From contig NZ_LNJP01000003.1 of assembly GCF_001547525.1 (NCBI RefSeq), forward strand, positions 1,178,001-1,242,000: 64,000 nt of DNA, written 5' to 3'. A program made the translations under genes and the position numbers. Under the pieces are notes generated by a model that worked only from the letters and a program-made list of their open reading frames with translations, had not been told where the DNA came from and searched no databases. Shown piece after piece: positions 1 to 64,000 of this stretch. Origin of the DNA: Burkholderia anthina (GTDB lineage: Bacteria; Pseudomonadota; Gammaproteobacteria; Burkholderiales; Burkholderiaceae). Numbering within the stretch: position 1 is the stretch's first letter; each line of letters starts with the position of its first letter.

Positions 1-361
1 GACGCAACTGGAGCCTGCTCTTCACCGACGTCACGCCCGGTACCCGGCGGGCCGCATCCACTGCGGCCCGGTCCTGGGACTCGTCGGTGATCTGCCCGGC
101 GAGCGTCACGTCGCCCGTCTTCGCGTTCGCGAACACGGTGACCTGCGCATGGTCGACGCCGGGCGCTCTGACGATCGCCTGGCGAACCTTCTTCGCGAAT
201 GCACGGTCGGCCGCGCGTTCGGCCTTCTTCGCCGCGCGTGGCGACGCGGGCGCCGACGCCGCCTGCTCGGCGGGTGCGGCGGCCGTGGCGGACTGCGCAT
301 GACCGGCCAGCGGCGACAACGCAACGAAACCTGCAGCGACGATTGCAAAACGGGACTTCAT
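1..361 (-). CDS. BON-domain periplasmic protein (3' end outside window)
   Basis: The reading frame starts at 361 (ATG, MKSRFAIVAAGFVAL) and runs off the left edge, so only the first 120 codons are visible. Residues 1-23 form a signal peptide ending at AGHAQ, followed by an Ala/Pro-rich linker. From about residue 54 the pattern AFAKKVRQAIVRAPGVD ... GDVTLAGQI ... DAARRVPGVTSVKSRL matches one BON domain, a phospholipid- or surface-binding module of OsmY-like periplasmic proteins. A role in envelope stability is known for the family and is only inferred here. The next gene on the same strand would lie outside the window. Confidence 0.8.
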   Translation of the reverse strand, partial: MKSRFAIVAAGFVALSPLAGHAQSATAAAPAEQAASAPASPRAAKKAERAADRAFAKKVRQAIVRAPGVDHAQVTVFANAKTGDVTLAGQITDESQDRAAVDAARRVPGVTSVKSRLQLR

Positions 362-409
362 CGGATTCTCCTGGACAGGAACGAACGGGTACGACGAATG
401 GGCCGGCCG

Positions 410-1393
410 TCAGGCCGTGACACCGGACAACCCACGGGCGCGGTCGCGTCCGTGCGGCGCCGTGAGCGCGTCAAGCGCACGCACGTCGGCTTTCAGCGCG
501 GGCGACAACGTCGCACGCAGATGGTCGATGAAAGTGCGGACCTTCGCGTCCACGAAGCGGCGCGACGCATACATCGCGTACACGTCGAGCATCGCCAGCC
601 GGTAGTCCGGCAGCACGCGCACGAGCCGCCCGCTGCGCAGGTCGTCGATCGCCGAATAGATCGCGAGCGAGCCGATGCCGAGTCCCGCACACAGCGCGAT
701 CGACAGCGCTTCCGGCGCATTCGCGTGAAACGGCGCGGCCGTTACCGCATGCGACGCGGTCTGGCCGCCGGGGCCGTGCAGCAGCCATTCGTCGTTCGCT
801 TCCGCCGGCGTGTCGAGGCGCAGGCAGGTATGGCGCGCCAGGTCGGCGGGCACGGACGGCGCGCCGTAGCGGGCGAGATAGGCCGGCGACGCGACCAGCA
901 CGCTGAAGGACGTGCCGCATGAATGCGCGATGCAGGCGGAGTCGGGCAGGCTCGCGGCCGTCACGACCGAGACGTCGTAGCCTTCCTCGACGAGATTGGG
1001 CATCCGTTGCGAATAAGTCATCTCGATGGCGACTTCGGGAAAGCGCGCCCGATAGGCCACCGCCGACGCGGTCACGTGGCTCTGTCCGAGCCCCGGCATC
1101 GTATGCACGCGCAAGCGTCCGTACGGACGGATCAGCGCGTTCCGGGCCTCGGCATTCGCCTGGTCGACCTCGCCCAGGATCGATTGCAGGCGCTCGAAAT
1201 AGCGGCGCCCGCTGTCGGTCAGCGCGATTTTTCGGGTGGTCCGGTTCAGCAGCCGAATCTGCGCATACGCCTCCAGGCTCGCGACGGCCCGCGACACCTG
1301 CGCGGTCGCCATATCGGCCTGTTTCGCGACGGCGGTGAAGCTGCCGGCCTGCACGACGCGCACGAATGTCCGCATGTTTTCGAGCATGTCCAT
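410..1393 (-). CDS. LysR-family transcriptional regulator
   Basis: A 327-residue protein with the normal LysR layout: N-terminal winged helix-turn-helix (MRTFVRVVQAGSFTAVAK, then the recognition helix TAQVSRAVASLE) and a C-terminal periplasmic-binding-like effector domain beginning near RLRVHTMPGLG. I chose the ATG at 1393 (MDMLENMRTF) because family members start about ten residues before the HTH; an upstream in-frame ATG at 1423 and the ATG at 1387 remain possible. It follows a quinone oxidoreductase-like gene on the same strand with a perfect GC-rich palindrome between them. The target genes are not known. Confidence 0.85.
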   Translation of the reverse strand: MDMLENMRTFVRVVQAGSFTAVAKQADMATAQVSRAVASLEAYAQIRLLNRTTRKIALTDSGRRYFERLQSILGEVDQANAEARNALIRPYGRLRVHTMPGLGQSHVTASAVAYRARFPEVAIEMTYSQRMPNLVEEGYDVSVVTAASLPDSACIAHSCGTSFSVLVASPAYLARYGAPSVPADLARHTCLRLDTPAEANDEWLLHGPGGQTASHAVTAAPFHANAPEALSIALCAGLGIGSLAIYSAIDDLRSGRLVRVLPDYRLAMLDVYAMYASRRFVDAKVRTFIDHLRATLSPALKADVRALDALTAPHGRDRARGLSGVTA

Positions 1394-1493
1394 TTCGATT
1401 GATCGTCCGGTCCGGTGCTGCATCCACGCGACGCGCCGGCGGAGCGCGGCGGCGCATTCGATGTCGTCGATTGTCGGGCCATCCGCGCCGCGG

Positions 1494-1521
1494 CTTCAGC
1501 CCCCCGACCGGGGGGCTGAAG
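1494..1521. promoter_or_regulatory. Perfect GC-rich palindrome, candidate operator
   Basis: Arms CTTCAGCCCCCC and GGGGGGCTGAAG (12 bp each) are separated by GACC. The element sits about 100 bp 5' of the LysR gene and 10 bp after the oxidoreductase stop codon. No T-run follows on either strand, which argues against an intrinsic terminator. The core CCCCCC-N4-GGGGGG recurs at 6640 and, with a 5-nt spacer, at 8461. Confidence 0.5.
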
Positions 1522-1531
1522 CGTCGGCCGA

Positions 1532-2602
1532 TCATGTGGAATGCTTGGCGTTTGCGTCGACGGCCGCCCGAAGCGAACGATCCGCGGCCGGCGTCGCCAG
1601 CACGATCTTGCCGATATGCCGCCCCGAATCCATCAGCTCGTGCGCCGCGCGCGCGTCGCGCAGATCGAACAGCCGATAGACCTGCGGCTTGACCGTGCCT
1701 TGCCGGATCAGCGGCCACACGGCCTCCTCGAGCTCGCGAATGATCTGCGCCTTCTCCGCGTAGGTGCGCGAGCGCAGCGTCGAGCCGATGTGCGTGAGCC
1801 GCTTCGTCAGCATCGGAAACAGGTCGAGCTCCTTCGCGGGGCCATTGATCACGCCGATCTGCACGATGCGCCCGTTCATCGCGGCCGCCGCGAAATTACG
1901 CGCGACGTAGTCGCCCGCGATGATGTCGACGACCACGTCGACACCCTTGCCGCCCGTGAAGCGCGCGACCGCATCGACGAAATCCTCGCTGCGATAGTCG
2001 ATCGCGAGATCCGCGCCGAGCCGCATGCTCGCGTCGCGCTGCGCGTCCGACCCGACGGTCGTGACGATCGCCGATGCGCCGAACGCCTTCGCCAGCATCG
2101 TCGCCGTCGTGCCGATGCCCGACGCGCCGCCGTGGATCAGCACGCTTTCGCCGGCTTTGAACCCGCCGCGCTGAAACAGATTCAGCCACACCGTCATGAA
2201 GGTTTCCGGCAGCGCCGCCGCCTCGGCCATCCCGAGGCCGTCGGGAATCGCGAGCGTGTTGCTCTCGTTCGCCACCGCGTACTCCGCGTAGCCGCCGCCG
2301 GGAATCAGCGCGCAGACACGATCGCCGACGGCGAACCGCGTGACGTCGCGCCCGATCGCGACGACCTCGCCGGCGATATCGAGGCCGGGAATGTCGGACG
2401 CGCCAGGCGGCGGATCGTACAGCCCCTTGCGCTGGAATACGTCGGGGCCGTTGACGCCGGCCGCGTGAATCCGGATCAGCACGTCGCCGGGGCCAGGCGC
2501 CGGTACGGCGCGGGTCGCGGGCACGAGCACGTCGGGGCCGCCGGGACGCACGATTTCGATCGCCGTCATGTGGGTGGGAAGAGCGTTCGCGTCATCAGTC
2601 AC
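1532..2602 (-). CDS. Zinc-type alcohol dehydrogenase / NAD(P)H:quinone oxidoreductase family protein
   Basis: About 356 residues, an MDR-superfamily protein of the QOR (zeta-crystallin) branch: an N-terminal GroES-like domain (GPGDVLIRIHAAGVNGPDVFQRKG), the QOR motif ESVLIHGGASGIGTTATMLA and a Rossmann fold. The catalytic zinc ligands of true alcohol dehydrogenases are absent, as usual for quinone reductases. GTG at 2602 is chosen because GAGG lies 8 bases upstream; the ATG at 2569 (MTAIEIVRPGG) is the alternative. Such enzymes reduce quinones or enones with NADPH. It is transcribed divergently from the LysR gene at 2764, which is its likely regulator. Confidence 0.82.
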   Translation of the reverse strand: MTDDANALPTHMTAIEIVRPGGPDVLVPATRAVPAPGPGDVLIRIHAAGVNGPDVFQRKGLYDPPPGASDIPGLDIAGEVVAIGRDVTRFAVGDRVCALIPGGGYAEYAVANESNTLAIPDGLGMAEAAALPETFMTVWLNLFQRGGFKAGESVLIHGGASGIGTTATMLAKAFGASAIVTTVGSDAQRDASMRLGADLAIDYRSEDFVDAVARFTGGKGVDVVVDIIAGDYVARNFAAAAMNGRIVQIGVINGPAKELDLFPMLTKRLTHIGSTLRSRTYAEKAQIIRELEEAVWPLIRQGTVKPQVYRLFDLRDARAAHELMDSGRHIGKIVLATPAADRSLRAAVDANAKHST

Positions 2603-2763
2603 GATATGATCCTCAACGTTCGTCGATGCGCGGCCGATTCGCGGGCCATCCCCGAATCGCGGCATCGCCATGTAAGTGAAGCCAGTCTATGGGCGATGCC
2701 GCGTGCGGGCACGCAGCGAATTACCGGTCGGGGAATGCAAAAATGCATCAGTCGGGACACACG

Positions 2764-3636
2764 ATGAACTGGGACGACGCGCGCGTCTTTCTTGCGATCC
2801 ATCGCGAGCGCACGCTGCGCCGCGCGGCGCGCACGCTCGGCGTCGATCAGGCGACGGTCGGGCGGCGGCTCGCGACGCTCGAGCACATGCTCGGCGCGAC
2901 GCTGTTCCTGCGCTCGTCGAAAGGCTATCTGCCCACGCCGGTCGGCGAACTGGCGCTGCGCGCCGCCGAGGCGATGGAGCAGCACGCGCACGAGCTGGTG
3001 CGACTGACGCAGGGCGTCGACCGGCGGCTCGCCGGCGAGGTGAAGATCACGACGACCGACGCGCTCGCGATCGAGTTCGTGATGCCGTCGATCGCGCGGC
3101 TGCACGCGAAACATCCCGACGTCTCCGTCGCGCTGAACACGTCGACCCACATCCTGAATCTCGCGAAACGCGAAGCCGATATCGCGATCCGCACGGTGCG
3201 GCCCGAGAACCCCGATCTGGTCGCGCGCCGTCTCGCACGCTGGGACATGGGCCTGTTCGCGTCGCCCGACTATCTGCACCGGCACGGCGAACCCGAGCGC
3301 GGCCGCGCGTTCGCGGGCCACGACCTCGCCGTCTACCAGCCGTACGTCGAGGCCAGCCGCAAGCCCACCCTCGCCGGCGAACCGATCGACGGCGGGCGCA
3401 TCGTCACGCGCACGAACTCGAACCTGATGCTGCGTGCGGCGCTGCGCGCGGGCCTCGGCATCGGCGAGATTCCCGTCCACATGGGGGAGCGCGACGGGCT
3501 CGCACGCATCTGGCCGGACCGCGTGCGGGAGTCGCCGTACGAGGTCTGGCTCGTCACGCACCGCGACCTGCGCCACACCGCACGGATCCGCGCGGCGATC
3601 GACGAGATCGTGGCCGCGTTCGCCGCGCACGGCTGA
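2764..3636 (+). CDS. LysR-family transcriptional regulator
   Basis: A 290-residue regulator. MNWDDARVFLAIHRERTLRRAAR and the following recognition helix (GVDQATVGRRLATLE) form the LysR winged helix-turn-helix; the effector-binding domain starts near residue 88 (LAGEVKITTTDALAIEFV). The ATG at 2764 is the family-typical start just before the HTH. The roughly 160-bp gap shared with the divergent oxidoreductase gene is the natural place for the operator of both genes. The protein belongs to the group with short N-termini similar to regulators of quinone or aldehyde oxidoreductases; the inducer is unknown. Confidence 0.85.
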   Translation: MNWDDARVFLAIHRERTLRRAARTLGVDQATVGRRLATLEHMLGATLFLRSSKGYLPTPVGELALRAAEAMEQHAHELVRLTQGVDRRLAGEVKITTTDALAIEFVMPSIARLHAKHPDVSVALNTSTHILNLAKREADIAIRTVRPENPDLVARRLARWDMGLFASPDYLHRHGEPERGRAFAGHDLAVYQPYVEASRKPTLAGEPIDGGRIVTRTNSNLMLRAALRAGLGIGEIPVHMGERDGLARIWPDRVRESPYEVWLVTHRDLRHTARIRAAIDEIVAAFAAHG

Positions 3637-3660
3637 CGCGGGCGGCGCCGCGTCAGCCGG

Positions 3661-6426
3661 TCATTCGTCGTCGCGTCGCACCCGTGACGCATCGAGCGCC
3701 AGCCCGCTGCGCACCGCCTGGATGCGCGACGTCACGTTGAGCTTCTCGAAGATGTTCTTCAGGTGCCACTTGATCGTCTCCGGCGCGACGCGCAGCGCGC
3801 GGGCGATTTCCTTGTTCGACAGGCCGCGCGCGACGTAGTCGAGAATCTCGACTTCACGGGCGCTGAGGTTGCCGGGCGCACCCTGCCGCGCGGCCGGCGC
3901 CCCGCTCGATGCCCGCTGCGCGTCGAACGCACGGGCCAGATCGCGCAGATACCACGCGCCGACTGCCGGAAAGCGGTCGGCACGCTTCTGTACGCGCGCC
4001 AGCAGACGCTCGGCCGCCGCCCCTTCGTCGACGAAGGTTCGGACGAGCCCGTTGCCCTGGCCGTATTCGAGCGCACGCGCCAACGCCGCGAGCGCCGCGC
4101 TTTCGTCGCCCGCCTGATCGAGCGCGATCGCATGCAACACGGCGGCCTGCGCCGCGAACCAGTCGAATCCGCGCGCGGCCAGCACCGCATGCACGGTCGC
4201 CATGCACTGCGCGGCCTCGTTCGCGCGCGCATCGGCAAGCAGCAGCCTTGCCTGCGCGGATTGCGCCATCTGCCACGTCTCGACGTGGCTCGACGCTTCG
4301 TGCGGCGGCACGGGCGACACCAGCGACGCCAGCGCGCGCCCCACACGATGAGCCTGCGTCGGCTGGCCGGCGGCGAGATGCAGCCGGATGCCGGTCGCCA
4401 TGCATGCGACGCGCAACCGCAGCCATTGCCGGCTGCATGCGATGTGATCGGCTTCGTCGAGTATGTCGTGCGCGCGCGCGTCGTTCCCCGACCGGAATTG
4501 CAGCAGCGCGGCAGTCTGCATGAACCTCAGCAACGGCCCGAGCGAACAAGCCTGCATCGCGATGTCGAAGCGGTCGGCCTGGGCGTCGCGCACCTTCGCC
4601 CAGTCGTTCCATTCGTAATAGATCGCCGACAGGTAGCCGGCCGACAGCGCCGTCGCCGCCGACAGGCGCCCCGCCGAGCGTTCGGCGGCCCGCAGTGCCG
4701 TCTCGAACGTCTTCGACGCGTCGTGCAACCGCCCGGCGACGAACTCGGCCAGGCCCGCCATGTTCTGGCGGTACACGTTCGCGTAAAGCGGCTCGTGCCC
4801 CGACGCCGCGTGCTCCGCGCGCACGCCGAGATCCAGCACGTCGCCGAGGCGGCCCGCGTAGCCCAGCCCGAAGATCAGCGTCGTCTGCCCGATCTGCTCG
4901 ACCCAGGAACCGGCCGGCGGTGCGGCCGCCAGCACGCGCTCGCCGAGCTGCAGCGATTCGATGCTGCGATCCGACAGCCCGGCGATCAGCGCGCGCACGG
5001 CCAGCAGTTCGGTCGCCGTGACGGCATCGGTATCGAGCCGCCCGATCTCGATGTCGGCTTCCAGCGCTTCGAGCGCGCGCCGCGCATCGACGATCTGCAT
5101 CGACAGCGCGAGCGCCCACGTATGCGCGATCCGCAGCCGCAGGCGGCCCGTCAGCGCCTGCGCGGGCAGGCGCGACACCCAGTCGAGCACGGTACGCACG
5201 TCGCTCGACGCGATGAGCTTCATCGCGCACGCCTCGACCCAGCCGGCGGCCGCGTCGAAGTCGCCGGCCGCGAGCGCGTGCCTGACCGCGTCCGGCCATT
5301 GCCGCTCGGCCGCGTACCACGCGCTCGCGCGGCGATGCAGCGCGGCCACCGCGCCGGGCTCCCGCAGCGCCAGCTCCTCCCGCAGGTAGTGCAGGAACAG
5401 CGCGTGATAACGGTAGCGCTGGCGGCCGCCGTCGATCGACCGGATGAAGAGGTTGTGCGCGCTCAGCCATTCGAGGCAGTCGAGCGCATCGTCGCGACCG
5501 GTCAGCGCATCGCACAGCGCCGGCGTCATCCGGTCGAGCACCGCCGTATGCAGCAGGAAGTGGCGGATCGCGTCCGGCACCTGCGTCATCACGTTCTCGT
5601 TCATGTACGCGGCGATGCCGGCACGCGCGCGGCCGACCTGTTCGGCCACGCGCGCCGCGTCGCTGTCGTCGTGCAGCGCCAGGGCCGCCAGTTGCAGGCC
5701 CGACACCCAGCCTTCGGTCGCCGCGCGAAGGCGCCCGACGTTTTCCGCATTGAGCGGCTTGCCGGCCACCCGCTCGAAGAATGCGCGCGTCTCCGCGTCG
5801 TCGAAGCGCAGGTCGTTCTCGTCCACCCGCACCAGCTCGTCGCGCGACTCGAAATAGCTGAGCGGCAACGCGGGCACCGAGCGGCACGACAGCACGACAT
5901 GCAGGTTCGACGGCGCGTAGCGCAGCAGATCGAACATCGCGTCGTGGATGACCGGCGACGCGAGGCGATCGAAGTCGTCGAGCATCAGGAACAGGTCGAC
6001 GCCCGCGCTGTCCAGTTCGTTGAGCAGTTCGTCGAATACGGTCTTCAGCGGAATCAGCGCGCGATCGCGCAACAACTGCCGCGCGCGGGCGCCGACGCCG
6101 CCGGTCGCGTCGACGATCGCGGCGACCACGTATGACGCGAAGATCGACGCGTTGTCGTCGTCCTGGTCGAGACTCACCCACGCGACTTTCACGCCCGACG
6201 CCACCAGTGCCTGGCGCCACTCCGCCAGCAGCGTGGTCTTGCCGTAACCGGCCGGCGCGCTCACGAGCGTCAGCCGACGGTCCAGGCCACGCCCGAGCCG
6301 CCCGAGCCGCGCGATGCGCGCCACGATCCCGCGGGCCGACGCCGGCGCCAGCTTCGTGCGCACCAGCACTTCGATCGCATCGGTGTCCGGCGGGCGGGCC
6401 GGTTGTCTGCTGTCCGTCGGCGCCAT
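3661..6426 (-). CDS. MalT-like LuxR-family ATP-dependent transcriptional activator
   Basis: A 921-residue regulator built like MalT: an N-terminal NTPase module with Walker A (SAPAGYGKTTLL, near residue 62) and a Walker B-like LFLMLDDFDRL, a long TPR-like sensor region, and a C-terminal LuxR helix-turn-helix (LSAREVEILDYVARGLSNKE ... TIKWHLKNIFEKLN). ACAGGAG precedes the ATG at 6426. It lies downstream of an acyl-CoA ligase on the same strand with a 294-bp gap. Family members activate transcription when ATP and a small ligand bind. Control of the neighbouring ligase is an inference from the shared palindromes upstream of both genes. Confidence 0.88.
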   Translation of the reverse strand: MAPTDSRQPARPPDTDAIEVLVRTKLAPASARGIVARIARLGRLGRGLDRRLTLVSAPAGYGKTTLLAEWRQALVASGVKVAWVSLDQDDDNASIFASYVVAAIVDATGGVGARARQLLRDRALIPLKTVFDELLNELDSAGVDLFLMLDDFDRLASPVIHDAMFDLLRYAPSNLHVVLSCRSVPALPLSYFESRDELVRVDENDLRFDDAETRAFFERVAGKPLNAENVGRLRAATEGWVSGLQLAALALHDDSDAARVAEQVGRARAGIAAYMNENVMTQVPDAIRHFLLHTAVLDRMTPALCDALTGRDDALDCLEWLSAHNLFIRSIDGGRQRYRYHALFLHYLREELALREPGAVAALHRRASAWYAAERQWPDAVRHALAAGDFDAAAGWVEACAMKLIASSDVRTVLDWVSRLPAQALTGRLRLRIAHTWALALSMQIVDARRALEALEADIEIGRLDTDAVTATELLAVRALIAGLSDRSIESLQLGERVLAAAPPAGSWVEQIGQTTLIFGLGYAGRLGDVLDLGVRAEHAASGHEPLYANVYRQNMAGLAEFVAGRLHDASKTFETALRAAERSAGRLSAATALSAGYLSAIYYEWNDWAKVRDAQADRFDIAMQACSLGPLLRFMQTAALLQFRSGNDARAHDILDEADHIACSRQWLRLRVACMATGIRLHLAAGQPTQAHRVGRALASLVSPVPPHEASSHVETWQMAQSAQARLLLADARANEAAQCMATVHAVLAARGFDWFAAQAAVLHAIALDQAGDESAALAALARALEYGQGNGLVRTFVDEGAAAERLLARVQKRADRFPAVGAWYLRDLARAFDAQRASSGAPAARQGAPGNLSAREVEILDYVARGLSNKEIARALRVAPETIKWHLKNIFEKLNVTSRIQAVRSGLALDASRVRRDDE

Positions 6427-6636
6427 GCTGCTCCTGTTCTCCTCGCGCTGATCGCGTGTCCGCCGGCGCCGCGAGCGAAGCCGTCGACCGGCCCGGTCTC
6501 GCCGTGCGCCGCAAACAGCATAACGATTCGGCGCCGGCCGTCAAAAGTAGGTGATGTCCGTACCGGCGTGTGCGCACGCTGCGCATATCGGCCGCGACAT
6601 GGGACCCGCATTGTTCTCGAACCGGCGCGCGCTGTT

Positions 6637-6658
6637 CAGCCCCCCATTCGGGGGGTAT
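6637..6658. promoter_or_regulatory. GC-rich palindrome upstream of the LuxR gene
   Basis: CCCCCC-ATTC-GGGGGG at 6640-6655, preceded by GTTCAG as in the copy at 1494. It is the only striking element in the 294-bp gap between the ligase stop and the LuxR start. It lacks a T-run in the direction of transcription, so an operator is favoured over a terminator, though a weak terminator for the ligase is not excluded. Confidence 0.45.
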
Positions 6659-6720
6659 CCGGCGGCGAGGAAGTCGCCTCGTCCCGAGCGGCCGGCGCCG
6701 GCGGCGGCCGGGCGCGCCGC

Positions 6721-8388
6721 TCAATCGGACTGGTAGCGCTCGCGCAGCGCGCGCTTGTCGATCTTCCCGACGCTCGTCTTCTCGATCGCGTCGACGATCA
6801 GCAGCCGTTCCGGCACCGCATAGCGCGAGATCAGCCCGCGGTCGGCCACCTGCTTCACATGCGCTTTCAGCTCGTCCGGCCCGACGCGGCCGACCTGCTC
6901 GTCGGTCAGGACGACCAGCGCGAGCGGACGCTCGCCCCAGCGCGCATCCTTCACGCCGATCACCGCTGCCTCCCGCACGGCCGGGTGGCGCGACAGGATG
7001 TCCTCGAGTTCGAGCGACGACACCCATTCGCCGCCCGTCTTGATCACGTCCTTGATCCGGTCGGTGATCTGCAGCCGGCCGTCGGGATCGATCACGCCGA
7101 TGTCGTTCGTATGCAGGTAGCCGCCCGCCCACAGCGCGGCCGACGCCTGCGCGTCGCCGAGATAGCCGGGCGTCGCCCACGGCATCCGCACGACGACCTC
7201 GCCCGCCGACCGGCCGTCGTGCGGCACGTCGCGACACTGCGCGTCGACGATGCGCAGGTCGACGAGCGGCAACGGCAAGCCCGCCTTCGTCCGGCGCGCG
7301 ATGTCGTCGTCGGCCGACGCGCCGCCGCCCGCCCGCGGCGGGTCGATCTGCGCGATCGTCATCAGCGGGCAGGTTTCCGACATCCCGTATCCGGTGTAGA
7401 CCTCGATCCCGCGCGCGAGCGCTGCCCGCGCGAGCCCGTCGGACAGCGGCGAGCCGCCGACGATCACCTTCCACGCCGACAGGTCGGCCGCCGCCGACGC
7501 CGGGCTGTCGAGAATCATCGCGAGCAGCGTCGGCACGCAATGCGAGAACGTTACCGCTTCGCGCGCGATCAGCGCGACCAGTCCGTCCGGCGAATAACGG
7601 CCCGGATAGACCTGCTTGAGCCCGAGCGCGGTCGCGATGTAAGGCATCCCCCATGCGTGCACGTGGAACATCGGCGTGATCGGCATGTAGACGTCGTCGC
7701 GATGCACGCGGCCGCGATCGCGCGCGCTCGACAACGCCGCCATGCCCGCGAGCGTATGCAGCACGAGCTGGCGATGCGTGAACGCGACGGCCTTCGGCAG
7801 GCCGGTGGTGCCCGTCGTGTAGAACGTCGTCGCGCGGGTGTGCTCGTCGAAATCGGGGAACGCGAAATCGGGCGAACCGGCCGCGACGAGCCGCTCGTAT
7901 TCGTCGGCGAAGCCGTCAGGCAGGTCGATGTCGTCGCCGTCGGCGATCAGCACGACGTGCCGCACCGAGTCGAGCCGGTCGCGCATGCCCGCCAGCAACG
8001 GCAGGAAATCGCGGTGAACCAGCACCACGCGTGCACCCGAATGGTCGAGCGTATACAGCAACTGGTCGGGCGACAGCCGGACATTGGCCGTCATCAGTAC
8101 CGCGCCCATCATCGGAATCGCGTGGTAGCACTCGAGGTAGCGATGGCTGTCCCAATCCAGCACGGCGACGACGTCGCCCGCGCCGACGCCGATCGACGAC
8201 AGCCCGCTCGCGAGCTGCCCGATGCGATGCCGGAACGCCCAGTAGTCGTGCCGGACGCGGTCGCCGTACACGATCTCCTGCTCGGGCCGCGTCGCCAGCG
8301 GCGCGTGAAGCAACTGCTTGATCAGCAGCGGATACGCGTGGGCGGACGGTGCCGGTTCGGCTTGCGGATACGAGTACGACGAATTCAT
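6721..8388 (-). CDS. AMP-forming acyl-CoA ligase (medium/long-chain fatty-acid type)
   Basis: A 555-residue ANL-superfamily enzyme: the AMP-binding motif [18 protein letters not shown], the [10 protein letters not shown] motif, the hinge region [17 protein letters not shown] and the C-terminal catalytic lysine in [14 protein letters not shown]. It makes acyl-CoA from a carboxylic acid, ATP and CoA via an acyl-adenylate; sequence character is close to AlkK/FadD-like fatty-acid ligases. The ATG at 8388 (MNSSYSYPQ) has GGAG nine bases upstream. A GC palindrome lies about 70 bp further upstream. The adjacent MalT-like regulator probably senses its substrate or product. Confidence 0.87.
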
Positions 8389-8460
8389 GAGTGTCTCCAT
8401 GGGCGACCGGTCGGGTCGTCGAGCGTGCGGCCACGATACCGGACCGCCCGGCTTTCGCGT

Positions 8461-8477
8461 CCCCCCTGTCCGGGGGG
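8461..8477. promoter_or_regulatory. GC-rich palindrome upstream of the acyl-CoA ligase
   Basis: CCCCCC-TGTCC-GGGGGG, third copy of the C6/G6 element (5-nt spacer here against 4 in the others). It lies in the 358-bp divergent region between the ligase (start 8388) and hchA (start 8747). Nothing else recognisable is in that gap apart from the hchA ribosome-binding site AAGGAG at 8735. Confidence 0.45.
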
Positions 8478-8746
8478 AGCCAGCCCTTGTCGAAACCGGC
8501 CGCCGGCCGCCCGTGCACGTAACACGGCGATTGGCACGCGATACCCACCCGTTCGGGGAGGCGCTCACCGCAACACGCCGCTGTAGGATGCATCGCAGCG
8601 CGTATCCTTCCCGTGGGGTGCCCGTTCACCCGACCGGACATGACCGGAACGCCGCGCCGCCGATGCGGGATCGCCCTCTCCGGCTCGCGCATGCGGCCAC
8701 CGGCTCGCGCCCGCCACCTACCCCATCTCCCCAGCAAGGAGCAGCC

Positions 8747-9628
8747 ATGACTTCCGACACGACGCAGATGAGCCGCACGCCCGCACCCGACCCGGCGGAG
8801 AACAATGCGTATTTCCCGTCGCCATATTCGCTGTCGCAGTACACGTCGTCGAAGACGGACTTCGACGGCGCGGATTATCCGAATCCGTACACCGGCGGCA
8901 AGTGGAAAGTTCTGATGATCGCGACCGACGAGCGCTACGTCCTGATGACGAACGGCAAGATGTTCTCGACCGGCAATCATCCGGTCGAGATGCTGCTGCC
9001 GATGCACCACATGGACAAGGCCGGCTTCGAGATCGACATCGCGACGCTGTCCGGCAATCCGGCCAAGCTCGAACTCTGGGCGATGCCGCAGGACGACGAA
9101 GCCGTGCAGAGCACCTACCGCAAGTACCTGCCGAAGCTGAAGACGCCGCTCAAGCTGTCCGACGTGCTCGACCAGCATCCCGGCGCCGACTCGCCGTATA
9201 TCGCGGTGTTCATTCCCGGCGGCCATGGCGTGCTCGCCGGCATTCCGCACAGCCAGGACGTCAAGCGTACGCTGCGCTGGGCGCTCGACCACGACCGGCA
9301 CATCGTCACGCTGTGTCACGGGCCCGCATGCCTGCTGTCGGCCGCCATCGACGAAGATCCGCGCGACTACCCGTTCAAGGACTACGAGATGTGCGTGTTT
9401 CCGGATGCGCTCGACACCGGGCCGAACCTCGACATCGGCTACATGCCGGGCCCGCTGCCGTGGCTCGTCGCGCAAAGCCTCGAAAAGCTCGGCGCGCGCG
9501 TGCTGAACAAGGACATGACCGGCCGCTGCCATCAGGACCGCAAACTGATCACGGGCGACAGCCCGCTCGCGTCGAACGGCGTCGGCAAGCTCGCGGCCGC
9601 CGCGCTGCTGAAGGAAGTCGGGCACTGA
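8747..9628 (+). CDS. hchA: Hsp31 chaperone / glyoxalase III (DJ-1/PfpI family)
   Basis: A 293-residue protein collinear with Escherichia coli Hch[16 protein letters not shown] near the N-terminus, [19 protein letters not shown], the nucleophile elbow [10 protein letters not shown] holding the catalytic cysteine, and the end motif [14 protein letters not shown]. Hsp31 is a cytosolic homodimer that holds unfolding proteins, converts methylglyoxal to lactate without cofactor, and takes part in protein deglycation. AAGGAG sits seven bases before the ATG at 8747. It is divergent from the acyl-CoA ligase. A small GC hairpin without a T-run follows the stop. Confidence 0.93.
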
Positions 9629-9749
9629 CGGTTCGCGCCGCCTGGGGCGGCGTCTCGCCGGGGCGTGGCCGCCCGTCTCCAATCGATCGACCGGGCCGTA
9701 CGGTAGTATGGCGATCCAATGGAACCCCGATGGATCCGAACGAGTGGCC

Positions 9750-10487
9750 ATGCCCGAATTTTCTTCATCTGCCGGCGCCGGCCAAGGCGCGCAAGCGCTC
9801 GTCCTCATCGCCGAGGACGAACCCGAGATCGCCGAGATCCTGATCGCCTATTTCGCGCGCAACGGCCTGCGCACCGTGCACGCCGCCGACGGGCGCCGCG
9901 CCCTCGAACTCCACCTGTCGCTGAAGCCCGACCTCGTGCTGCTCGACGTGCAGATGCCGCACGTCGACGGCTGGAAGGTGCTCGCCGAGATCCGCCATCG
10001 CGGCGACACGCCGGTCATCATGCTGACCGCGCTCGACCAGGACATCGACAAGCTGACCGGGCTGCGCATCGGCGCCGACGACTACGTGGTCAAGCCGTTC
10101 AACCCTGCCGAAGTCGTCGCGCGCGCGCAGGCCGTGCTGCGCCGGTCGATGGGCGGCGCGCGCCAGGACGAACAGCGCGTGCTGCGCGCGGCGCCGTTCG
10201 AGATCGATCTCGAGCACCACGAAGCGACGGTCGAAATCGACGGCACGCGCCGCACGCTCGTGCTGACGCTCACCGAATTCAAGCTGCTCGCGCAGCTCGC
10301 GCGCGCGCCGCGCCGCGTGTTCAGCCGCGCCGAGCTGATGGCCACCTGCCTGCCGGAAGGCGATGCGCTGGAGCGCACGGTCGACAGCCACGTGAGCAAG
10401 CTGCGCAAGAAACTCGACGATCTCGGCGTCGCGGGCGTGCCGGCAAGCGTGCGCGGCGTCGGCTACAAACTGTGGAGCGGCGAGTGA
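9750..10487 (+). CDS. OmpR-family response regulator (BaeR/AdeR-like)
   Basis: About 245 residues: a receiver domain (ALVLIAEDEPEIAEIL; phospho-acceptor Asp in VLLDVQMPHVDG; Lys in DDYVVKPFNPAEV) and a C-terminal winged helix (RTLVLTLTEFKLLAQLAR ... VDSHVSKLRKKL ... VRGVGYKLW). The pattern is nearest to BaeR/AdeR, regulators of RND efflux pumps and envelope stress in other genera. I prefer the ATG at 9750 because it gives BaeR-like length; an in-frame ATG at 9708 would add 14 residues. Its stop codon overlaps the start of the partner kinase, so both are translated together. Confidence 0.85.
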   Translation: MPEFSSSAGAGQGAQALVLIAEDEPEIAEILIAYFARNGLRTVHAADGRRALELHLSLKPDLVLLDVQMPHVDGWKVLAEIRHRGDTPVIMLTALDQDIDKLTGLRIGADDYVVKPFNPAEVVARAQAVLRRSMGGARQDEQRVLRAAPFEIDLEHHEATVEIDGTRRTLVLTLTEFKLLAQLARAPRRVFSRAELMATCLPEGDALERTVDSHVSKLRKKLDDLGVAGVPASVRGVGYKLWSGE

Positions 10488-11569
10488 GACTCGACGGCCT
10501 GAGCCGCCAGATCGCGCTGACGATGGGCGCGATCGCCTTCGGCGTCACGGTGCTGATCGTCGTGACGGCCTACGCGTTCTACTACCTGCTGTACCAGTAC
10601 TCGCCCCAGTCGTTCCAGACGGTGAGCTGGCTGCCGAGCGGGCCGGAGTGGGTGTGGATCATCTCGACCACGCTGGTCGGTCTGTTGATCGCGGTCGTCG
10701 TTGCGATCAACCTGTCGCGCCGCATCCTCGTGCCGCTGAATTCGGTGACGGACAGCATCCGCCGCGTCGCGCGCGGCGATCTCGGGGCGCGCGCCGTCGC
10801 CGGCGACCGTTCGCTGAAGGAAGCGGCGCTGCTCGCCGACAACTTCAACGCGCTCGCGAGCGAGCTGCAGCGCGTGACCGCCGAGCAAACCTTCTGGAAC
10901 GCGGCGATCGCGCACGAACTGCGCACGCCCGTGACCGTGCTGCGCGGGCGGCTGCAGGGGCTCGCCGAAGGCGTGTTCACGCCGAGCGACGCGCTGTACC
11001 GCAGCCTGCTCGCGCAGGTCGAAGGGCTGACGCGGCTGATCGAGGATCTGCGCGTGGTCAGCCTCGCCGACAGCGGCCACCTCAGCATCGAGATCCGCGA
11101 CACCGACCTCTCCGCCGAGGTGCGCGCCGTGGTCGACGCGTTCGCGCACGCGCTGCAGGCCGCCGGCCAGCATCCGGAATTCGATCTCGACCCGCGGCGC
11201 ATGCGCTGCGATCCGGTCCGCATCCGCCAGGCGTTGCTCGCGTTGCTGGAAAACGCACGCCGCCACGCGGTGCCCGGCGCGATCCGGATCCAGACGCGCA
11301 TCGAGAACGGGATGTGCCGGCTGCGCGTCGAGGACGACGGCCCGGGCATCCCGGCCGAGTTCGCGCCGCACGTGTTCCAGGCATTCCGGCGCGTCGACGA
11401 GACGCAACCCGGCGGCACGGGCCTCGGGCTCGCCGTCGTCGCGGCGATCGCGCGCGCGCACCGCGGCGAAGCGCTGTGCGTGCCGACCGGCGCGGGCGGC
11501 ACGCGGTTCGAGGTGCAGTGGCCCGACGATCTCGTGCCGGCGCCCGACAGCGCGCGCTTCCCGGCGTAG
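10484..11569 (+). CDS. Sensor histidine kinase (BaeS/AdeS-like)
   Basis: A 361-residue membrane kinase starting with GTG at 10484; the start overlaps the regulator stop as GTGA. Two transmembrane segments (about residues 10-32 and 52-76) bracket a very short periplasmic loop. They are followed by HAMP (RRILVPLNSVTDSIRRVA), HisKA with the phosphorylated His in IAHELRTPVTVL, and HATPase_c with DDGPGIPAE and GGTGLGLAVV. The short periplasmic part suggests it senses a membrane or intramembrane signal. No efflux pump operon is adjacent, so the regulon must lie elsewhere. Confidence 0.87.
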   Translation: MRLDGLSRQIALTMGAIAFGVTVLIVVTAYAFYYLLYQYSPQSFQTVSWLPSGPEWVWIISTTLVGLLIAVVVAINLSRRILVPLNSVTDSIRRVARGDLGARAVAGDRSLKEAALLADNFNALASELQRVTAEQTFWNAAIAHELRTPVTVLRGRLQGLAEGVFTPSDALYRSLLAQVEGLTRLIEDLRVVSLADSGHLSIEIRDTDLSAEVRAVVDAFAHALQAAGQHPEFDLDPRRMRCDPVRIRQALLALLENARRHAVPGAIRIQTRIENGMCRLRVEDDGPGIPAEFAPHVFQAFRRVDETQPGGTGLGLAVVAAIARAHRGEALCVPTGAGGTRFEVQWPDDLVPAPDSARFPA

Positions 11570-11952
11570 CACGACGCCGCTCCCCGCTCACGCACGCGGT
11601 TCGCGCCCGACCTGTTCGAGCGGCGGGCTGAACCCGGCGCCGTGTACGCCATCACGGGCACCGCCCCGCTTCCCGGCCGCGCGCCGCACGCCCCCGCGCG
11701 CGCGGCGTCGGCACGGTCGAATGTCAGCCGCGTGCCGACGGCCACGTAGCGCAATCCCTCCGTTCCTCGCCTCGCGCGATCGCCGGCGTCCGTACCGCGC
11801 CGAAGCCGCGCGGGTGAAACGGAAATGAACACCTGGGGTTATCGATTGATCCCAAAGATTCATTGGACAGTGTCTCCGCCGCCGCGCGATGCTGGGCCGG
11901 CCCGTGAACGCAGCGTCATTGCAACGCCGCGCACGAACATGGAGTGAGACAG
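11570..11952. promoter_or_regulatory. Intergenic region with LysR-type site GGTTATCGATTGATC
   Basis: A 383-bp gap between the kinase stop and the MFS start. The site at 11837-11851 (GGTTATCGATTGATC, around the palindrome ATCGAT) matches 14 of 15 positions with one at 14430, upstream of the LysR gene and the pdxA-like operon. GGAG at 11941 is the ribosome-binding site for the MFS gene. No gene is visible in the first 250 bp. Confidence 0.5.
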
Positions 11953-13224
11953 ATGCCCAACGACCACCGTCAACGGCGCCACACACTGTGGCTGCTGTGC
12001 GCGCTTTCATTCATCCTGTACGTCGATCGCGTCAATCTCGCGACCGCCGCCGGCGCGATCAAGGCCGAACTCGGGCTGTCGAATACCGAGCTTGGCATCG
12101 CGTTCTCCGCGTTCGCGTATTCGTATGCGATCTGCCAGATCGGCGGCGGCTGGATCGCCGACCGGTTCGGCGCCCGCATCACGCTGATCGGCTGCGGGCT
12201 GATCTGGGTCGTCTCCACGTTCACGACCGGGCTCGTGCACAGCCTCACGCTGCTGTTCGCCGCGCGCCTGCTGCTCGGCGTCGGCGAAGGCGCGACGCTG
12301 CCGGCCCAGGCCCGCGCGATCACGCACTGGTTCCCGCGCGAGCGGCGCGGCGTCGTGCAGGGCTTCACGCACTCCTTCTCGCGGCTCGGCAACGCGGTCA
12401 CGCCGCCGATCGTCGCCGCGCTGATGACATGGCTGTCGTGGCGCGCCGCGTTCTTCGTGATCGGTGCGGTCACGCTCGTCTGGCTCGCGTGGTGGATCGT
12501 CGGCTTCCGCGAGCATCCGGTGGGCGACGACGACGGCCGCAGGCGCGCAGCCCGCCGTGCCGCACCGTCCGGCCCGACGCCGTGGGGGCCGCTGTTCCGG
12601 CGCATGGCGCCGACCATCTTCGTCTACTTCTGCTATGGCTGGACCGCCTGGCTGTTCTTCACGTGGTTGCCGACCTTCTTCCTGAACGGCCAGGGCTTGA
12701 ACCTGAAATCGACCGCGTTGTTCGCGTCCGGCGTGTTCTTCGCGGGCGTCGTCGGCGACACGCTCGGCGGCTGGCTGTGCGACCGCATCTATCGGAAGAC
12801 CGGCAATCTCGCGATGTCGCGGCAAAGCGTGATCGTCACGAGCTTCGTCGGCGCGCTCGTCTGCCTGCTGCCGCTCGCGTTCGTGCACTCGACGGCCGGC
12901 GTCGCGCTGTGCCTGTCGGGGTCGTTCCTGTGCCTCGAACTGACGATCGGACCGATCTGGGCCGTGCCGAGCGACATCGCGCCGACGCACGCCGGCATCG
13001 CGAGCGGGATGATGAACGCCGGCTCCGCGATCTCGGGAATCCTGTCGCCGATCCTGTTCGGCTATCTCGTCGATCGCACGGGCAGCTGGATGGTGCCGTT
13101 CATCGGCTCGGTCGCGATGCTGCTGATCGGCATCGTCGCCGCGCTGCGGATTCGCCCGGACCGCGCGCTGTCCGAATCGATACCGGCGCTCGCGGACGCG
13201 CCGGCCGCGCCGTCGGCGCACTGA
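11953..13224 (+). CDS. MFS transporter, anion:cation symporter (hexuronate/sugar-acid) type
   Basis: A 423-residue, 12-helix major facilitator. The motif YVDRVNLATAAGAIKAELGL after TM1, GGGWIADRFGAR in loop 2-3 and RLLLGVGEGATLPAQARAI in TM4 are typical of the ACS branch (ExuT, GarP, GudP), which imports sugar acids with protons. I start at ATG 11953, eight bases after GGAG; a GTG at 11944 is in frame but too close to the site. Its promoter carries the same LysR-like site as the pdxA-like operon, so it probably brings in the acid degraded by that operon. Confidence 0.85.
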   Translation: MPNDHRQRRHTLWLLCALSFILYVDRVNLATAAGAIKAELGLSNTELGIAFSAFAYSYAICQIGGGWIADRFGARITLIGCGLIWVVSTFTTGLVHSLTLLFAARLLLGVGEGATLPAQARAITHWFPRERRGVVQGFTHSFSRLGNAVTPPIVAALMTWLSWRAAFFVIGAVTLVWLAWWIVGFREHPVGDDDGRRRAARRAAPSGPTPWGPLFRRMAPTIFVYFCYGWTAWLFFTWLPTFFLNGQGLNLKSTALFASGVFFAGVVGDTLGGWLCDRIYRKTGNLAMSRQSVIVTSFVGALVCLLPLAFVHSTAGVALCLSGSFLCLELTIGPIWAVPSDIAPTHAGIASGMMNAGSAISGILSPILFGYLVDRTGSWMVPFIGSVAMLLIGIVAALRIRPDRALSESIPALADAPAAPSAH

Positions 13225-13305
13225 ATCCGTTCGCCGCGGTTCGCCTGCCGCGGTCGTCTTGCTGGCGTCGCCGTCACGCTTCACTGCGTTCCGCGATGGT
13301 GGGTC

Positions 13306-13455
13306 GGCTGGGTCGGCCAGCGCGGCTTGATCGGCTTGATCGGCTTGATCGGCTTGATCGGCTTGATCGGCTTGATCGGCCTGCTCGGCTGATTCGGCTG
13401 ATTCGGCTGATTCGGTCTGCGCGGCTGGCGCGGCTGACTCGGCCGCCTCGGCTGG
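13306..13455. repeat. 9-bp tandem repeat array (GGCTTGATC and variants)
   Basis: About sixteen consecutive 9-bp units between the convergent stop codons of the MFS gene and the LysR gene. Six identical GGCTTGATC units run from 13324 to 13377. They are flanked by GGCTGGGTC, GGCCAGCGC, GGCCTGCTC, three GGCTGATTC units (13387-13413), then degenerate units to about 13455. The unit length is a multiple of three, so both strands stay open in several frames, which creates spurious Ser-Arg-Ser-type reading frames. I treat it as a noncoding minisatellite. Confidence 0.85.
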
Positions 13456-13467
13456 CAAGCCGCGCCA

Positions 13468-14415
13468 TTATGCGGCGCCGTCATCCTCTGCCCGGTCGCG
13501 GTGAAACAGCGCGAGAAACTGCTGCGCGGGAATGCTCAGCGGCCGGTCGCGCCGCACGAGGCTGCCGTACGACGGCAGCTTCTGTTCGAGCGTGTAATCG
13601 ATGATCGCGACGAGGCCGTGCGCCGCATTGCGCTGCGCGACCGTCAGCGGAATCACGCCGAGCATCGACGAACGGTCGACGAGGTTCATCGTGGTCAGGA
13701 TCGACCCCGTTTCGACGAGCCCGCGCGGCATCGGCTGGTGACGCGCGCGGAATTCGCGCTCGACGACCTCGCGCGCCGGGCTGCCGGCCGGTTGCAGGAT
13801 CCACGCGTAATCGAGCAGCGCGTCGAATTCCACGGGCCCCGCGCCCGCAAGCGGATGGTCGCGGCCCGCGATGATCGCGAGCGCCTCGTCGTCGACCACG
13901 CGGAAGTCGCAATCGGTCCCGACGTGGCGCCCGATCACCACTTCGAGCACGCCTTCGCGAAGCTGCGGCATCAGCCGGTCGCTCGTATCCACCGCGATGT
14001 CGATCGCGAGCAGCGGATAACGCGCCTTCAACCTCACCAGCGCCTCGGTCAGCCGCCCCGGCGACGCCGCCATGATGCTGCCGATCGCGAGTCGCCCCGC
14101 GCTGCCGAGTTGCAGTTCGCCGAGCTCGCGGTTCAGCGCCTCCATGCTGCCGCGGATGCCGCGGAAATAGCCGAGCACGCGCTCGCCGGCCGGGTTCAGC
14201 ACGAGCCCGCGCCCGATGCGATCGAACAGCCGCTGGCCGAGCGCGCTCTCCAGCTCGGCCAGCATCTTCGTCGCGGCCGGTTGCGTGAGGCCCATCTGCT
14301 CGGCCGCGGCACGCAGCGTCGAGCATTCGTCCACGGCCAGCAACAGCGCGATCTGGCGCATGCGCAGCCGGTTCAGCAACTGCGGCGTCGAATCTCGTCG
14401 GTCGATCGAGCCCAT
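13468..14415 (-). CDS. LysR-family regulator of the sugar-acid locus
   Basis: 315 residues; N-terminal HTH (RMRQIALLLAVDECSTLRAA, then MGLTQPAATKMLAELE) and a LysR substrate-binding domain from about residue 105 (GRLAIGSIMAASPGRLTEAL). The first part resembles GbpR-type regulators of sugar catabolism. The gene is divergent from the pdxA-like operon; the 119-bp gap holds GGTTATCGATTCATC at 14430-14444, also found before the MFS gene at 11953. I therefore infer that this protein controls both units. The inducer is probably the sugar acid or a pathway intermediate. Confidence 0.85.
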   Translation of the reverse strand: MGSIDRRDSTPQLLNRLRMRQIALLLAVDECSTLRAAAEQMGLTQPAATKMLAELESALGQRLFDRIGRGLVLNPAGERVLGYFRGIRGSMEALNRELGELQLGSAGRLAIGSIMAASPGRLTEALVRLKARYPLLAIDIAVDTSDRLMPQLREGVLEVVIGRHVGTDCDFRVVDDEALAIIAGRDHPLAGAGPVEFDALLDYAWILQPAGSPAREVVEREFRARHQPMPRGLVETGSILTTMNLVDRSSMLGVIPLTVAQRNAAHGLVAIIDYTLEQKLPSYGSLVRRDRPLSIPAQQFLALFHRDRAEDDGAA

Positions 14416-14429
14416 CTCTGATTACTCCA

Positions 14430-14444
14430 GGTTATCGATTCATC
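14430..14444. promoter_or_regulatory. LysR-type site GGTTATCGATTCATC
   Basis: Second copy of the site at 11837 (one mismatch in 15). It is 15 bp 5' of the LysR start codon and about 90 bp 5' of the pdxA-like start, as expected for an autoregulatory and activating site. Confidence 0.5.
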
Positions 14445-14534
14445 AAGAGTTTTCAATTTACCGACTCATTCCGTCTACCTAGCATGAACCCCGTAGACGA
14501 ACGAACGGCCGCATGCCGCTACCGGAGACACCGC

Positions 14535-15590
14535 ATGAACACCCCCTCGTCCACCGCCACCCTGCCCGTCGTCGCGCTGACGCTCGGCGACCCCGCCGGC
14601 ATCGGCGCCGAACTGATCGCGAAACTGCTCGCCCGCCCCGACGCGACCGCCCGCGCGAATCTCGTGCTGATCGGCGACCGCTGGCTGTGGGAAGCCGGCC
14701 AGCGGGTCGCCGGCGTCAGCGTCGACGTCGAGCCCGTCGCGTCGCTGGCCGCCGTGCGCGGCCGGCCGGCGACCGCGCGCGCCGCGTTCGTCGCGGTCGA
14801 TACGGTCGATCCCGCGCAGGTCGAGGTCGGCCAGGCCGGCGCGCCGGGCGGCCGCTCGACGCTCGCCGTGCTCGACCAGTGCCTGGACGCCGCACTCGCC
14901 GGCGACATCGACGCGATCTGCTTCGCGCCGCTGAACAAGTACGCGATGAAGCTCGGCGGCCTCGAACATGACGACGAACTGCACCACTTCGCCGCCGCGC
15001 TCGGCGTGATCGGCTACTTCTGCGAATTCAATACGCTCGGCGAGCTGTGGACGGCGCGGATCTCGTCGCATATCCCGCTGAAGAATGCGGCGGCGCAGTT
15101 GAGTGTCGAACGAATCGAACAGGCGTCAGAACTCATCTACCGGTCGCTGCTCGAGAACGGCGTCACGGCGCCGAAGGTGGCGATCGCCGCGTTCAACCCG
15201 CACGGCGGCGACGGCGGCAGCTGCGGCCGCGAGGAAGTCGACATCATCGAGCCGGCGGTGCGCAAGCTGCAGTCGCGCGACTGGCCGACCGACGCACCAT
15301 TCCACGGCCCGTTCCCGGCCGACACGATCTTCCTGAAGGCGCAGGCCGGCGACTACCAGGCGATCGTCACGATGTACCACGATCAGGGGCAGATCGCGAT
15401 CAAGCTGCTCGGCTTCTCGCGCGGCGTGACCGTGCAGGGCGGGCTGCCCGTGCCGATCACGACGCCCGCGCACGGCACCGCGTACGACATCGCGGGCCGC
15501 GGCACGGCCGACGTCGGCGCGACCTGGCAGGCGCTGCAGATCGCCTGCCGGATGGGCGCCGCGCGCCGCACGCCCACCGTTTCGGCGTGA
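14535..15590 (+). CDS. PdxA-like NAD-dependent dehydrogenase (PdxA2 type)
   Basis: A 351-residue protein of the PdxA family: [18 protein letters not shown] at the N-terminus, a metal-ligand His in [10 protein letters not shown], the [14 protein letters not shown] motif, and [15 protein letters not shown] with the second metal His. The third usual metal motif, GHTE in PdxA, reads EHDDE here. True PdxA oxidises 4-hydroxythreonine phosphate for vitamin B6. Paralogues in sugar-acid operons (PdxA2 for D- and L-threonate) oxidise other 3-hydroxy acids, and the operon here points that way. ATG 14535 follows GGAGA. No DUF1537 kinase, the usual partner of PdxA2, is adjacent. Confidence 0.83.
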
Positions 15591-15640
15591 CGTTCGCGCG
15601 CCCTTTACACACGACGACATCGATTCCCGGAGACACCATC

Positions 15641-16813
15641 ATGAAAATCCGTTCCGTACGCGCTCGCGTATTCCAGTGGAAAGGCAAGACCGTTCCGCCC
15701 CAAGGCAACTTCTGCTCGAATGCGATGGATCTGCTGTACGCGCCGCAGGAAACGATGAGCACGTTCCGCTTCCATGCGTGGACGGTCGTCGAAGTCGAGA
15801 CCGACGACGGCATCGTCGGCCTCGGCAACGTCGCGCTCGCGCCGCACGTCGCGAAGGTCATCATCGACCAGTACCTCGCGCCGCTCGTGATCGGCCAGGA
15901 CCCGTGGGACTACGAATACCTGAACCAGCGGATGTACCGCGCCACCCACGCGTGGGGCCGCAAGGGCATCGGCATGGCGGCGATCTCGGCGGTCGACATC
16001 GCGATCTGGGACATCCTGGGCAAAAGCGTTGGCAAGCCGGTGTTCAAGCTGCTCGGCGGCCGCACGAAGGAAAGGATCCCCTGCTACTACTCGAAGCTCT
16101 ACCGCACCGACCTGAAGGCGATGCAGGACGAGGCGCAACGCTATCTGGCCGAAGGCTTTCGCGCGTTCAAGATGCGCTTCGGCTACGGGCCCGCGCACGG
16201 GCAGCAGGGCGTGGCCGAAAACCTGAAATCGGTCGCGGCGATCCGCGAGGTGATCGGCTACGACAACGACCTGATGCTCGAGTGCTACATGGGCTGGAAC
16301 CTCGAATACGCGAAACGCATCCTGCCGAAGCTCGAGAAGTATCAGCCGCGCTGGCTGGAAGAGCCGGTGATCGCCGACGACATCGACGGCTACGCGGAGC
16401 TGAACCGGCTGACGCGCATCCCGATTTCCGGCGGCGAGCACGAATTCTCGCTGTACGGCTTCAAGCAGCTGCTCGACCGCAAGGCCGTGTCGGTCGTCCA
16501 GTACGACACGAACCGCGTCGGCGGGATCACGATGGCGCACAAGATCAACGCGCTGTGCGAGGCGTACAGCGTGCCGGTGATTCCGCATGCGGGCCAGATG
16601 CACAACTATCACCTGACGATGAGCACGCTCGCGTCGCCGATGAGCGAGTACTTCCCGATGTTCGACGTCGAGGTCGGCAACGAGCTGTTCTATTACATCT
16701 TCGACGGCGAGCCGGTGGCCGAGAACGGCTTCCTGCAACTGCGCGACGACGTGCCGGGCCTCGGCCTCACGCTGAAGACCGCGTTCCTCGACCAGTTCGA
16801 CATCGTCGAGTGA
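15641..16813 (+). CDS. Enolase-superfamily sugar-acid dehydratase (mandelate racemase group)
   Basis: 390 residues. N-terminal capping domain, then a beta-barrel with a general-base motif K177-M-R179 ([11 protein letters not shown]), metal ligands Glu214 (LMLEC), Glu240 or 241 (WLEEP) and Glu266 (GGEHE), and a His316-Asp289 dyad ([16 protein letters not shown]). The KMRFGYGP and GGEHEF motifs resemble L-rhamnonate/L-lyxonate dehydratase-type proteins, which remove water from an acid sugar to give a 2-keto-3-deoxy acid. The exact substrate cannot be read from sequence. GGAGA precedes the ATG. It is 50 bp after the PdxA-like gene and 8 bp before the aldolase. Confidence 0.85.
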
Positions 16814-16821
16814 GGCCGGCC

Positions 16822-17739
16822 ATGAACGCGCGCTACCAGGGCGTCTTTCCGGTCGTGCCGACGATCTTCGACGCGCACGGCGCGCTCGATCTCGACGGCC
16901 AGCGCCGCTGCATCGATTTCATGATCGATGCCGACTCGCACGGCCTCTGCATCCACGCGAACTATTCCGAGCAGTTCGCGCTCGGCGACGACGAACGCGA
17001 TCTCCTCACCCGCACCACGCTCGAACACGTCGCGGGCCGCGTACCGGTGATCGTCACGACGTCGCATTTCAGCGCCCGGATCTGCGCGGAACGCAACCGG
17101 CACGCGCAGGCGCTCGGCGCGGCGATGGTGATGGTGATGCCGCCGTACCATGGCGCGACGTTCCGCGTCTCCGATGGACAGGTGCGCGCGTACTTCCGCG
17201 AAGTCGCCGACGGCCTCGACATTCCACTGATGATCCAGGATGCGCCGGCGAGCGGCGTCGCATTGTCGGCCCCGCTGCTCGCGACGCTCGCGCGCGAGAT
17301 CGACGCGGTGTCGTACTTCAAGATCGAGACGGCCGGCGCCGCGACGAAGCTGCGCGAGCTGATCGCGCTCGGCGGCGACGCGATCGAGGGGCCGTGGGAC
17401 GGCGAGGAAGGCATCACGCTGCTCGCCGATCTCGATGCCGGCGCGACCGGCACGATGACGGGCGGCGGCTATCCGGACGGAATTCGCCGGATCACCGACG
17501 CGTATTTCGCCGGACGCCGCGACGATGCATACGACGAGTACGCGCGCTGGCTGCCGCTGATCAACTACGAAAACCGCCAGTCGGGCTTCCTCACCGCGAA
17601 GGCGCTGATGAAGGAAGGCGGCGTGATCGCGTGCGACCGGCCACGTGCGCCGTGGCCCGAGCTGCATCCGCTGGTACGCGCGGGGTTGCTCGACACGGCG
17701 CGGCGGCTCGATCCGCTCGTACTGCACTGGGGGCGCTAG
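16822..17739 (+). CDS. DHDPS/N-acetylneuraminate lyase family aldolase
   Basis: A 305-residue TIM-barrel lyase. The Schiff-base lysine is visible in AVSYFKIET and the glycine-rich PWDGEEGITLLADL follows. The segment that carries a YNxP tyrosine in DapA and NanA reads MIQDAPASGV, so the classical catalytic tyrosine is missing at that place. This is seen in a subgroup found with sugar-acid dehydratases. Downstream of a dehydratase it most likely cleaves, or further dehydrates, the 2-keto-3-deoxy acid. True dihydrodipicolinate synthase is unlikely. Confidence 0.83.
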   Translation: MNARYQGVFPVVPTIFDAHGALDLDGQRRCIDFMIDADSHGLCIHANYSEQFALGDDERDLLTRTTLEHVAGRVPVIVTTSHFSARICAERNRHAQALGAAMVMVMPPYHGATFRVSDGQVRAYFREVADGLDIPLMIQDAPASGVALSAPLLATLAREIDAVSYFKIETAGAATKLRELIALGGDAIEGPWDGEEGITLLADLDAGATGTMTGGGYPDGIRRITDAYFAGRRDDAYDEYARWLPLINYENRQSGFLTAKALMKEGGVIACDRPRAPWPELHPLVRAGLLDTARRLDPLVLHWGR

Positions 17740-17755
17740 ACACCGTTTTTTCACC

Positions 17756-17775
17756 CGCAACGCGCGTGCGTTGCG
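17756..17775. other. Intergenic hairpin CGCAACGC-GCGT-GCGTTGCG
   Basis: A perfect 8-bp stem with a 4-nt loop in the 97-bp gap between the aldolase and the second MFS gene. No T-run follows; a T6 run lies just upstream at 17746. It could be an attenuating or RNA-stabilising element inside the operon. A REP-like element is also possible. Confidence 0.4.
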
Positions 17776-17836
17776 CATCGGCGTGACGGCGGCCCGACAG
17801 AAGGCCGCCGCCGCTCATCGGATGGATGGAGACACC

Positions 17837-19129
17837 ATGAACCTGCTGAACCCCGCGACCCCGGCCTACGACGCCGGCGAAGCCATTCCGCGCCGCCGCT
17901 GGCTGCGCGTGATTCCGCCGCTGCTGCTGGCCTGCATCATTTCCTACATGGATCGCGTCAACATCGCGTTCGCGATGCCCGGCGGGATGAACGCCGATCT
18001 CGGCATGGACGCGACGATGGCCGGCCTCGCCGGCGGCATCTTCTTCTTCGGCTATCTGTTCCTGCAGATTCCCGGCGGCCGGCGCGCGGCGCTCGGCAGC
18101 GGCAAGGCCTTCATCGCGTGGTCGCTCGTGAGCTGGGCCGTGCTGTCGGTACTGACCGGGCTCGTCACGCACACGTGGCAGCTGCTGGCGCTGCGCTTCC
18201 TGCTCGGCGTGGCCGAAGGCGGGATGCTGCCCGTCGTGCTCACGATGGTCAGCCACTGGTTTCCCGACCGCGAACGCGGCCGCGCGAATGCGATGGTCAT
18301 CCTGTTCGTGCCGCTCGCCGGCATGATCACCGCGCCGCTGTCCGGCTTCATCCTCGCCGCGTACGACTGGCATCACCTGTTCTACAGCGCGGGCGCGCTG
18401 TCGGTGCTGTGTCTCGTCGTCTGGATGCTGTTCGCCGACGACGGCCCGGAGACCGCGCGCTGGGTGTCGCCGCGCGAGAAAGCGTACATCCTCGACGCAT
18501 TGCGCGACGAGCAGGAGCGCAAGCGCGCGGCCGGCACGCCGGCGGCCGCATCGTTCGGCGCGCTGCTGCGCCACCCGACGATCTGGCTGCTCATCGCGAT
18601 CAACTTCTGCTATCAGGCCGGCGTCTACGGCTACACGATGTGGTTGCCGACCCTGCTGAAAAACCTCACGCACGGCGGGATGGGCCGGGTCGGCCTGCTC
18701 GCGATGCTGCCGTACGTCGCGATGGTGATCGGGATGCTCGCCACGTCGTATTTGTCTGACCGGACCGGCAAGCGGCGCCTGTTCGTGCTGCTGCCGCTCG
18801 TCGCGTTCGCCGCCTGCCTTGCGCTGTCGGTGCTCACGCATGCGTCGATGGCCGTGTCGTTCGCGTTCCTGATCGGATGCGGCTTCTTCCTGCAGGCGGC
18901 GGCCGGCGTGTTCTGGGCGATTCCGCCGAAGCTCTGCAGCGTCGAGGCAGCCGGCAGCGCACGCGGCCTGATCAACGCGCTCGGCAATCTCGGCGGCTTC
19001 TGCGGCCCGTATGCGGTCGGCGTGCTGACGCAGCACGTGAGCGCGGCGGCCGGCGTCTACAGCCTCGCGGCCACGCTCGCGGTGGCCGGCCTGCTCGCGC
19101 TGACGCTGCCGAAGCGCTGCGAGGGCTGA
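17837..19129 (+). CDS. MFS transporter, anion:cation symporter type
   Basis: 430 residues with about 12 transmembrane helices. ISYMDRVNIAFAMPGGMNAD after TM1 and LRFLLGVAEGGMLPVVLTMV in TM4 place it in the ACS branch with phthalate/tartrate/sugar-acid carriers. GGAGA lies five bases before the ATG at 17837. It is the second carrier of this locus (first at 11953), which suggests two related substrates or uptake of both the acid and its lactone. Confidence 0.85.
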   Translation: MNLLNPATPAYDAGEAIPRRRWLRVIPPLLLACIISYMDRVNIAFAMPGGMNADLGMDATMAGLAGGIFFFGYLFLQIPGGRRAALGSGKAFIAWSLVSWAVLSVLTGLVTHTWQLLALRFLLGVAEGGMLPVVLTMVSHWFPDRERGRANAMVILFVPLAGMITAPLSGFILAAYDWHHLFYSAGALSVLCLVVWMLFADDGPETARWVSPREKAYILDALRDEQERKRAAGTPAAASFGALLRHPTIWLLIAINFCYQAGVYGYTMWLPTLLKNLTHGGMGRVGLLAMLPYVAMVIGMLATSYLSDRTGKRRLFVLLPLVAFAACLALSVLTHASMAVSFAFLIGCGFFLQAAAGVFWAIPPKLCSVEAAGSARGLINALGNLGGFCGPYAVGVLTQHVSAAAGVYSLAATLAVAGLLALTLPKRCEG

Positions 19130-19172
19130 CCACGACGACACGAGACAGCGAACGACACACCGGAGACCCACC

Positions 19173-20120
19173 ATGAACGACATCCTGCTGCTGGTGCAGA
19201 AATGCGCGCACACTTTCAGCTTCTACGACCTCGACACGAAAGCGCCGCTCAAGCACATCGTGCTGCCGAACTTCCCGCATGAATTCACCGTCGACGTGAA
19301 CGACCGATACGCGTACGTCGGCATTTTCGGGATCGAGACCGCATGGTCGCGCGGCCATGAAGGCGATCACCGGATCGCCGAGATCGATCTCGTCGAGCGC
19401 GCCCATACGCGCATGCTCGACCTGTGGCCGTACTACCGGCCGCACGGGATGGCGAGCGACCGCGACGGTCGGCTGTATGCGATGAGCGAGGCGCACGACA
19501 TGCTGCTCGTATTCGACGAGCCGACCCGGCAGACGGTACCGAACATGGCCGTGCCGTCCGGCGGCGTGAAGACGCACCTCGTGACGCTGACGCGCGACGC
19601 GAGCCGCGCGTACGGCGTGCATCTGCTGTCGAACACGGTCACGCAATTCCATCCGCGCGACGCAACGGTCGCGCCGCGCGCGGTGATGCCCGGCCCGCGC
19701 CCTGAAGGCAATGCGCTGTCGAGCGACGAGCGCACGCTGTTCGTCGCGAACCGCGGCGACGATACGCTGGTCGAGATCGACACGGAAACGATGACCTGTG
19801 GCCGTCGCGTGAAGACGCGCAGCGATCCGAATCGCATCTACCGCACCAGCACGCGGGACGGCCGCGACCTGCTGCTGCTGACCAATTCGGGCGAGCGGTC
19901 GATTTCCGTATTCGATGCGCGGCAGCTCGAGGAGATCGAGCGCATCGCGCTGCCCGCGAACCCGACCGCGCTGTCGTTCCATCCATCGAGGCGCGTCGCG
20001 TACGTGTCGTTCCAGGACGACCATGTGCGCGAACTCGACCTCGACGGGTGGCGTTTCGTCGGTGCGCTCGCGACGCTGCGCGAACCCGATGCGTCGTACG
20101 TGCTCGCCGGCGCGCTCTGA
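19173..20120 (+). CDS. Seven-bladed beta-propeller protein, YncE/lactonase-like
   Basis: 315 residues with repeating blade motifs: YAYVGIFG, RLYAMSEAHDMLLVFD, RTLFVANRGDDTLVEID, and RVAYVSFQDDHVRELDLDG. These match YncE/YVTN and 6-phosphogluconolactonase-like propellers. There is no signal peptide, so it is cytosolic, unlike YncE. In this operon it may open a sugar lactone, or act as a mutarotase-like accessory; the activity is inferred only. It sits 44 bp after the MFS gene and 1 bp before the amidohydrolase. Confidence 0.7.
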   Translation: MNDILLLVQKCAHTFSFYDLDTKAPLKHIVLPNFPHEFTVDVNDRYAYVGIFGIETAWSRGHEGDHRIAEIDLVERAHTRMLDLWPYYRPHGMASDRDGRLYAMSEAHDMLLVFDEPTRQTVPNMAVPSGGVKTHLVTLTRDASRAYGVHLLSNTVTQFHPRDATVAPRAVMPGPRPEGNALSSDERTLFVANRGDDTLVEIDTETMTCGRRVKTRSDPNRIYRTSTRDGRDLLLLTNSGERSISVFDARQLEEIERIALPANPTALSFHPSRRVAYVSFQDDHVRELDLDGWRFVGALATLREPDASYVLAGAL

Positions 20121-20121
20121 C

Positions 20122-21081
20122 ATGCGCGACGAAGGGCCGCCCGGCGGCATGCCCGATGCGCTCGTCGATGCGCATCACCATCTGTGGCGGCTCGATGCGG
20201 GCGCGCACTATCCGTGGCTGCAGACGCACTACGATCCGGCGCGCTTCATGTTCGGCGACTACGCGGCGCTGTGCCGCAACTTCGACGTCGACGATTTCCG
20301 GCGTGCGGCGCAATGCGCGCCGCTCGTCGCCAGCGTGCATGTCGAGGCCGAACGCGCGCGCGACGAGGCGCTCGCGGAAACGCGCTGGCTGCACGAGGTC
20401 GCGGCCACGCACGGGCTGCCCTCGGCGATCGTCGCGTGGGTCGACCTGCTGGCTCGCGATGCGGACGAACGGCTCGCCGAGCAGGCCGCGTGGCCCCGCG
20501 TGCGCGGCGTGCGGTTCAAGCCGCGCACCGCGGCGGCGCCGGACGCATCGATCGGCGGGCCGGGCACGCTGCGTGATCCGCGCTGGCCGGCCGCACTCGA
20601 CCGCCTTGCCGCGCACGGCCTGAGTTGGGATCTGCGCGTGCCGTTCTGGCATCTCGGCGACGCGGCCGCGATGCTGACCGATGCGCCCGACGTCGACGTG
20701 GTGCTCGAACATGCGGGGCTGCCGTGGGACCGGTCCGAAGCCGGGCTCGCGCGCTGGCGCGGCGGGATGGCGGCGCTCGCCGAGTTGCCGCGCGTGACCG
20801 TGAAAATCTCCGAGCTCGGCCTGCGCGATGCGGGGTGGAACGACGCGGACAACGCGCGGATCATCCGCGACACGATCGCGATCTTCGGCTGGCAGCGCTG
20901 CCTGTTCGCGAGCAATTTCCCGGTGGCCGGGCTGCGCGTGTCCTATCCCGCGCTGCTGCGCACGTTCGCCGGCGCGATCGCGCACCTCGACGGCCCCGCG
21001 CGCCGCGCGATCTGGCATGACAACGCGCTGCGGGTGTACCGGATCGCACTCGACGCGCCGCATCAACCGGCGCGCGGGTAG
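20122..21081 (+). CDS. Amidohydrolase-2 family sugar lactonase
   Basis: 319 residues. The N-terminal metal motif DAHHHLW, VVLEHAGLP in the barrel and the C-terminal FASNFPVAGL are those of the COG3618 group, which includes L-rhamnono- and L-fuconolactonases. It would hydrolyse the lactone formed when a sugar is oxidised, giving the acid that the dehydratase upstream uses. The stop of the propeller gene and this ATG are one base apart, so they are co-translated. It is the last gene of the operon. Confidence 0.82.
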   Translation: MRDEGPPGGMPDALVDAHHHLWRLDAGAHYPWLQTHYDPARFMFGDYAALCRNFDVDDFRRAAQCAPLVASVHVEAERARDEALAETRWLHEVAATHGLPSAIVAWVDLLARDADERLAEQAAWPRVRGVRFKPRTAAAPDASIGGPGTLRDPRWPAALDRLAAHGLSWDLRVPFWHLGDAAAMLTDAPDVDVVLEHAGLPWDRSEAGLARWRGGMAALAELPRVTVKISELGLRDAGWNDADNARIIRDTIAIFGWQRCLFASNFPVAGLRVSYPALLRTFAGAIAHLDGPARRAIWHDNALRVYRIALDAPHQPARG

Positions 21082-21283
21082 CGCCGGTTTCCCGCCGTTC
21101 CGCCTCGTCGGGCCGGCACCGCGCTGCTCCCCCACCACCACATTTTGTGCATCGCACGACCCACCCTGAGCAAAAAGTATCGGTTCACGAATCCTTTTGA
21201 TGTGGTGATCGCATCGCCCGCGTCACACCATTGTTCCTGCCGTCATCGGCGGCATTCGAACAAGCAGAATCAAGGAGACACGG
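21082..21283 (+). promoter_or_regulatory. Promoter region of the polyol ABC operon
   Basis: A 202-bp gap with a local AT-rich stretch (about 21160-21200) that stands out from the flanking GC-rich genes and should hold the promoter and AraC-type operator. AAGGAG at 21272 is the ribosome-binding site. I could not place -35 and -10 boxes with confidence. Confidence 0.4.
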
Positions 21284-22558
21284 GTGAACAAGATGCGAAT
21301 CGTCGCAGCCGGCCTGCTGCTCGGCGCCTGTCTGCCGGGCGTCGCGGCCGCGCAAACCTGCAAGGTGCCGACCCTTCGGGTGCTCGCGCAGAAGAGCCTC
21401 GGCCTGTCGGTGATGGAGAAATCGCTGGCCGACTACGAGAAGAAGAGCGGCACCAAGGTCGAGATCAGCTATTTCGGCGAGAACGATCGCCGCGCGAAAT
21501 CGCGGCTCGACGCGTCGACCGGCGCGGGTTCCTACCAGATCTACTACGTCGATGAAGCGAACGTCGCCGAATTCGCGTCGGCCAACTGGATCGTGCCGCT
21601 CCTCAAGTACTACCCGAAGGACTACGACTACGACGACTTCCTGCCCGGCCGCCGCGCGGTCGCGAGCTACAACGGCGTCGCGTACTTCGCGCCGCTGATC
21701 GGCGGCGGCGACTTCCTGTTCTACCGCCGCGACCTGCTCGACGCCGCGCACATCCCGGTGCCGAAGACGCTCGACCAGCTCGTCGCCGCGATCAAGAAGC
21801 TGAACGCGCCGCCGAAGGTGTACGGCTGGGTCGCGCGCGGCCAGCGCGGCTCGGGAATGAACGTGTGGCGCTGGTCGCCGTTCATGCTCGGCATGGGCGG
21901 CACGTGGACCGACAAGAGCGGCCAGCCCGCATTCGACTCGCCGGCCGCTGTGAAGGCCACGCAACTCTACAGCGACCTGTTCAAGTACGCGCCGCCCGGC
22001 TCGGCGACCTACGACTGGAGCAACGCGCTCGAAGCGTTCCGCTCGGGCAAGGTCGCGTTCATGATCGAATCGACGCCGTTCGCCGACTGGATGGAAGATG
22101 CGAGCAAGTCGAGCGTGGCCGGCAAGGTCGGCTACACGCGCCCGCCCGCGCCGCTGCCGTCGGCCGCATACGGCCACGGCTTCGCGATCTCGGCGGTCGG
22201 CGCGAAGGACGATTGCACGCGGACGGCCGCCGGCCGCTTCATCGCATGGGCGACCAGCAAGGACCAGGAACAGGCGCGGCTGCGCAACGGCGTGTTCAGC
22301 GACTACAACCGTTCGAGCACGATCGGCAGCCCGTACTTCAAGCAGCACGTCGCGCCGCAGATCCAGGCCGGACTGAACGACACGAACCCCGTCACGCAGG
22401 TGACGATCTGGCGCACGCCGCAGTGGCCGGATATCGGCGACAACCTCGGCATCGCGCTCGAACAGGTGTTCACCGGCACGCAGACGGATATCCGCGGCAC
22501 GCTCGACGATGCGGACCAGTACGCGAAGGACGCGCTCGAACATGGCGCTCGCAAATGA
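21284..22558 (+). CDS. ABC transporter, polyol/sugar-binding protein
   Basis: 424 residues. The signal peptide ends near VAAAQTCKV; the rest is an extracellular solute-binding protein family 1 fold (SLADYEKKSGTKVEISYF, YQIYYVDEANVAEFASANW, FRSGKVAFMIESTPFADWM). It resembles the SmoE/MtlE sorbitol-mannitol-binding proteins. GTG at 21284 has AAGGAG six bases upstream, better than the ATG at 21293. It heads an operon of two permeases, a polyol dehydrogenase, an ATPase, an AraC regulator and a xylulokinase, so the ligand is probably a pentitol or hexitol. Confidence 0.87.
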   Translation: MNKMRIVAAGLLLGACLPGVAAAQTCKVPTLRVLAQKSLGLSVMEKSLADYEKKSGTKVEISYFGENDRRAKSRLDASTGAGSYQIYYVDEANVAEFASANWIVPLLKYYPKDYDYDDFLPGRRAVASYNGVAYFAPLIGGGDFLFYRRDLLDAAHIPVPKTLDQLVAAIKKLNAPPKVYGWVARGQRGSGMNVWRWSPFMLGMGGTWTDKSGQPAFDSPAAVKATQLYSDLFKYAPPGSATYDWSNALEAFRSGKVAFMIESTPFADWMEDASKSSVAGKVGYTRPPAPLPSAAYGHGFAISAVGAKDDCTRTAAGRFIAWATSKDQEQARLRNGVFSDYNRSSTIGSPYFKQHVAPQIQAGLNDTNPVTQVTIWRTPQWPDIGDNLGIALEQVFTGTQTDIRGTLDDADQYAKDALEHGARK

Positions 22559-23501
22559 CGGCGCCGGCGGACGCGCGCTCGGCGTCCGCCCGGCCCCTTC
22601 CGCAATGTCGGCCCGGCGCGGCCGCGCGCGCCGCGACCGCACGAGCCTGCCGTGGGTGTTCCTCGCGCCGACGCTCGCGCTGCTCGCGGTCCTGAGCCTC
22701 GTCCCGACGATCGCCGCGATCAACCTCGCGCTGCGCAACCGCGTGCTGCGCTACCCGGACAGCGAATACGTCGGCCTGCGCAACTTCATCCGGCTCGCGT
22801 CGGACCGGCGCTTCCTGAACGCGATCGAGGTGTCGGTGCTGTGGGAAGTCGTCACGGTCGCCGGCGCGGTGCTCGTCGGCATCGCGCTCGCGGTGTTCCT
22901 GTTCGAGCGCGTGCACGGCCGCTGGCGCCGCTTCGCGTCGCTGGTGCTGATCATGCCGGTGCTGCTGCCGCGCGTGTCGGCCGCGTTCATCTGGAAGTTC
23001 ATGTACGCGCCGCTCACCGGCATCCTGAGCTGGCTGCTCGGCACGCTCGGCGTCGAGCACACCGCGTTCCTCGCCGATCCGCATCTCGCGCTGTACGCGG
23101 TCGCACTCGTCGACGTGTGGCAATGGGGGCTGTTCTTCGCGGTCGTGATCCTGAAGCTGCTCGAGACGCTGCCGCCCGAGCCGCTCGAAGCCGCGCGGCT
23201 CGACTACGCGACGACGTGGCAGGTGCACGCGTACATCGCGCTGCCGATGCTGAAGGCGCCGCTCGTGAGCCTCGTGTTCATCAAGATGGTCGAGTCGCTG
23301 CGCTCGTTCGACCTGATCTACGTGATGACCAAGGGCGGCCCGGGCATCGCGACCGAAACGCTCGATCTCTACGCGTACCAGCAGGGCATCGGCCTCGCCG
23401 GCAAGGTGTCGTATGCGTCGGGCATGGCCGTGCTGATGATGGTCGCGACCACGCTGGTCTTCACGCTCATCTGGAAGAGGGTCAACAAATGGGACGACTG
23501 A
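22542..23501 (+). CDS. ABC transporter permease (polyol), subunit 1
   Basis: About 319 residues with six transmembrane helices. The cytoplasmic EAA loop that contacts the ATPase reads EPLEAARLDYATTWQVHAYI followed by ALPMLKAPL. The ATG at 22542 overlaps the binding-protein gene by 17 bases; an ATG at 22605 is the alternative and would remove a basic, unstructured N-terminal extension. It forms the inner-membrane channel with the next gene. Confidence 0.86.
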   Translation: MALANDGAGGRALGVRPAPSAMSARRGRARRDRTSLPWVFLAPTLALLAVLSLVPTIAAINLALRNRVLRYPDSEYVGLRNFIRLASDRRFLNAIEVSVLWEVVTVAGAVLVGIALAVFLFERVHGRWRRFASLVLIMPVLLPRVSAAFIWKFMYAPLTGILSWLLGTLGVEHTAFLADPHLALYAVALVDVWQWGLFFAVVILKLLETLPPEPLEAARLDYATTWQVHAYIALPMLKAPLVSLVFIKMVESLRSFDLIYVMTKGGPGIATETLDLYAYQQGIGLAGKVSYASGMAVLMMVATTLVFTLIWKRVNKWDD

Positions 23502-24319
23502 TGGCCCGCCGCGGCCCCGCCGCCACCGTGTCCACCGCCGTAATCGCCGGCGCGATCCTGCTCGTCGCCGCGTTCCCGCTGTTCTGGGCCGTGCTCAATT
23601 CGCTCAAGCACCTGCTCGACATCGTCACGCCCGCGCCGCGCTTCTTCTTCACGCCGACGCTCGCGAACTACGAACAGGTGCTGTCGAGCCCCGAAGTGCT
23701 GATCGGCCTCGGCAACAGCATCGCGATCGTCGGCGCGGCCGTGCTGATCGGTGCGGTGCTCGGCGTGCCGGCCGCGTATGCGATCGCGCGCTACCCGGTG
23801 CGCGGCAAGCGCGACATCCAGTTCTTCCTGCTGTCGCTGCGCTTTTTGCCGCCCGTCGCGGTCGCGCTGCCGCTGATCGCGATCTGGGTCGATCTCGGGC
23901 TGTACGACACCAAGCTGTCGATGATCGTCACGTACCTGCTCGTCACGCTGTCGACCATCACGTGGCTCTCGATCCCCGTGTTCCGCCGGCTGCCGCGCGA
24001 GATCGAGGAAGCCGCCGCGCTCGACGGCTACGGCCCGTACGCGGTGTTCTGGCATATCGCGTTGCCGGTGTGCGCGAGCACGCTGCTCGGCGGCATCGTG
24101 TTCAGCTTCGTGCTGGTGTGGAACGAACTGATGATCGCGCTCGCGCTCACGTCGTCGCGCAGCGCGACGCTGCCGGTGGTCGCGTCCGCGTTCACGTCGC
24201 TCGGCCAGGAAGTGCCGTGGGGCGTGATCAACGCATCGACGGTGCTGCTCGCGCTGCCGCCGCTCGTCTTCGTCGGCATGCTGAGCCGGCTGCTCAATTC
24301 GATCGTCAAGGGAAAATGA
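23489..24319 (+). CDS. ABC transporter permease (polyol), subunit 2
   Basis: 276 residues with six transmembrane helices and the EAA loop [23 protein letters not shown] 23489 overlaps the first permease by 13 bases and follows AGAGGG; an ATG at 23501 overlapping that gene's stop codon is also possible. Member of the MalG/UgpE group of carbohydrate permeases. Confidence 0.86.
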
Positions 24320-24329
24320 GGAGAACACG

Positions 24330-25364
24330 TTGAAAGCACTCGTACTCGAACGCACGCGCGAGCTCGCGCTGCGCGACATCGACCTGCCGCAACAGGTCGG
24401 CCCCGGCGACGTCCGGATCAAGGTCCATACGGTCGGCGTCTGCGGCAGCGACGTGCATTACTACGTGCACGGCGGGATCGGCCCGTTTCGCGTCGACGCG
24501 CCGATGGTGCTCGGCCACGAGGCGTCCGGCACGGTCGTCGAAACCGGCAGCGACGTCACGCACCTGCGCGTCGGCGACCGCGTGTGCATGGAGCCCGGCG
24601 TGCCTCGCTTCGATTCGCCCGCGACGCTGCGCGGGCTCTACAACCTCGATCCCGACGTGCGCTTCTGGGCGACGCCGCCCATCCACGGCTGCCTGACGCC
24701 GTTCGTCGTGCATCCGGCCGCGTTCACGTACCGGCTGCCCGACAACGTGTCGTTCGCCGAAGGCGCGATCGTCGAGCCGCTGTCGATCGGCCTGCAGGCC
24801 GCGAAGAAGGCGGCGATGAAGCCGGGCGACCTCGCGGTCGTGATCGGCGCCGGCACGATCGGCGCGATGACGGCGCTCGCCGCGCTCGCCGGCGGCGCCG
24901 CGCGCGTGATCCTCGCCGACGTCGTGCCGGAGAAGCTCGCGCTGTTCGCCGCCAACCCGGCCGTCACGACCGTCGACGTGCGCACGCGGCCGCTGGCCGA
25001 CGCGGTGGCCGACGCCTCCGGCGGCTGGGGCGCGGACGTCGTGTTCGAGGCGAGCGGCAGCGCGAATGCGTATGCGGGGCTCATCGACCTGATGTGCCCG
25101 GGCGGCTGCGCGGTGCTGATCGGGATGCCGGTCGCGCCGGTGCCGCTCGACGTGGTCGCGCTGCAGGCGAAGGAAGGCCGCATCGAATCGGTGTTCCGCT
25201 ACGCGAACATCTTCCCGCGCGCGCTCGCGCTGATCGCGTCCGGCGCGATCGACGTGAAGCCGTTCATCTCGCGCACGTTCCCGTTCTCCGAAGGCGTGCG
25301 CGCGTTCGAGGAAGCGGCGAGCGGGCAGCCGCGCGACGTCAAGATTCAGATCGAAATGGATTGA
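24330..25364 (+). CDS. Zinc-dependent polyol dehydrogenase (xylitol/sorbitol/L-iditol type)
   Basis: 344 residues. Catalytic zinc ligands: Cys in [14 protein letters not shown], His-Glu in GHEASGTVV, and Glu in IVEPLSIG. The four-cysteine structural zinc lobe is absent, as in bacterial xylitol dehydrogenases. The Rossmann motif is [14 protein letters not shown]. It oxidises a polyol to a ketose with NAD. With xylulokinase in the same operon, xylitol or D-arabitol going to D-xylulose is the best guess. The start is TTG at 24330 after GAGGAG, ten bases after the permease stop. Confidence 0.85.
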
Positions 25365-25367
25365 GCC

Positions 25368-26561
<1,194 letters not shown>

Positions 26562-26590
26562 CACGCCGGCACGCCCCGACGGAGCACACG

Positions 26591-27526
26591 ATGAACCCGG
26601 ATCTCGAGATCGTTCCCACCCACCGCGACGAATCGTTCCGCGCGTGGGTCCACGACTATCCGCATTCGGTCGCGAAGTGGCACTTTCATCCCGAGTACGA
26701 GATTCACCTGATCCAGGCGTCGCGCGGCAAGGTGTTCGTCGGCGACCACATCGGCGATTTCGGCCCCGGCAACCTGATCGTCACCGGGCCGAACCTGCCG
26801 CACAACTGGGTCAGCGAGCTCGCCGACGGCGAACGCGTGCCGTCGCGCGACGTCGTGCTGCAGTTCTCGCGCGATGCGATCGAGAAGATGGTCGACGCGT
26901 TCAGCGAGCTGCAGCCGGTGATCGAGCTGATCGACGACGCGGCGCGCGGCGTGCAGTTTCCCGATCGCGTCGGCATCGAGGTCGCGCCGCTGATGCTCGA
27001 ACTCGCGAACGCGCACGGCTGCCGGCGCGTCGAGATCCTGATGTCGCTGTTCGACCGGCTGTCGTCGTGCCGCGAGCGGCGCGTGCTCGCGGGCCCCGGC
27101 TACCGCAGCGACGCGCAGCACTACATGTCGTCGACCATCAACCAGGTGCTGTCGTACCTGCAGCAGAACCTGCCCGGCATGCTGCGCGAAGCCGACGTCG
27201 CCGCGTTCGCCGGCATGAGCGTGAGCACCTTCACGCGGTTTTTCCGGCGCCACACCGGCTCGTCGTTCGTGCGCTACCTGAACCGGCTGCGCATCAACGA
27301 GGCGTGCGAGCTGCTGATGTTTTCCGACCTGACGGTGACCGACATCTGCTACCGGGTTGGGTTCAACAACCTGTCGAACTTCAACCGTCAGTTTCTCGCG
27401 ATGAAGCAGGTGCCGCCGTCGAAGTTCCGCGCGCTGCACCGGCTCAACGAACCGCACGGCCGAGACGACGCGCCGCCCCCGCGACGCGCGCCGCCGCGCG
27501 CCCCAGACAGGACGCTTCATACGTGA
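26591..27526 (+). CDS. AraC-family regulator of the polyol operon
   Basis: 311 residues: an N-terminal cupin ligand-binding domain (AKWHFHPEYEIHLIQASRGK) and a C-terminal double helix-turn-helix (LREADVAAFAGMSVSTFTRF; TVTDICYRVGFNNLSNFNRQ). It resembles activators of mannitol and sorbitol operons such as MtlR. Ribosome-binding site GGAG at 26581. Its stop overlaps the xylulokinase start, so regulator and kinase are made together. Confidence 0.87.
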   Translation: MNPDLEIVPTHRDESFRAWVHDYPHSVAKWHFHPEYEIHLIQASRGKVFVGDHIGDFGPGNLIVTGPNLPHNWVSELADGERVPSRDVVLQFSRDAIEKMVDAFSELQPVIELIDDAARGVQFPDRVGIEVAPLMLELANAHGCRRVEILMSLFDRLSSCRERRVLAGPGYRSDAQHYMSSTINQVLSYLQQNLPGMLREADVAAFAGMSVSTFTRFFRRHTGSSFVRYLNRLRINEACELLMFSDLTVTDICYRVGFNNLSNFNRQFLAMKQVPPSKFRALHRLNEPHGRDDAPPPRRAPPRAPDRTLHT

Positions 27527-28989
27527 CATATCTCGGCATCGATCTCGGCACGTCCGAGGTCAAGGTTCTGCTCACCGACTCCCGCTCGGTCCCGCTCGCG
27601 ACCGGCTCGGCCACGCTGTCGATCAGCCGTCCGCATCCGCACTGGTCCGAACAAAGCCCGCAGGCGTGGTGGCACGCAATGCTCGACGCGATCGCGTCGG
27701 TGCGGGCCGCGCACCCGGCCGGCTTCGCCGCGCTGCGCGGCATCGCGCTGTCCGGGCAAATGCACGGCGCGACGCTGATCGACCGCGCGGACCAGGTACT
27801 GCGCCCCGCGATCCTGTGGAACGACACGCGCGCCGGTACCGAATGCGTCGAGCTCGAGGCGCTGGTGCCGGAATCGCGCGCGATCACCGGCAACATGGCG
27901 ATGCCCGGCTTCACCGCGCCGAAGCTGCTGTGGCTCGCCAAATACGAGCCGGCCGTGTTTCGCGCAGTCCACAAGGTGCTGCTGCCGAAGGACTACCTGA
28001 TCTGGCGGCTGTCCGGCGAATTCGTGTCCGACATGTCCGACGCGTCGGGCACGCTATGGCTCGACTGCGCGCGCCGCGACTGGTCCGACCGGATGCTCGC
28101 CGCGACCGAGCTGTCGCGCGCGCAGATGCCGCGCCTCGTCGAAGGCAACGCGGGCGCCGCGCAACTGCGCGACACGCTGCGGCGCGAATGGGGCATCGCC
28201 GGGCCCGTGACGATCGCCGGCGGTGCCGGCGACAATGCGGCGTCCGCGATCGGCATGGGCGTCACGGGCGCCGGCAGCGGCTTCCTGTCGCTCGGCACGT
28301 CGGGTGTGCTGTTCACCGGCACCGACCGCTTCGCGCCGAATCCGGACGCCGCCGTGCACGCGTTCTGCCACTGCGTCGAAGGGCGCTGGCACCAGATGAG
28401 CGTGATCCTGTCGGCCGCCGCGAGCCTCGACTGGCTCGCGCGCGCGTACGGCACGACGGCCGGCGCGCTCGCCCCGCGTGCGGAACGCGCCGATCCGGCC
28501 CGCGCGCCGCTGTTCCTGCCGTATCTCGGCGGCGAGCGCACGCCGCACAACGATGCACATGCGCGTGGCGTGTTCTTCGGGCTGTCGAACGAACACGGTG
28601 CGGACGACCTCGCGTATGCGGTGATGGAAGGCGTCGCGTTCGCGATGGCCGACGGCTACGATGCGCTACGCGCGGCCGGCACGACGCTCGACGCGGTGTC
28701 GTTCATCGGCGGCGGCTCGAAGAGCGCGTTCTGGGCGCGGCTGTGCGCGAATGCGACCGGGCTCGCGATGCAGCGCCACGCGGACGGCGCGGTCGGCGCG
28801 GCACTCGGCGCGGCGCGGCTCGCGCGGCTGGCTGCGACGAACGACACCCTCGCGGAAGTCTGTGTCGCGCCGCCCGTCACGGAAGCGGTCGCGCCCGATG
28901 CCGCGTCGGTCGATCTGCTGGCGGGGCGGCTTGCACGGTATCGGCGGCTGTATCGCGCGCTGCGGGACGAGTTCGCGGCCGCCGATTGA
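27523..28989 (+). CDS. xylB: D-xylulokinase
   Basis: 488 residues, FGGY kinase family. YLGIDLGTSEVKVLLTD opens the N-terminal ATPase lobe, SGQMHGATLID is the substrate-loop signature, and SLGTSGVLF plus FIGGGSKSAFWARL are the C-lobe phosphate motifs. It phosphorylates the D-xylulose made by the polyol dehydrogenase upstream, feeding the pentose phosphate pathway. The start is GTG at 27523 and overlaps the AraC stop as GTGA. Confidence 0.88.
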   Translation: MTYLGIDLGTSEVKVLLTDSRSVPLATGSATLSISRPHPHWSEQSPQAWWHAMLDAIASVRAAHPAGFAALRGIALSGQMHGATLIDRADQVLRPAILWNDTRAGTECVELEALVPESRAITGNMAMPGFTAPKLLWLAKYEPAVFRAVHKVLLPKDYLIWRLSGEFVSDMSDASGTLWLDCARRDWSDRMLAATELSRAQMPRLVEGNAGAAQLRDTLRREWGIAGPVTIAGGAGDNAASAIGMGVTGAGSGFLSLGTSGVLFTGTDRFAPNPDAAVHAFCHCVEGRWHQMSVILSAAASLDWLARAYGTTAGALAPRAERADPARAPLFLPYLGGERTPHNDAHARGVFFGLSNEHGADDLAYAVMEGVAFAMADGYDALRAAGTTLDAVSFIGGGSKSAFWARLCANATGLAMQRHADGAVGAALGAARLARLAATNDTLAEVCVAPPVTEAVAPDAASVDLLAGRLARYRRLYRALRDEFAAAD

Positions 28990-29007
28990 GCGTTAGAGCG
29001 ATCGCGC

Positions 29008-29038
29008 TTGACCCGGCCCTTGGGATCGCCTTTATGCT
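29008..29038 (+). promoter_or_regulatory. MerR-type promoter with a 19-bp spacer
   Basis: TTGACC (29008-29013) and TATGCT (29033-29038) are 19 bp apart, the overlong spacing that MerR proteins correct by twisting DNA. The spacer includes an imperfect dyad, GACCC to GGGATC. It lies 33 bp before the start codon of a MerR-domain gene, so autoregulation is likely. Confidence 0.5.
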
Positions 29039-29071
29039 GACCGCAACGAATCGACAGCAAAGAGGTGACGG

Positions 29072-30106
29072 ATGGGTTCGTCCACGCCCCGTTTGAACGC
29101 ATCGGCCGCCGCCGCGCGGCTCGGCGTCTCGATCAAGGCGCTGCGGCTGTACGAGCGGCACGGCCTCGTCACGCCCGAGCGCACGCCGGCCGGATACCGT
29201 GCGTACGGCCCGGACGACCTCGCGCGCGCCGCCGACATCGCGGCGCTGCGCAAGCTCGGCCTCGGTCTCGCGCAGGTGGCGAGCGTGCTCGGCGGCGATG
29301 CGCGCAGCCTCGATGCGGCGCTCGGCGCTCACGAAGCGGCGCTCGATCGCGGAATTCAGGATCTCGTGAGCAAGCTCGACCGCGTGCGTGCGATGCGCGC
29401 CGGCCTGGCTCGGGGACGGATGCCGGCCGACGGCGAACTCACGCGGCTGCTCGACGCTGGCGGCGCCGGCGTCGCGTTCAGCCTGCCGTGGCCGTGGGGC
29501 GGCGAACGGTTCGAGTGTCGCGATATCCGGCCGTTAAACTACATCATCGGTTCGCTCGGGAGCGGCAAGACGCGGCTCGCGCTTCGGCTGGCCGACGCGC
29601 TGCCCGGCGCCGTGTTCGTCGGCCTCGATCGGCTCGACGACGATGGTGCAGCCGCATCGGATGCATTGCGTGCCGATCCGGAACTGAAGTCGCGTGTCGA
29701 CCGCACGTCGGCGTTGCTCATCGGCAGAGGCGCGACGCCGTCGGCGGCGCTGACCGCACTGCTCGTCGGCCTCGAAGCAGCAAGCCCGCGCGTGCGGATC
29801 GTCGACATGATCGAACAGGATCTCGATCGCGCCACGCAACTGGCGTTGATCGCGCATCTGCGCGAATGCGCGGCCGCCGGCATGCGGCCGCTGTTCTTGC
29901 TGACGCGCTCGTCGGCGATCCTCGATCTCGCGGCGGTCGGCCCCGACGAAACCATCCTGCTGTGCCCGGCCAATCACAGCCCGCCTGTGCGCGTGGCGCC
30001 TTACCCGGGCGCCCCGGGGTATGAAGCCGTGGCCACGTGCCTGGCGGCGCCGGAAGTTCGGGAGCGGGTCGCGCGGCGGCCGGAAGCGGCGCGCTGTCAG
30101 GCCTGA
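29072..30106 (+). CDS. MerR-type DNA-binding domain fused to a P-loop ATPase
   Basis: 344 residues. Residues 9-75 are a MerR winged HTH (AARLGVSIKALRLYERHGLV then TPAGYRAYGPDDLARAADIA), followed by a coiled helix to about residue 115. From about residue 145 a nucleotide-binding domain appears: Walker A GSLGSGKTRLALRLAD, a Walker B-like VRIVDMIEQDLD and LFLLTRSSAILD. MerR regulators normally carry a small effector domain, so an ATPase half is unusual. ATG 29072 follows AGAGGTG. It may sense ATP or act as a switch-like regulator; the ligand and targets are unknown. Confidence 0.78.
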   Translation: MGSSTPRLNASAAAARLGVSIKALRLYERHGLVTPERTPAGYRAYGPDDLARAADIAALRKLGLGLAQVASVLGGDARSLDAALGAHEAALDRGIQDLVSKLDRVRAMRAGLARGRMPADGELTRLLDAGGAGVAFSLPWPWGGERFECRDIRPLNYIIGSLGSGKTRLALRLADALPGAVFVGLDRLDDDGAAASDALRADPELKSRVDRTSALLIGRGATPSAALTALLVGLEAASPRVRIVDMIEQDLDRATQLALIAHLRECAAAGMRPLFLLTRSSAILDLAAVGPDETILLCPANHSPPVRVAPYPGAPGYEAVATCLAAPEVRERVARRPEAARCQA

Positions 30107-30363
30107 TAGGCAGCAGAAGAGAGGATTTGCCGGCCCGCCCCGTCGGCGAACCTGACGGCACGCGTCAAGCGGGTAGGCATCGACCTGCCCGACAAGCGTG
30201 CCCGCAAGCCTGCGATCGTGACCGGAAAAGGTTCGGAAAAGTCCGGTGCTTGCCAAGCGCTATTGGACAGGTCCGCAAGCCGTCTTGTCCGGATGGCCAA
30301 AAACGCGCGCGGCCGGACGATCGCCCCTACGACTTCACGCTCGCCACCTCACTGCTCGGCCGC

Positions 30364-31041
30364 ATGCGCGATCTGCTGAGCGGCAACGAAGGCACGGCGC
30401 TCGCCAATGCGGTCACGATCCTGACCGCGCTCGGCATTGCCGCACCCAGGGCCAGAAAGGGGCTTTTCGCCGTCCTCAAATGGCTGCGCGGGCGCGAGAT
30501 CACGCACGTGCGGATGAAGGACCACACCGCGGTGCTGCACGTCGATGGCGGCACACTCGAGATCGACCTGCCCGTGCTCACACTGCTGCGCGACGTCCGC
30601 GTTCGCCGCGCAACCGCGCAAGTGCTTGCGCCGCTCGCGCGCGAAGGCATCGAGATTTTCGCGGCGGGCACCGATACCGAGGTGTACGAGACGGTCGCCC
30701 GCAACGAGATCGCGTGGTTTCGCGCGCCCGAGCCAGCCGATGCGCTGCTGCTCGACGAGCATCGCAAGATGGCGTTCTCGATCGTGTCGCTCGCGTTCAA
30801 GGACGACAACAAGTGGCGGCTGTACGACGGCACGTCGACGATTCACGCGACGATCACCGATGCCGGCTTCCTGTCGCGCGTGAACAACAGCCAGATCAGT
30901 TTCAGCAAGGGCGACGTGCTCCTGTGCAATGTCCGTATGCAGCAGTGGCAAACTTCGGACGGCGCAAAAACCGAATACGACGTCACGGATGTCCTCGAAC
31001 ATCGCCCGGCGGGCCTGCAGATTCCGTTGTCGGGCCTCTGA
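30364..31041 (+). pseudogene. 5'-truncated conserved hypothetical protein
   Basis: The visible 225 residues (FAVLKWLRGR ... AFSIVSLAFKDDNKWRLYDG ... FSKGDVLLCNVRMQQ ... EYDVTDVLEHRPA) match the central and C-terminal parts of a conserved family of about 290 residues that I recognise from other bacteria but which has no known function. The N-terminal 60-70 residues of that family cannot be found in any frame between 30107 and 30363, where base composition also changes. The frame is open further upstream but reads as noise. I infer that the 5' end was lost or replaced; a shorter functional form starting at ATG 30364 is possible. Confidence 0.55.
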
Positions 31042-31083
31042 TCCACGTCGCCGCCCCGCGCCCGACGCAACTTCTCACCACTC

Positions 31084-31521
31084 ATGAAACCGGCGATCCA
31101 TCTGCGTGCCGCCTCGCGGGAAGACCTCGCCTTCCTGCTGACGCTCCGTCGACTCACGATGACCGAGCACCTGCAGCGCGTCGGCGCGCCGACCGACGAC
31201 GAAGCACACGACCAACGCATCCGCGCGAACTTCGACGACGCGATGATCGTCTGCGAAGGCGCCGACGCCATCGGCCTGCTGAAGGTGACGCGCGCGGCCG
31301 GCGAATGGCACGTCCATCAGATCCAGATCCTTCCCGCGTGCCAGGGTCGTGGCGTCGGCGCGGCCGTACTGAACGCATTGCTGACCGACGCGGCACGCGA
31401 GCGCGTATCCGTATCGCTGAGCGTGCTGCACGGCAACCCGGCGCGGCGGCTCTACGAACGGCTCGGCTTTCGCGTCGTATCGGAAACCGATACGAGCGCG
31501 AACATGATCCGGCACGCGTGA
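31084..31521 (+). CDS. GNAT-family N-acetyltransferase
   Basis: 145 residues, a single GNAT domain: IQILPACQGRGVGAAVLNAL is the acetyl-CoA-binding motif A (Q/R-x-x-G-x-G/A) and HGNPARRLYERLGFRVV is motif B. The substrate is not predictable; single-domain GNATs acetylate small amines, antibiotics or protein N-termini. It is 42 bp after the truncated gene and convergent with the parvulin gene. Confidence 0.83.
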   Translation: MKPAIHLRAASREDLAFLLTLRRLTMTEHLQRVGAPTDDEAHDQRIRANFDDAMIVCEGADAIGLLKVTRAAGEWHVHQIQILPACQGRGVGAAVLNALLTDAARERVSVSLSVLHGNPARRLYERLGFRVVSETDTSANMIRHA

Positions 31522-31552
31522 CGCGCATCGATGCAACCGCACCGCTTTTCCA

Positions 31553-32395
31553 TTACTGCGTGATCTTCGCGTCCTTCAGCAGGTTGCCGATCATCTGCGC
31601 ACTCGCCTTCTCGACCGCGATCGCCTGCAACTGCTGCTGAAGCGTCGGCTTCGCGGTCTCGAAAGCCGGCACCTGCGTCGGCCGCTTCGCATCCAGCTTC
31701 ACGATCGCGCGCACGCCATCGACGGGAATCGAATCCTTCGTCACCGCGCCGACGGGCAATTTCTCGAGCGCCTGCGCGACCGGCAGCGGCAACCCGGCCG
31801 TCTTGCCCGCCGCCGCCGGCGTGTTGAAGCTCACCCACGGCAGCTCGCCGCCGGTATCGCGGCTCGGCGCGACGCTGTACTGGCGCGCGAGCCCGTCGAA
31901 CGACTTGCCCGCTTTCAACTCGCTCAGCACGGTGGCCGCCGCGACCGGATCCTTGACGACGATCACGCGCGGCTTGTATTCGTTCTTGCCGAGCGCGGCG
32001 ACGAGCTCGTCGTAGCGCGCCTTGACCTGCTCGTCCGTCACGGGCTCCGGCTTCACGTTGTCGCGCAGGTACAGCTGCACCTCGGCCGTCACCTTCGCCT
32101 GCTGCATCGCCGCCTTGACCTCGGGCTTGTCCGCGTAGTTGGCCTTCTCGGCCGCCTGCTGCACCAGCACGCGCGTGATCAGCTGATTCTTGATCGCCTC
32201 GCGGATCTGCGGCGAATCGGCTTGCCCGGACGCGCGCAGCAGCGTATCGACGTCGGCCTGCGTGATCGGCGTGCCGTTGACGGTCGCGACGGTCGCCGCG
32301 CCCGCCGCCGTTTCCGCGTGGACGGGGCCCGTCAGCGCGCCGGCCAGCGCAGCGATCAGCAACAGGCGGTTCGGTGTCGTTTTCATTTTCGTCAT
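31553..32395 (-). CDS. Periplasmic peptidyl-prolyl isomerase, parvulin (PpiC/SurA) type
   Basis: About 280 residues. The signal peptide ends near TGPVHAET; a SurA_N-like helical part (VNGTPITQADVDTLL, IKNQLITRVLVQQAAEKA) precedes a parvulin rotamase domain around residues 140-235 (KPRVIVVKDPVAAATVLSEL, FDGLARQYSVAPSRDTGGEL, LPVGAVTKDSIPVDG). It isomerises prolyl bonds and chaperones outer-membrane proteins. Start at ATG 32395; ATG 32386 (MKTTPNRLL) is also possible. Confidence 0.85.
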   Translation of the reverse strand: MTKMKTTPNRLLLIAALAGALTGPVHAETAAGAATVATVNGTPITQADVDTLLRASGQADSPQIREAIKNQLITRVLVQQAAEKANYADKPEVKAAMQQAKVTAEVQLYLRDNVKPEPVTDEQVKARYDELVAALGKNEYKPRVIVVKDPVAAATVLSELKAGKSFDGLARQYSVAPSRDTGGELPWVSFNTPAAAGKTAGLPLPVAQALEKLPVGAVTKDSIPVDGVRAIVKLDAKRPTQVPAFETAKPTLQQQLQAIAVEKASAQMIGNLLKDAKITQ

Positions 32396-32737
32396 GTCGT
32401 CACTTCGGCTCAAAAATCGCGGCATCGGGCTGCCGCGCAAGTTCACCGGCGCGGCAATGTGCCGGCGCAACCGGTCGGTCGATTCGGTTCATCGTCGTGT
32501 GCACGCGCACTCCCGCCGGTGCCGCCGCTATTGTGCCCGGATCGGGCTTTCCGCGCCGTGTGGTTGGGAACGACCGCCCGGCGGGCGGTGAGGCGCGCGT
32601 TGCGCACGCCGCTCATTACGCACGCGCGATGCGGAAATTGCGTGGAAGCACGATTGACGTCCGGCGACACGCGGTGAATCCCGTCGTTGCCGCGCGGGCA
32701 TGGCCGACGGACCGCGGCCGCGCACGCGTGATCGATG
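32396..32737. other. Intergenic region without a recognised gene
   Basis: A 342-bp gap between the parvulin start and the beta-propeller stop. The only structure I see is a strong GC hairpin near 32571-32587 (ACCGCCCGGCGGGCGGT) without a T-run, possibly the end signal of the propeller transcript. Confidence 0.4.
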
Positions 32738-34672
32738 TCATGGCGTCCACCGGTACACGGTGATGCTGTTCCCCTTCACGTTGTTCTTCATCACCACGTA
32801 CTCGCCGTTCGACCGGCGGTACGCGCGAATGCTGTACATCGCATCGATCGCGCTGCTGGTATCAACGGTCGCGGGGCTCGCGTTCACCAGCGTCGTGTCG
32901 AGGCTTCCCGTGGTCAGGTTGAACGCGTCGACGTTCGGCCAAAGCGGCCCGCTGCTGCTGAACCAGTAGCCGACGAACAGATGGTTGCCCGCCGCGTCGA
33001 TCGATTTCGCGCCGCTGTGCGGCAGCGTGATCACCGGGTCGGGCTTCGTCGTGTTGCCCGCGCGCCAGCCGTGATACACCTCGATGCGCGTGCCGATCGA
33101 CGTCCAGTCGTTGCTGCCGAGCGCGCCCTGCGCGAGCACCATCGTGTCGCTGTCCGCGAGATAGACGATGCGCGTGAGCGGCTGGATGCTGGCCGGAATG
33201 CGGGTCGCGACGCCGGGCCCCCACGACGGCTTGCCGTTCGCGTCGAAGCCGGTCAGCGGGTAATGCGTGATCGCGCCGGTCTTGTCGAGGCCTGCCCATA
33301 CGCCACCCTGGCTGTCGAGGCTGAAGCCGCCCGTCACGCGCTGCGTCGTGTTGAACGCAGGGCCGGGAAGCGAGCCGTCCGGAATCGCGACGTAACCGTT
33401 CGCCGCGTTGAAATGATAGAAGTAGAAGACCGGCGGGTTCTGGCCGGCCGCGACGAGAATCCGGTTCGCGCCGACCGACGTGAGCAGCCCGAAGTGTTCG
33501 TCGCGCTGCGTGTCGCTCATGTTGATGCGCGGGTCCGACGGATACGTGAACGGGTCGACGGTGTTCGCGACGAACTTGCCGCCTGCGCGGCCGCTGTAGA
33601 TGTGCGTGCCGCCGTAAAACAGCGCGCCGTCCGTGACCGGGTCCGGCGCGGCGATGCCTTCGAAGTTCAGCGACTGCAGTGTCCAGCGCAGGCTGCCGGT
33701 GCTGCTGTACGCGTGAATGTCGGTCGCGCCGTTGCGGCCGAGATCCCAGCTCCCGCCCCACGGATTGTTGAGCACATAGAGATTGCCGCCGGTGTCCTTG
33801 CCGATCCCGACGATGCGCGTGAAGCGTTGCGGGCCGACCTGCCCCTTGATGCCCGTCGTCGTGTCGAGATAGCCGCCGCGCACGCCGAACGTACCGACGA
33901 GCGCCGGCCGGCCCGAGATCGAATAACGCTTGATGTTCTGGTCCGGGCCTTCGTCGCCCACCAGCAATTGCCCGGCCGCCGCGTCGACATACAGCGCCGA
34001 CGGCTGCGAGCCGGCCGGCATGCGGATCGTGTTCAGCAGCGCGCCGGCCGGGCTGAAGCCGACGATCGAGCCGGCACGCTTCTGCGCGACCCACACGTTG
34101 CCCGCGCCGTCCACCGCGAGCGCGCCCGGCGCCGACACGCCGATGTCGCGCTGCCACACGCCATCGGTCGTGAACACGCGCACGCGATTGCCGTAGAAAT
34201 CGCTCGCATACAACAGCGACCCGGCCGTCGCGAGCCCGGTGACGACGTCGATGCGCGGCTGGTTGGTCGCCGCGCTGATCTGGATCACGCGGTCGCGATA
34301 CTTCGTCGCGCGGCTGTAGCGCCCCACCGCGCCGCTGCCGTAGGTCTTGCCGGGCTGCAGCGCGACGAACAGCGACGTCGCGTTGCCCGTGATCGCGCTG
34401 CCCTGGAATTCCGAATGCGCGCCGATCGAGCCGATGCTCTTGCCGTTCTGGTAGATCGCGACGCCACCTTCGTCCTCGTCCCACATCGACGCCGTGTAGA
34501 TCACGCCTTCGGGCGCGACCCACATCGCGCGCGCCACGTTGCCGACGTGCGCCGCGAGCGTGCCGTACGTGTTCGCGATCCAGTCGGTCGTGTTGGCTGC
34601 ATGCGCGGCGGATGCACATGCGGCGATCGCCGCGGCAACAAGCGCGGCCCGGATTCGTTGTCTGGCGACCAT
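32738..34672 (-). CDS. Secreted NHL/beta-propeller protein
   Basis: 644 residues. The signal peptide (MVARQRIRAALVAAAIAACA) is cleaved near AAHAAN. The mature protein repeats blade-like strings: GSLLYASDFYGNRVRVF, PGALAVDGAGNVWVAQKRAG, PSALYVDAAAGQLLVGDEG, GGFSLDSQGGVWAGLDKTG and SIDAAGNHLFVGYW, as in NHL/SMP-30-like propellers. No catalytic residues stand out, so it may be a binding or structural protein in the periplasm or outside the cell. It is transcribed alone. ATG at 34702 would add ten residues before the signal sequence. Confidence 0.72.
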   Translation of the reverse strand: MVARQRIRAALVAAAIAACASAAHAANTTDWIANTYGTLAAHVGNVARAMWVAPEGVIYTASMWDEDEGGVAIYQNGKSIGSIGAHSEFQGSAITGNATSLFVALQPGKTYGSGAVGRYSRATKYRDRVIQISAATNQPRIDVVTGLATAGSLLYASDFYGNRVRVFTTDGVWQRDIGVSAPGALAVDGAGNVWVAQKRAGSIVGFSPAGALLNTIRMPAGSQPSALYVDAAAGQLLVGDEGPDQNIKRYSISGRPALVGTFGVRGGYLDTTTGIKGQVGPQRFTRIVGIGKDTGGNLYVLNNPWGGSWDLGRNGATDIHAYSSTGSLRWTLQSLNFEGIAAPDPVTDGALFYGGTHIYSGRAGGKFVANTVDPFTYPSDPRINMSDTQRDEHFGLLTSVGANRILVAAGQNPPVFYFYHFNAANGYVAIPDGSLPGPAFNTTQRVTGGFSLDSQGGVWAGLDKTGAITHYPLTGFDANGKPSWGPGVATRIPASIQPLTRIVYLADSDTMVLAQGALGSNDWTSIGTRIEVYHGWRAGNTTKPDPVITLPHSGAKSIDAAGNHLFVGYWFSSSGPLWPNVDAFNLTTGSLDTTLVNASPATVDTSSAIDAMYSIRAYRRSNGEYVVMKNNVKGNSITVYRWTP

Positions 34673-35128
34673 GACGGAGGCTCTCCTGAATGAGACAAAC
34701 ATTCACATGAAGGATCGGCCGGCCAGATGGCTTGAAGTCCGCGAGATGTAAATTCTTCCCTGAATCATCCGGCGCAGTCGGTATGACGTACGGCATGCGT
34801 TCGATAATGCGCAGGGCGAGAATAGCGTTATATAAATCGAAAAAAATTGCGAATCGCCCGCGCTTGCGGCGAGCGCGGCTTCGCGTCAGTAAATGGTCAC
34901 TTACGCGCCGGATCGGAAATGGAGAAAATCAGGCATTCGCCGCCGGGAATATCGCCGGGGATTCAACGACGATAGATTGAAACGGCGAATGCCATTTCGG
35001 CAGTATCGGGAAAAATCCACTGTCCCCAAATGAAAACGCCGGCCTGAATCCGTGTCGAATCCAGGCCGGCGAATATCATTTGCTGCGGGTCAGGCAATGC
35101 AGCGTTTGCGCCACCGCATTGCCGTGCG
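34673..35128. other. Intergenic region, AT-rich promoter patch
   Basis: 456 bp. The stretch 34810-34850 (GTTATATAAATCGAAAAA and neighbours) is much more AT-rich than its surroundings and probably holds the promoter of the propeller gene on the minus strand. The symporter terminator is at 35037-35071. No gene is supported here. Confidence 0.45.
35037..35071 (-). terminator. Rho-independent terminator of the symporter gene
   Basis: Stem CGCCGGCCTG / CAGGCCGGCG (10 bp) with a 15-nt loop, followed on the minus strand by TTTTCATTT. It lies about 60 bp after the symporter stop codon. Confidence 0.75.
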
Positions 35129-36427
35129 TCAAGCCGACGTTTCCCTCACCTTCACCTCGGCGACGCGCGCGCCGTCCGGATCGTCGCCATCGCGCGGCGC
35201 GTCGAGCTGCCCTTCCCATTTCGCGACCACGGCCGCGGCGATCGAGTTGCCGACGGCGTTGGTGGCCGAGCGCCCCATGTCGAGGAACATGTCGACGCCC
35301 ATGATCAGCAGCAAGCCGGCTTCGGGCAGGTTGAACTGATTGAGCGTCGCCGCGATCACGACGAGCGACGCGCGCGGCACGCCGGCCATCCCCTTCGACG
35401 TCACCATCAGCATCAGCAGCATCGTGATCTGCGTGCCGAGCGGCAGATGGATGCCGTACACCTGCGCGATGAACAGCACCGCGAACGTGCAATACATCAT
35501 CGAGCCGTCGAGGTTGAACGAATAGCCGATCGGCAGCACGAAGCTCGAGATCTTGCGGTTCACGCCGAAGCGGTCGAGCGCGTCCAGCAGCTTCGGATAT
35601 GCGGCCTCGGAGCTGGCCGTCGCGAACGACAGCAGGAACGGCTCGCGGATCAGCCGGAGCAGCGTGAACGCGCGCTTGCCGAGGAACGTCACGCCGGCGA
35701 GCGTCAGCACGGCCCACAGCAGCGCGAGCGCCAGATAGAAGCTCGCCATGAACTTCGCGAACGTGAGCAGGATGCCGAGCCCTTCGGTCGTGATCGTCGA
35801 CGCGAGCGCCGCGAACACCGCAACGGGCGCGAACCACATCACCGTGCCCGTCACCTTCAGCATCACCTGCGCGAGATCGTCGATCACGGCGGTCAGGCGC
35901 TTGCCCGCCTCGCCGAGCGCGGACAGCGCGGAGCCGAAGAAGATCGAGAACACGACGATCTGCAGGATTTCGTTGTTCGCCATCGCCTCGGCAATCGACT
36001 TCGGCACCAGGTGCACGACGAAATCCTTCAGCGTGAACGCGCCCGTCTTCAGGTTGAGCGCCGCATCGGATGCCGGAAGCGGCAGGCTCAGGTGGCTGCC
36101 GGGCTGCAGGATCGTCGCGGTCAGCAGGCCGAGCAGCAGCGACGTGAACGACGCGATGAAGAACCAGCCGAACGCCTTGACGCCCACGCGGCCCACCGCG
36201 CTGCCGTCGCCCATCTGCGCGATGCCGACGGTCAGCGTCGCGAACACCAGCGGCGCGATGATCATCTTGATCAGGCGCAGGAACACATCGGACAGCAACG
36301 ACACGTACCCGGCGACCTCCTTCGCCATCTTCGGGTCGGGAAACGCGCTATGGCAGGCGTAACCCACGGCGATACCCAGCATCATCGCGACGACGATGTA
36401 CCTGGTGATGTTGTGCTTCTTCTTCAT
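35129..36427 (-). CDS. Dicarboxylate/amino acid:cation symporter (DAACS family)
   Basis: 432 residues, eight helices plus two re-entrant loops. Family motifs are clear: VFLRLIKMIIAPLVFATL, the serine-rich loop SFATASSEAAYPKLLDALD, GYSFNLDGSMMYCTFAVLFI and a GVDMFLDMGRSATNAVGN helix with the sodium/substrate-binding Asp and Asn. These proteins (DctA, GltP, GltT) import C4-dicarboxylates or Glu/Asp with protons or sodium. The substrate cannot be chosen from sequence alone. Confidence 0.87.
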   Translation of the reverse strand: MKKKHNITRYIVVAMMLGIAVGYACHSAFPDPKMAKEVAGYVSLLSDVFLRLIKMIIAPLVFATLTVGIAQMGDGSAVGRVGVKAFGWFFIASFTSLLLGLLTATILQPGSHLSLPLPASDAALNLKTGAFTLKDFVVHLVPKSIAEAMANNEILQIVVFSIFFGSALSALGEAGKRLTAVIDDLAQVMLKVTGTVMWFAPVAVFAALASTITTEGLGILLTFAKFMASFYLALALLWAVLTLAGVTFLGKRAFTLLRLIREPFLLSFATASSEAAYPKLLDALDRFGVNRKISSFVLPIGYSFNLDGSMMYCTFAVLFIAQVYGIHLPLGTQITMLLMLMVTSKGMAGVPRASLVVIAATLNQFNLPEAGLLLIMGVDMFLDMGRSATNAVGNSIAAAVVAKWEGQLDAPRDGDDPDGARVAEVKVRETSA

Positions 36428-36921
36428 TAGTAATCCAAATCACAAAGCGTATGTTGCTAACGGCTGGCACAGCTTCCGCGTCCGGCTGCGAATCGAAACC
36501 CACGTCTCACTGGGTGCGACCTGCCCGCCATCGGCGCTCGCCATGGCGGACAGGGGGGGCATTCTAACGCAAATGGCTCGCCGGCTTTCAAATCTGAAAG
36601 CGGCACGGGTTGATCTGCGTCCTGAACCCGCCGGGAAAGGGACGCCTGCCACGCCCGGCCCGCCGGAAATCGTCACGCAGGCAGCGACACGATCAAGCGA
36701 TCGCGACACATTCTCACAAACCTGCGCAGACCTCGACACTACGGCACGTAAACGGTCTGTAATATTTGGAAATGATTCGCGTTGACAATGTGCATCGACG
36801 TCAACGCGCAATTCCGAGCCGGAAATGCGGCACCGCGTTCGCGCCATGGTTTCCATCAGGCCGAGTTATTCATTTCGTCAGTATTCCTTGAAATGAAGGA
36901 TCGGGAAAAAGCGGCATCGTG
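36428..36921. promoter_or_regulatory. Divergent promoter region with a 9-bp inverted repeat
   Basis: 494 bp between the divergent symporter and glycosyltransferase genes. At 36778-36808 CGCGTTGAC and GTCAACGCG form a perfect inverted repeat with a 13-bp spacer, about 113 bp before the glycosyltransferase start. The left arm contains TTGAC, usable as a -35 box. I see no gene in the gap. Confidence 0.45.
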
Positions 36922-38076
36922 ATGAACATTCTTTACACTAATTTCCACGGCGACTATGGCGGCGGACAGGACACCTACGTCCGCGATCTCGCCGTCGCGA
37001 TGAGCCGTCATCACCGCGTGACCGTCGCGTCGCCGGAAGGCAGCCGCTTGTCGCGACTGCTGAAGGACACTCCCGACGTGGCCATCTTCGACATGGAATT
37101 CAAGCCGCGCTGGAACCGGCTGTGCCGGGAGATTCTCCGGCTGCGCCAGCGGATCGCCGCCGAACGCTTCGATGTCATCCACGTGAACGGGTCCGCCGAT
37201 CACCGGCAGGTCATGCTCGCGCTGCTCGGTTGCCGATATCGGCCCGCGGTCGTGCTGACCAAGCACAACACCTATCGCGCCGACAGCTTCGGCAACCTGC
37301 TGCGCGCGCGGCTGGCCACCGACCACACGATCGCGGTCAGCGACTACGTCGCGAGCATGCTCGCGCTGCGCTCGCCATACGGAAACGTCACGGTCGTCAA
37401 GCACGGCGTGCGCCGGCCCGCTGCCGAACGACTCGCGGCCGACGAGATCCGCCGCCGCAAGATCGCGCTGTTCGGCGCGTCCGGCGCGGATGCGATCGTG
37501 CTGGGCAGCAGCGCCGGCACCGCGCCAGAAAAAGGCTGGATGGACCTGATCGCCGCACTCGGCCGCCTGCCCGAAACCGAACGCGAGCGGTTTCGCGTGC
37601 TGCTGGTCGGCGCGGAGCCATCCGGCGAACAGCGCGAGCAGCTCGCGCGGCACGGCATGGCGTCGCGTACTGCGTTCACCGGGCGACTCGACGATGTGCG
37701 GGCGCCGTTCTCGATCATCGACGTGTCGTTCGTGCTGTCGTATCACGAGAGCCTGTCGTATGCGTGCCGCGAAGCGATGTCGCTCGGCTGCCCCGCGATC
37801 GTGACGCGTGTGGGCGGGCTGCCCGAGAACGTCGAGCCGGGCGTGGACGGCTGGGTCGTCCCGCCACGCGAGCCCGCGGCGATCGAAGCGATCCTGCGCA
37901 CGATCGCGGAGGATCCGGGCCGCGTCCGCGCGATGGGACGCAGCGCGCGGCTGAAAGGCAAGCGAGAGTTCTCGTTCGACGCGTTCGTCGACGCGACCTT
38001 GTCCATTTATCAGCAATCGGTTCGACACAACTCCTCCCGCCGGGTGACCTCGTTGAGATCCGCGAAATGGCAATGA
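36922..38076 (+). CDS. Glycosyltransferase family 4 protein
   Basis: 384 residues with the GT-B fold. The N-terminal NFHGDYGGGQDTYVRDLAVA is the acceptor-side glycine loop; TAPEKGWMDLIAALGRL and the YHESLSYACREAMSLGCPAI motif (E-x7-E nucleotide-sugar site) mark the C-terminal domain. It transfers a sugar to a surface glycan or lipid carrier. The start is ATG 36922, or GTG 36919 directly before it. It is first in a three-gene unit with a methyltransferase-like and a deacetylase gene, overlapping the next gene by 10 bases. Confidence 0.85.
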   Translation: MNILYTNFHGDYGGGQDTYVRDLAVAMSRHHRVTVASPEGSRLSRLLKDTPDVAIFDMEFKPRWNRLCREILRLRQRIAAERFDVIHVNGSADHRQVMLALLGCRYRPAVVLTKHNTYRADSFGNLLRARLATDHTIAVSDYVASMLALRSPYGNVTVVKHGVRRPAAERLAADEIRRRKIALFGASGADAIVLGSSAGTAPEKGWMDLIAALGRLPETERERFRVLLVGAEPSGEQREQLARHGMASRTAFTGRLDDVRAPFSIIDVSFVLSYHESLSYACREAMSLGCPAIVTRVGGLPENVEPGVDGWVVPPREPAAIEAILRTIAEDPGRVRAMGRSARLKGKREFSFDAFVDATLSIYQQSVRHNSSRRVTSLRSAKWQ

Positions 38077-38633
38077 ATATCTGGAAGAAGTACTGGGACC
38101 TGCGCACGCAGGAGTGTCCGTGCGACGTGCACTTCGTCGAGTGGCTGGAATCCGTGCGCCTCAAGGGCATCCGCATCTATCACTTCGGTACCGGCGGCCA
38201 CCACCATGTCGGCGTCGAATGCGCGCGGCCGCATCTGAACAACACCGTCTTCGGCGTGACGGCATCGCCGAAGGAATACAAGTCGTACGTCGATCTCGTC
38301 ACGCGGCAGCCCGAGGTGAGCAAGACCTACCTCGCGTATTTCGGCGACATCTATACGAGCAATTCGAGCCTGCTGCCGACGTTCGACGCCGTCACGCTGT
38401 TTCATCTGTGCGAGTTCCGCGACGAAGCGAACAGCCGCTACGGCGCGAAGACCGACGAGGAGGTGCTCGATCTGTTCGCGCGCCATACCGCGCCCAATGG
38501 CCATCTGCTGTTCTACAAGGGCTCGTCGGCCTACCGGAAGGCCGAGCCGATCATCACGCGGTGGGCCGCGCATGCCGATTTCGCCGAGATCGGCGACTTC
38601 AAGACCCTGCGGATTTTCCGCAAGGCCGCGTAA
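38067..38633 (+). CDS. SAM-methyltransferase-like protein, surface-glycan cluster
   Basis: 188 residues. GIRIYHFGTGGHHHVGVECA resembles the glycine-rich motif I of class I methyltransferases, with an acidic turn FDAVTLFHLCEFRDE and a late strand HLLFYKGSSAY. The motif I region is degenerate (FGTGGHHHVG), so catalysis is uncertain. I do not recognise a named family. It is translationally coupled to the glycosyltransferase and probably modifies the same glycan. Confidence 0.55.
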   Translation: MAMNIWKKYWDLRTQECPCDVHFVEWLESVRLKGIRIYHFGTGGHHHVGVECARPHLNNTVFGVTASPKEYKSYVDLVTRQPEVSKTYLAYFGDIYTSNSSLLPTFDAVTLFHLCEFRDEANSRYGAKTDEEVLDLFARHTAPNGHLLFYKGSSAYRKAEPIITRWAAHADFAEIGDFKTLRIFRKAA

Positions 38634-38656
38634 TCCCGCTTTCCTGCGATCCGCCG

Positions 38657-39391
38657 ATGCTTGCGCGCACCCCACGCTATCCGATCCTGATGTATCACCA
38701 GATCCGCCCGCTCCCGCCGCCGACCGACCGGCTGCGCAGCCTGAGCGTCGCGCCCGACGCGTTCCGCCGCCAGATGACCTTGTTCAGGCGGCTCGGCTAC
38801 CGCGGGTTGAGCGTGCGCGAACTGCAGCCGTACCTGCGCGGCGAACGGCAGGGCAAGGTCTTCGGCATCTCGTTCGACGACGGCTTTCTCAACGTGCTGA
38901 CGCATGCGATGCCCGTGCTCGACGCGCTCGGGTTCACCGCGACCTGCTATTTCGTCGCCGGCCGGTTCGGCGGCGCGAACGACTGGGACGCGGGCGCGCC
39001 GACCACGCGCTCGCCGCTGATGACCTGCGAGGACATGCTCGCGTGGCGCGATCACGGCCATGAAATCGGCTCGCATACGCTCGATCACGTCGCGCTGTCG
39101 TATGTGCCGGCGCCTGTCTCGGCGTTTCAATTGACCGAATCGAAGCGGCAACTCGAAATGCTGAGCGGGCAATGCGTCGAATCGTTCTGTTATCCGTACG
39201 GCGATCTCGATGCACGCGTGCGCGATCAGGTCATCTCTGCCGGGTACGGCAACGCGACGACGACCCGGCGCGGATGCGCCGGTGCGGCCGACGATCCGTT
39301 TCTGTTGCCGCGCATCCCGGTGGCGGGCGGGGTCGGGGCCGTGAGGCTGTGGTTCAAGTGCATGAAGGGGCGAATGGCGGGTTGCCGATAA
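38657..39391 (+). CDS. Polysaccharide deacetylase (CE4/NodB family)
   Basis: 244 residues. YPILMYHQIRP opens the fold, GISFDDGFLNVL holds the catalytic and metal-binding aspartates, and EIGSHTLDHVALS carries the metal-binding histidines (H-x3-H). SFCYPYGDLD is the third CE4 motif. These enzymes remove N-acetyl groups from polymers of GlcNAc-like sugars. No signal peptide is seen, which suggests action on a cytosolic or lipid-linked intermediate made by the two genes upstream. Confidence 0.85.
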   Translation: MLARTPRYPILMYHQIRPLPPPTDRLRSLSVAPDAFRRQMTLFRRLGYRGLSVRELQPYLRGERQGKVFGISFDDGFLNVLTHAMPVLDALGFTATCYFVAGRFGGANDWDAGAPTTRSPLMTCEDMLAWRDHGHEIGSHTLDHVALSYVPAPVSAFQLTESKRQLEMLSGQCVESFCYPYGDLDARVRDQVISAGYGNATTTRRGCAGAADDPFLLPRIPVAGGVGAVRLWFKCMKGRMAGCR

Positions 39392-39522
39392 GCGCTTGAG
39401 CAGATCGACTGGACGGGCCGGTCTCACCCCGATCCAATCCCGTCTCCTTCGGTGACTCAATTTCCGACCGATTGCAGATCAATGACAAGTATCTTGATCG
39501 GTTGCCGGCCCTGCTCGAGGCA

Positions 39523-40770
39523 TCAGTATGCGACGTAAGGCGCAGACCCGCCTTCCGCCGAACGATCCAGACCAAAATAGATTGTCCGACCGTAAAAATA
39601 GGGCAGCCCGAGATCTAGCCAGGAGGACGATCCGAAGTGACCCGCGACGTCATTGAATGCATATGTCGAACTCCTCGAGAACAACGTATCTGCGTTTTCC
39701 ACGGACAGGGAAATCATGCTCACCGTGCCGTCGAGCCCAACCAGGGTCGCGGCATAAGTGGTCGTCGTTGACGGGCAATAGAATTGCGTGTTCCTGGTAC
39801 ACGTAATCTGCGACGAGTCATCGAAGAAATTCGCATTTGATCCGGTATCGAAGAACGCTGTGACTTTCCTGGAAAGGAATGCTCCCGGCACATCACCCGT
39901 CGTCGTCGACATCAGCTTCGTGGTGGCACCGAATGCATTGTTGCTTTGCGTGCCGATGCCAAAAATCAACGAACCCGTCGCGCTTTCCCGACCGTCTTCC
40001 GAAATCTGCGGCATTTGTACAATCACGCCGTTGTTGTCTACGGCAAATTGACCGACAGGATTGCTGATCTGTTGCGATAGCGGCACGGTGACTTGTTCGC
40101 AACTCGAGTTTCCGTCCGCGCACGCGTAGTAGTTGCTCAACGACGCGACCTTTACACAGGTTGCGCCGCAATCATAGGGCGCCGGGCCAATTCCAAGAAT
40201 GCCGTTTGCACCAAGAACCGTGGCCGAGTTCGCCGATTCATTCCCGTTTGTACAGGAACTTGGCACGTTGTCCGTTCCGAGATCGCCGATGATCTGCACC
40301 GGCAAGGAACTCGCACGTTCATCGCCAATGGCAAGATCAATCGTTCGAACCGTGCCCCACGTATAACTCGAAACGAACTTGCCGCACTCGGAAAGCGTCG
40401 CTCCGTCGCTCGTGGTTGTTTTAGGCAGACTGTCGATAACGCTCGGAATGGCATCACGTACGATCCGCAAGCCATACGATGCCGTGTCGACGAGCACATT
40501 GGACACCACCTGGCAACTTGACGTTCCGGGCGCACAAATCTTGATGTTGACGGTCGGAATGTTGACGACGCGTGCAACGCCTCGCGCAACCGTAATGATG
40601 GCGGTATTCCCAGTGTTGCCGTCCGATGTGCCAGAACTATTGGCGCCCGTTTCGCCGGAACCGGAATCGCCGCCGCCGCACGCGACGAGGAAAGCCGCCG
40701 AAACGGTCATCAAGCTGAATATGCCGAACCACCGGACGACCGTACGAAAAATGCTCATGATCATTTTCAT
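39523..40770 (-). CDS. DUF3443-family lipoprotein
   Basis: 415 residues. A lipoprotein signal peptide ends at FLVACGGG (lipobox LVAC) and is followed by a Ser/Gly/Thr-rich tether. The rest (VLVDTASYGLRIV, GILGIGPAPYDCGATC, VTAFFDTGSNANFFDDS) matches the DUF3443 family, typical of Burkholderia. The DTAS and DTGS strings look like the two active-site motifs of retroviral/pepsin-type aspartic proteases, a resemblance I note without knowing whether it is functional. It is always paired with DUF2844, as here, 5 bp away. Confidence 0.83.
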   Translation of the reverse strand: MKMIMSIFRTVVRWFGIFSLMTVSAAFLVACGGGDSGSGETGANSSGTSDGNTGNTAIITVARGVARVVNIPTVNIKICAPGTSSCQVVSNVLVDTASYGLRIVRDAIPSVIDSLPKTTTSDGATLSECGKFVSSYTWGTVRTIDLAIGDERASSLPVQIIGDLGTDNVPSSCTNGNESANSATVLGANGILGIGPAPYDCGATCVKVASLSNYYACADGNSSCEQVTVPLSQQISNPVGQFAVDNNGVIVQMPQISEDGRESATGSLIFGIGTQSNNAFGATTKLMSTTTGDVPGAFLSRKVTAFFDTGSNANFFDDSSQITCTRNTQFYCPSTTTTYAATLVGLDGTVSMISLSVENADTLFSRSSTYAFNDVAGHFGSSSWLDLGLPYFYGRTIYFGLDRSAEGGSAPYVAY

Positions 40771-40775
40771 CGGAG

Positions 40776-41267
40776 TTACAGGATATCGTTGCCGGTCAGG
40801 CCGGACGGAAGCGCGGGCGGCAACCAGGCTTGCCCGGAAAATGCCCCCATGTGCCCTCCTGTCTTGATCACGAGATTGCGCGTCGAAACGGATACCGGCG
40901 TACGCCAGCCACGACTTGCATGCGCGGCTTCCACGCCCGCCCTGTAATCGCGAAGATAATTGCCGAACACCGACGCGAGATCGGGAACCGTCGGCCCTTG
41001 CCACGCGACGCCGAAGACGATTCCGTCGCCCGATGTGTATTCGCGGATCACGGTTCCAGATTCGAGCGTGGATTCACGGACGATGTACACGGCGGGATTC
41101 GTCGTCAGGCCATCGGCCGCCCGATTCGCAGGCCGCATCACACGCACTTTCGCCGCATGATCGGCGGCGGACAGCGATAGCGGTGCGCCGCCCAGTTCGG
41201 CGTACGCATGGGGCGTTGCCCATCCCGCGATGAGCGCGGCGGCGTAAACACAGTTAATCGACCTCAC
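40776..41267 (-). CDS. DUF2844-family exported protein
   Basis: 163 residues starting with GTG at 41267 after GGGAGGGAGA. The signal peptide ends near TPHAYAEL. The mature part (LESGTVIREYTSGDGIVFGV, WQGPTVPDLASVFGNYL) fits the DUF2844 family, whose function is unknown. It is the first gene of a two-gene unit with the DUF3443 lipoprotein. A 32-bp inverted repeat shared with the TetR gene region lies about 146 bp upstream, so this pair may belong to the TetR regulon. Confidence 0.82.
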   Translation of the reverse strand: MRSINCVYAAALIAGWATPHAYAELGGAPLSLSAADHAAKVRVMRPANRAADGLTTNPAVYIVRESTLESGTVIREYTSGDGIVFGVAWQGPTVPDLASVFGNYLRDYRAGVEAAHASRGWRTPVSVSTRNLVIKTGGHMGAFSGQAWLPPALPSGLTGNDIL

Positions 41268-41412
41268 ATCTCCCTCCCCGGGTAACAGCCGCGTAAGACG
41301 GTTCGGGGCGCCCCTGCTGCGAGTTCGCTCCCTTGGGATCAAGTCACCCCCAACGCCGTCGTCGCCGAGAGCGGTAACCAGGCGCCCCGTGGGGGCCGGG
41401 CACAACATTTGG

Positions 41413-41444
41413 TGACATTAAACTCAATACTGATACGTTTGTCA
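41413..41444. promoter_or_regulatory. Candidate TetR operator, copy A
   Basis: Inverted repeat TGACATTAAACTCA-ATAC-TGATACGTTTGTCA, i.e. TGACA-N6-TCA-N4-TGA-N6-TGTCA. Copy B next to the TetR gene (48297) has the same geometry and agrees at 24 of 32 positions; likeness continues into CTCGAACA downstream of each. Copy A is inside the 429-bp gap between OmpW and the DUF2844 gene. Confidence 0.6.
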
Positions 41445-41696
41445 CTTATGCCGATAGAGCGCGTGCTCGAACATTTCCTAACGTCGGTGTCACATTCATC
41501 ATCGGCACCACGTGGGTCATATCCATCACTCGGGTTAGTCATCCTCAATGTTCCGGTCGCACTCGACGCATGTCGCGAGCAAGGATCACGAAACGTCCGC
41601 GGTCAGGTCATGCGCCGCTGAAACTCGACGGCGATCGTCACGTCGCTCGCAGGGCAGCACTGCAACATGCGTGCGACGTGTCCTGGCCAATGCGGT

Positions 41697-42422
41697 TCAG
41701 AAGCGGTATCCGACCGACAGGAACGTCACGATCGGATTGACCCGGAATTTGCTGGTGCTCGTGACCGTGCCGACGGATGAGCGGGTAGTGAGCGTGGCGC
41801 GCGTCGATACCCACGAATACGCCACCGACGCGTTGATCGACCAGTGAGAATCGATGTTGTAGGTCAGGCCGCCGTTGACGACGGGCGCGAAGGAATTGCT
41901 GAGTGATACGGATGTCGGCCCCTCGAGCGCTGTCCCGACGGTCGGCGAGAAATAGATCTGGCCGGTGGAAACGGGGTTGCTGAGCTTGATGTTGCTGAAC
42001 CACGTGTAGGTGACGCCGGCGCCCAGATACGGCCTGAACCGTGCATTCGGCTGACCGAAGTAGTAGTTGAAGATGATCGCCGGACTCCAGGCCCGCGCGG
42101 TCCCCAGCTCGCCGAAACCGCTGAGCGTACCTGCGCCGTTCAAGTGCCATGTCGGCGGAAAACCCATGACCGTCGTCGCCGCGATATGGTCGGTCAGGAA
42201 GTACGTTGCGGTCAGTCCGAACGTATCGCCGCTTGCGATCTCCCCACCGCTGCCGGTCATCACTTGTGACTGGCCGAGCGCATTGACGGTCAGCGGATCA
42301 GCCGACCCCTGCGGTGCAAAATGGGACCAGCCGGCATTGACTACCCACTGACCGGCTGATTGAGCATGCGCGCCAGAGATGGCGGCGACCAGTACGACGG
42401 TTCCTGCGCTGATTCGCTTCAC
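41697..42422 (-). CDS. OmpW-family outer-membrane channel
   Basis: 241 residues. GTG 42422 follows GGAGA; the signal peptide ends at SGAHAQ. Motifs FGLTATYFLTDHIAA, FRPYLGAGVTYTWF, APVVNGGLTYNIDSHWSI and the terminal aromatic VTFLSVGYRF are typical of the eight-stranded OmpW/AlkL barrel. This family lets small hydrophobic molecules cross the outer membrane. It is 101 bp after the acyl-CoA ligase on the same strand, so it probably admits the hydrophobic substrate of this catabolic operon. Confidence 0.87.
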   Translation of the reverse strand: MKRISAGTVVLVAAISGAHAQSAGQWVVNAGWSHFAPQGSADPLTVNALGQSQVMTGSGGEIASGDTFGLTATYFLTDHIAATTVMGFPPTWHLNGAGTLSGFGELGTARAWSPAIIFNYYFGQPNARFRPYLGAGVTYTWFSNIKLSNPVSTGQIYFSPTVGTALEGPTSVSLSNSFAPVVNGGLTYNIDSHWSINASVAYSWVSTRATLTTRSSVGTVTSTSKFRVNPIVTFLSVGYRF

Positions 42423-42523
42423 GATTGTCTCCAGATTTTGGACAAGAAAAATCCCGTTTTTATTCACTTCGTATTCCGAATTTATTTGCTTACGTCAACC
42501 CCAAACATTCCGAGCATCGACAA

Positions 42524-44485
42524 TCACTGATGTTCGGGTTCGACAGAAGTCGAAAAGGCAAACGGGAAGCGGCCCAGCACCGTATTGGTCTTCGCTATCT
42601 GCGCGCGATCGCTCAGCGCCACATGCAACGCGAGCCCGCGCGCCGGGTCGTCCACCATGCTCACCCGCGCACCCTCGACGCCGGCATCTTTCAGCGCGGA
42701 GATCAGTGCGTCGAACGTCTCCCATCGTTTGAGTTCGGGCTTGAAGATCTTGCCGACCGCCGTGAGCGGCATCGCATCGACGATATGAATCCGCTTCGGA
42801 ATCGCGGCACGCTCGCCGATCGAGCTGCGTATGAACGTGTCGAGCTCCGTCTCGGTTGCCATTGCGCCGGCTTTCAACTGCACGTAGGCGACCGGCAGCT
42901 CGCCTGCATGCACGTCGGGACGTCCGACTGCCGCGGCGATCTGCACTGCCGGGTGGCGGTGCAGCGGTTCCTCGATCGTCGCCGGATCGATGTTGTGCCC
43001 GCCCCGGATGATGAGCTCCTTGCGGCGCCCCGTGAGCCAGAAGTAGCCCTGCGCATCGCGCCGCGCGAGATCCCCGGTGTTGAGCCACTGCCGGCCGTCG
43101 CCGAGATCGAGCCACAGGCTCTTGTTCTGATCTTCCTGAAGGTAGCCCGCGAACACGTTCGGCCCTGAAATCGTCAGCACACCGACTTCGTTCTCGACGC
43201 AATCGCGCACGTAGCGGCCGGCGTCGTCGAGTATCACCGCCTTCATCATCTGGCCGGGGATGCGCAAACCGATCGAACCGAGACGCCGTTCACCGCCTGG
43301 CGGATTGACGCTGCTCACGCATGCGCCCTCGGTGAGCCCGTAACCTTCGAGAATCCGGACCCCGGTGCGATCCTGGAACGTACGGAATACTTCCACGGGC
43401 ATCGGCGCGGCGCCGCAGAGCCCATACTCGAGCGAGTCGATATTCCGGCCGTCGACGGGCACGTCGAGCAATGCCGAATACAAGGTCGGCACCGCGCTGA
43501 AGAAGTTGATCCTGTGGTGCTCGACGATTTCCCAGAACCGTTTGACAACGCCGTCGCCGCGATAGCCCTGTGGCGTACCCAGCACCACATGTGCGCCGCG
43601 CGAGAACGGCACCAGGCCCGTTGCCAGCACGGCATTGACATGGAACAGCGGCAGTCCGCAGAAAACGGTCTTGCCCGGGCCCATCCCGGCGCCGACGACC
43701 TGCCCGACGCTCCACGCATTGGCCACCTCGTTGCCGTGCCGGCGAATCGCGATTTTCGGCAACCCCGTCGTGCCGCCCGTGCAGAAGTAGGACGATATGT
43801 CGTCGGCTTCGAAACGCCGGGGGATCAGCAGCGAATCGCCGGATTCACGCGACATCGCACGGTCGAAATCGTGGATCTCGATGTGGCGAGGAACGGCGCC
43901 GCGCACGCCCGCGCGCCCGTGCAACTGCTTGCATTCGCGACGCTGCATCGCGCGTGCGGCCATTCGGCGCCACCCCTGCACGCGCTCGGCCAGATCGATC
44001 AGGACGAGGCTTTGCAGCGACGGCACCTGGCTCAGGACGGGATGGATCTTCGACCAGATATCCGTTCCCGGAAAGGGCGCCAGCGTCACCAGCACTTTTG
44101 CGTTTGCGGCCTTGAGCAGCGATGCGATCGCCGGCCCCTCCAGCAACGGATTGATTGCGCATACGATCCCGGCCGCTTCGCCGCCCCAGATGACGAAATG
44201 CGTCTCCGGCAAGTTCGGCAGCACGTAGGCGACCACCGAGTGGCGATCGATGCCCAGGCGCGAAAACAGGTTCGCGGCGCGGGTGATATCCCGCAGAAGC
44301 GCCGAATAGGTCCAGCGCAATGGCTTGCGATGATCGTCGGCGCGCAGGAAAAACGACAAGGCCGGCGCACTCGGGTCGATCGCCGCACCACGGCCGATCA
44401 TCTCGTAAGTGCTGGCCGGGAGGTCGTCGGGCGGCCCCTGGTTTTCGATCCGAAGCACGTCCGCTTCGGTTGCGATGGCGTTCAT
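42524..44485 (-). CDS. AMP-forming acyl-CoA ligase of the aromatic-catabolism operon
   Basis: 653 residues. Adenylation motif YFCTGGTTGLPKIAIRRHGN, TEGACVSSVNPPGGERRLGS, the hinge at TGDLARRDAQGYFWLTGRRK and a catalytic lysine in LTAVGKIFKPELKRW. It is longer than most (about 550), mainly through an insertion near residues 165-210 and a C-terminal extension (KDAGVEGARVSMVDD onward). The start ATGA overlaps the stop of the FAH-family gene. It activates a carboxylic acid, possibly a ring-cleavage product or side chain, as its CoA ester. Confidence 0.85.
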   Translation of the reverse strand: MNAIATEADVLRIENQGPPDDLPASTYEMIGRGAAIDPSAPALSFFLRADDHRKPLRWTYSALLRDITRAANLFSRLGIDRHSVVAYVLPNLPETHFVIWGGEAAGIVCAINPLLEGPAIASLLKAANAKVLVTLAPFPGTDIWSKIHPVLSQVPSLQSLVLIDLAERVQGWRRMAARAMQRRECKQLHGRAGVRGAVPRHIEIHDFDRAMSRESGDSLLIPRRFEADDISSYFCTGGTTGLPKIAIRRHGNEVANAWSVGQVVGAGMGPGKTVFCGLPLFHVNAVLATGLVPFSRGAHVVLGTPQGYRGDGVVKRFWEIVEHHRINFFSAVPTLYSALLDVPVDGRNIDSLEYGLCGAAPMPVEVFRTFQDRTGVRILEGYGLTEGACVSSVNPPGGERRLGSIGLRIPGQMMKAVILDDAGRYVRDCVENEVGVLTISGPNVFAGYLQEDQNKSLWLDLGDGRQWLNTGDLARRDAQGYFWLTGRRKELIIRGGHNIDPATIEEPLHRHPAVQIAAAVGRPDVHAGELPVAYVQLKAGAMATETELDTFIRSSIGERAAIPKRIHIVDAMPLTAVGKIFKPELKRWETFDALISALKDAGVEGARVSMVDDPARGLALHVALSDRAQIAKTNTVLGRFPFAFSTSVEPEHQ

Positions 44486-45438
44486 GCGCGCTCGTCCACG
44501 ATTCGGTTGCGTTGCACACCGAGGTCGATCGCCCCGTCCGTGCTCCGGATCCGTGCTTCGACCAGATCCCCGGCCTTCAGGTACTGCGGGCGAGCGGCCT
44601 GAACCTTCGCGAACATCCGCCACTTCATGTGCTCGGGCAGCAACGCGGCAATCCGTTGCTTCGCCGGCGACGGAATGCTGAGCGCGCATCCGGACGGCGT
44701 GCCCGTTGCAAGCAAGTCACCGGCGTTCAGATCCTGAACACCCGAAAGCTCCGTGAGCGTTTCGGCCGGACCGTACACGAGGTTCCCGGTCGAATCGCTC
44801 TGCCGCACTTCCCCGTTCACGGTCAGTGTCAGTGTCAGCGCGCGCAGCCGCGCGATATCGCCGGCCTCCAGCAGGCACAGATACGGCCCGACCGGCCCGA
44901 ACGTTCGATAGCTTTTCCCCTTGTAAAACTGCATTTGGGGAATCTGGATATCGCGTGCGGAATAGTCGTTGACGATCACGAGGCCAGCCACGTACTCGTG
45001 CAGGTTCTTGTCCGTGATGGCTTGCCGAGACGTGATATCGCGGCGAAGCACGAGCCCCAGTTCGATCTCGTAGTCGAGAAACCGCACATGTTGCGGCCGG
45101 ATGACGTCGGAATCGGCGGCGACGATGCAACTGGTCGCCTTCGTGAAGATCATGTTGAACGACTTCGCGTCCGGGTTCATGCCGGACTCGATCATGTGCT
45201 GGCGATAGTTCGCGCCCTGGCAAACGAACCGTTGATTGCGCGTGACCGGCGACAGCCACTCGACGTCCGACTCGGAAATCGTTTCTCCATCGAGCGCGGC
45301 GAGTTCATCGATCCGATGGGCTCGCACGAATTCGCCGGTCGTCGGGTAGTCGCCCGGTATCGGCGTGATCCGGTGATGCCTCACCACGCCCCATTGGGCG
45401 CGCCCCTGATGCCGGTAGTGCAAGACGTGCAATGCCAT
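44482..45438 (-). CDS. Fumarylacetoacetate hydrolase-family protein
   Basis: 318 residues. The metal-binding pattern E-x-E in DYEIELGLVLRRDI, the NDYSARDIQ motif, KGKSYRTFGPVGPYL and GDLLATGTPSGCA match FAH-family hydrolases and decarboxylases, which cleave C-C bonds in beta-diketo ring-cleavage products. Downstream of an extradiol-type dioxygenase it would split the ring-opened intermediate. It overlaps the ligase start (ATGA) and is 36 bp after the VOC gene. Confidence 0.86.
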   Translation of the reverse strand: MALHVLHYRHQGRAQWGVVRHHRITPIPGDYPTTGEFVRAHRIDELAALDGETISESDVEWLSPVTRNQRFVCQGANYRQHMIESGMNPDAKSFNMIFTKATSCIVAADSDVIRPQHVRFLDYEIELGLVLRRDITSRQAITDKNLHEYVAGLVIVNDYSARDIQIPQMQFYKGKSYRTFGPVGPYLCLLEAGDIARLRALTLTLTVNGEVRQSDSTGNLVYGPAETLTELSGVQDLNAGDLLATGTPSGCALSIPSPAKQRIAALLPEHMKWRMFAKVQAARPQYLKAGDLVEARIRSTDGAIDLGVQRNRIVDERA

Positions 45439-45474
45439 GAAGATGCCTCGAACAGGTCTGAGTGAAGATGAAGG

Positions 45475-46545
45475 TCACGCAAACAGCTTCGCGAGCGTGC
45501 GCAGCTTCGCGAACGTGACGTCCGGACTGGTCCGGAGGTTTCGGATGAGCGACGCGATGCTCGCGGCAGTGATCTTCGGTTTGGTGAAGCTGCGCGGCAT
45601 CCGGGGGCCCCATTGCGACATCGCTTCACGGCTGACTTCGTGGATGCCCGTCGCCACGTCCGCCGTGAACATGTCCCCATCGCAATAGTGTTCGTGCTTG
45701 TCGCCCCACGGGTCCTGCCAATAGTCGAAGACCTGGCTGCCGAGAATGTGGCGCCCCATTCCCCATGCGTGCGTCCATCCTCTTTCGCTCAGCACACGCT
45801 GCCCGACCCCCACGGCATCCGCGTCAACCAGCTCGAATGCCGAGTGGCTGTACAGCGCTGCGAACCCCTGTGCCAATGCCAGGGTATGGTGATCGGCGGG
45901 CGTCGCCCCGCGATCGAGTCGCAGGAACGCGACGGCGGGCGAGCCATCCGGCAACACCTGAACGTCGCTCGGGATGAAGCCGAAGTGAGACGTGTACCAC
46001 GCGCAGGTCGCCTGGAAATCGGCGAGTTCGAGCACGACATGACCGAGGCGAATCACTTCCGGCACTTCCAGCGGCGGACGCTGGGTATCGTTCACGCGAA
46101 CGATGGAATCGGGCGAGTTGAACGGTAACGCCGACCGGTGCGGCAGGGCGCCGGCCCGCGCTTGTCCCGCGACTGCGTCGACACGAAAACCCGACGGATC
46201 GACGAGCGTGACGCGATGCCCGCCACCGGGCCACGGCGACGGCTCCACGTCCGACGCGCCCGGCACGTCGGCAAGCTTTCGCAGTGCGTCGATGCCGTCG
46301 ACTTCGAGCCCGAAGCCGACGAAGCGGTTTTTTTCAGCCCGCCGGACGACGTAGCAGAACGGTGTGGCGGCCGTGCTCCGAAGGAACAGATGGTCGCCGT
46401 CACGGGATACCGTCCGCAGGCCGAAATCGTTGAGAAATCGTTCGGCCCGCTCGAGATCGGGACGCTCGAACATCAGATAGGAAAGCGCCCGGGCCTTCGT
46501 CGTCGGCTGGGGGCTCCGTGCGGGTTGTGCAGTAGTGAGCTTCAT
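45475..46545 (-). CDS. Two-domain VOC protein, extradiol dioxygenase-like
   Basis: 356 residues with two vicinal oxygen chelate domains (about 28-145 and 170-300). Candidate metal ligands are His in IRLGHVVLEL, His in ADHHTLALAQ and Glu in KHEHYCDGD. This is the layout of type I extradiol ring-cleavage dioxygenases such as 2,3-dihydroxybiphenyl dioxygenase. GAGG precedes ATG 46545. It sits 7 bp after the flavin monooxygenase, so hydroxylation and ring cleavage probably follow each other. Confidence 0.84.
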   Translation of the reverse strand: MKLTTAQPARSPQPTTKARALSYLMFERPDLERAERFLNDFGLRTVSRDGDHLFLRSTAATPFCYVVRRAEKNRFVGFGLEVDGIDALRKLADVPGASDVEPSPWPGGGHRVTLVDPSGFRVDAVAGQARAGALPHRSALPFNSPDSIVRVNDTQRPPLEVPEVIRLGHVVLELADFQATCAWYTSHFGFIPSDVQVLPDGSPAVAFLRLDRGATPADHHTLALAQGFAALYSHSAFELVDADAVGVGQRVLSERGWTHAWGMGRHILGSQVFDYWQDPWGDKHEHYCDGDMFTADVATGIHEVSREAMSQWGPRMPRSFTKPKITAASIASLIRNLRTSPDVTFAKLRTLAKLFA

Positions 46546-46552
46546 GGGGGCC

Positions 46553-48265
46553 TCAGGAAATCGGCTGGGCAATGTGATCGGTCAGCGACGACAACGACGT
46601 GCGCGCACCAAGCAACCGCAGGGATTCGAGAACGAGACGGGTCGAGTCGGCTACCGGGCCTTCGTGCAGGACCGTTTTGTCCGGCCGAATCACGGCCGCC
46701 CAGCCGAACCGCACGACACCCGGCATGAACGTACCGTCCAGGTCTTCCCATCCGTCGTTGTCGATGCGATGAAGGCGCTGCCCGCGGTGCACGACCCGCA
46801 CCACGACGCCACCCGCCGCAATGAACGCGGCTCGTGCGCCGGCGTCGAGCTCGACGCCTGGGTCCCGTCCGAATCCGATCAACGCGAGACCGCTACCGAA
46901 CACGTCGTCGCTCAGGCGGATCGCGCCATCGTGCTTGCGCAGCCATCCCTGCGGCAGCGCCGCGCCGCGTACGAGCCGCGTGGATGAATGGCCGGGGACG
47001 AACAGACCGCTCCGGAACGCATTCTTCGGCTTGATTCCGAGCTCGTCGAAGTGATTCCGCAGCGGCGGAACGAGCCGTGTCAATCGCATCAGACCATGCG
47101 TGAACAACGCGATCCCGGCATTTCGCGGCATCACGAGCTTCCCCATGAATTTCGCGACGCCGATCATCGCCTTCGCGTGCGGCCGGCGTTCCAGATCGTA
47201 GGAGTCCAGAATTTTCTGGGTTGCGTGGCCTTTGACGACCCACGCCAGTTTCCAGCCGAGATTTGCGGCATCGCGCAGACCGGCGACGAGCCCCTGGCCG
47301 ACGAACGGCGGAGTGATATGGGCGGCGTCGCCCGCGAGAAAAACGCGCCCTTTGCTGAACGTCGTGACGGTTCGGGCATGAAAACGGTACACGGCCTTGC
47401 GTTCGATCACCATGTCCTCGATGCCGCCCCACGGCGCGAGCAGTTCGCGGATGCGTTCGTCGGATTCCATCTCCTCTCGCGTCTCGCCGGGATGGAGCAT
47501 GAATTCCCAACGCTCACGCCCGCCGGGAGCGGTCATATGCGGCGTCGGCCGCCGGTGGTCACAGATGAACTCGACATGGTCGATGGGTCGACGCACGTTT
47601 CGCGCGTCGACAATCAACCAGTCTTCCGCGAACGTCTTGCCTTTGAAATCCTGTCCGATCAACTGGCGCACGATCGAACTGGCACCATCGGCACCGACGA
47701 CGTAGCGAGCGCGCACGACGTGCCGCGCGCCCTGCCCGCCGTCGAGCGTGGCGGCGACGTGATCGGCGTGCTCGTCGAGCGAGACGAGCGTCACACCCAG
47801 CGCCATTCGGGCGGTGCGGTGCGCGGCCAGTCGGGCACGCAAGCATCGCTCCAGGTCCGGTTGATAGAACGTCACGAGCTTCGGATGGCCATCGACGCTC
47901 CCCAGCGTATTGATGCGTCCGAACTCGCCGAACCAGGGAGAGCGCATCCGGACGTACGGGATCGCCACCGTATCGAGGTCGGCTTCGTTCACCCCGATGT
48001 ACTGCAGGATGCGAAGCGCGTCGTTGTCGAGCGCGATCGCACGCGGCGCCATGAAGATCTCCGCCGCCCGGTCGACGACAAGCACACGCACGCCATCCCG
48101 GCCAAGAAGCGCGCCGATCGCCGCGCCGACGGGGCCGCAGCCCACCACCAGCACGTCTACATCCGATGGCAAGTCGCGGCCGCCGGCACAGCTCGCGTTG
48201 TCGTTGCCTTCATGGACGCCCGGCTCGCACGTCAGTTTTGTCTCCACCACCGTTCCGTCTCCCAT
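46553..48265 (-). CDS. FAD-dependent aromatic hydroxylase (MhpA-like)
   Basis: 570 residues, a class A flavoprotein monooxygenase. FAD dinucleotide motif VVGCGPVGAAIGALLGRDG, the DG motif VVGADGASSIVRQ and GD motif FLAGDAAHITPPFVGQGLV are intact. The length and C-terminal thioredoxin-like domain fit MhpA/PheA-type hydroxylases, which add an ortho hydroxyl to phenolic acids with NADH. It is the first gene of the operon and starts 31 bp from the TetR operator (48297-48328), so it is under direct repression. Confidence 0.87.
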   Translation of the reverse strand: MGDGTVVETKLTCEPGVHEGNDNASCAGGRDLPSDVDVLVVGCGPVGAAIGALLGRDGVRVLVVDRAAEIFMAPRAIALDNDALRILQYIGVNEADLDTVAIPYVRMRSPWFGEFGRINTLGSVDGHPKLVTFYQPDLERCLRARLAAHRTARMALGVTLVSLDEHADHVAATLDGGQGARHVVRARYVVGADGASSIVRQLIGQDFKGKTFAEDWLIVDARNVRRPIDHVEFICDHRRPTPHMTAPGGRERWEFMLHPGETREEMESDERIRELLAPWGGIEDMVIERKAVYRFHARTVTTFSKGRVFLAGDAAHITPPFVGQGLVAGLRDAANLGWKLAWVVKGHATQKILDSYDLERRPHAKAMIGVAKFMGKLVMPRNAGIALFTHGLMRLTRLVPPLRNHFDELGIKPKNAFRSGLFVPGHSSTRLVRGAALPQGWLRKHDGAIRLSDDVFGSGLALIGFGRDPGVELDAGARAAFIAAGGVVVRVVHRGQRLHRIDNDGWEDLDGTFMPGVVRFGWAAVIRPDKTVLHEGPVADSTRLVLESLRLLGARTSLSSLTDHIAQPIS

Positions 48266-48296
48266 TCTCGGGACTGGCCACTGCCGGCCGTCCTGA

Positions 48297-48328
48297 TGAC
48301 ATTAAAGTCATAATTGATAACTTTGTCA
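48297..48328. promoter_or_regulatory. Candidate TetR operator, copy B
   Basis: TGACATTAAAGTCA-TAAT-TGATAACTTTGTCA in the 100-bp divergent gap between the hydroxylase and the TetR gene. It is a 32-bp inverted repeat with the same half-sites as copy A at 41413. A TetR dimer bound here would block both promoters. Confidence 0.65.
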
Positions 48329-48365
48329 ATTTTGACGTTCGAACGTATACTCGAACACCGAAACC

Positions 48366-49145
48366 ATGCGCACGCCGATGCCCAACACTTCTTCCCGTCG
48401 CACCAGAACACCGTCGCCGGCCGTCTCGAACGGGCACGCGCCGTCGAGCCCCGAGGTTCGCGAGCCGCGGGGCGCGCGCCGCAAGCGCGAGACGCGCGCG
48501 CGCTTGCTGGATGCCGCCTTTGTACTCATGGCGCAAAAGGGGATGGAAGGCGTCGCGATCAATGAAATTACGGAAGCCGCGGACGTGGGCTTCGGGTCGT
48601 TCTATAACCACTTCGAATCGAAAGAAGCGATTCATGCCGCGGTTCTGGAAATCGTGTTCGAGGAGTTCGCGGATACCCTGGACCGCATCGCAGGCAGCCT
48701 CACCGACCCGGCCGAGATCATTTCCGTGTCGCTGCGCCATACATTGCTGCGAGCCAGAAGCGAGCCGGTCTGGGGACAATTTCTCCTGCGCGAAGGGTTG
48801 TCCATGCGAGCGCTCAGCCGCGGCCTCGGACCGCGGTTGTTGAGGGATATTCAGAAAGGCATCCTCGCGGGAAGATTCTCGGCAAGCGACCCGCTGATGA
48901 GCGTGATTACGGTCGGGGGCGCGGTACTGACCGCCATTGCGATCGAGCTCCGATTCGATGCGGACGAGAAGCCGGTTACCGACATGTTGAACATGATCGG
49001 GTACAGTCAGAACGGCTTTGCCGAGCGTGCAGCTTCATCCCTTTTGCAGACGTTGGGTGTGCCGCGAACTGAAGCGACAGAGATTGCGAATCGCCCGTTG
49101 CCGCCCGCTGTGACGTCTGCGCCCGAGGAGTCGCCGGAGCGCTAG
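48366..49145 (+). CDS. TetR-family repressor of the aromatic operon
   Basis: 259 residues. A basic, disordered N-terminal tail of about 40 residues precedes a TetR helix-turn-helix (RARLLDAAFVLMAQKGMEGV, then AADVGFGSFYNHFESKEAI). The ligand-binding helices follow (about 90-215). The gene is divergent from the MhpA-like gene with operator copy B in between. ATG 48378 is an alternative start. The inducer is probably the aromatic substrate or its CoA ester. Confidence 0.86.
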   Translation: MRTPMPNTSSRRTRTPSPAVSNGHAPSSPEVREPRGARRKRETRARLLDAAFVLMAQKGMEGVAINEITEAADVGFGSFYNHFESKEAIHAAVLEIVFEEFADTLDRIAGSLTDPAEIISVSLRHTLLRARSEPVWGQFLLREGLSMRALSRGLGPRLLRDIQKGILAGRFSASDPLMSVITVGGAVLTAIAIELRFDADEKPVTDMLNMIGYSQNGFAERAASSLLQTLGVPRTEATEIANRPLPPAVTSAPEESPER

Positions 49146-49376
49146 CGATCTATCGTTCGTCTGGGATAGGTAGAACCCTGCCGGGTACCTGCGTAGCGCT
49201 GACGGCCGTCGTCACCCTATGCCGGCCGCGCAGCGCGGGGCATGCAGGCTCATGACCTCACCGACGGCAGGGCAGTGGCGGAAGCCTCTTTGATTGTTCG
49301 ACGTTCGTCGGCCCGTCGTGGGCGCTCGGAGAAGATGTCTCGGGTCGCCTTAACGAACCAGGGAACACATCCGGAA
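49146..49376. other. Convergent intergenic gap, nothing recognised
   Basis: 231 bp between the stops of the TetR gene and the MFS exporter gene. I see no gene, repeat or clear terminator in it. Confidence 0.5.
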
Positions 49377-50636
49377 TCAGTCGACCTGCCCGACCGCTGC
49401 CCCCTGCGCCAGCCGTCTTTTGACGCCCACGAACGCCAGGCCGGCCAGCGCGATGGAGCCACCATAGAACAGCAGCGCCGTCACGTCCGTTCCGAGCCGG
49501 GAGAACACGAACCCGACCGCCAGCATGCCCAATCCGAGGCCGGTGCGCTCGGCAACGTACGAGATACCGATCACGCGATCGCGCGACGCGGCCGGCGTCG
49601 ACTGCAGGAGCGAATAGTAGATCGTCTCCGTGGCGGCGTCGAAAATGCCCGCCAGCAAGACGAAGCCCAACATGCCCGGCATGCCACGCACCTCGAAGAC
49701 GCCGAGGAAGCACGCGAAGGTCAGGATCAGCAACGCGATGAAATACGGCTCGAGCGGCTGGTGACGCGATTCGAGACGCTCCAGCAAGCGCGGCGTCACT
49801 GCCGCGGAAACGAGCCGTCCGACACCCCACACAGCCATCAGCCAGCCGTATAGAAACGCGGGCTGATTCGGGTCGAACAGCTGCGACCTGATCGGGAAGC
49901 CGACATTGTGCGTACCCGAGCCGAACGCTTCGACGAAGCGCGCGCCGATCACCAGCATCACGATGACCGACAGATAGCGCGCCGCGCGCGGCAGTGCGCC
50001 GGCCTCGGCCGCAGCGCGCGTCTCCTCGGCCGGTCGATGCCGGCGCGGCATGTTGCCCACCAGCATCAGAAATGCGATGGCGGAGATCGCGAACGTGATC
50101 GAATCGATCAGGAATACGCTCTTGTAGGCCAGGTACTGCGTGATCACCGATGCGAGCAGGCTACCGCCGACCACCGACACCCCATCGGTCGCACTGAGGA
50201 TCGCATTGAAACGATGCCGGCCCTCCTGCCCGACCATTTCCGGCACCTCGGACATGATGGACACCCGGTAGATCCCCTGGAAAAGCCCGATGAAGAACGG
50301 CACGAAATAGATGAGCGACGCGTCGGCGGCACGCGACGACGTGGCCAGCACGCCGATCGCCAGTGCACTGCCCGCTTCCGCGGCGAAGATCAGGGTACGG
50401 CGGGAGAACCGGCTCAGCCGCGGCACCGCGGCGCCGCCCGCGACCGCACCCAGCAGGCGCGACGCCATCGTCAGGCCGAGCAGCGCGGCGGAGCCCGTGA
50501 CCTCCAGCGCGTAGGTCGCCAGAACGATGCTGATCATCGTCGAACTGATGTCCGAGATCGTCTTGAACGACAACCAGACGTACAACTGCGCCAACGAAGA
50601 CGAAGCGCGTTTTTCTAGAACCAGCTCGGATTTCAT
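49377..50636 (-). CDS. MFS exporter (EntS/MFS_3-like) of the beta-amino-acid cluster
   Basis: 419 residues with 12 predicted helices. ISDISSTMISIVLATYALEV in TM1, LSRFSRRTLIFAAEAGSAL after TM2 and the AATETIYYSLLQSTPAASRD loop resemble the EntS branch that exports siderophores and small peptides. It is the last gene of a tight four-gene operon (6 bp after the dioxygenase), so it probably pumps out the product and gives self-protection. Confidence 0.82.
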   Translation of the reverse strand: MKSELVLEKRASSSLAQLYVWLSFKTISDISSTMISIVLATYALEVTGSAALLGLTMASRLLGAVAGGAAVPRLSRFSRRTLIFAAEAGSALAIGVLATSSRAADASLIYFVPFFIGLFQGIYRVSIMSEVPEMVGQEGRHRFNAILSATDGVSVVGGSLLASVITQYLAYKSVFLIDSITFAISAIAFLMLVGNMPRRHRPAEETRAAAEAGALPRAARYLSVIVMLVIGARFVEAFGSGTHNVGFPIRSQLFDPNQPAFLYGWLMAVWGVGRLVSAAVTPRLLERLESRHQPLEPYFIALLILTFACFLGVFEVRGMPGMLGFVLLAGIFDAATETIYYSLLQSTPAASRDRVIGISYVAERTGLGLGMLAVGFVFSRLGTDVTALLFYGGSIALAGLAFVGVKRRLAQGAAVGQVD

Positions 50637-50642
50637 GGCAGC

Positions 50643-51347
50643 TCATCTCGCTGAGGAAAAGGAAATCAGCAACATGTCCCGGAACGCGAGTTCGTCCGGG
50701 TTGGCTTGCTGAACGGCATTGGCACTGTGGTACAGCACGGCATCGTTCACGATCACGGTATCGAGGAAATCCGTCAGCGGCCGTGCGAACAAGGGAACGG
50801 TGGAGACCTTCGACGCGTGGATCTCCGATACGACCGGCCGGATATTGCGACTGTCGATGAAATGCATGAAGACCCATTCCAACCCGTCCTGGTGAATCCC
50901 CGATGTGGTCGGACTGACCTCACCTTGTTCCGCAATGATCCGGAACAGATGGACATCGATCTTGTACTCCCGCCCCGCAACCAGCCGCTCCCCGAGGATG
51001 GCGATGTCGACGTCCAGCAACTGGCGGAGAATCGCACTTTCTATGAAGGAGTCCTCGGCATAGGTCAAGCGATTGACGCCCGGCACGTAGTCCACATCGT
51101 AGGTCGCGGTTGGCTCGAAATTCGTGTTCCGGTCAATTTGCAACGGTTGACCCGGCTTGAAGCGATACAGCAGGAAGCGCCGTTCGCGTCGCGTGTAGCG
51201 CTTATAGTTCTCGTCGACGACAAGGCGCTCCCAGTGGCGCTTGAACGCAACAACCTCGTCGCCATCGCAGCGGATCACGCCGTGGAAGCGTGGTGCATGG
51301 CAATAGCCGTTGCGATTCAACTCGTCAATGACGGTATCGATGGACAT
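50643..51347 (-). CDS. 2-oxoglutarate/Fe(II) dioxygenase, free amino-acid hydroxylase type
   Basis: 234 residues of the 2OG-Fe_Oxy_2 (PF10014) kind. Iron ligands His152 and Asp154 (SGIHQDGLEW) and His207 (VLYHSANAV); 2-oxoglutarate-binding Arg223 (FRDMLLISF). Characterised relatives, such as the L-isoleucine 4-hydroxylase of Bacillus, hydroxylate free L-amino acids. ATG 51347 has GGGAGA upstream. In this operon it could hydroxylate the amino-acid building block or the finished dipeptide. Confidence 0.82.
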   Translation of the reverse strand: MSIDTVIDELNRNGYCHAPRFHGVIRCDGDEVVAFKRHWERLVVDENYKRYTRRERRFLLYRFKPGQPLQIDRNTNFEPTATYDVDYVPGVNRLTYAEDSFIESAILRQLLDVDIAILGERLVAGREYKIDVHLFRIIAEQGEVSPTTSGIHQDGLEWVFMHFIDSRNIRPVVSEIHASKVSTVPLFARPLTDFLDTVIVNDAVLYHSANAVQQANPDELAFRDMLLISFSSAR

Positions 51348-51375
51348 CGTGTCTCCCGTGAGTCGGGCCATTCGT

Positions 51376-52737
51376 TCAGGAAACGATTTCCGGCTCGATA
51401 TCGCGAACGATCCGGTCATAGAGATCGATCGCATGATCGCGCCCATTCACTGCCGCCCAGCCCTTCAGCAGATAATTTTCCTCGATGTCCGCCCGGACCT
51501 CGCTACCGACCGGGCAGGCGACCTTGCATTCGATGATCGCCGGATCGCCGACGACGGAATCGAGCCCGCGGATTCCGTTGAATGTTCCGCTCGCCTCTGG
51601 AAACAGCGCGAACATCGAGTAATGCTGGCGCCCGTCCGCCGCGCGTTCGCAGGCGCTTCGCAAGCGTTCGTGCAGCCCGGAAGCCCGTGTCAGCATCAGC
51701 AGATAGAGCTCGTACGGGTCGAGGCCCGCGATGTCCTTGAGCGCCGCGTTCACATAAAGGCCGCCGAGCCGCGGATTGATCTCGATGACGATCGGGCCGG
51801 TCGGCGACAGACGGAATTCGAGGTGCACGATCGCGTTGCGCAGGCCGATCGCTTCGAGACAATCGATCGCATACCGATTGATCTCGGCAATCGCGGGCGC
51901 CGGAAAGGACACCGGCGGCGAGATCAGCAGGTTTTCCAGCACCGTGCCGCGCTTCTCCGTCAGGATCAGCTTTTCGTTGATCAGCACCGGATAAACCTGA
52001 TCGTCGACGATCACGCATTCGACGCTGCCTTCGACGCCGTCGATGTACTGTTCAAGCAGAATGCTCTTGCCCGGCTCATAGTGAACCGGGGCGCCGTCAC
52101 GGGCGTGGACGTCGTGCGCCATGCCGTAGTAGTCCGAAACCACTGCCTGACCATGTTGCGCGGTGAATCGCTGATAGTGATCGCGCAATTCGTTCCAGTC
52201 GCGACACTTCGCGGTAAAGGCCGAGCCCGCGCCGTAAGGCGGTTTCGCGATCAGCGGATAGCCCACTGTGTCGGCGGCTTCTCGCAATGCGTCGACATCG
52301 CTGCACATTGCGTGTCGAATCGACCGTACCCCCCGTTCCTCCAGCGCCGCACGCATCAGGAATTTGTTGTTGCAGGCGGCGACGGCCGCCGACGGAGAAT
52401 GGACTCGGCCGGTCATCCGGCAAACCTCGGCGACCACCGCGCCCACTTCCCCATAGGCCGACGCCTGCCCCGCATAGCAAAAGACGGCCTTCACGTCATA
52501 GTGCGCGTCCAGATACTCGAGCAATCTCAGCAGCGACTCGACGGAAAGCGAATCGAGCCACCACGTGTCGTCGCGCGCCGCGCGTGCATCGCCGTCCGTC
52601 GGCACGTGCCGGCGCACGACGGCCGTCAGGCACGCGAGACCCATCTTGCGAGCGACCTCGAAGTGATAATCCCGATAGCTGGTCAACGACAGCAAGGAGC
52701 CCTCGATTTGCACAAACAAAACCGCGTCTTGTCGCAT
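51376..52737 (-). CDS. ATP-grasp ligase (amino-acid/dipeptide ligase type)
   Basis: 453 residues. N-terminal Rossmann-like part, then the ATP-grasp fold: YPLIAKPPYGAGSAF (ATP-binding lysine and glycine loop), ILLEQYIDGVEGSVECVIVD, and VIEINPRLGGLYVNAALKDI with the Mg-binding Glu and Asn. The arrangement is that of L-amino-acid ligases (BacD, RizA), which activate a carboxylate as acyl phosphate and join it to an amine. It is 47 bp after the aminomutase gene and 28 bp before the dioxygenase, and would couple the beta-amino acid to a second residue. Start at ATG 52737. Confidence 0.82.
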   Translation of the reverse strand: MRQDAVLFVQIEGSLLSLTSYRDYHFEVARKMGLACLTAVVRRHVPTDGDARAARDDTWWLDSLSVESLLRLLEYLDAHYDVKAVFCYAGQASAYGEVGAVVAEVCRMTGRVHSPSAAVAACNNKFLMRAALEERGVRSIRHAMCSDVDALREAADTVGYPLIAKPPYGAGSAFTAKCRDWNELRDHYQRFTAQHGQAVVSDYYGMAHDVHARDGAPVHYEPGKSILLEQYIDGVEGSVECVIVDDQVYPVLINEKLILTEKRGTVLENLLISPPVSFPAPAIAEINRYAIDCLEAIGLRNAIVHLEFRLSPTGPIVIEINPRLGGLYVNAALKDIAGLDPYELYLLMLTRASGLHERLRSACERAADGRQHYSMFALFPEASGTFNGIRGLDSVVGDPAIIECKVACPVGSEVRADIEENYLLKGWAAVNGRDHAIDLYDRIVRDIEPEIVS

Positions 52738-52784
52738 GTTTTCACCTGGATGAGAAATCAGTCCGCACACCGCTCAGCGCCCGT

Positions 52785-53974
52785 TCAGTTGTCGATCCAG
52801 TCGCACGTTTCGCCCTGCCAGTTGACGAACCGGTAGATGCGTTGTTCGCCGGTTTCTACAAACTGCGGGATGTCGCCCTGGCCTTCGAACAGCGGCACCG
52901 TAAACTTTCCTTTCGCATGAGGCAGCACATACTCGGGCATCGCAACGTTCGAAACGCGCCGCTTCAGTCGGTTCATGATGCGGATGGCGTCGCGGATCGA
53001 GGCCTTGTAGACCGACGCGCCCGGCGAGAACGGCATGAAGTGATACAGGTAGTACGGTTTGACGCCGCGGCGATACAGTTCGATGAAGAGCCGATGCAGC
53101 GTCTCCTCGTCGTCGTTGATGCCGCGCAGGAATGGCATGTTGGAAAATACGATCGGCACCGCCGACCGAATCCGCTTCACTGCGTCCGTGAAGGCCGGAC
53201 TGAGTTCGTCCGGATGGCAAACGTGAACGCCGAATGCGTTCACCCGATGCCGCTCGAGCATTGCGACCAACTGATCGGTGACCCTGTACGGATTGAAGGT
53301 GAGCGATCTGGAGTGAATCCGGATCAGGAGATCGCGTCCGACGTCACGCAGGGCGGACAGATGCTCGTCGAGCTTGGCGTCGGAGAGCATCAACGGGTCG
53401 CCGCCGCTCAGAATAACTTCCTCGATTGCCGGATTCTGCTTGATATAGGCCACGCTTTCGCCGAACGTGTCCCGGCTGGCGTTGGTCTTTTCGCTATTGA
53501 CTTCAAGCGTGCGGAGCGCCTCGAAGCAGAACTGGCAATACGAATTGCACGTGTTGACCATGCGCAAAATGACGCGATTGTCGTACTTGTGCTGACAGAT
53601 CGGCGTCTTCATTTCATGCGCCAGCTCCCAGTTTTCCGATTCGCCATCGTATCCTCCGACGATTTCGTCACTCCAGAACGGAACGACCTGACGCCATAGC
53701 GGATTCCGGACGATGTCGGCGTCGGTGTCGCCCTGCGATTCGCGAATCAAGCGGAGATAATAGGGCGTGATCTGTAGCTTGCGGCCGTTCAGGTTGCTTT
53801 GAATGTGCGAACTCAGTTCGTCGGACCAGCCCCCGCAGGCCTCGCGTAGCGATGCTTCCTCCCGGATGGTGTTCCGTTGCTGCCAGCGCCAGTCGCGCCA
53901 TTCGGCCGACGCGACATCAAAACTCCGATAGTTGTCCGAATATTTTTTTCGCCACCAGAATTTCCAATCAACAT
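52785..53974 (-). CDS. Radical-SAM 2,3-aminomutase homologue (KamA family), apparent 5' frameshift
   Basis: The frame from 52785 up to about 53945 encodes a KamA-family protein: cluster motif C-x3-C-x2-C (MVNTCNSYCQFCFE), EEVILSGGDPLML, VNAFGVHVCHPDE, FLRGINDDEETLHRLF and a PLP-lysine region near PHAKGKF. Upstream homology (ASAEWRDWRWQQRN) continues to a stop with no ATG or GTG. An ATG at 53974 with AGAGGG before it is in another frame; one extra A in the A7 run (53943-53949) joins them into about 396 residues, the usual length. Either a one-base deletion, a read error or transcriptional slippage. The aspartates that hold the lysine side chain in classical enzymes are absent. Confidence 0.78.
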
Positions 53975-54945
53975 TTTACTCAGCCCTCTCTAGACCAACG
54001 AAATGCAATCAACGTATCGTTACGCTCATGAATTCAACACGACCCATGATCCGAGCGCCGGATAGAAAACCATCGACACCACACTCAACCGGAATACGGC
54101 CTATACAACACTGCAAACTGCAAATCCATCAACCCATGAAAGCATCGATCACGGGATATACACAAACTGACACCTGAAATATCCCATCGAGCCATATCGT
54201 CGATATAGTTACGCGATGCAGAAAGCCCAAGCCACAGTACAGCCCAACAAAGAAATATGGACGCAACTCTGCTCAGCCTACTCACAAACATGGAGAGGCA
54301 TCGATTAAATATTTCGCAGAAATTTATTTACTTTCGCTTCAGCATGCGAAAACGACAGTTCCCGCTCCCCGTCCGATCGCGATTCATGCGAGCTATTACG
54401 TCCGTGCAAGATCATTTCGCGCGGCGGCCAAGCCAAAGGAATTTGAAAGATTTCCCGTTCTGGATATAAGCATTCCCGATTCGACGAGTCTCAATCCTAA
54501 GTTAACAAATTTAAGTAGCGCAAGAAGAATTTCACTAGCCATCCATAACAGTCCCTCCCACACGTCTACTTTGCCGGACGCCTCTGTCGTGCTTTCAATT
54601 GGGAAACGCACATACAGCTCGCATTTTTACAATTACCAATCGACATCATTCGATACTCAAGGAATTGCGCACCTCGCAAAAACATCAGGTTTAACGCCCG
54701 CCTAGAAAATAGAATATTCAGCTTCTCCCAAATTTTGAAAATACCCCTCGTCGATGCGGCTTTGAATAAGCCCAATATCGAGCTCATCCGGGCATCATTT
54801 CTTACAATTTGATAGGCAAGTTGCCCACCTTTCTGAATGCGGGTGTGCGGGGATAGGCCGGACGCGTGTCGCAACGCGCCGGAAATGTAGAGACGTCCGT
54901 CCCAAATGAAGAGGAAGTATCCCTGCTGCGCGAGCCCCTTGTGGG

Positions 54946-55076
54946 CTCGCAGAAAAGGTGTCTTGGGGCCCCTATACAGATCAAGGACTTGGACATCTTT
55001 TTTGAGAACACCGCATGCTTCTTGTCTCAGAAAAGATGTCCTTGGCCACGAAAATTCTCAGAAAAGTTGTCCTTCG
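54946..55076. repeat. Cluster of about 20-bp repeats, consensus TCTCAGAAAAGATGTCCTTGG
   Basis: Three direct copies start at 54946, 55025 and 55056 (CTCGCAGAAAAGGTGTCTTG, TCTCAGAAAAGATGTCCTTG, TCTCAGAAAAGTTGTCCTTC). A fourth, inverted copy lies at about 54991-55009 (read on the minus strand: TTCTCAAAAAAGATGTCC). A hairpin GCGAGCCC-CTTGT-GGGCTCGC (54930-54950) runs into the first copy. Arrays like this occur as transposase-binding sites at ends of IS21/Tn7-like elements; no transposase is present, so a remnant end is inferred. Confidence 0.6.
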
Positions 55077-55174
55077 GAATGTCACGCCCCTACCTAGGCG
55101 CCTCGGCGGAATTCGGCGACCGGTAGCACAATGGATGAGCGTTTCAGCGGCCAGCGATGTCGGCACTTCTTGTG

Positions 55175-55192
55175 CTATAAATGTGCATATAG
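55175..55192. promoter_or_regulatory. Candidate antitoxin operator CTATA-N8-TATAG
   Basis: CTATA and TATAG form an inverted repeat over an AT-rich promoter 21-38 bp before the antitoxin start codon, where an Xre-like protein would repress its own gene. Confidence 0.4.
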
Positions 55193-55212
55193 TGTGCGCC
55201 GAGAAAGCTTCC

Positions 55213-55617
55213 ATGAACCCCGGTCTGGCCCGAGATTCAACGCCCCCCCTCGATTTCGATCACTTCCTGGCGTCTTTGAAGGACTCGGAGAGCGCTGCGC
55301 CGATCGTCTCGGCGCGACGCTTCGCGGCCGCCCTGCATATCGATATGCAGACACTCGCACGGCTGGCCCATGTCCATCGCAATACCATCAGTCGTCTTCC
55401 CGGCGCCGAAAGCGTGCAAAAGTATCTTCGAGACGCGCTGCGGGTCATCCGAGCTGCAACCGATATCTCCGGAGATATACGGAGCACGCTGTTTTGGTAT
55501 CGCAATGAACCACTGCCGACCTTTGGCTACAAGACTGCCGAAGAGCTGATATCGGAGGGACGCACTGAAGACTTGCTGCGCTACATCACATCGCTCGAGG
55601 CCAGTGCGTCCGGATAG
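55213..55617 (+). CDS. Xre/MbcA/ParS-type antitoxin (orphan)
   Basis: 134 residues. An N-terminal helical region with an HTH-like stretch (FAAALHIDMQTLARLAHVHR) is followed by the DUF2384 toxin-binding domain (LRVIRAATDISGD ... FWYRNEPLPTFGYKTAEELI). Such antitoxins neutralise RES-domain toxins that destroy NAD. No RES gene lies on either side, so it is an orphan, or its toxin has been lost. A decayed copy of its second half follows immediately. Confidence 0.8.
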   Translation: MNPGLARDSTPPLDFDHFLASLKDSESAAPIVSARRFAAALHIDMQTLARLAHVHRNTISRLPGAESVQKYLRDALRVIRAATDISGDIRSTLFWYRNEPLPTFGYKTAEELISEGRTEDLLRYITSLEASASG

Positions 55618-55620
55618 GGT

Positions 55621-55816
55621 CACCTTCGGGCAGCACTCGGAATTATTCGCGCCACGACCGACATCTCCGGCGACCTGCAGAGCGCGCTCTTCTGGTATCG
55701 CGATGAGCCTTTGCCGGTCTTCGCCTACAAAACTGCGGAACAATTCGTATTCGAAGGACGCATCGATGGACCTACTGCGCTACGTCACATCGCTCGACGC
55801 CGGGGCAGCCGGGTGA
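55621..55816 (+). pseudogene. Decayed tandem duplicate of the antitoxin toxin-binding domain
   Basis: Translation from 55621 gives LRAALGIIRATTDISGDLQS and FWYRDEPLPVFAYKTAEQF, nearly the same as the C-terminal half of the antitoxin just upstream. After FEGRID the match continues in another frame as DLLRYVTSLDAGAAG up to the stop at 55816, so a one-base insertion near 55765 broke it. There is no HTH part and no start signal. It arose by partial tandem duplication of the preceding gene, then drifted. Confidence 0.75.
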
Positions 55817-56079
55817 GGCCATAAGGCACGCATTGCAGGCCACCAGAACTCCAGCTACTCTTGCAATGTACCCGGTCAGGTTCGACGAAAGAAAACAGGG
55901 AGCGGGGCTTATCGGACTGGACGTTGTTCCGCGGTTTGTTCCCGCCCCACCTCTTCACGAGCCCGCTCAACGAGCGCGCATTGTCGTTTCTGCGACATTC
56001 GACTTGAGGGCTCCCAATTCTCACGGGTCGTGGCCGATATTGCGTCAATGAAATATTTCTCGGACGGTGCGGTGCTACG
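55817..56079. other. Intergenic gap, nothing recognised
   Basis: 263 bp between the antitoxin duplicate and the stop of the next, oppositely oriented gene. I see no gene or clear signal. Confidence 0.5.
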
Positions 56080-56688
56080 TCATTGCGGACCGTCAAGTGA
56101 TTTGAACAGCTGATCGAAAGTCGCGTCCAGCTTCTTTCCCGCTGCCGATAGCTCCGTCAATCTCGGTGAATACATGTGAGCGCTGCCGTCGTACGTGTAT
56201 GGTTTTTCGTACGATGACTGATACGCTACATGAATGCGCAGATCGTCGCTCAGAACGGTTGCAAGTTTAGCCTGACAGAGAGCATTTGCATTCTCGCCTA
56301 TTACAAACAACGGGGTTTCCTCACCCGCTTTGAGTACATCATATGGGCGAGGCCAAGCGGTCTTGAAGCACGTATCCGGGAATCCCATATCGCGCTCGAA
56401 TTTTTGCCAAATATCGGGACCAAGTCCAGAATATATACGCCCGTGAATTGTCACGGTCATATCGGTTAGGATCGCGGGTCCGAGGCCTGCGTTATTGAGG
56501 TAGATGCCGGGGAGCTTGTTCGATTTGTCCCACATTGGAACTACCGTCACATACGGGCGATTAGTATTCCACGTATTTTTATTAGCCGCGCTTGCAGCCC
56601 AAAGAGATGTGGCCAGTGAAAAAATCGAGACTGCGATTGCGACAATATCTAATTTAAATGAACTAGCAGAATTATTTTTCGGCATCAC
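56080..56688 (-). CDS. Hypothetical protein with one N-terminal membrane anchor
   Basis: 202 residues (201 if ATG 56685 is used). Residues 11-33 (FKLDIVAIAVSIFSLATSLW and following) form one transmembrane helix; the rest is soluble (RPYVTVVPMWDKSNKLPGIY, NNAGLGPAILTDMTVTIHG). I do not recognise a family with certainty. Similar short anchored proteins of this fold are common near phage and defence genes. It lies between the antitoxin region and the AlbA_2/HNH operon, on the operon's strand. Confidence 0.6.
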   Translation of the reverse strand: MMPKNNSASSFKLDIVAIAVSIFSLATSLWAASAANKNTWNTNRPYVTVVPMWDKSNKLPGIYLNNAGLGPAILTDMTVTIHGRIYSGLGPDIWQKFERDMGFPDTCFKTAWPRPYDVLKAGEETPLFVIGENANALCQAKLATVLSDDLRIHVAYQSSYEKPYTYDGSAHMYSPRLTELSAAGKKLDATFDQLFKSLDGPQ

Positions 56689-56814
56689 CTAACTCGCAAT
56701 GCGAAATATCGCAACATACAGGACATTTCGGCGCATATTTAATGACTTTCAAATGACTGAAATAGACTCCATATCTTCACCATACGAAGCGCAGAGATCC
56801 GGTCATAGCAGGAA

Positions 56815-58284
56815 CTACTGTCGCCGAGAAGCTGGACCCAGAATCCATCGAACCCGGATACCTGTCTGAGCTTCATCCTCCCGTGCGATGACTCCTTGAT
56901 CCCGCATCTTCGCGAACATGCTCGTGATCTGCTCCGCCGAATCGAGAGCGAGAAGATCCAGAGCCTGTCGATTGTTGATGGCCCCATGCCGTCCAATAAA
57001 GGTTGTGATGATACCCGCCGCGTCGACCTTCGGTTCTCGCCGCAGCGTTACATAGAGATTGGCGCCGTCTTCTATAAAGATTGGATCAACAAACCCTGCC
57101 CGTCGCATTCGGCCGACGACAGTGTTGATGCCTTCGCCGAGATCCTTATTTGGAGCATCTGGATATTTTGAAAGCAGCCGAACAAGCTTCGGATTCCGAG
57201 AAAAACGAGCGTCGGCGATGTTTTGAGTAGTTACATAACCAGGTAAGCGGCCTGGGCTCCGAAACTCTACACGATTTCTGTAAACGCTAATGAGCACGTT
57301 GTCCGAAACCCCGTAGTCGCGATGCAGAACAGCATTCACAAGCAGCTCATATAGTGCCTCATCCGGGTACGCCGGGGCAAGCAGTCCGTCCAACGTCCAG
57401 CAGACGCTCCGGCCGATTACCTCTTTCAGAATGCGGAATGCCTCTTCGATTTGATCGCGAAGCGAACCTTCAATCGAGTGCGTGTCGTTAGTCAGACTAT
57501 CTCGTTCAATTTCATCGTGAGAAGAATCGTAACGAACGATTTTTACTGCACACTGGCGAGGCATAGTCGAACTCGGATTCTCGGCAAAGAGAAGCACACT
57601 TGCGACTGAGGGTGCAAAGGAATCGGGATGAATCAGCCGCTCCTGCAGCGCGAACGAAATCGGATCCTTGTGGGTAATACGAAGCGACTGAAGAAATGTC
57701 CTGATGGGCGCTCCATCCACAATTAATTCAGGATGAACCTCAGTCAGCCACATGTCCTCCTCCGAAATCATCCCCTTGGCACGCATTAGGTCCTGGACCT
57801 TCGAAGCGGTTAGCTTCAGGTTCTGAGCACCTTTGCGTATGAGCACTTCTCCACTGGACGTCTCATGGACCTTCAGACTCCTCCGAATCTCAAGCTCCAA
57901 GACGAAAGCAGGAGTTAGCTGTCCTTTTCGATAAAGAAATCGATGACTAAAGTCAATGCCTGGATTCAAGGTGGCAAGCGCTGAAATGAAGCTATTGTAG
58001 TCTTCGATCGACGGTTTACCTACCCAACGATCAAGTGGAACTGGAGTCTTACGACTGTCTTCGACACCGATCACCAGCGTCCCACCTTCTGCATTCGCAA
58101 AAGCTACTGCCGGATCCTGAATATCTTTAGCCTTGAGGCGCGCCGACTTTCGATCAAAATAGTCACTTTCTTCCCGTTGACAGAGGTCAAGGGCCTCCGT
58201 TTCATCAATTTCAACAATCTTGGTCATCGTGTCTTTTTTTATTACAGTGGTCTCTTGTTCCCATAGCGCCGCCCCTATCCTCAT
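56815..58284 (-). CDS. AlbA_2 (Schlafen-like) DNA-binding protein with RecG-like GHKL ATPase domain
   Basis: 489 residues. Residues 20-150 form an AlbA_2 domain (ESDYFDRKSARLKAKDI, AVAFANAEGGTLVIGVEDS). The middle carries an HATPase_c_4 module (DEALYELLVNAVLHRDYGV, ISVYRNRVEFRSPGRLPG) and the C-terminus a winged-helix (NRQALDLLALDSAEQITSMF). This is the layout often annotated as RecG-like regulators. The start ATG at 58284 overlaps the HNH stop as ATGA; an internal ATG at 58227 is less likely. Coupling to a nuclease points to defence, with this protein as sensor or regulator. Confidence 0.82.
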   Translation of the reverse strand: MRIGAALWEQETTVIKKDTMTKIVEIDETEALDLCQREESDYFDRKSARLKAKDIQDPAVAFANAEGGTLVIGVEDSRKTPVPLDRWVGKPSIEDYNSFISALATLNPGIDFSHRFLYRKGQLTPAFVLELEIRRSLKVHETSSGEVLIRKGAQNLKLTASKVQDLMRAKGMISEEDMWLTEVHPELIVDGAPIRTFLQSLRITHKDPISFALQERLIHPDSFAPSVASVLLFAENPSSTMPRQCAVKIVRYDSSHDEIERDSLTNDTHSIEGSLRDQIEEAFRILKEVIGRSVCWTLDGLLAPAYPDEALYELLVNAVLHRDYGVSDNVLISVYRNRVEFRSPGRLPGYVTTQNIADARFSRNPKLVRLLSKYPDAPNKDLGEGINTVVGRMRRAGFVDPIFIEDGANLYVTLRREPKVDAAGIITTFIGRHGAINNRQALDLLALDSAEQITSMFAKMRDQGVIAREDEAQTGIRVRWILGPASRRQ

Positions 58285-59261
58285 TGGGGCGAGGGGTTAA
58301 ACCGCTTTGCATAATCTAGAAACTCGCGATTCAACGTATCTGCATCAGTCGAATAGTGGGCGTCTCGATGACAATTTGGACACAAGGCGACGCAATTCCA
58401 CACTCGATCGCCTTTTTCCGCTCCGAGTATGTGATGCACATCCAAAAAACCTCGATAGCGCTGCCGATGGCCACATCCAACGCGCTCACATGCGTCTGTC
58501 CGGGCAAGCACCGCGCATCGAACCTTCGGGTCGCGCTTGACCTCCGAACGTACTGCTAGACGACGTTCGGCGCCGTCGCTGCCAATAAGCCACGAATCCA
58601 CAACGGGACAGTCGTCGTAGGTGTCATCGACATAGTCTTCGGTAGCCGTCGAATCGATAGGAATCTTAGCCAAATCGACAACACCCGGCCAATTCCACAG
58701 CACATCTGCAACCTCATGTCCGCGTGGCCAACGGTCATCCTGCAACCAAACAGTTGGACTGGTGCCGTTCATGGCATGGTTCTTCGACATTCGACCCAAA
58801 GCCCCCTTGGCTATCAGGTGGCTGCTCACATCGCGCTGTCCACGCCAAATTGGCGCGAGTTCCTCACGGGGGATTAGTGCGGCAAACACGATCTCTGCAC
58901 CTTCACGCTGCACCAAAAGGTGATGCGTGTTGCCCTCAGTAAGGTCGCGCTCAACGATAGCGGCAAGCGTACCGTCCCAGTTGCCCTTGATCAGCCGCGC
59001 ACGCAATTGAGCCGCCGCATACTTCCCCTTGGTAGCTCGCTCACCTGACCATCTCCAGCACAACCGGACGCGCATTTGCAGTTCTAGGCCGTCGTCACCG
59101 CGCACACGAACGAACTGCGAGATTGCGGTACCCATCTGCTTTCGCTTGTCATGCAAGACTTGATACCCCCGCGCTGCAAGGAACGGTGCGATGGCATCAC
59201 GCGTCACCGCCTCCTCAGCAAGGCTTTCTGTGCTGCGAAATACGCGTTGCCCTTTGCTCAT
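58281..59261 (-). CDS. HNH endonuclease with an N-terminal sensor-like domain
   Basis: 326 residues. The C-terminal 65 residues are an HNH nuclease: CERVGCGHRQRYRGFLDVHH, ILGAEKGDRVWNCVALCPNC and HRDAHY, with two zinc-binding cysteine pairs. The first 230 residues match nothing I recognise and may read DNA or modified bases. Restriction nucleases and several anti-phage systems share such a layout. It is translationally coupled to the AlbA_2 gene and lies 30 bp after a small zinc-ribbon gene. Confidence 0.8.
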   Translation of the reverse strand: MSKGQRVFRSTESLAEEAVTRDAIAPFLAARGYQVLHDKRKQMGTAISQFVRVRGDDGLELQMRVRLCWRWSGERATKGKYAAAQLRARLIKGNWDGTLAAIVERDLTEGNTHHLLVQREGAEIVFAALIPREELAPIWRGQRDVSSHLIAKGALGRMSKNHAMNGTSPTVWLQDDRWPRGHEVADVLWNWPGVVDLAKIPIDSTATEDYVDDTYDDCPVVDSWLIGSDGAERRLAVRSEVKRDPKVRCAVLARTDACERVGCGHRQRYRGFLDVHHILGAEKGDRVWNCVALCPNCHRDAHYSTDADTLNREFLDYAKRFNPSPQ

Positions 59262-59291
59262 AGCCTATCTATCTCTTGCTTGACCTGAACT

Positions 59292-59531
59292 TCATGTGCT
59301 CTTGAAAAAGGCACCGATGGTAATCGATGCTCCGCCGCAATTCTGGCATTTCGGGCGCATATCATCTGCGCCAACGCGCTTGCGTCCGACAGCGTAAGAA
59401 TCAGGCGCTACATTCTCGAACCCCTCGAACCGCGTTGCCGACCGCCCCCAATCGTCAGAAGACTTGATACAGACGCCTTCGTGCCCACAGGCATCACAGG
59501 TCGCCGTATAGTGATTGTGCTCCCATGACAT
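59292..59531 (-). CDS. Small zinc-ribbon protein
   Basis: 79 residues starting at ATG 59531 with GGAG seven bases upstream. Two CxxC knuckles (CDACGHEG and CQNCGG) suggest one zinc ribbon. It is 30 bp before the HNH gene on the same strand and probably the first gene of the zinc-ribbon/HNH/AlbA_2 operon. Function unknown. Confidence 0.65.
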   Translation of the reverse strand: MSWEHNHYTATCDACGHEGVCIKSSDDWGRSATRFEGFENVAPDSYAVGRKRVGADDMRPKCQNCGGASITIGAFFKST

Positions 59532-59762
59532 AAATGCTCCGTTTCCTGACTCTCGTTGGACAGAACGCCCAGTGGACCTCATCTAGGCTGACCAAGGGCG
59601 GTGAAAAGCAATGATGGCGACGCAGAAAATTAAGGGGCGCAGCAGTCCGCGCGCCTACGTTCCGGTATCGTCAATGAAACTGACAATGCCACAAAACAGG
59701 CTGCGCAAGGTTCAAATCATGTTGCGCAGCCTTACCACCACGTCACCACTTCACAAAGCTAC
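59532..59762. other. Promoter gap between two island operons
   Basis: 231 bp before the zinc-ribbon gene and after the stop of the IetAS-associated gene. It should carry the promoter of the zinc-ribbon/HNH/AlbA_2 unit. A 61-codon plus-strand frame here has no ribosome-binding site and is not called. Confidence 0.45.
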
Positions 59763-60638
59763 TCATACAAACGGAGAAACTCCCAAAACGATATAATTCG
59801 CCCTTGGAGCAACGCCAAGAGTGCTTTTCATCGCTTGAGAATTAATATCCCAATAAACACTTCCCCAATTCCAATTAGCCTCAGAAATCTGAACAATCAC
59901 ATATGACCCGAGTCTCAACCTGGCAGATGTATTGTTTTGCGAAAAATCAAGACCAACATTAAAAGAGTGAACCTGCCTATTTGCACTTCTCGATAGTGCA
60001 ACCTTAACCACCGACCCCGCCAAATCAGCAAACGGCTTCAGCGCAGGTTGTGCCATTGTGATCAGCGACAATCCGCTCTTAAAAGTCGAACTATCGAGAG
60101 CTGACAAAAGAGTGCTATCCGATCTACTCCTGATGTTTATTGTTCTACCCTCGAATGAGATGCCATTAGCACCAACAGTGAGCCCCTTGAATATAGGATG
60201 CCCATTCACGCTGGCACTCTCCCCGTCATTTGCAAACGCTCGCAATGCAAATCGCAACTCCTCCGTTTCCGTGGCAATTTGATTCTTTCCTGCAAATTCG
60301 CAGAGAATTTCATGCTGACCCGTGCCAGGATATGAATCGACATAAAATTTATCGAGAGTGATTTTTATTCTCTCATTGATAAGCGATGCATCCGGATCAA
60401 TGTTATTTGCACCTTCTATTGAAATTTTTCCATTCTGCGCCGTACTTCCAGCGGGAATAAAGCCAATCGCGAGCCCCGTGTACCCGTAGCTTGGATGGAA
60501 AGGCGAAAACCCTTGCCCTGCCACGCCTGGTGTCAAGAAATGATTTGCCCCATCGATATCATCAATTGACAGCAGATAGTTCGCAATATCAGCCGGGGGC
60601 AACGCCCCCAAAGAATCGTTCAGATTGAAATTTGACAT
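59763..60638 (-). CDS. Unknown protein following the IetAS-like pair
   Basis: 291 residues beginning MSNFNLNDSLGALPPADIAN. I recognise no family. It has no signal peptide or membrane helix, has many short hydrophobic strands and few charged runs, so a beta-rich fold is likely (YGYTGLAIGFIPAGS, NWGSVYWDI). Only 9 bp separate it from the subtilase stop, so it is probably co-transcribed with the defence pair and could be a substrate, inhibitor or effector. Confidence 0.6.
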   Translation of the reverse strand: MSNFNLNDSLGALPPADIANYLLSIDDIDGANHFLTPGVAGQGFSPFHPSYGYTGLAIGFIPAGSTAQNGKISIEGANNIDPDASLINERIKITLDKFYVDSYPGTGQHEILCEFAGKNQIATETEELRFALRAFANDGESASVNGHPIFKGLTVGANGISFEGRTINIRSRSDSTLLSALDSSTFKSGLSLITMAQPALKPFADLAGSVVKVALSRSANRQVHSFNVGLDFSQNNTSARLRLGSYVIVQISEANWNWGSVYWDINSQAMKSTLGVAPRANYIVLGVSPFV

Positions 60639-60647
60639 ATACAATTT

Positions 60648-63272
60648 TTACTTGGTTCGAGTTCTGACGCCAGCTCGCGTCCGCGCTTTCCCATGAACTT
60701 CCGTATAAATATCGGCTTTCGCGGATTGTGCCAATTCAAGCGTAACTGCCAGAGCATACGGAATCTGTTCGGACTGGCATGACTGATGGACCGCCCGGCA
60801 TTGGACACCAACAAAAATTCCCTTCGGATCAGCAGCTATTCGCGTGAGCGTATGCCCTTCGAATACATGATGAATCACTGTCCCGCGTTCGGCATTCGAT
60901 GATGTCGGCTGTTTCTGATGGCGTTTGACGCCCTTCCAGAAATGTCTCTTCCCGCCCTCGTCAATCAACCCGAGAGTGACGCCTCGATAGTCAAGCGTCG
61001 AGGTCAGCACAGGTGTAGTCCATGCCAAGGTGATAGTGATTCGACGCACATCACGACTGGCGAGCATCGCCGAAGGGACGGGAATTCGGTACTCGTGTAA
61101 GACGTCGTGCTTGATCAAATCGTCCGCAAGCAACGTGATTTGCTTATCGTTACCTGAGATAACTCGACCGCCTCGCACCTGGCCGAACCCCAAAAACCGA
61201 GTGATTGTGCCCCTGCGACGCTGTCCTAACTTGGAATCCCGCGGCGGATAAGAGTCGTAGAGCACATCGCCAATGCCTTCCCAAGCGGCGCTATGAACAA
61301 TGAGAGCCTTCAGAATCGCTGCACGCGTGCGAAGCGCCACCCAATCCGAACCAGTCGCGCGGAAGATAGGCGCAATTGACTCTGCAACTCGTATTCCCAG
61401 GCGCGTGACAAGCGCAGCGGCGTTGCTCGTTCCGGAAATGCGATTCACATGGCGGAGGTCTCCTCCATGTGGATCAGGCGCCGCAACGAGTTGTCCAAGA
61501 TGCTGCGAAGGCGAACCATGGATCTCTAATCCGTTTTGCGCGGTGAATGTCGCAGCAAGACGCCCGCCCTTATGGAGCACATCTGGCTTGATACTTCGAT
61601 TCACGCCCAAGCCTAGGGCGGACCCCAAGTTGGTCATACCCGCTTGCGGATAAGGATCAATGACATTGGGCGGGCACGCCGGACCGTCGTCCGCATGTAG
61701 TGCCCCGACCGTCAGAGAGTTGGTGGACTCCGCCGGACTCAGCAAGCCACGTGTTCCTTTTGCCTGCTCCAATGCCAACAGGATAAGTGCCTCTCGTTCG
61801 AGCGGATCAAGTGCTGCAATTGTTTGTGGTGTGTGTCCGTACTGCGACATAGGGAATGCGCTGCGGATATTACCGGCGCTCACTACGAACATCAGGCCGT
61901 GCTCGTGACTGAAGTAATCGAGCAGCGCGGCCCAAGGAGATGGCCTCTTTACAAAGGGCGCGTATTCGTCGCAAATGGAATGATTGACGAGTACGACATT
62001 GGGAAAAGCAGCCGATGCACCGTCCAATCCCGATACTAGCGAGATGATTGCTCGATAGATCATCTTGATCGGAAGCTTATCGGAAGGGGTACTTTCAACC
62101 GCACTTGCGCCATTGGAAGTGAGGACTGGTACAACAACGACCTTTTGCTCTAGTGGTTGCTGCGGCACATGTAAGTCGTCACGAACGACTAGTGAGGCCA
62201 TCGCCGTGCCGTGATAGCGGGCATTCACCGGCACCTGCGCGCCCGTTAGATCAACCTCATGTACGATAATTTTCCCATCAAGGGCAGCATGGGATGCGAT
62301 CGGATATCCGTCAATAATCGCAGCAATCGGGGTGTCACCAGCGGCCTGAGGTGTTCCGAGGTCGGGAAGGCTGGGAGCGGTCGACGTCGGCGCGACCGTC
62401 GAAAAATAGGATTGCGGCCGAATTGTCATTACGCTATCGGCATTTGCGAGCGCGCCTTGGTATCTGGTCAAGCTGACCGCGACATGGGCAGGCACACTTA
62501 CGAGAGCAGCTTGATAGCGAATCTCCTCGATCGTGACGACATCCAGCATTGCCCCGCCAACTTCGACAAGAAGGGCATTCAATGTTTCAAGCGCGTTATC
62601 GCGCAGCTGCTTTTCGGATCGATACCAAAGGTCCACCTCGACCTTTACGTGACGCTCCGGATCGTGACGAACAAGCGCTTCCACGTAGCGCTTGATTAAT
62701 GGATCGATTCGGTCTTCGGCCGAGAATACGCGAACGTCCTGCAAATAGCCAAACAACGCCCACAGAGCCTTCGCTTCGGCCGGCGGCGACTCGCCCTTGA
62801 TGAAAGAGCGCCACCGCGCTAAGAAGTTTCGCAGCCCCTCCACACTGGGCATAGTGAGATAGAGACGAGCGGGAGAAGATTCCTCAGGGGCTGCGTTTTC
62901 ACGCCGCACTCCTTCGGCACCGTCTTCATCTTCCTCATCATCATCGGACGGCACAATTGGTGTAGCACTACGGCTGGTGAGCCACTCGAATCCCAATGCT
63001 GCAGCTGCAGCTTCGAACTCGTCGACAGGCCCGATCAGATCGAACACTAAAGCTCGCTCTGGCGTTACGGCTCTGGGATCCTGCGAAACATCAATGCCGC
63101 CGTCGGCGGCGGCTAAGGACTGGGAAATCCTCTCAAATCCCGTCCTCAGCAATACACTCTTACTCTGCTCCTGAAAGGAGATCCGGCCCGGGACGTACTT
63201 CCGCCTTCCGGGAATTCGACTTTTTGGTTGAGGCTCGCGCTGCAGACGTACGAGCGGGTAGTTCTGTGCCAT
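60648..63272 (-). CDS. ietS: Subtilisin-family serine protease, IetS-like
   Basis: 874 residues. Catalytic triad: Asp321 (AAIIDGYPI), His354 (ARYHGTAMAS) and Ser616 (ISGTSNAAA), with the oxyanion Asn in VVSAGN. About 300 residues precede the peptidase domain and there is no signal peptide, so it works in the cytosol. An AAA ATPase gene upstream overlaps it by 113 bases. This is the arrangement of the IetAS anti-phage pair, first known as a plasmid stability module in Agrobacterium. The protease would cut host or phage proteins after infection is sensed. Confidence 0.82.
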   Translation of the reverse strand: MAQNYPLVRLQREPQPKSRIPGRRKYVPGRISFQEQSKSVLLRTGFERISQSLAAADGGIDVSQDPRAVTPERALVFDLIGPVDEFEAAAAALGFEWLTSRSATPIVPSDDDEEDEDGAEGVRRENAAPEESSPARLYLTMPSVEGLRNFLARWRSFIKGESPPAEAKALWALFGYLQDVRVFSAEDRIDPLIKRYVEALVRHDPERHVKVEVDLWYRSEKQLRDNALETLNALLVEVGGAMLDVVTIEEIRYQAALVSVPAHVAVSLTRYQGALANADSVMTIRPQSYFSTVAPTSTAPSLPDLGTPQAAGDTPIAAIIDGYPIASHAALDGKIIVHEVDLTGAQVPVNARYHGTAMASLVVRDDLHVPQQPLEQKVVVVPVLTSNGASAVESTPSDKLPIKMIYRAIISLVSGLDGASAAFPNVVLVNHSICDEYAPFVKRPSPWAALLDYFSHEHGLMFVVSAGNIRSAFPMSQYGHTPQTIAALDPLEREALILLALEQAKGTRGLLSPAESTNSLTVGALHADDGPACPPNVIDPYPQAGMTNLGSALGLGVNRSIKPDVLHKGGRLAATFTAQNGLEIHGSPSQHLGQLVAAPDPHGGDLRHVNRISGTSNAAALVTRLGIRVAESIAPIFRATGSDWVALRTRAAILKALIVHSAAWEGIGDVLYDSYPPRDSKLGQRRRGTITRFLGFGQVRGGRVISGNDKQITLLADDLIKHDVLHEYRIPVPSAMLASRDVRRITITLAWTTPVLTSTLDYRGVTLGLIDEGGKRHFWKGVKRHQKQPTSSNAERGTVIHHVFEGHTLTRIAADPKGIFVGVQCRAVHQSCQSEQIPYALAVTLELAQSAKADIYTEVHGKARTRAGVRTRTK

Positions 63273-64000
63273 TCGAGTCCGATGTTTGTCGAGTTAAGCG
63301 AGATTGCCAACGGGACAAAACCTCTCGGACAGCCTTGGCAGGCGTCAGCGCGCCTTTCGACAAGACCAACTTACGCCGAATATCGAGTGTAAATGCCTCG
63401 ACTTCCGACATGCTTTCCCCCGTCATGCACGCCACGAAATCTTTGGCACTAATGCCAGCAGAAGTGCCAAGCGATTGCTCAAACTTCTTGAACCATTTCC
63501 CAAGCTCTATCGGGCCCGGCAACGGCAATTCAAGCTTGACTTCAAAACGACGCCAAACTGCCCGATCCAATAGTTCAGGGTGATTCGTAGCACATACTAC
63601 AATCGAATGACTGGGGAGTCTATCGAGTTGCGTGAGCAATGAACTTACTACTCGCTTGATTTCACCGGTCTCTTGGGAATCGCCACGCTCTTTACCCACC
63701 GCATCGAACTCATCGAAGAATAAAATGCACGGACTCAACGCCGCGTAGTCAATTAATTTTCTCAGGCGATTAGAGGTTTCACCAAGAAAACTGTCCACAA
63801 CGGCGTCATAGCGCACCGCGAGCAACGGCAACGAGAGTTCCGTCGCTATCGACTCAGCAAGACTGGTTTTCCCGTTTCCCGGAGCTCCCACCAATAGAAT
63901 CGTGTGACGAGGCTCAAGGGAATGCTCACGCAGCAATCCTGCGTTCACATACTCATGGAGAAATTCATCAATTTGGTCCCGTACTCCCTGAGGCAGGACC
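63160..64000 (-). CDS. ietA: AAA+ ATPase, IetA-like (5' end outside window)
   Basis: The frame enters from the right edge and ends at 63160, giving about 279 residues of the C-terminal part. Walker A GAPGNGKTSL, Walker B ILFFDEFDAVG, sensor 1 VVCATNHPELLDRA and an arginine finger in WRRFEV mark an FtsH/Cdc48-like AAA module, followed by a small helical lid and a basic tail. The 113-base overlap with the subtilase gene means tight co-expression. In IetAS the ATPase is thought to unfold or present proteins to the protease. Confidence 0.83.
   Translation of the reverse strand, partial: VLPQGVRDQIDEFLHEYVNAGLLREHSLEPRHTILLVGAPGNGKTSLAESIATELSLPLLAVRYDAVVDSFLGETSNRLRKLIDYAALSPCILFFDEFDAVGKERGDSQETGEIKRVVSSLLTQLDRLPSHSIVVCATNHPELLDRAVWRRFEVKLELPLPGPIELGKWFKKFEQSLGTSAGISAKDFVACMTGESMSEVEAFTLDIRRKLVLSKGALTPAKAVREVLSRWQSRLTRQTSDSNGTELPARTSAARASTKKSNSRKAEVRPGPDLLSGAE

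What the first reader, a model, noticed from the sequence alone, without database searches (positions are those of the whole stretch)
49377..53974. Unassigned beta-amino-acid peptide pathway: aminomutase, ATP-grasp ligase, 2OG dioxygenase, exporter
Four genes on one strand with gaps of 47, 28 and 6 bp encode a radical-SAM 2,3-aminomutase homologue, an amino-acid-ligase-type ATP-grasp enzyme, a free-amino-acid hydroxylase-type dioxygenase and an EntS-like exporter. By family roles these make a beta-amino acid, join it to a second residue, hydroxylate it, and export it. There is no NRPS, PKS or carrier protein, so this would be a ribosome-free, carrier-free dipeptide route. I know of no described Burkholderia product from this combination.
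Basis: partly seen in the sequence, partly recalled or inferred. Interest (0 to 1): 0.85.

Follow-up and report, generated by a model that had tools for sequence, protein, structure and literature searches.

The report
Portable four-gene small-peptide pathway
Four neighbouring genes, found together in the same order in many unrelated bacteria, look like a complete kit for making and exporting a small unusual peptide whose structure is still unknown.

Summary
The operon is real: a KamA-type radical-SAM enzyme (AM), ATP-grasp ligase (ATPg), PF10014 dioxygenase (DIOX) and MFS exporter lie on the minus strand with the stated gaps. But the AM start given (53974) is out of frame with the AM body; nine of nine relatives checked have an in-frame start. 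Of 36 loci with an AM relative, 34 carry all four genes in the same order. In 398 Pseudomonas genomes the 17 with clade-A AM are the 17 with the close ligase. Three Xenorhabdus genomes fuse ligase and dioxygenase.

AM is neither EpmB nor a canonical Lys, Arg or Glu aminomutase; with clade B it forms a 100/100 group in which residues recalled as substrate-binding differ. A relative of the ligase sits near a probable arginine 2,3-aminomutase in four Pseudomonas genomes, which fits a beta-amino-acid ligase. The dioxygenase may hydroxylate or close a ring. The same four families, in order, are in print as pboFGHI of Pseudomonas syringae, product unknown. Best reading: a carrier-free peptide pathway with a new aminomutase subfamily; substrate, product length and activity unproven.

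The parts
52785..53972 (-). AM: KamA-family radical-SAM aminomutase homologue, open reading frame (stop at 52785); clade A of a new KamA subfamily
   Evidence: open frame; PF04055; best PDB match 2a5h lysine 2,3-aminomutase by sequence and fold; below the cut-off of every NCBIfam KamA model it matches; no in-frame ATG/GTG/TTG upstream of the W.WQQ motif, unlike 9 relatives
53972..53974 (-).
   Evidence: (stops in that frame)
51376..52737 (-). ATPg: ATP-grasp ligase of the L-amino-acid-ligase type
   Evidence: PF13535 43.7 bits, cut-off 27; PDB matches BacD 3vmm and BL00235 3vot; E314, E326, N328, R330 (numbering of P0001) invariant in 23 of 23 aligned rows, paralogues included
50643..51347 (-). 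DIOX: PF10014 iron/2-oxoglutarate dioxygenase
   Evidence: PF10014 115.7 bits; H185, D187, H240 invariant in 23 of 23 rows (numbering of the 267-aa ORF); model pLDDT 87.8; fold matches 8w8h, 3pl0, IDO 6lnh, HrmJ, BelL, TqaL
49377..50636 (-). MFS: major facilitator exporter, least conserved member of the set
   Evidence: PF07690 8.5e-22; 25-38% identity in relatives outside Burkholderia

Best explanation
A self-contained, horizontally moved pathway for a small exported peptide, made without ribosome or carrier protein. AM, a member of a new KamA subfamily, moves the amino group of a free amino acid (probably neutral, not Lys, Arg or Glu) from C2 to C3. ATPg joins this unusual amino acid to a second residue through an acyl phosphate. 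DIOX oxidises the building block or the peptide, by hydroxylation or ring closure. MFS exports the product. Shown here: gene content, order, conservation, catalytic motifs, ATPg-DIOX fusion in three genomes, and pairing of this ligase family with more than one kind of KamA protein. Inferred: every reaction, the substrates, the order of steps and the peptide length.
For: 34 of 36 genome-contig loci hold all four genes in one order and strand, across Pseudomonas, Xenorhabdus, Dickeya, an Enterobacteriaceae MAG, Neisseriaceae, Thiotrichales and Rhodobacteraceae/Paracoccaceae; of the other two, L022 ends at the contig edge and L039 is clade B. Flanking ORFs differ between lineages, though close relatives share some, so the four genes are the unit. 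In 398 Pseudomonas genomes the 17 with clade-A AM and the 17 with close ATPg are the same. L010, L015 and L016 encode ATPg and DIOX as one ORF of 694-695 aa. L040 adds a second ATPg and DIOX after MFS. The remaining 4 of 21 Pseudomonas genomes with an ATPg relative (31-32%) all carry another KamA gene nearby; the one scored, L106, passes the arginine 2,3-aminomutase cut-off (643.6 against 600), and L113 is 94% identical to it. L027 has a further KamA-like plus ATP-grasp pair. dN/dS is below 1 for all four genes against both same-genus relatives, on few changes.
Against: No reaction is tested. Residues recalled as substrate-binding in lysine 2,3-aminomutase (R134, D293, D330) differ in AM, so an aminomutase reaction is not assured. 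LAL_C2 scores below cut-off in ATPg (21.1 against 29.4). The window copy of AM may lack a usable start. In P. syringae the same families lie in a cluster with NRPS and PKS genes. In Pseudomonas sp. GD03858 (L031) an NRPS with carrier domains and an AzlC gene lie upstream on the same strand, and in P. palleroniana (L030) AMP-binding, reductase, N-acetyltransferase and another ATP-grasp gene do, so the set may sometimes feed a larger route. Clade-B AM occurs without this ligase. Promoter and terminator scans were at chance level.
Confidence: 0.58

Rival explanations
1. The set is a sub-module that supplies a modified building block or tailoring step to a larger NRPS/PKS product, as in the Pbo cluster; the stand-alone copies make only the precursor or are remnants.
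For: pboFGHI are the last genes of the pboA-pboI operon, in a cluster with NRPS and PKS domains. L031 has an NRPS (AMP-binding, condensation, PP-binding, thioesterase) and an AzlC gene upstream; L030 has AMP-binding, KR-type, N-acetyltransferase and ATP-grasp genes upstream.
Against: No carrier domain lies in the 64-kb window. ORFs of 780 aa or more occur in 6 of the loci mapped; of these L031 and L035 were scanned and only L031 is an NRPS. L016, L019, L032 and L033 were not scanned, nor were smaller ORFs in most loci. The set has its own exporter in 34 of 36 loci.
Confidence: 0.19
2. The radical-SAM enzyme is not a 2,3-aminomutase but does other radical chemistry on a free amino acid or amine; ligase, dioxygenase and exporter act as in the main reading.
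For: LAM D293 and D330 align with P in clade A and B rows in both alignments; LAM R134 aligns with E. The 8 typical KamA references (LAM, AblA, AblA-like, two BlsG, Leptospira KamA, two EpmB) keep R134 and D293. The family sits on a long 100/100 branch and below the KamA cut-offs.
Against: In the alignment, which opens a gap in LAM, R134 aligns instead with the arginine of the EALRT loop, so its role may be kept; the model there has pLDDT under 50. The CxxxCxxC motif and a Lys in a C-terminal GK motif are kept. The fold is best matched by lysine 2,3-aminomutase. The partner ligase family also pairs with a probable 2,3-aminomutase.
Confidence: 0.15
3. The product is mainly a secreted signal that controls other secondary metabolism rather than an antibiotic or antimetabolite.
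For: In P. syringae pv. phaseolicola the polar pboG mutant makes no phaseolotoxin although some other strains make it without Pbo; the authors propose a regulatory metabolite.
Against: The mutations are polar in an operon with other genes, and nothing here links stand-alone copies to a regulated toxin cluster. This is about the role, so it can hold together with the main reading.
Confidence: 0.3
4. In this particular strain the pathway is dead: the window copy of AM is a pseudogene.
For: No in-frame start upstream of the conserved N-terminal motif; nine of nine relatives have one.
Against: The rest of the frame is open and nearly identical to the relatives; assembly error or an unusual start is not excluded.
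Confidence: 0.35

Closest known systems
Pbo cluster genes pboF-pboG-pboH-pboI, Pseudomonas syringae pv. phaseolicola (PMC8473136; first two of six text parts, the tables section and passages seen)
   Same: Same four families in the same order: KamA-like rSAM, ATP-grasp ligase, Ido-like 2OG dioxygenase, MFS; also in a genomic island of limited distribution.
   Different: Embedded in a 16-gene cluster with NRPS and PKS genes; product unknown. No pbo sequence was identified here, so identity was not measured.
Hil operon, Pantoea and others (PMC3684760; passages seen)
   Same: PF10014 dioxygenase, and in some bacteria a PF13535 ligase and MFS transporter; its authors also proposed a dipeptide antibiotic.
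   Different: No aminomutase in the passages; carries HilA and HilC, which are absent here.
Bacilysin (BacD, BacE) and dapdiamide (DdaF) type routes
   Same: Stand-alone ATP-grasp ligase joins a non-protein amino acid (bacilysin as told in PMC3684760; dapdiamide recalled).
   Different: Non-protein amino acid made by unrelated enzymes (recalled); ATPg scores 34.8 against 850 (BacD) and 35 against 840 (DdaF).
Belactosin and hormaomycin enzymes BelL and HrmJ (PMC10764440, PMC11427300; passages seen)
   Same: Oxygenases of the same fold as DIOX; belactosin peptide bonds are made by ligases without NRPS. The best PDB sequence match of DIOX is HrmJ.
   Different: Substrate 6-nitronorleucine comes from a haem-oxygenase-like enzyme; no aminomutase in those passages.
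Mangotoxin mbo cluster (PMC13185094; passages seen)
   Same: Short peptide assembled by ATP-grasp ligases MboC and MboD.
   Different: A haem-oxygenase-like acetylenase; 'aminomutase', 'radical SAM' and '2OG' do not occur in the text.
Lysine 2,3-aminomutase (2a5h), arginine 2,3-aminomutase (BlsG), EpmB
   Same: Fold (2a5h), rSAM motif, detectable homology to AM.
   Different: AM differs at recalled substrate residues and scores far below each equivalog cut-off.

Membership tests
KamA lysine/arginine/glutamate 2,3-aminomutases (TIGR03820, TIGR04468, TIGR04368) | score above NCBIfam equivalog cut-off | tested here: not met
   198 against 525.4; 199.6 against 600; 191 against 650
KamA lysine/arginine/glutamate 2,3-aminomutases (TIGR03820, TIGR04468, TIGR04368) | radical-SAM CxxxCxxC motif | tested here: met
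   CNSYCQFC in the window; the three Cys invariant in 20 of 20 rows
KamA lysine/arginine/glutamate 2,3-aminomutases (TIGR03820, TIGR04468, TIGR04368) | D293 of LAM (role recalled; kept in 8 of 8 typical references) | tested here: not met
   P in clade A and B rows
KamA lysine/arginine/glutamate 2,3-aminomutases (TIGR03820, TIGR04468, TIGR04368) | R134 of LAM (role recalled; kept in 8 of 8 typical references) | tested here: inconclusive
   E in the alignment, loop R in that
KamA subfamily TIGR00238 | score above subfamily cut-off 199.2 | tested here: inconclusive
   window 183.5, not met; relatives L007 200.3, met, and L037 183.4, not met
EpmB (TIGR03821) | score above cut-off 369.3 | tested here: not met
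   168.2; only match in the genome, 167.2
ATP-grasp L-amino acid ligases | ATP-grasp_4 domain above gathering score with conserved E, N, R | tested here: met
   43.7 against 27; residues invariant in 23 of 23
ATP-grasp L-amino acid ligases | LAL_C2 domain above gathering score | tested here: not met
   21.1 against 29.4 in the window; 32.4, met, in the second L040 ligase
ATP-grasp L-amino acid ligases | ATP-dependent peptide bond between free amino acids | not testable with these tools
   needs an assay
PF10014 dioxygenases | PF10014 score and HxD...H iron triad | tested here: met
   115.7 against 23.1; H185, D187, H240 in 23 of 23 rows
EntS exporters (NF007792) | score above cut-off 324 | tested here: not met
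   37.4; plain MFS_1 is met, 78 against 33.4
Pbo module pboFGHI | same four families in the same order | tested here: met
   Table 1 of PMC8473136
Pbo module pboFGHI | sequence homology of each gene | not tested
   no pbo sequence was identified among the loci fetched
Hil operon | HilA (PF13640) and HilC (short-chain dehydrogenase, PF00106) genes | tested here: not met
   none of the four genes matches these families

The most novel reading that the evidence does not exclude
AM belongs to the first radical-SAM 2,3-aminomutase subfamily that acts on a neutral, perhaps branched-chain-like, amino acid and recognises it by an E-A-L-R-T loop and a hydrophobic pocket where lysine aminomutase has aspartates; DIOX closes a small ring on the resulting residue; and the four genes alone make an exported peptide with a reactive group, shared by plant-, insect- and soil-associated bacteria.
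Probability: 0.2. Interest if true: 0.85.

Novelty: new variant of a known kind. Interest (0 to 1): 0.57.

Why it matters
Stand-alone ATP-grasp peptide routes are a known kind, but this one starts from an uncharacterised radical-SAM aminomutase subfamily and is compact enough (about 4.6 kb) to test whole. It would link an unexplained plant-pathogen cluster (Pbo) to genes shared with fluorescent pseudomonads, Dickeya and insect-pathogenic Xenorhabdus, and make the product of that module directly findable. A radical aminomutase for neutral amino acids would also be useful for making beta-amino acids.

Tried and rejected
EpmB reading: rejected on score and because AM is the only match to the model in the genome. 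Chance neighbourhood: rejected by co-occurrence. Lysine, arginine or glutamate aminomutase: rejected on scores and on D293. R134 replaced outright by E: not decided, because two alignments differ and the model is poor there. Distant ATP-grasp hits G1165 and G1347 (E 1.6e-44 and 2.6e-41) were checked: no KamA match within the 18 kb fetched and 24-28% identity; I treat them as another family. Pfam did not recognise the ATP-grasp-like gene of L074; profile comparison gave a partial match, probability 81.5, E 1.1e-5. A paper search for LAM residues gave no usable passage. PDB codes of the nearest dioxygenases gave no paper about them (listing). Promoter and terminator scan: 1 and 6 sites against 2.3 and 5.0 in shuffles. 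Literature searches that showed no description of the stand-alone four-gene set: (listings; one search lists 20 of 116 papers). A family missing from the structure list is not excluded by it.

Rows dropped: Embleya L084 was translated in a wrong frame and left out of the tree. In the greedy ORF maps some genes are hidden by longer antisense ORFs (for example in L014, L021, L039); counts of the four genes come from tblastn, not from that map. L027_2nd, a very divergent KamA-like row, keeps neither R134 (K) nor D293 (A) and is not among the 8 typical references. Of 8 clade-B loci, gene neighbourhoods were looked at in 4 (L039, L043, L072, L074).

The NRPS in L031 is real, so I raised the sub-module rival from 0.17 to 0.19 and lowered the main reading from 0.60 to 0.58.
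Full report
What is there. On the minus strand between 53974 and 49377 lie a KamA-family radical-SAM gene (AM), an ATP-grasp ligase (ATPg), a PF10014 iron/2-oxoglutarate dioxygenase (DIOX) and an MFS exporter. Gaps of 47, 28 and 6 bp follow from starts at 52737, 51347 and 50636. The window copy may be defective at its 5' end, or the assembly may be wrong. The rest of the frame is open.

Host and surroundings. The window lies in a 7.27-Mb genome of 4 contigs. The closest named sequence is a 3.2-Mb replicon of Burkholderia cenocepacia CMCC(B)23006, collinear at 98.2% over 14.3 kb; an unnamed same-genus genome is collinear at 98.0% over 9.4 kb. Both matches stop about 1 kb upstream of AM, where GC falls: operon 61.0%, 10 kb upstream 52.6%, window 64.4%. 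So the operon sits at the edge of a variable, low-GC stretch. In its genus AM relatives (E up to 1e-30) occur in 3 of 65 genomes: two with the operon and one (G020) with a clade-B AM and none of the other three genes in the 16 kb fetched. No carrier-protein domain lies in the window.

The four genes travel together. A pattern scan of one genome for each of 84,980 species, which finds close relatives only, gave 36 loci. In 34 of them tblastn finds all four genes in the same order and strand; L022 stops at the contig end and L039 (Streptomyces) has AM alone. Among 398 Pseudomonas genomes 23 have AM at E up to 1e-60: 17 are 66-72% identical (clade A) and 6 are 46-51% (clade B). ATPg at E up to 1e-40 is in 21 of the same 398: 17 close ones (43-52%) in exactly the 17 clade-A genomes, and 4 at 31-32%. 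In the order of the Xenorhabdus genome G066 4 of 325 genomes have ATPg at E up to 1e-40; 3 are strong and lie beside AM and DIOX. Across the window's phylum AM (profile, E up to 1e-80) is in 4 of 398 genomes, own genome included. Flanking ORFs differ between lineages, though close relatives share some. In L010, L015 and L016 (Xenorhabdus) ATPg and DIOX are a single ORF. L040 (Paracoccaceae) has a second ATPg-DIOX pair after MFS. MFS is the least conserved member, 25-38%.

AM is a new KamA subfamily. It scores below the cut-off of each KamA model it matches, EpmB included. In a tree with LAM, BlsG, AblA, AblA-like, EpmB, a Leptospira KamA and the divergent L027_2nd, clades A and B lie beyond one long branch (5.68 changes per column, 100/100); B is one clade (99/98); whether A is one clade is not resolved. 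L027_2nd has a very long branch and its place is unsure. Clade A and B rows keep CxxxCxxC and, except L036, which departs at its C-terminal end, a GK motif near the recalled PLP lysine. At LAM D293 and D330 they have P. At R134 the alignments disagree: E, the arginine of an E-A-L-R-T loop. The 8 typical references keep R134 and D293. The roles of these LAM residues are recalled, not read. The model cannot decide, with pLDDT under 50 there. The best fold match is lysine 2,3-aminomutase. The inference is a substrate other than Lys, Arg or Glu.

The ligase is an aminomutase partner. In all 4 Pseudomonas genomes with a 31-32% ATPg relative, a KamA gene lies within about 2 kb (L105-L107, L113). The one scored (L106) passes the arginine 2,3-aminomutase cut-off (643.6 against 600); its neighbours include an asparagine-synthase-like gene, a protein that matches VioC and GntD below their cut-offs, a MATE exporter and an aminotransferase. 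L113 is 94% identical to it. L027 carries yet another KamA-like gene next to an ATP-grasp gene. So one ligase lineage is repeatedly found with different KamA proteins, which fits a ligase for beta-amino acids. This is association, not proof. Two weak ATP-grasp hits without KamA (G1165, G1347) are distant.

Context from clade B and from neighbours. In 4 clade-B loci looked at (of 8), AM lies with a D-2-hydroxyacid dehydrogenase and an aminotransferase (by Pfam in L074, by reading in L039, L043 and L072), and with an AzlC exporter (L072 by Pfam, L043 by reading), an MFS exporter and an ATP-grasp-like gene (L074), or an alanine racemase and a haem-oxygenase-like protein (L039). Upstream of the clade-A operon L031 has an NRPS and an AzlC gene, and L030 has AMP-binding, reductase, N-acetyltransferase and another ATP-grasp gene. 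AzlC-type export and the substrates of DIOX relatives hint at small neutral amino acids; this is a weak inference. The NRPS in L031 speaks for the rival that the set can feed a larger route.

What is known. The Pbo cluster of P. syringae pv. phaseolicola holds pboF (LAM-like), pboG (ligase), pboH (Ido-like dioxygenase) and pboI (MFS) in that order at the end of the pboA operon; four mutants in that operon, one in pboG, make no phaseolotoxin, some producers lack Pbo, and the authors propose a regulatory secondary metabolite (PMC8473136: first two of six text parts and the tables section; a later review, passages, repeats this). No pbo sequence was identified here, so homology rests on family and order. 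The Hil operon authors proposed a dipeptide antibiotic from oxygenases, a ligase and an exporter, without aminomutase in the passages seen (PMC3684760). ATP-grasp peptide routes without NRPS are known from mangotoxin and belactosin (passages). Eight literature searches showed no account of the stand-alone four-gene set; they are listings, and the library lacks most subscription journals.

Selection. Between the window and two same-genus relatives all four genes show dN/dS below 1 (0.045 to 0.45), on 1 to 17 synonymous and 1 to 11 non-synonymous differences per gene; AM was counted from 53750. This fits use of the proteins but is weak.

Verdict. New variant of a known kind.

Noticed in passing
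window 56815-58284 (-), 58281-59261 (-), 55015-55617 (+): Low-GC stretch upstream with a Schlafen/AlbA_2 plus HATPase_c_4 protein, an HNH-like protein just below the Pfam cut-off and an Xre-like HTH protein just below cut-off; possible island or defence genes.
   Followed up: partly
window 44482-49145: TetR regulator divergent from an FAD hydroxylase of the 3-(3-hydroxyphenyl)propionate type, a VOC/extradiol-dioxygenase-like protein and an FAH-family hydrolase: looks like an aromatic catabolic cluster; the DNA is collinear over all of it in L042 and over most of it in L044, which was fetched only in part.
   Followed up: partly
L105, L106, L107, L113: Pseudomonas cluster with a 31-32% ATPg relative and a KamA gene; in L106 an arginine 2,3-aminomutase by cut-off, asparagine-synthase-like protein, VioC/GntD-like protein, MATE exporter, Asp/Arg hydroxylase-like protein and an aminotransferase that also matches GntC; possibly a beta-arginine peptide cluster.
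   Followed up: partly
L043, L072, L074, L039: Clade-B aminomutase homologue with D-2-hydroxyacid dehydrogenase and HisC-like aminotransferase, plus varying exporters; L039 in Streptomyces adds an alanine racemase, a haem-oxygenase-like protein and a methionine adenosyltransferase-like ORF.
   Followed up: partly
L040 7902-14548: Paracoccaceae locus with AM, ATPg, DIOX, MFS, then a second ATPg and DIOX: possible longer peptide.
   Followed up: partly
L027 15027-17111 (-): Second KamA-like plus ATP-grasp pair near the operon in Pseudomonas fildesensis, very divergent.
   Followed up: partly
L031 23-7029, L030 8-7814: Clade-A operon preceded on the same strand by an NRPS and an AzlC gene (L031), or by AMP-binding, reductase, N-acetyltransferase and a further ATP-grasp gene (L030): possible larger clusters that include the set.
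   Followed up: partly
L035 2760-7334: A large ORF with a ToxA_N (dermonecrotic toxin N-terminal) match lies upstream of the operon in Pseudomonas fluorescens PS918; probably unrelated.
   Followed up: no
L085: Xenorhabdus bovienii megaplasmid with annotated arginine 2,3-aminomutase, aminotransferase, TauD-type dioxygenase and type I PKS.
   Followed up: no
L036 near 9005: AM of Xenorhabdus lircayensis departs from its relatives at the C-terminal end, as if the frame were disturbed there.
   Followed up: no
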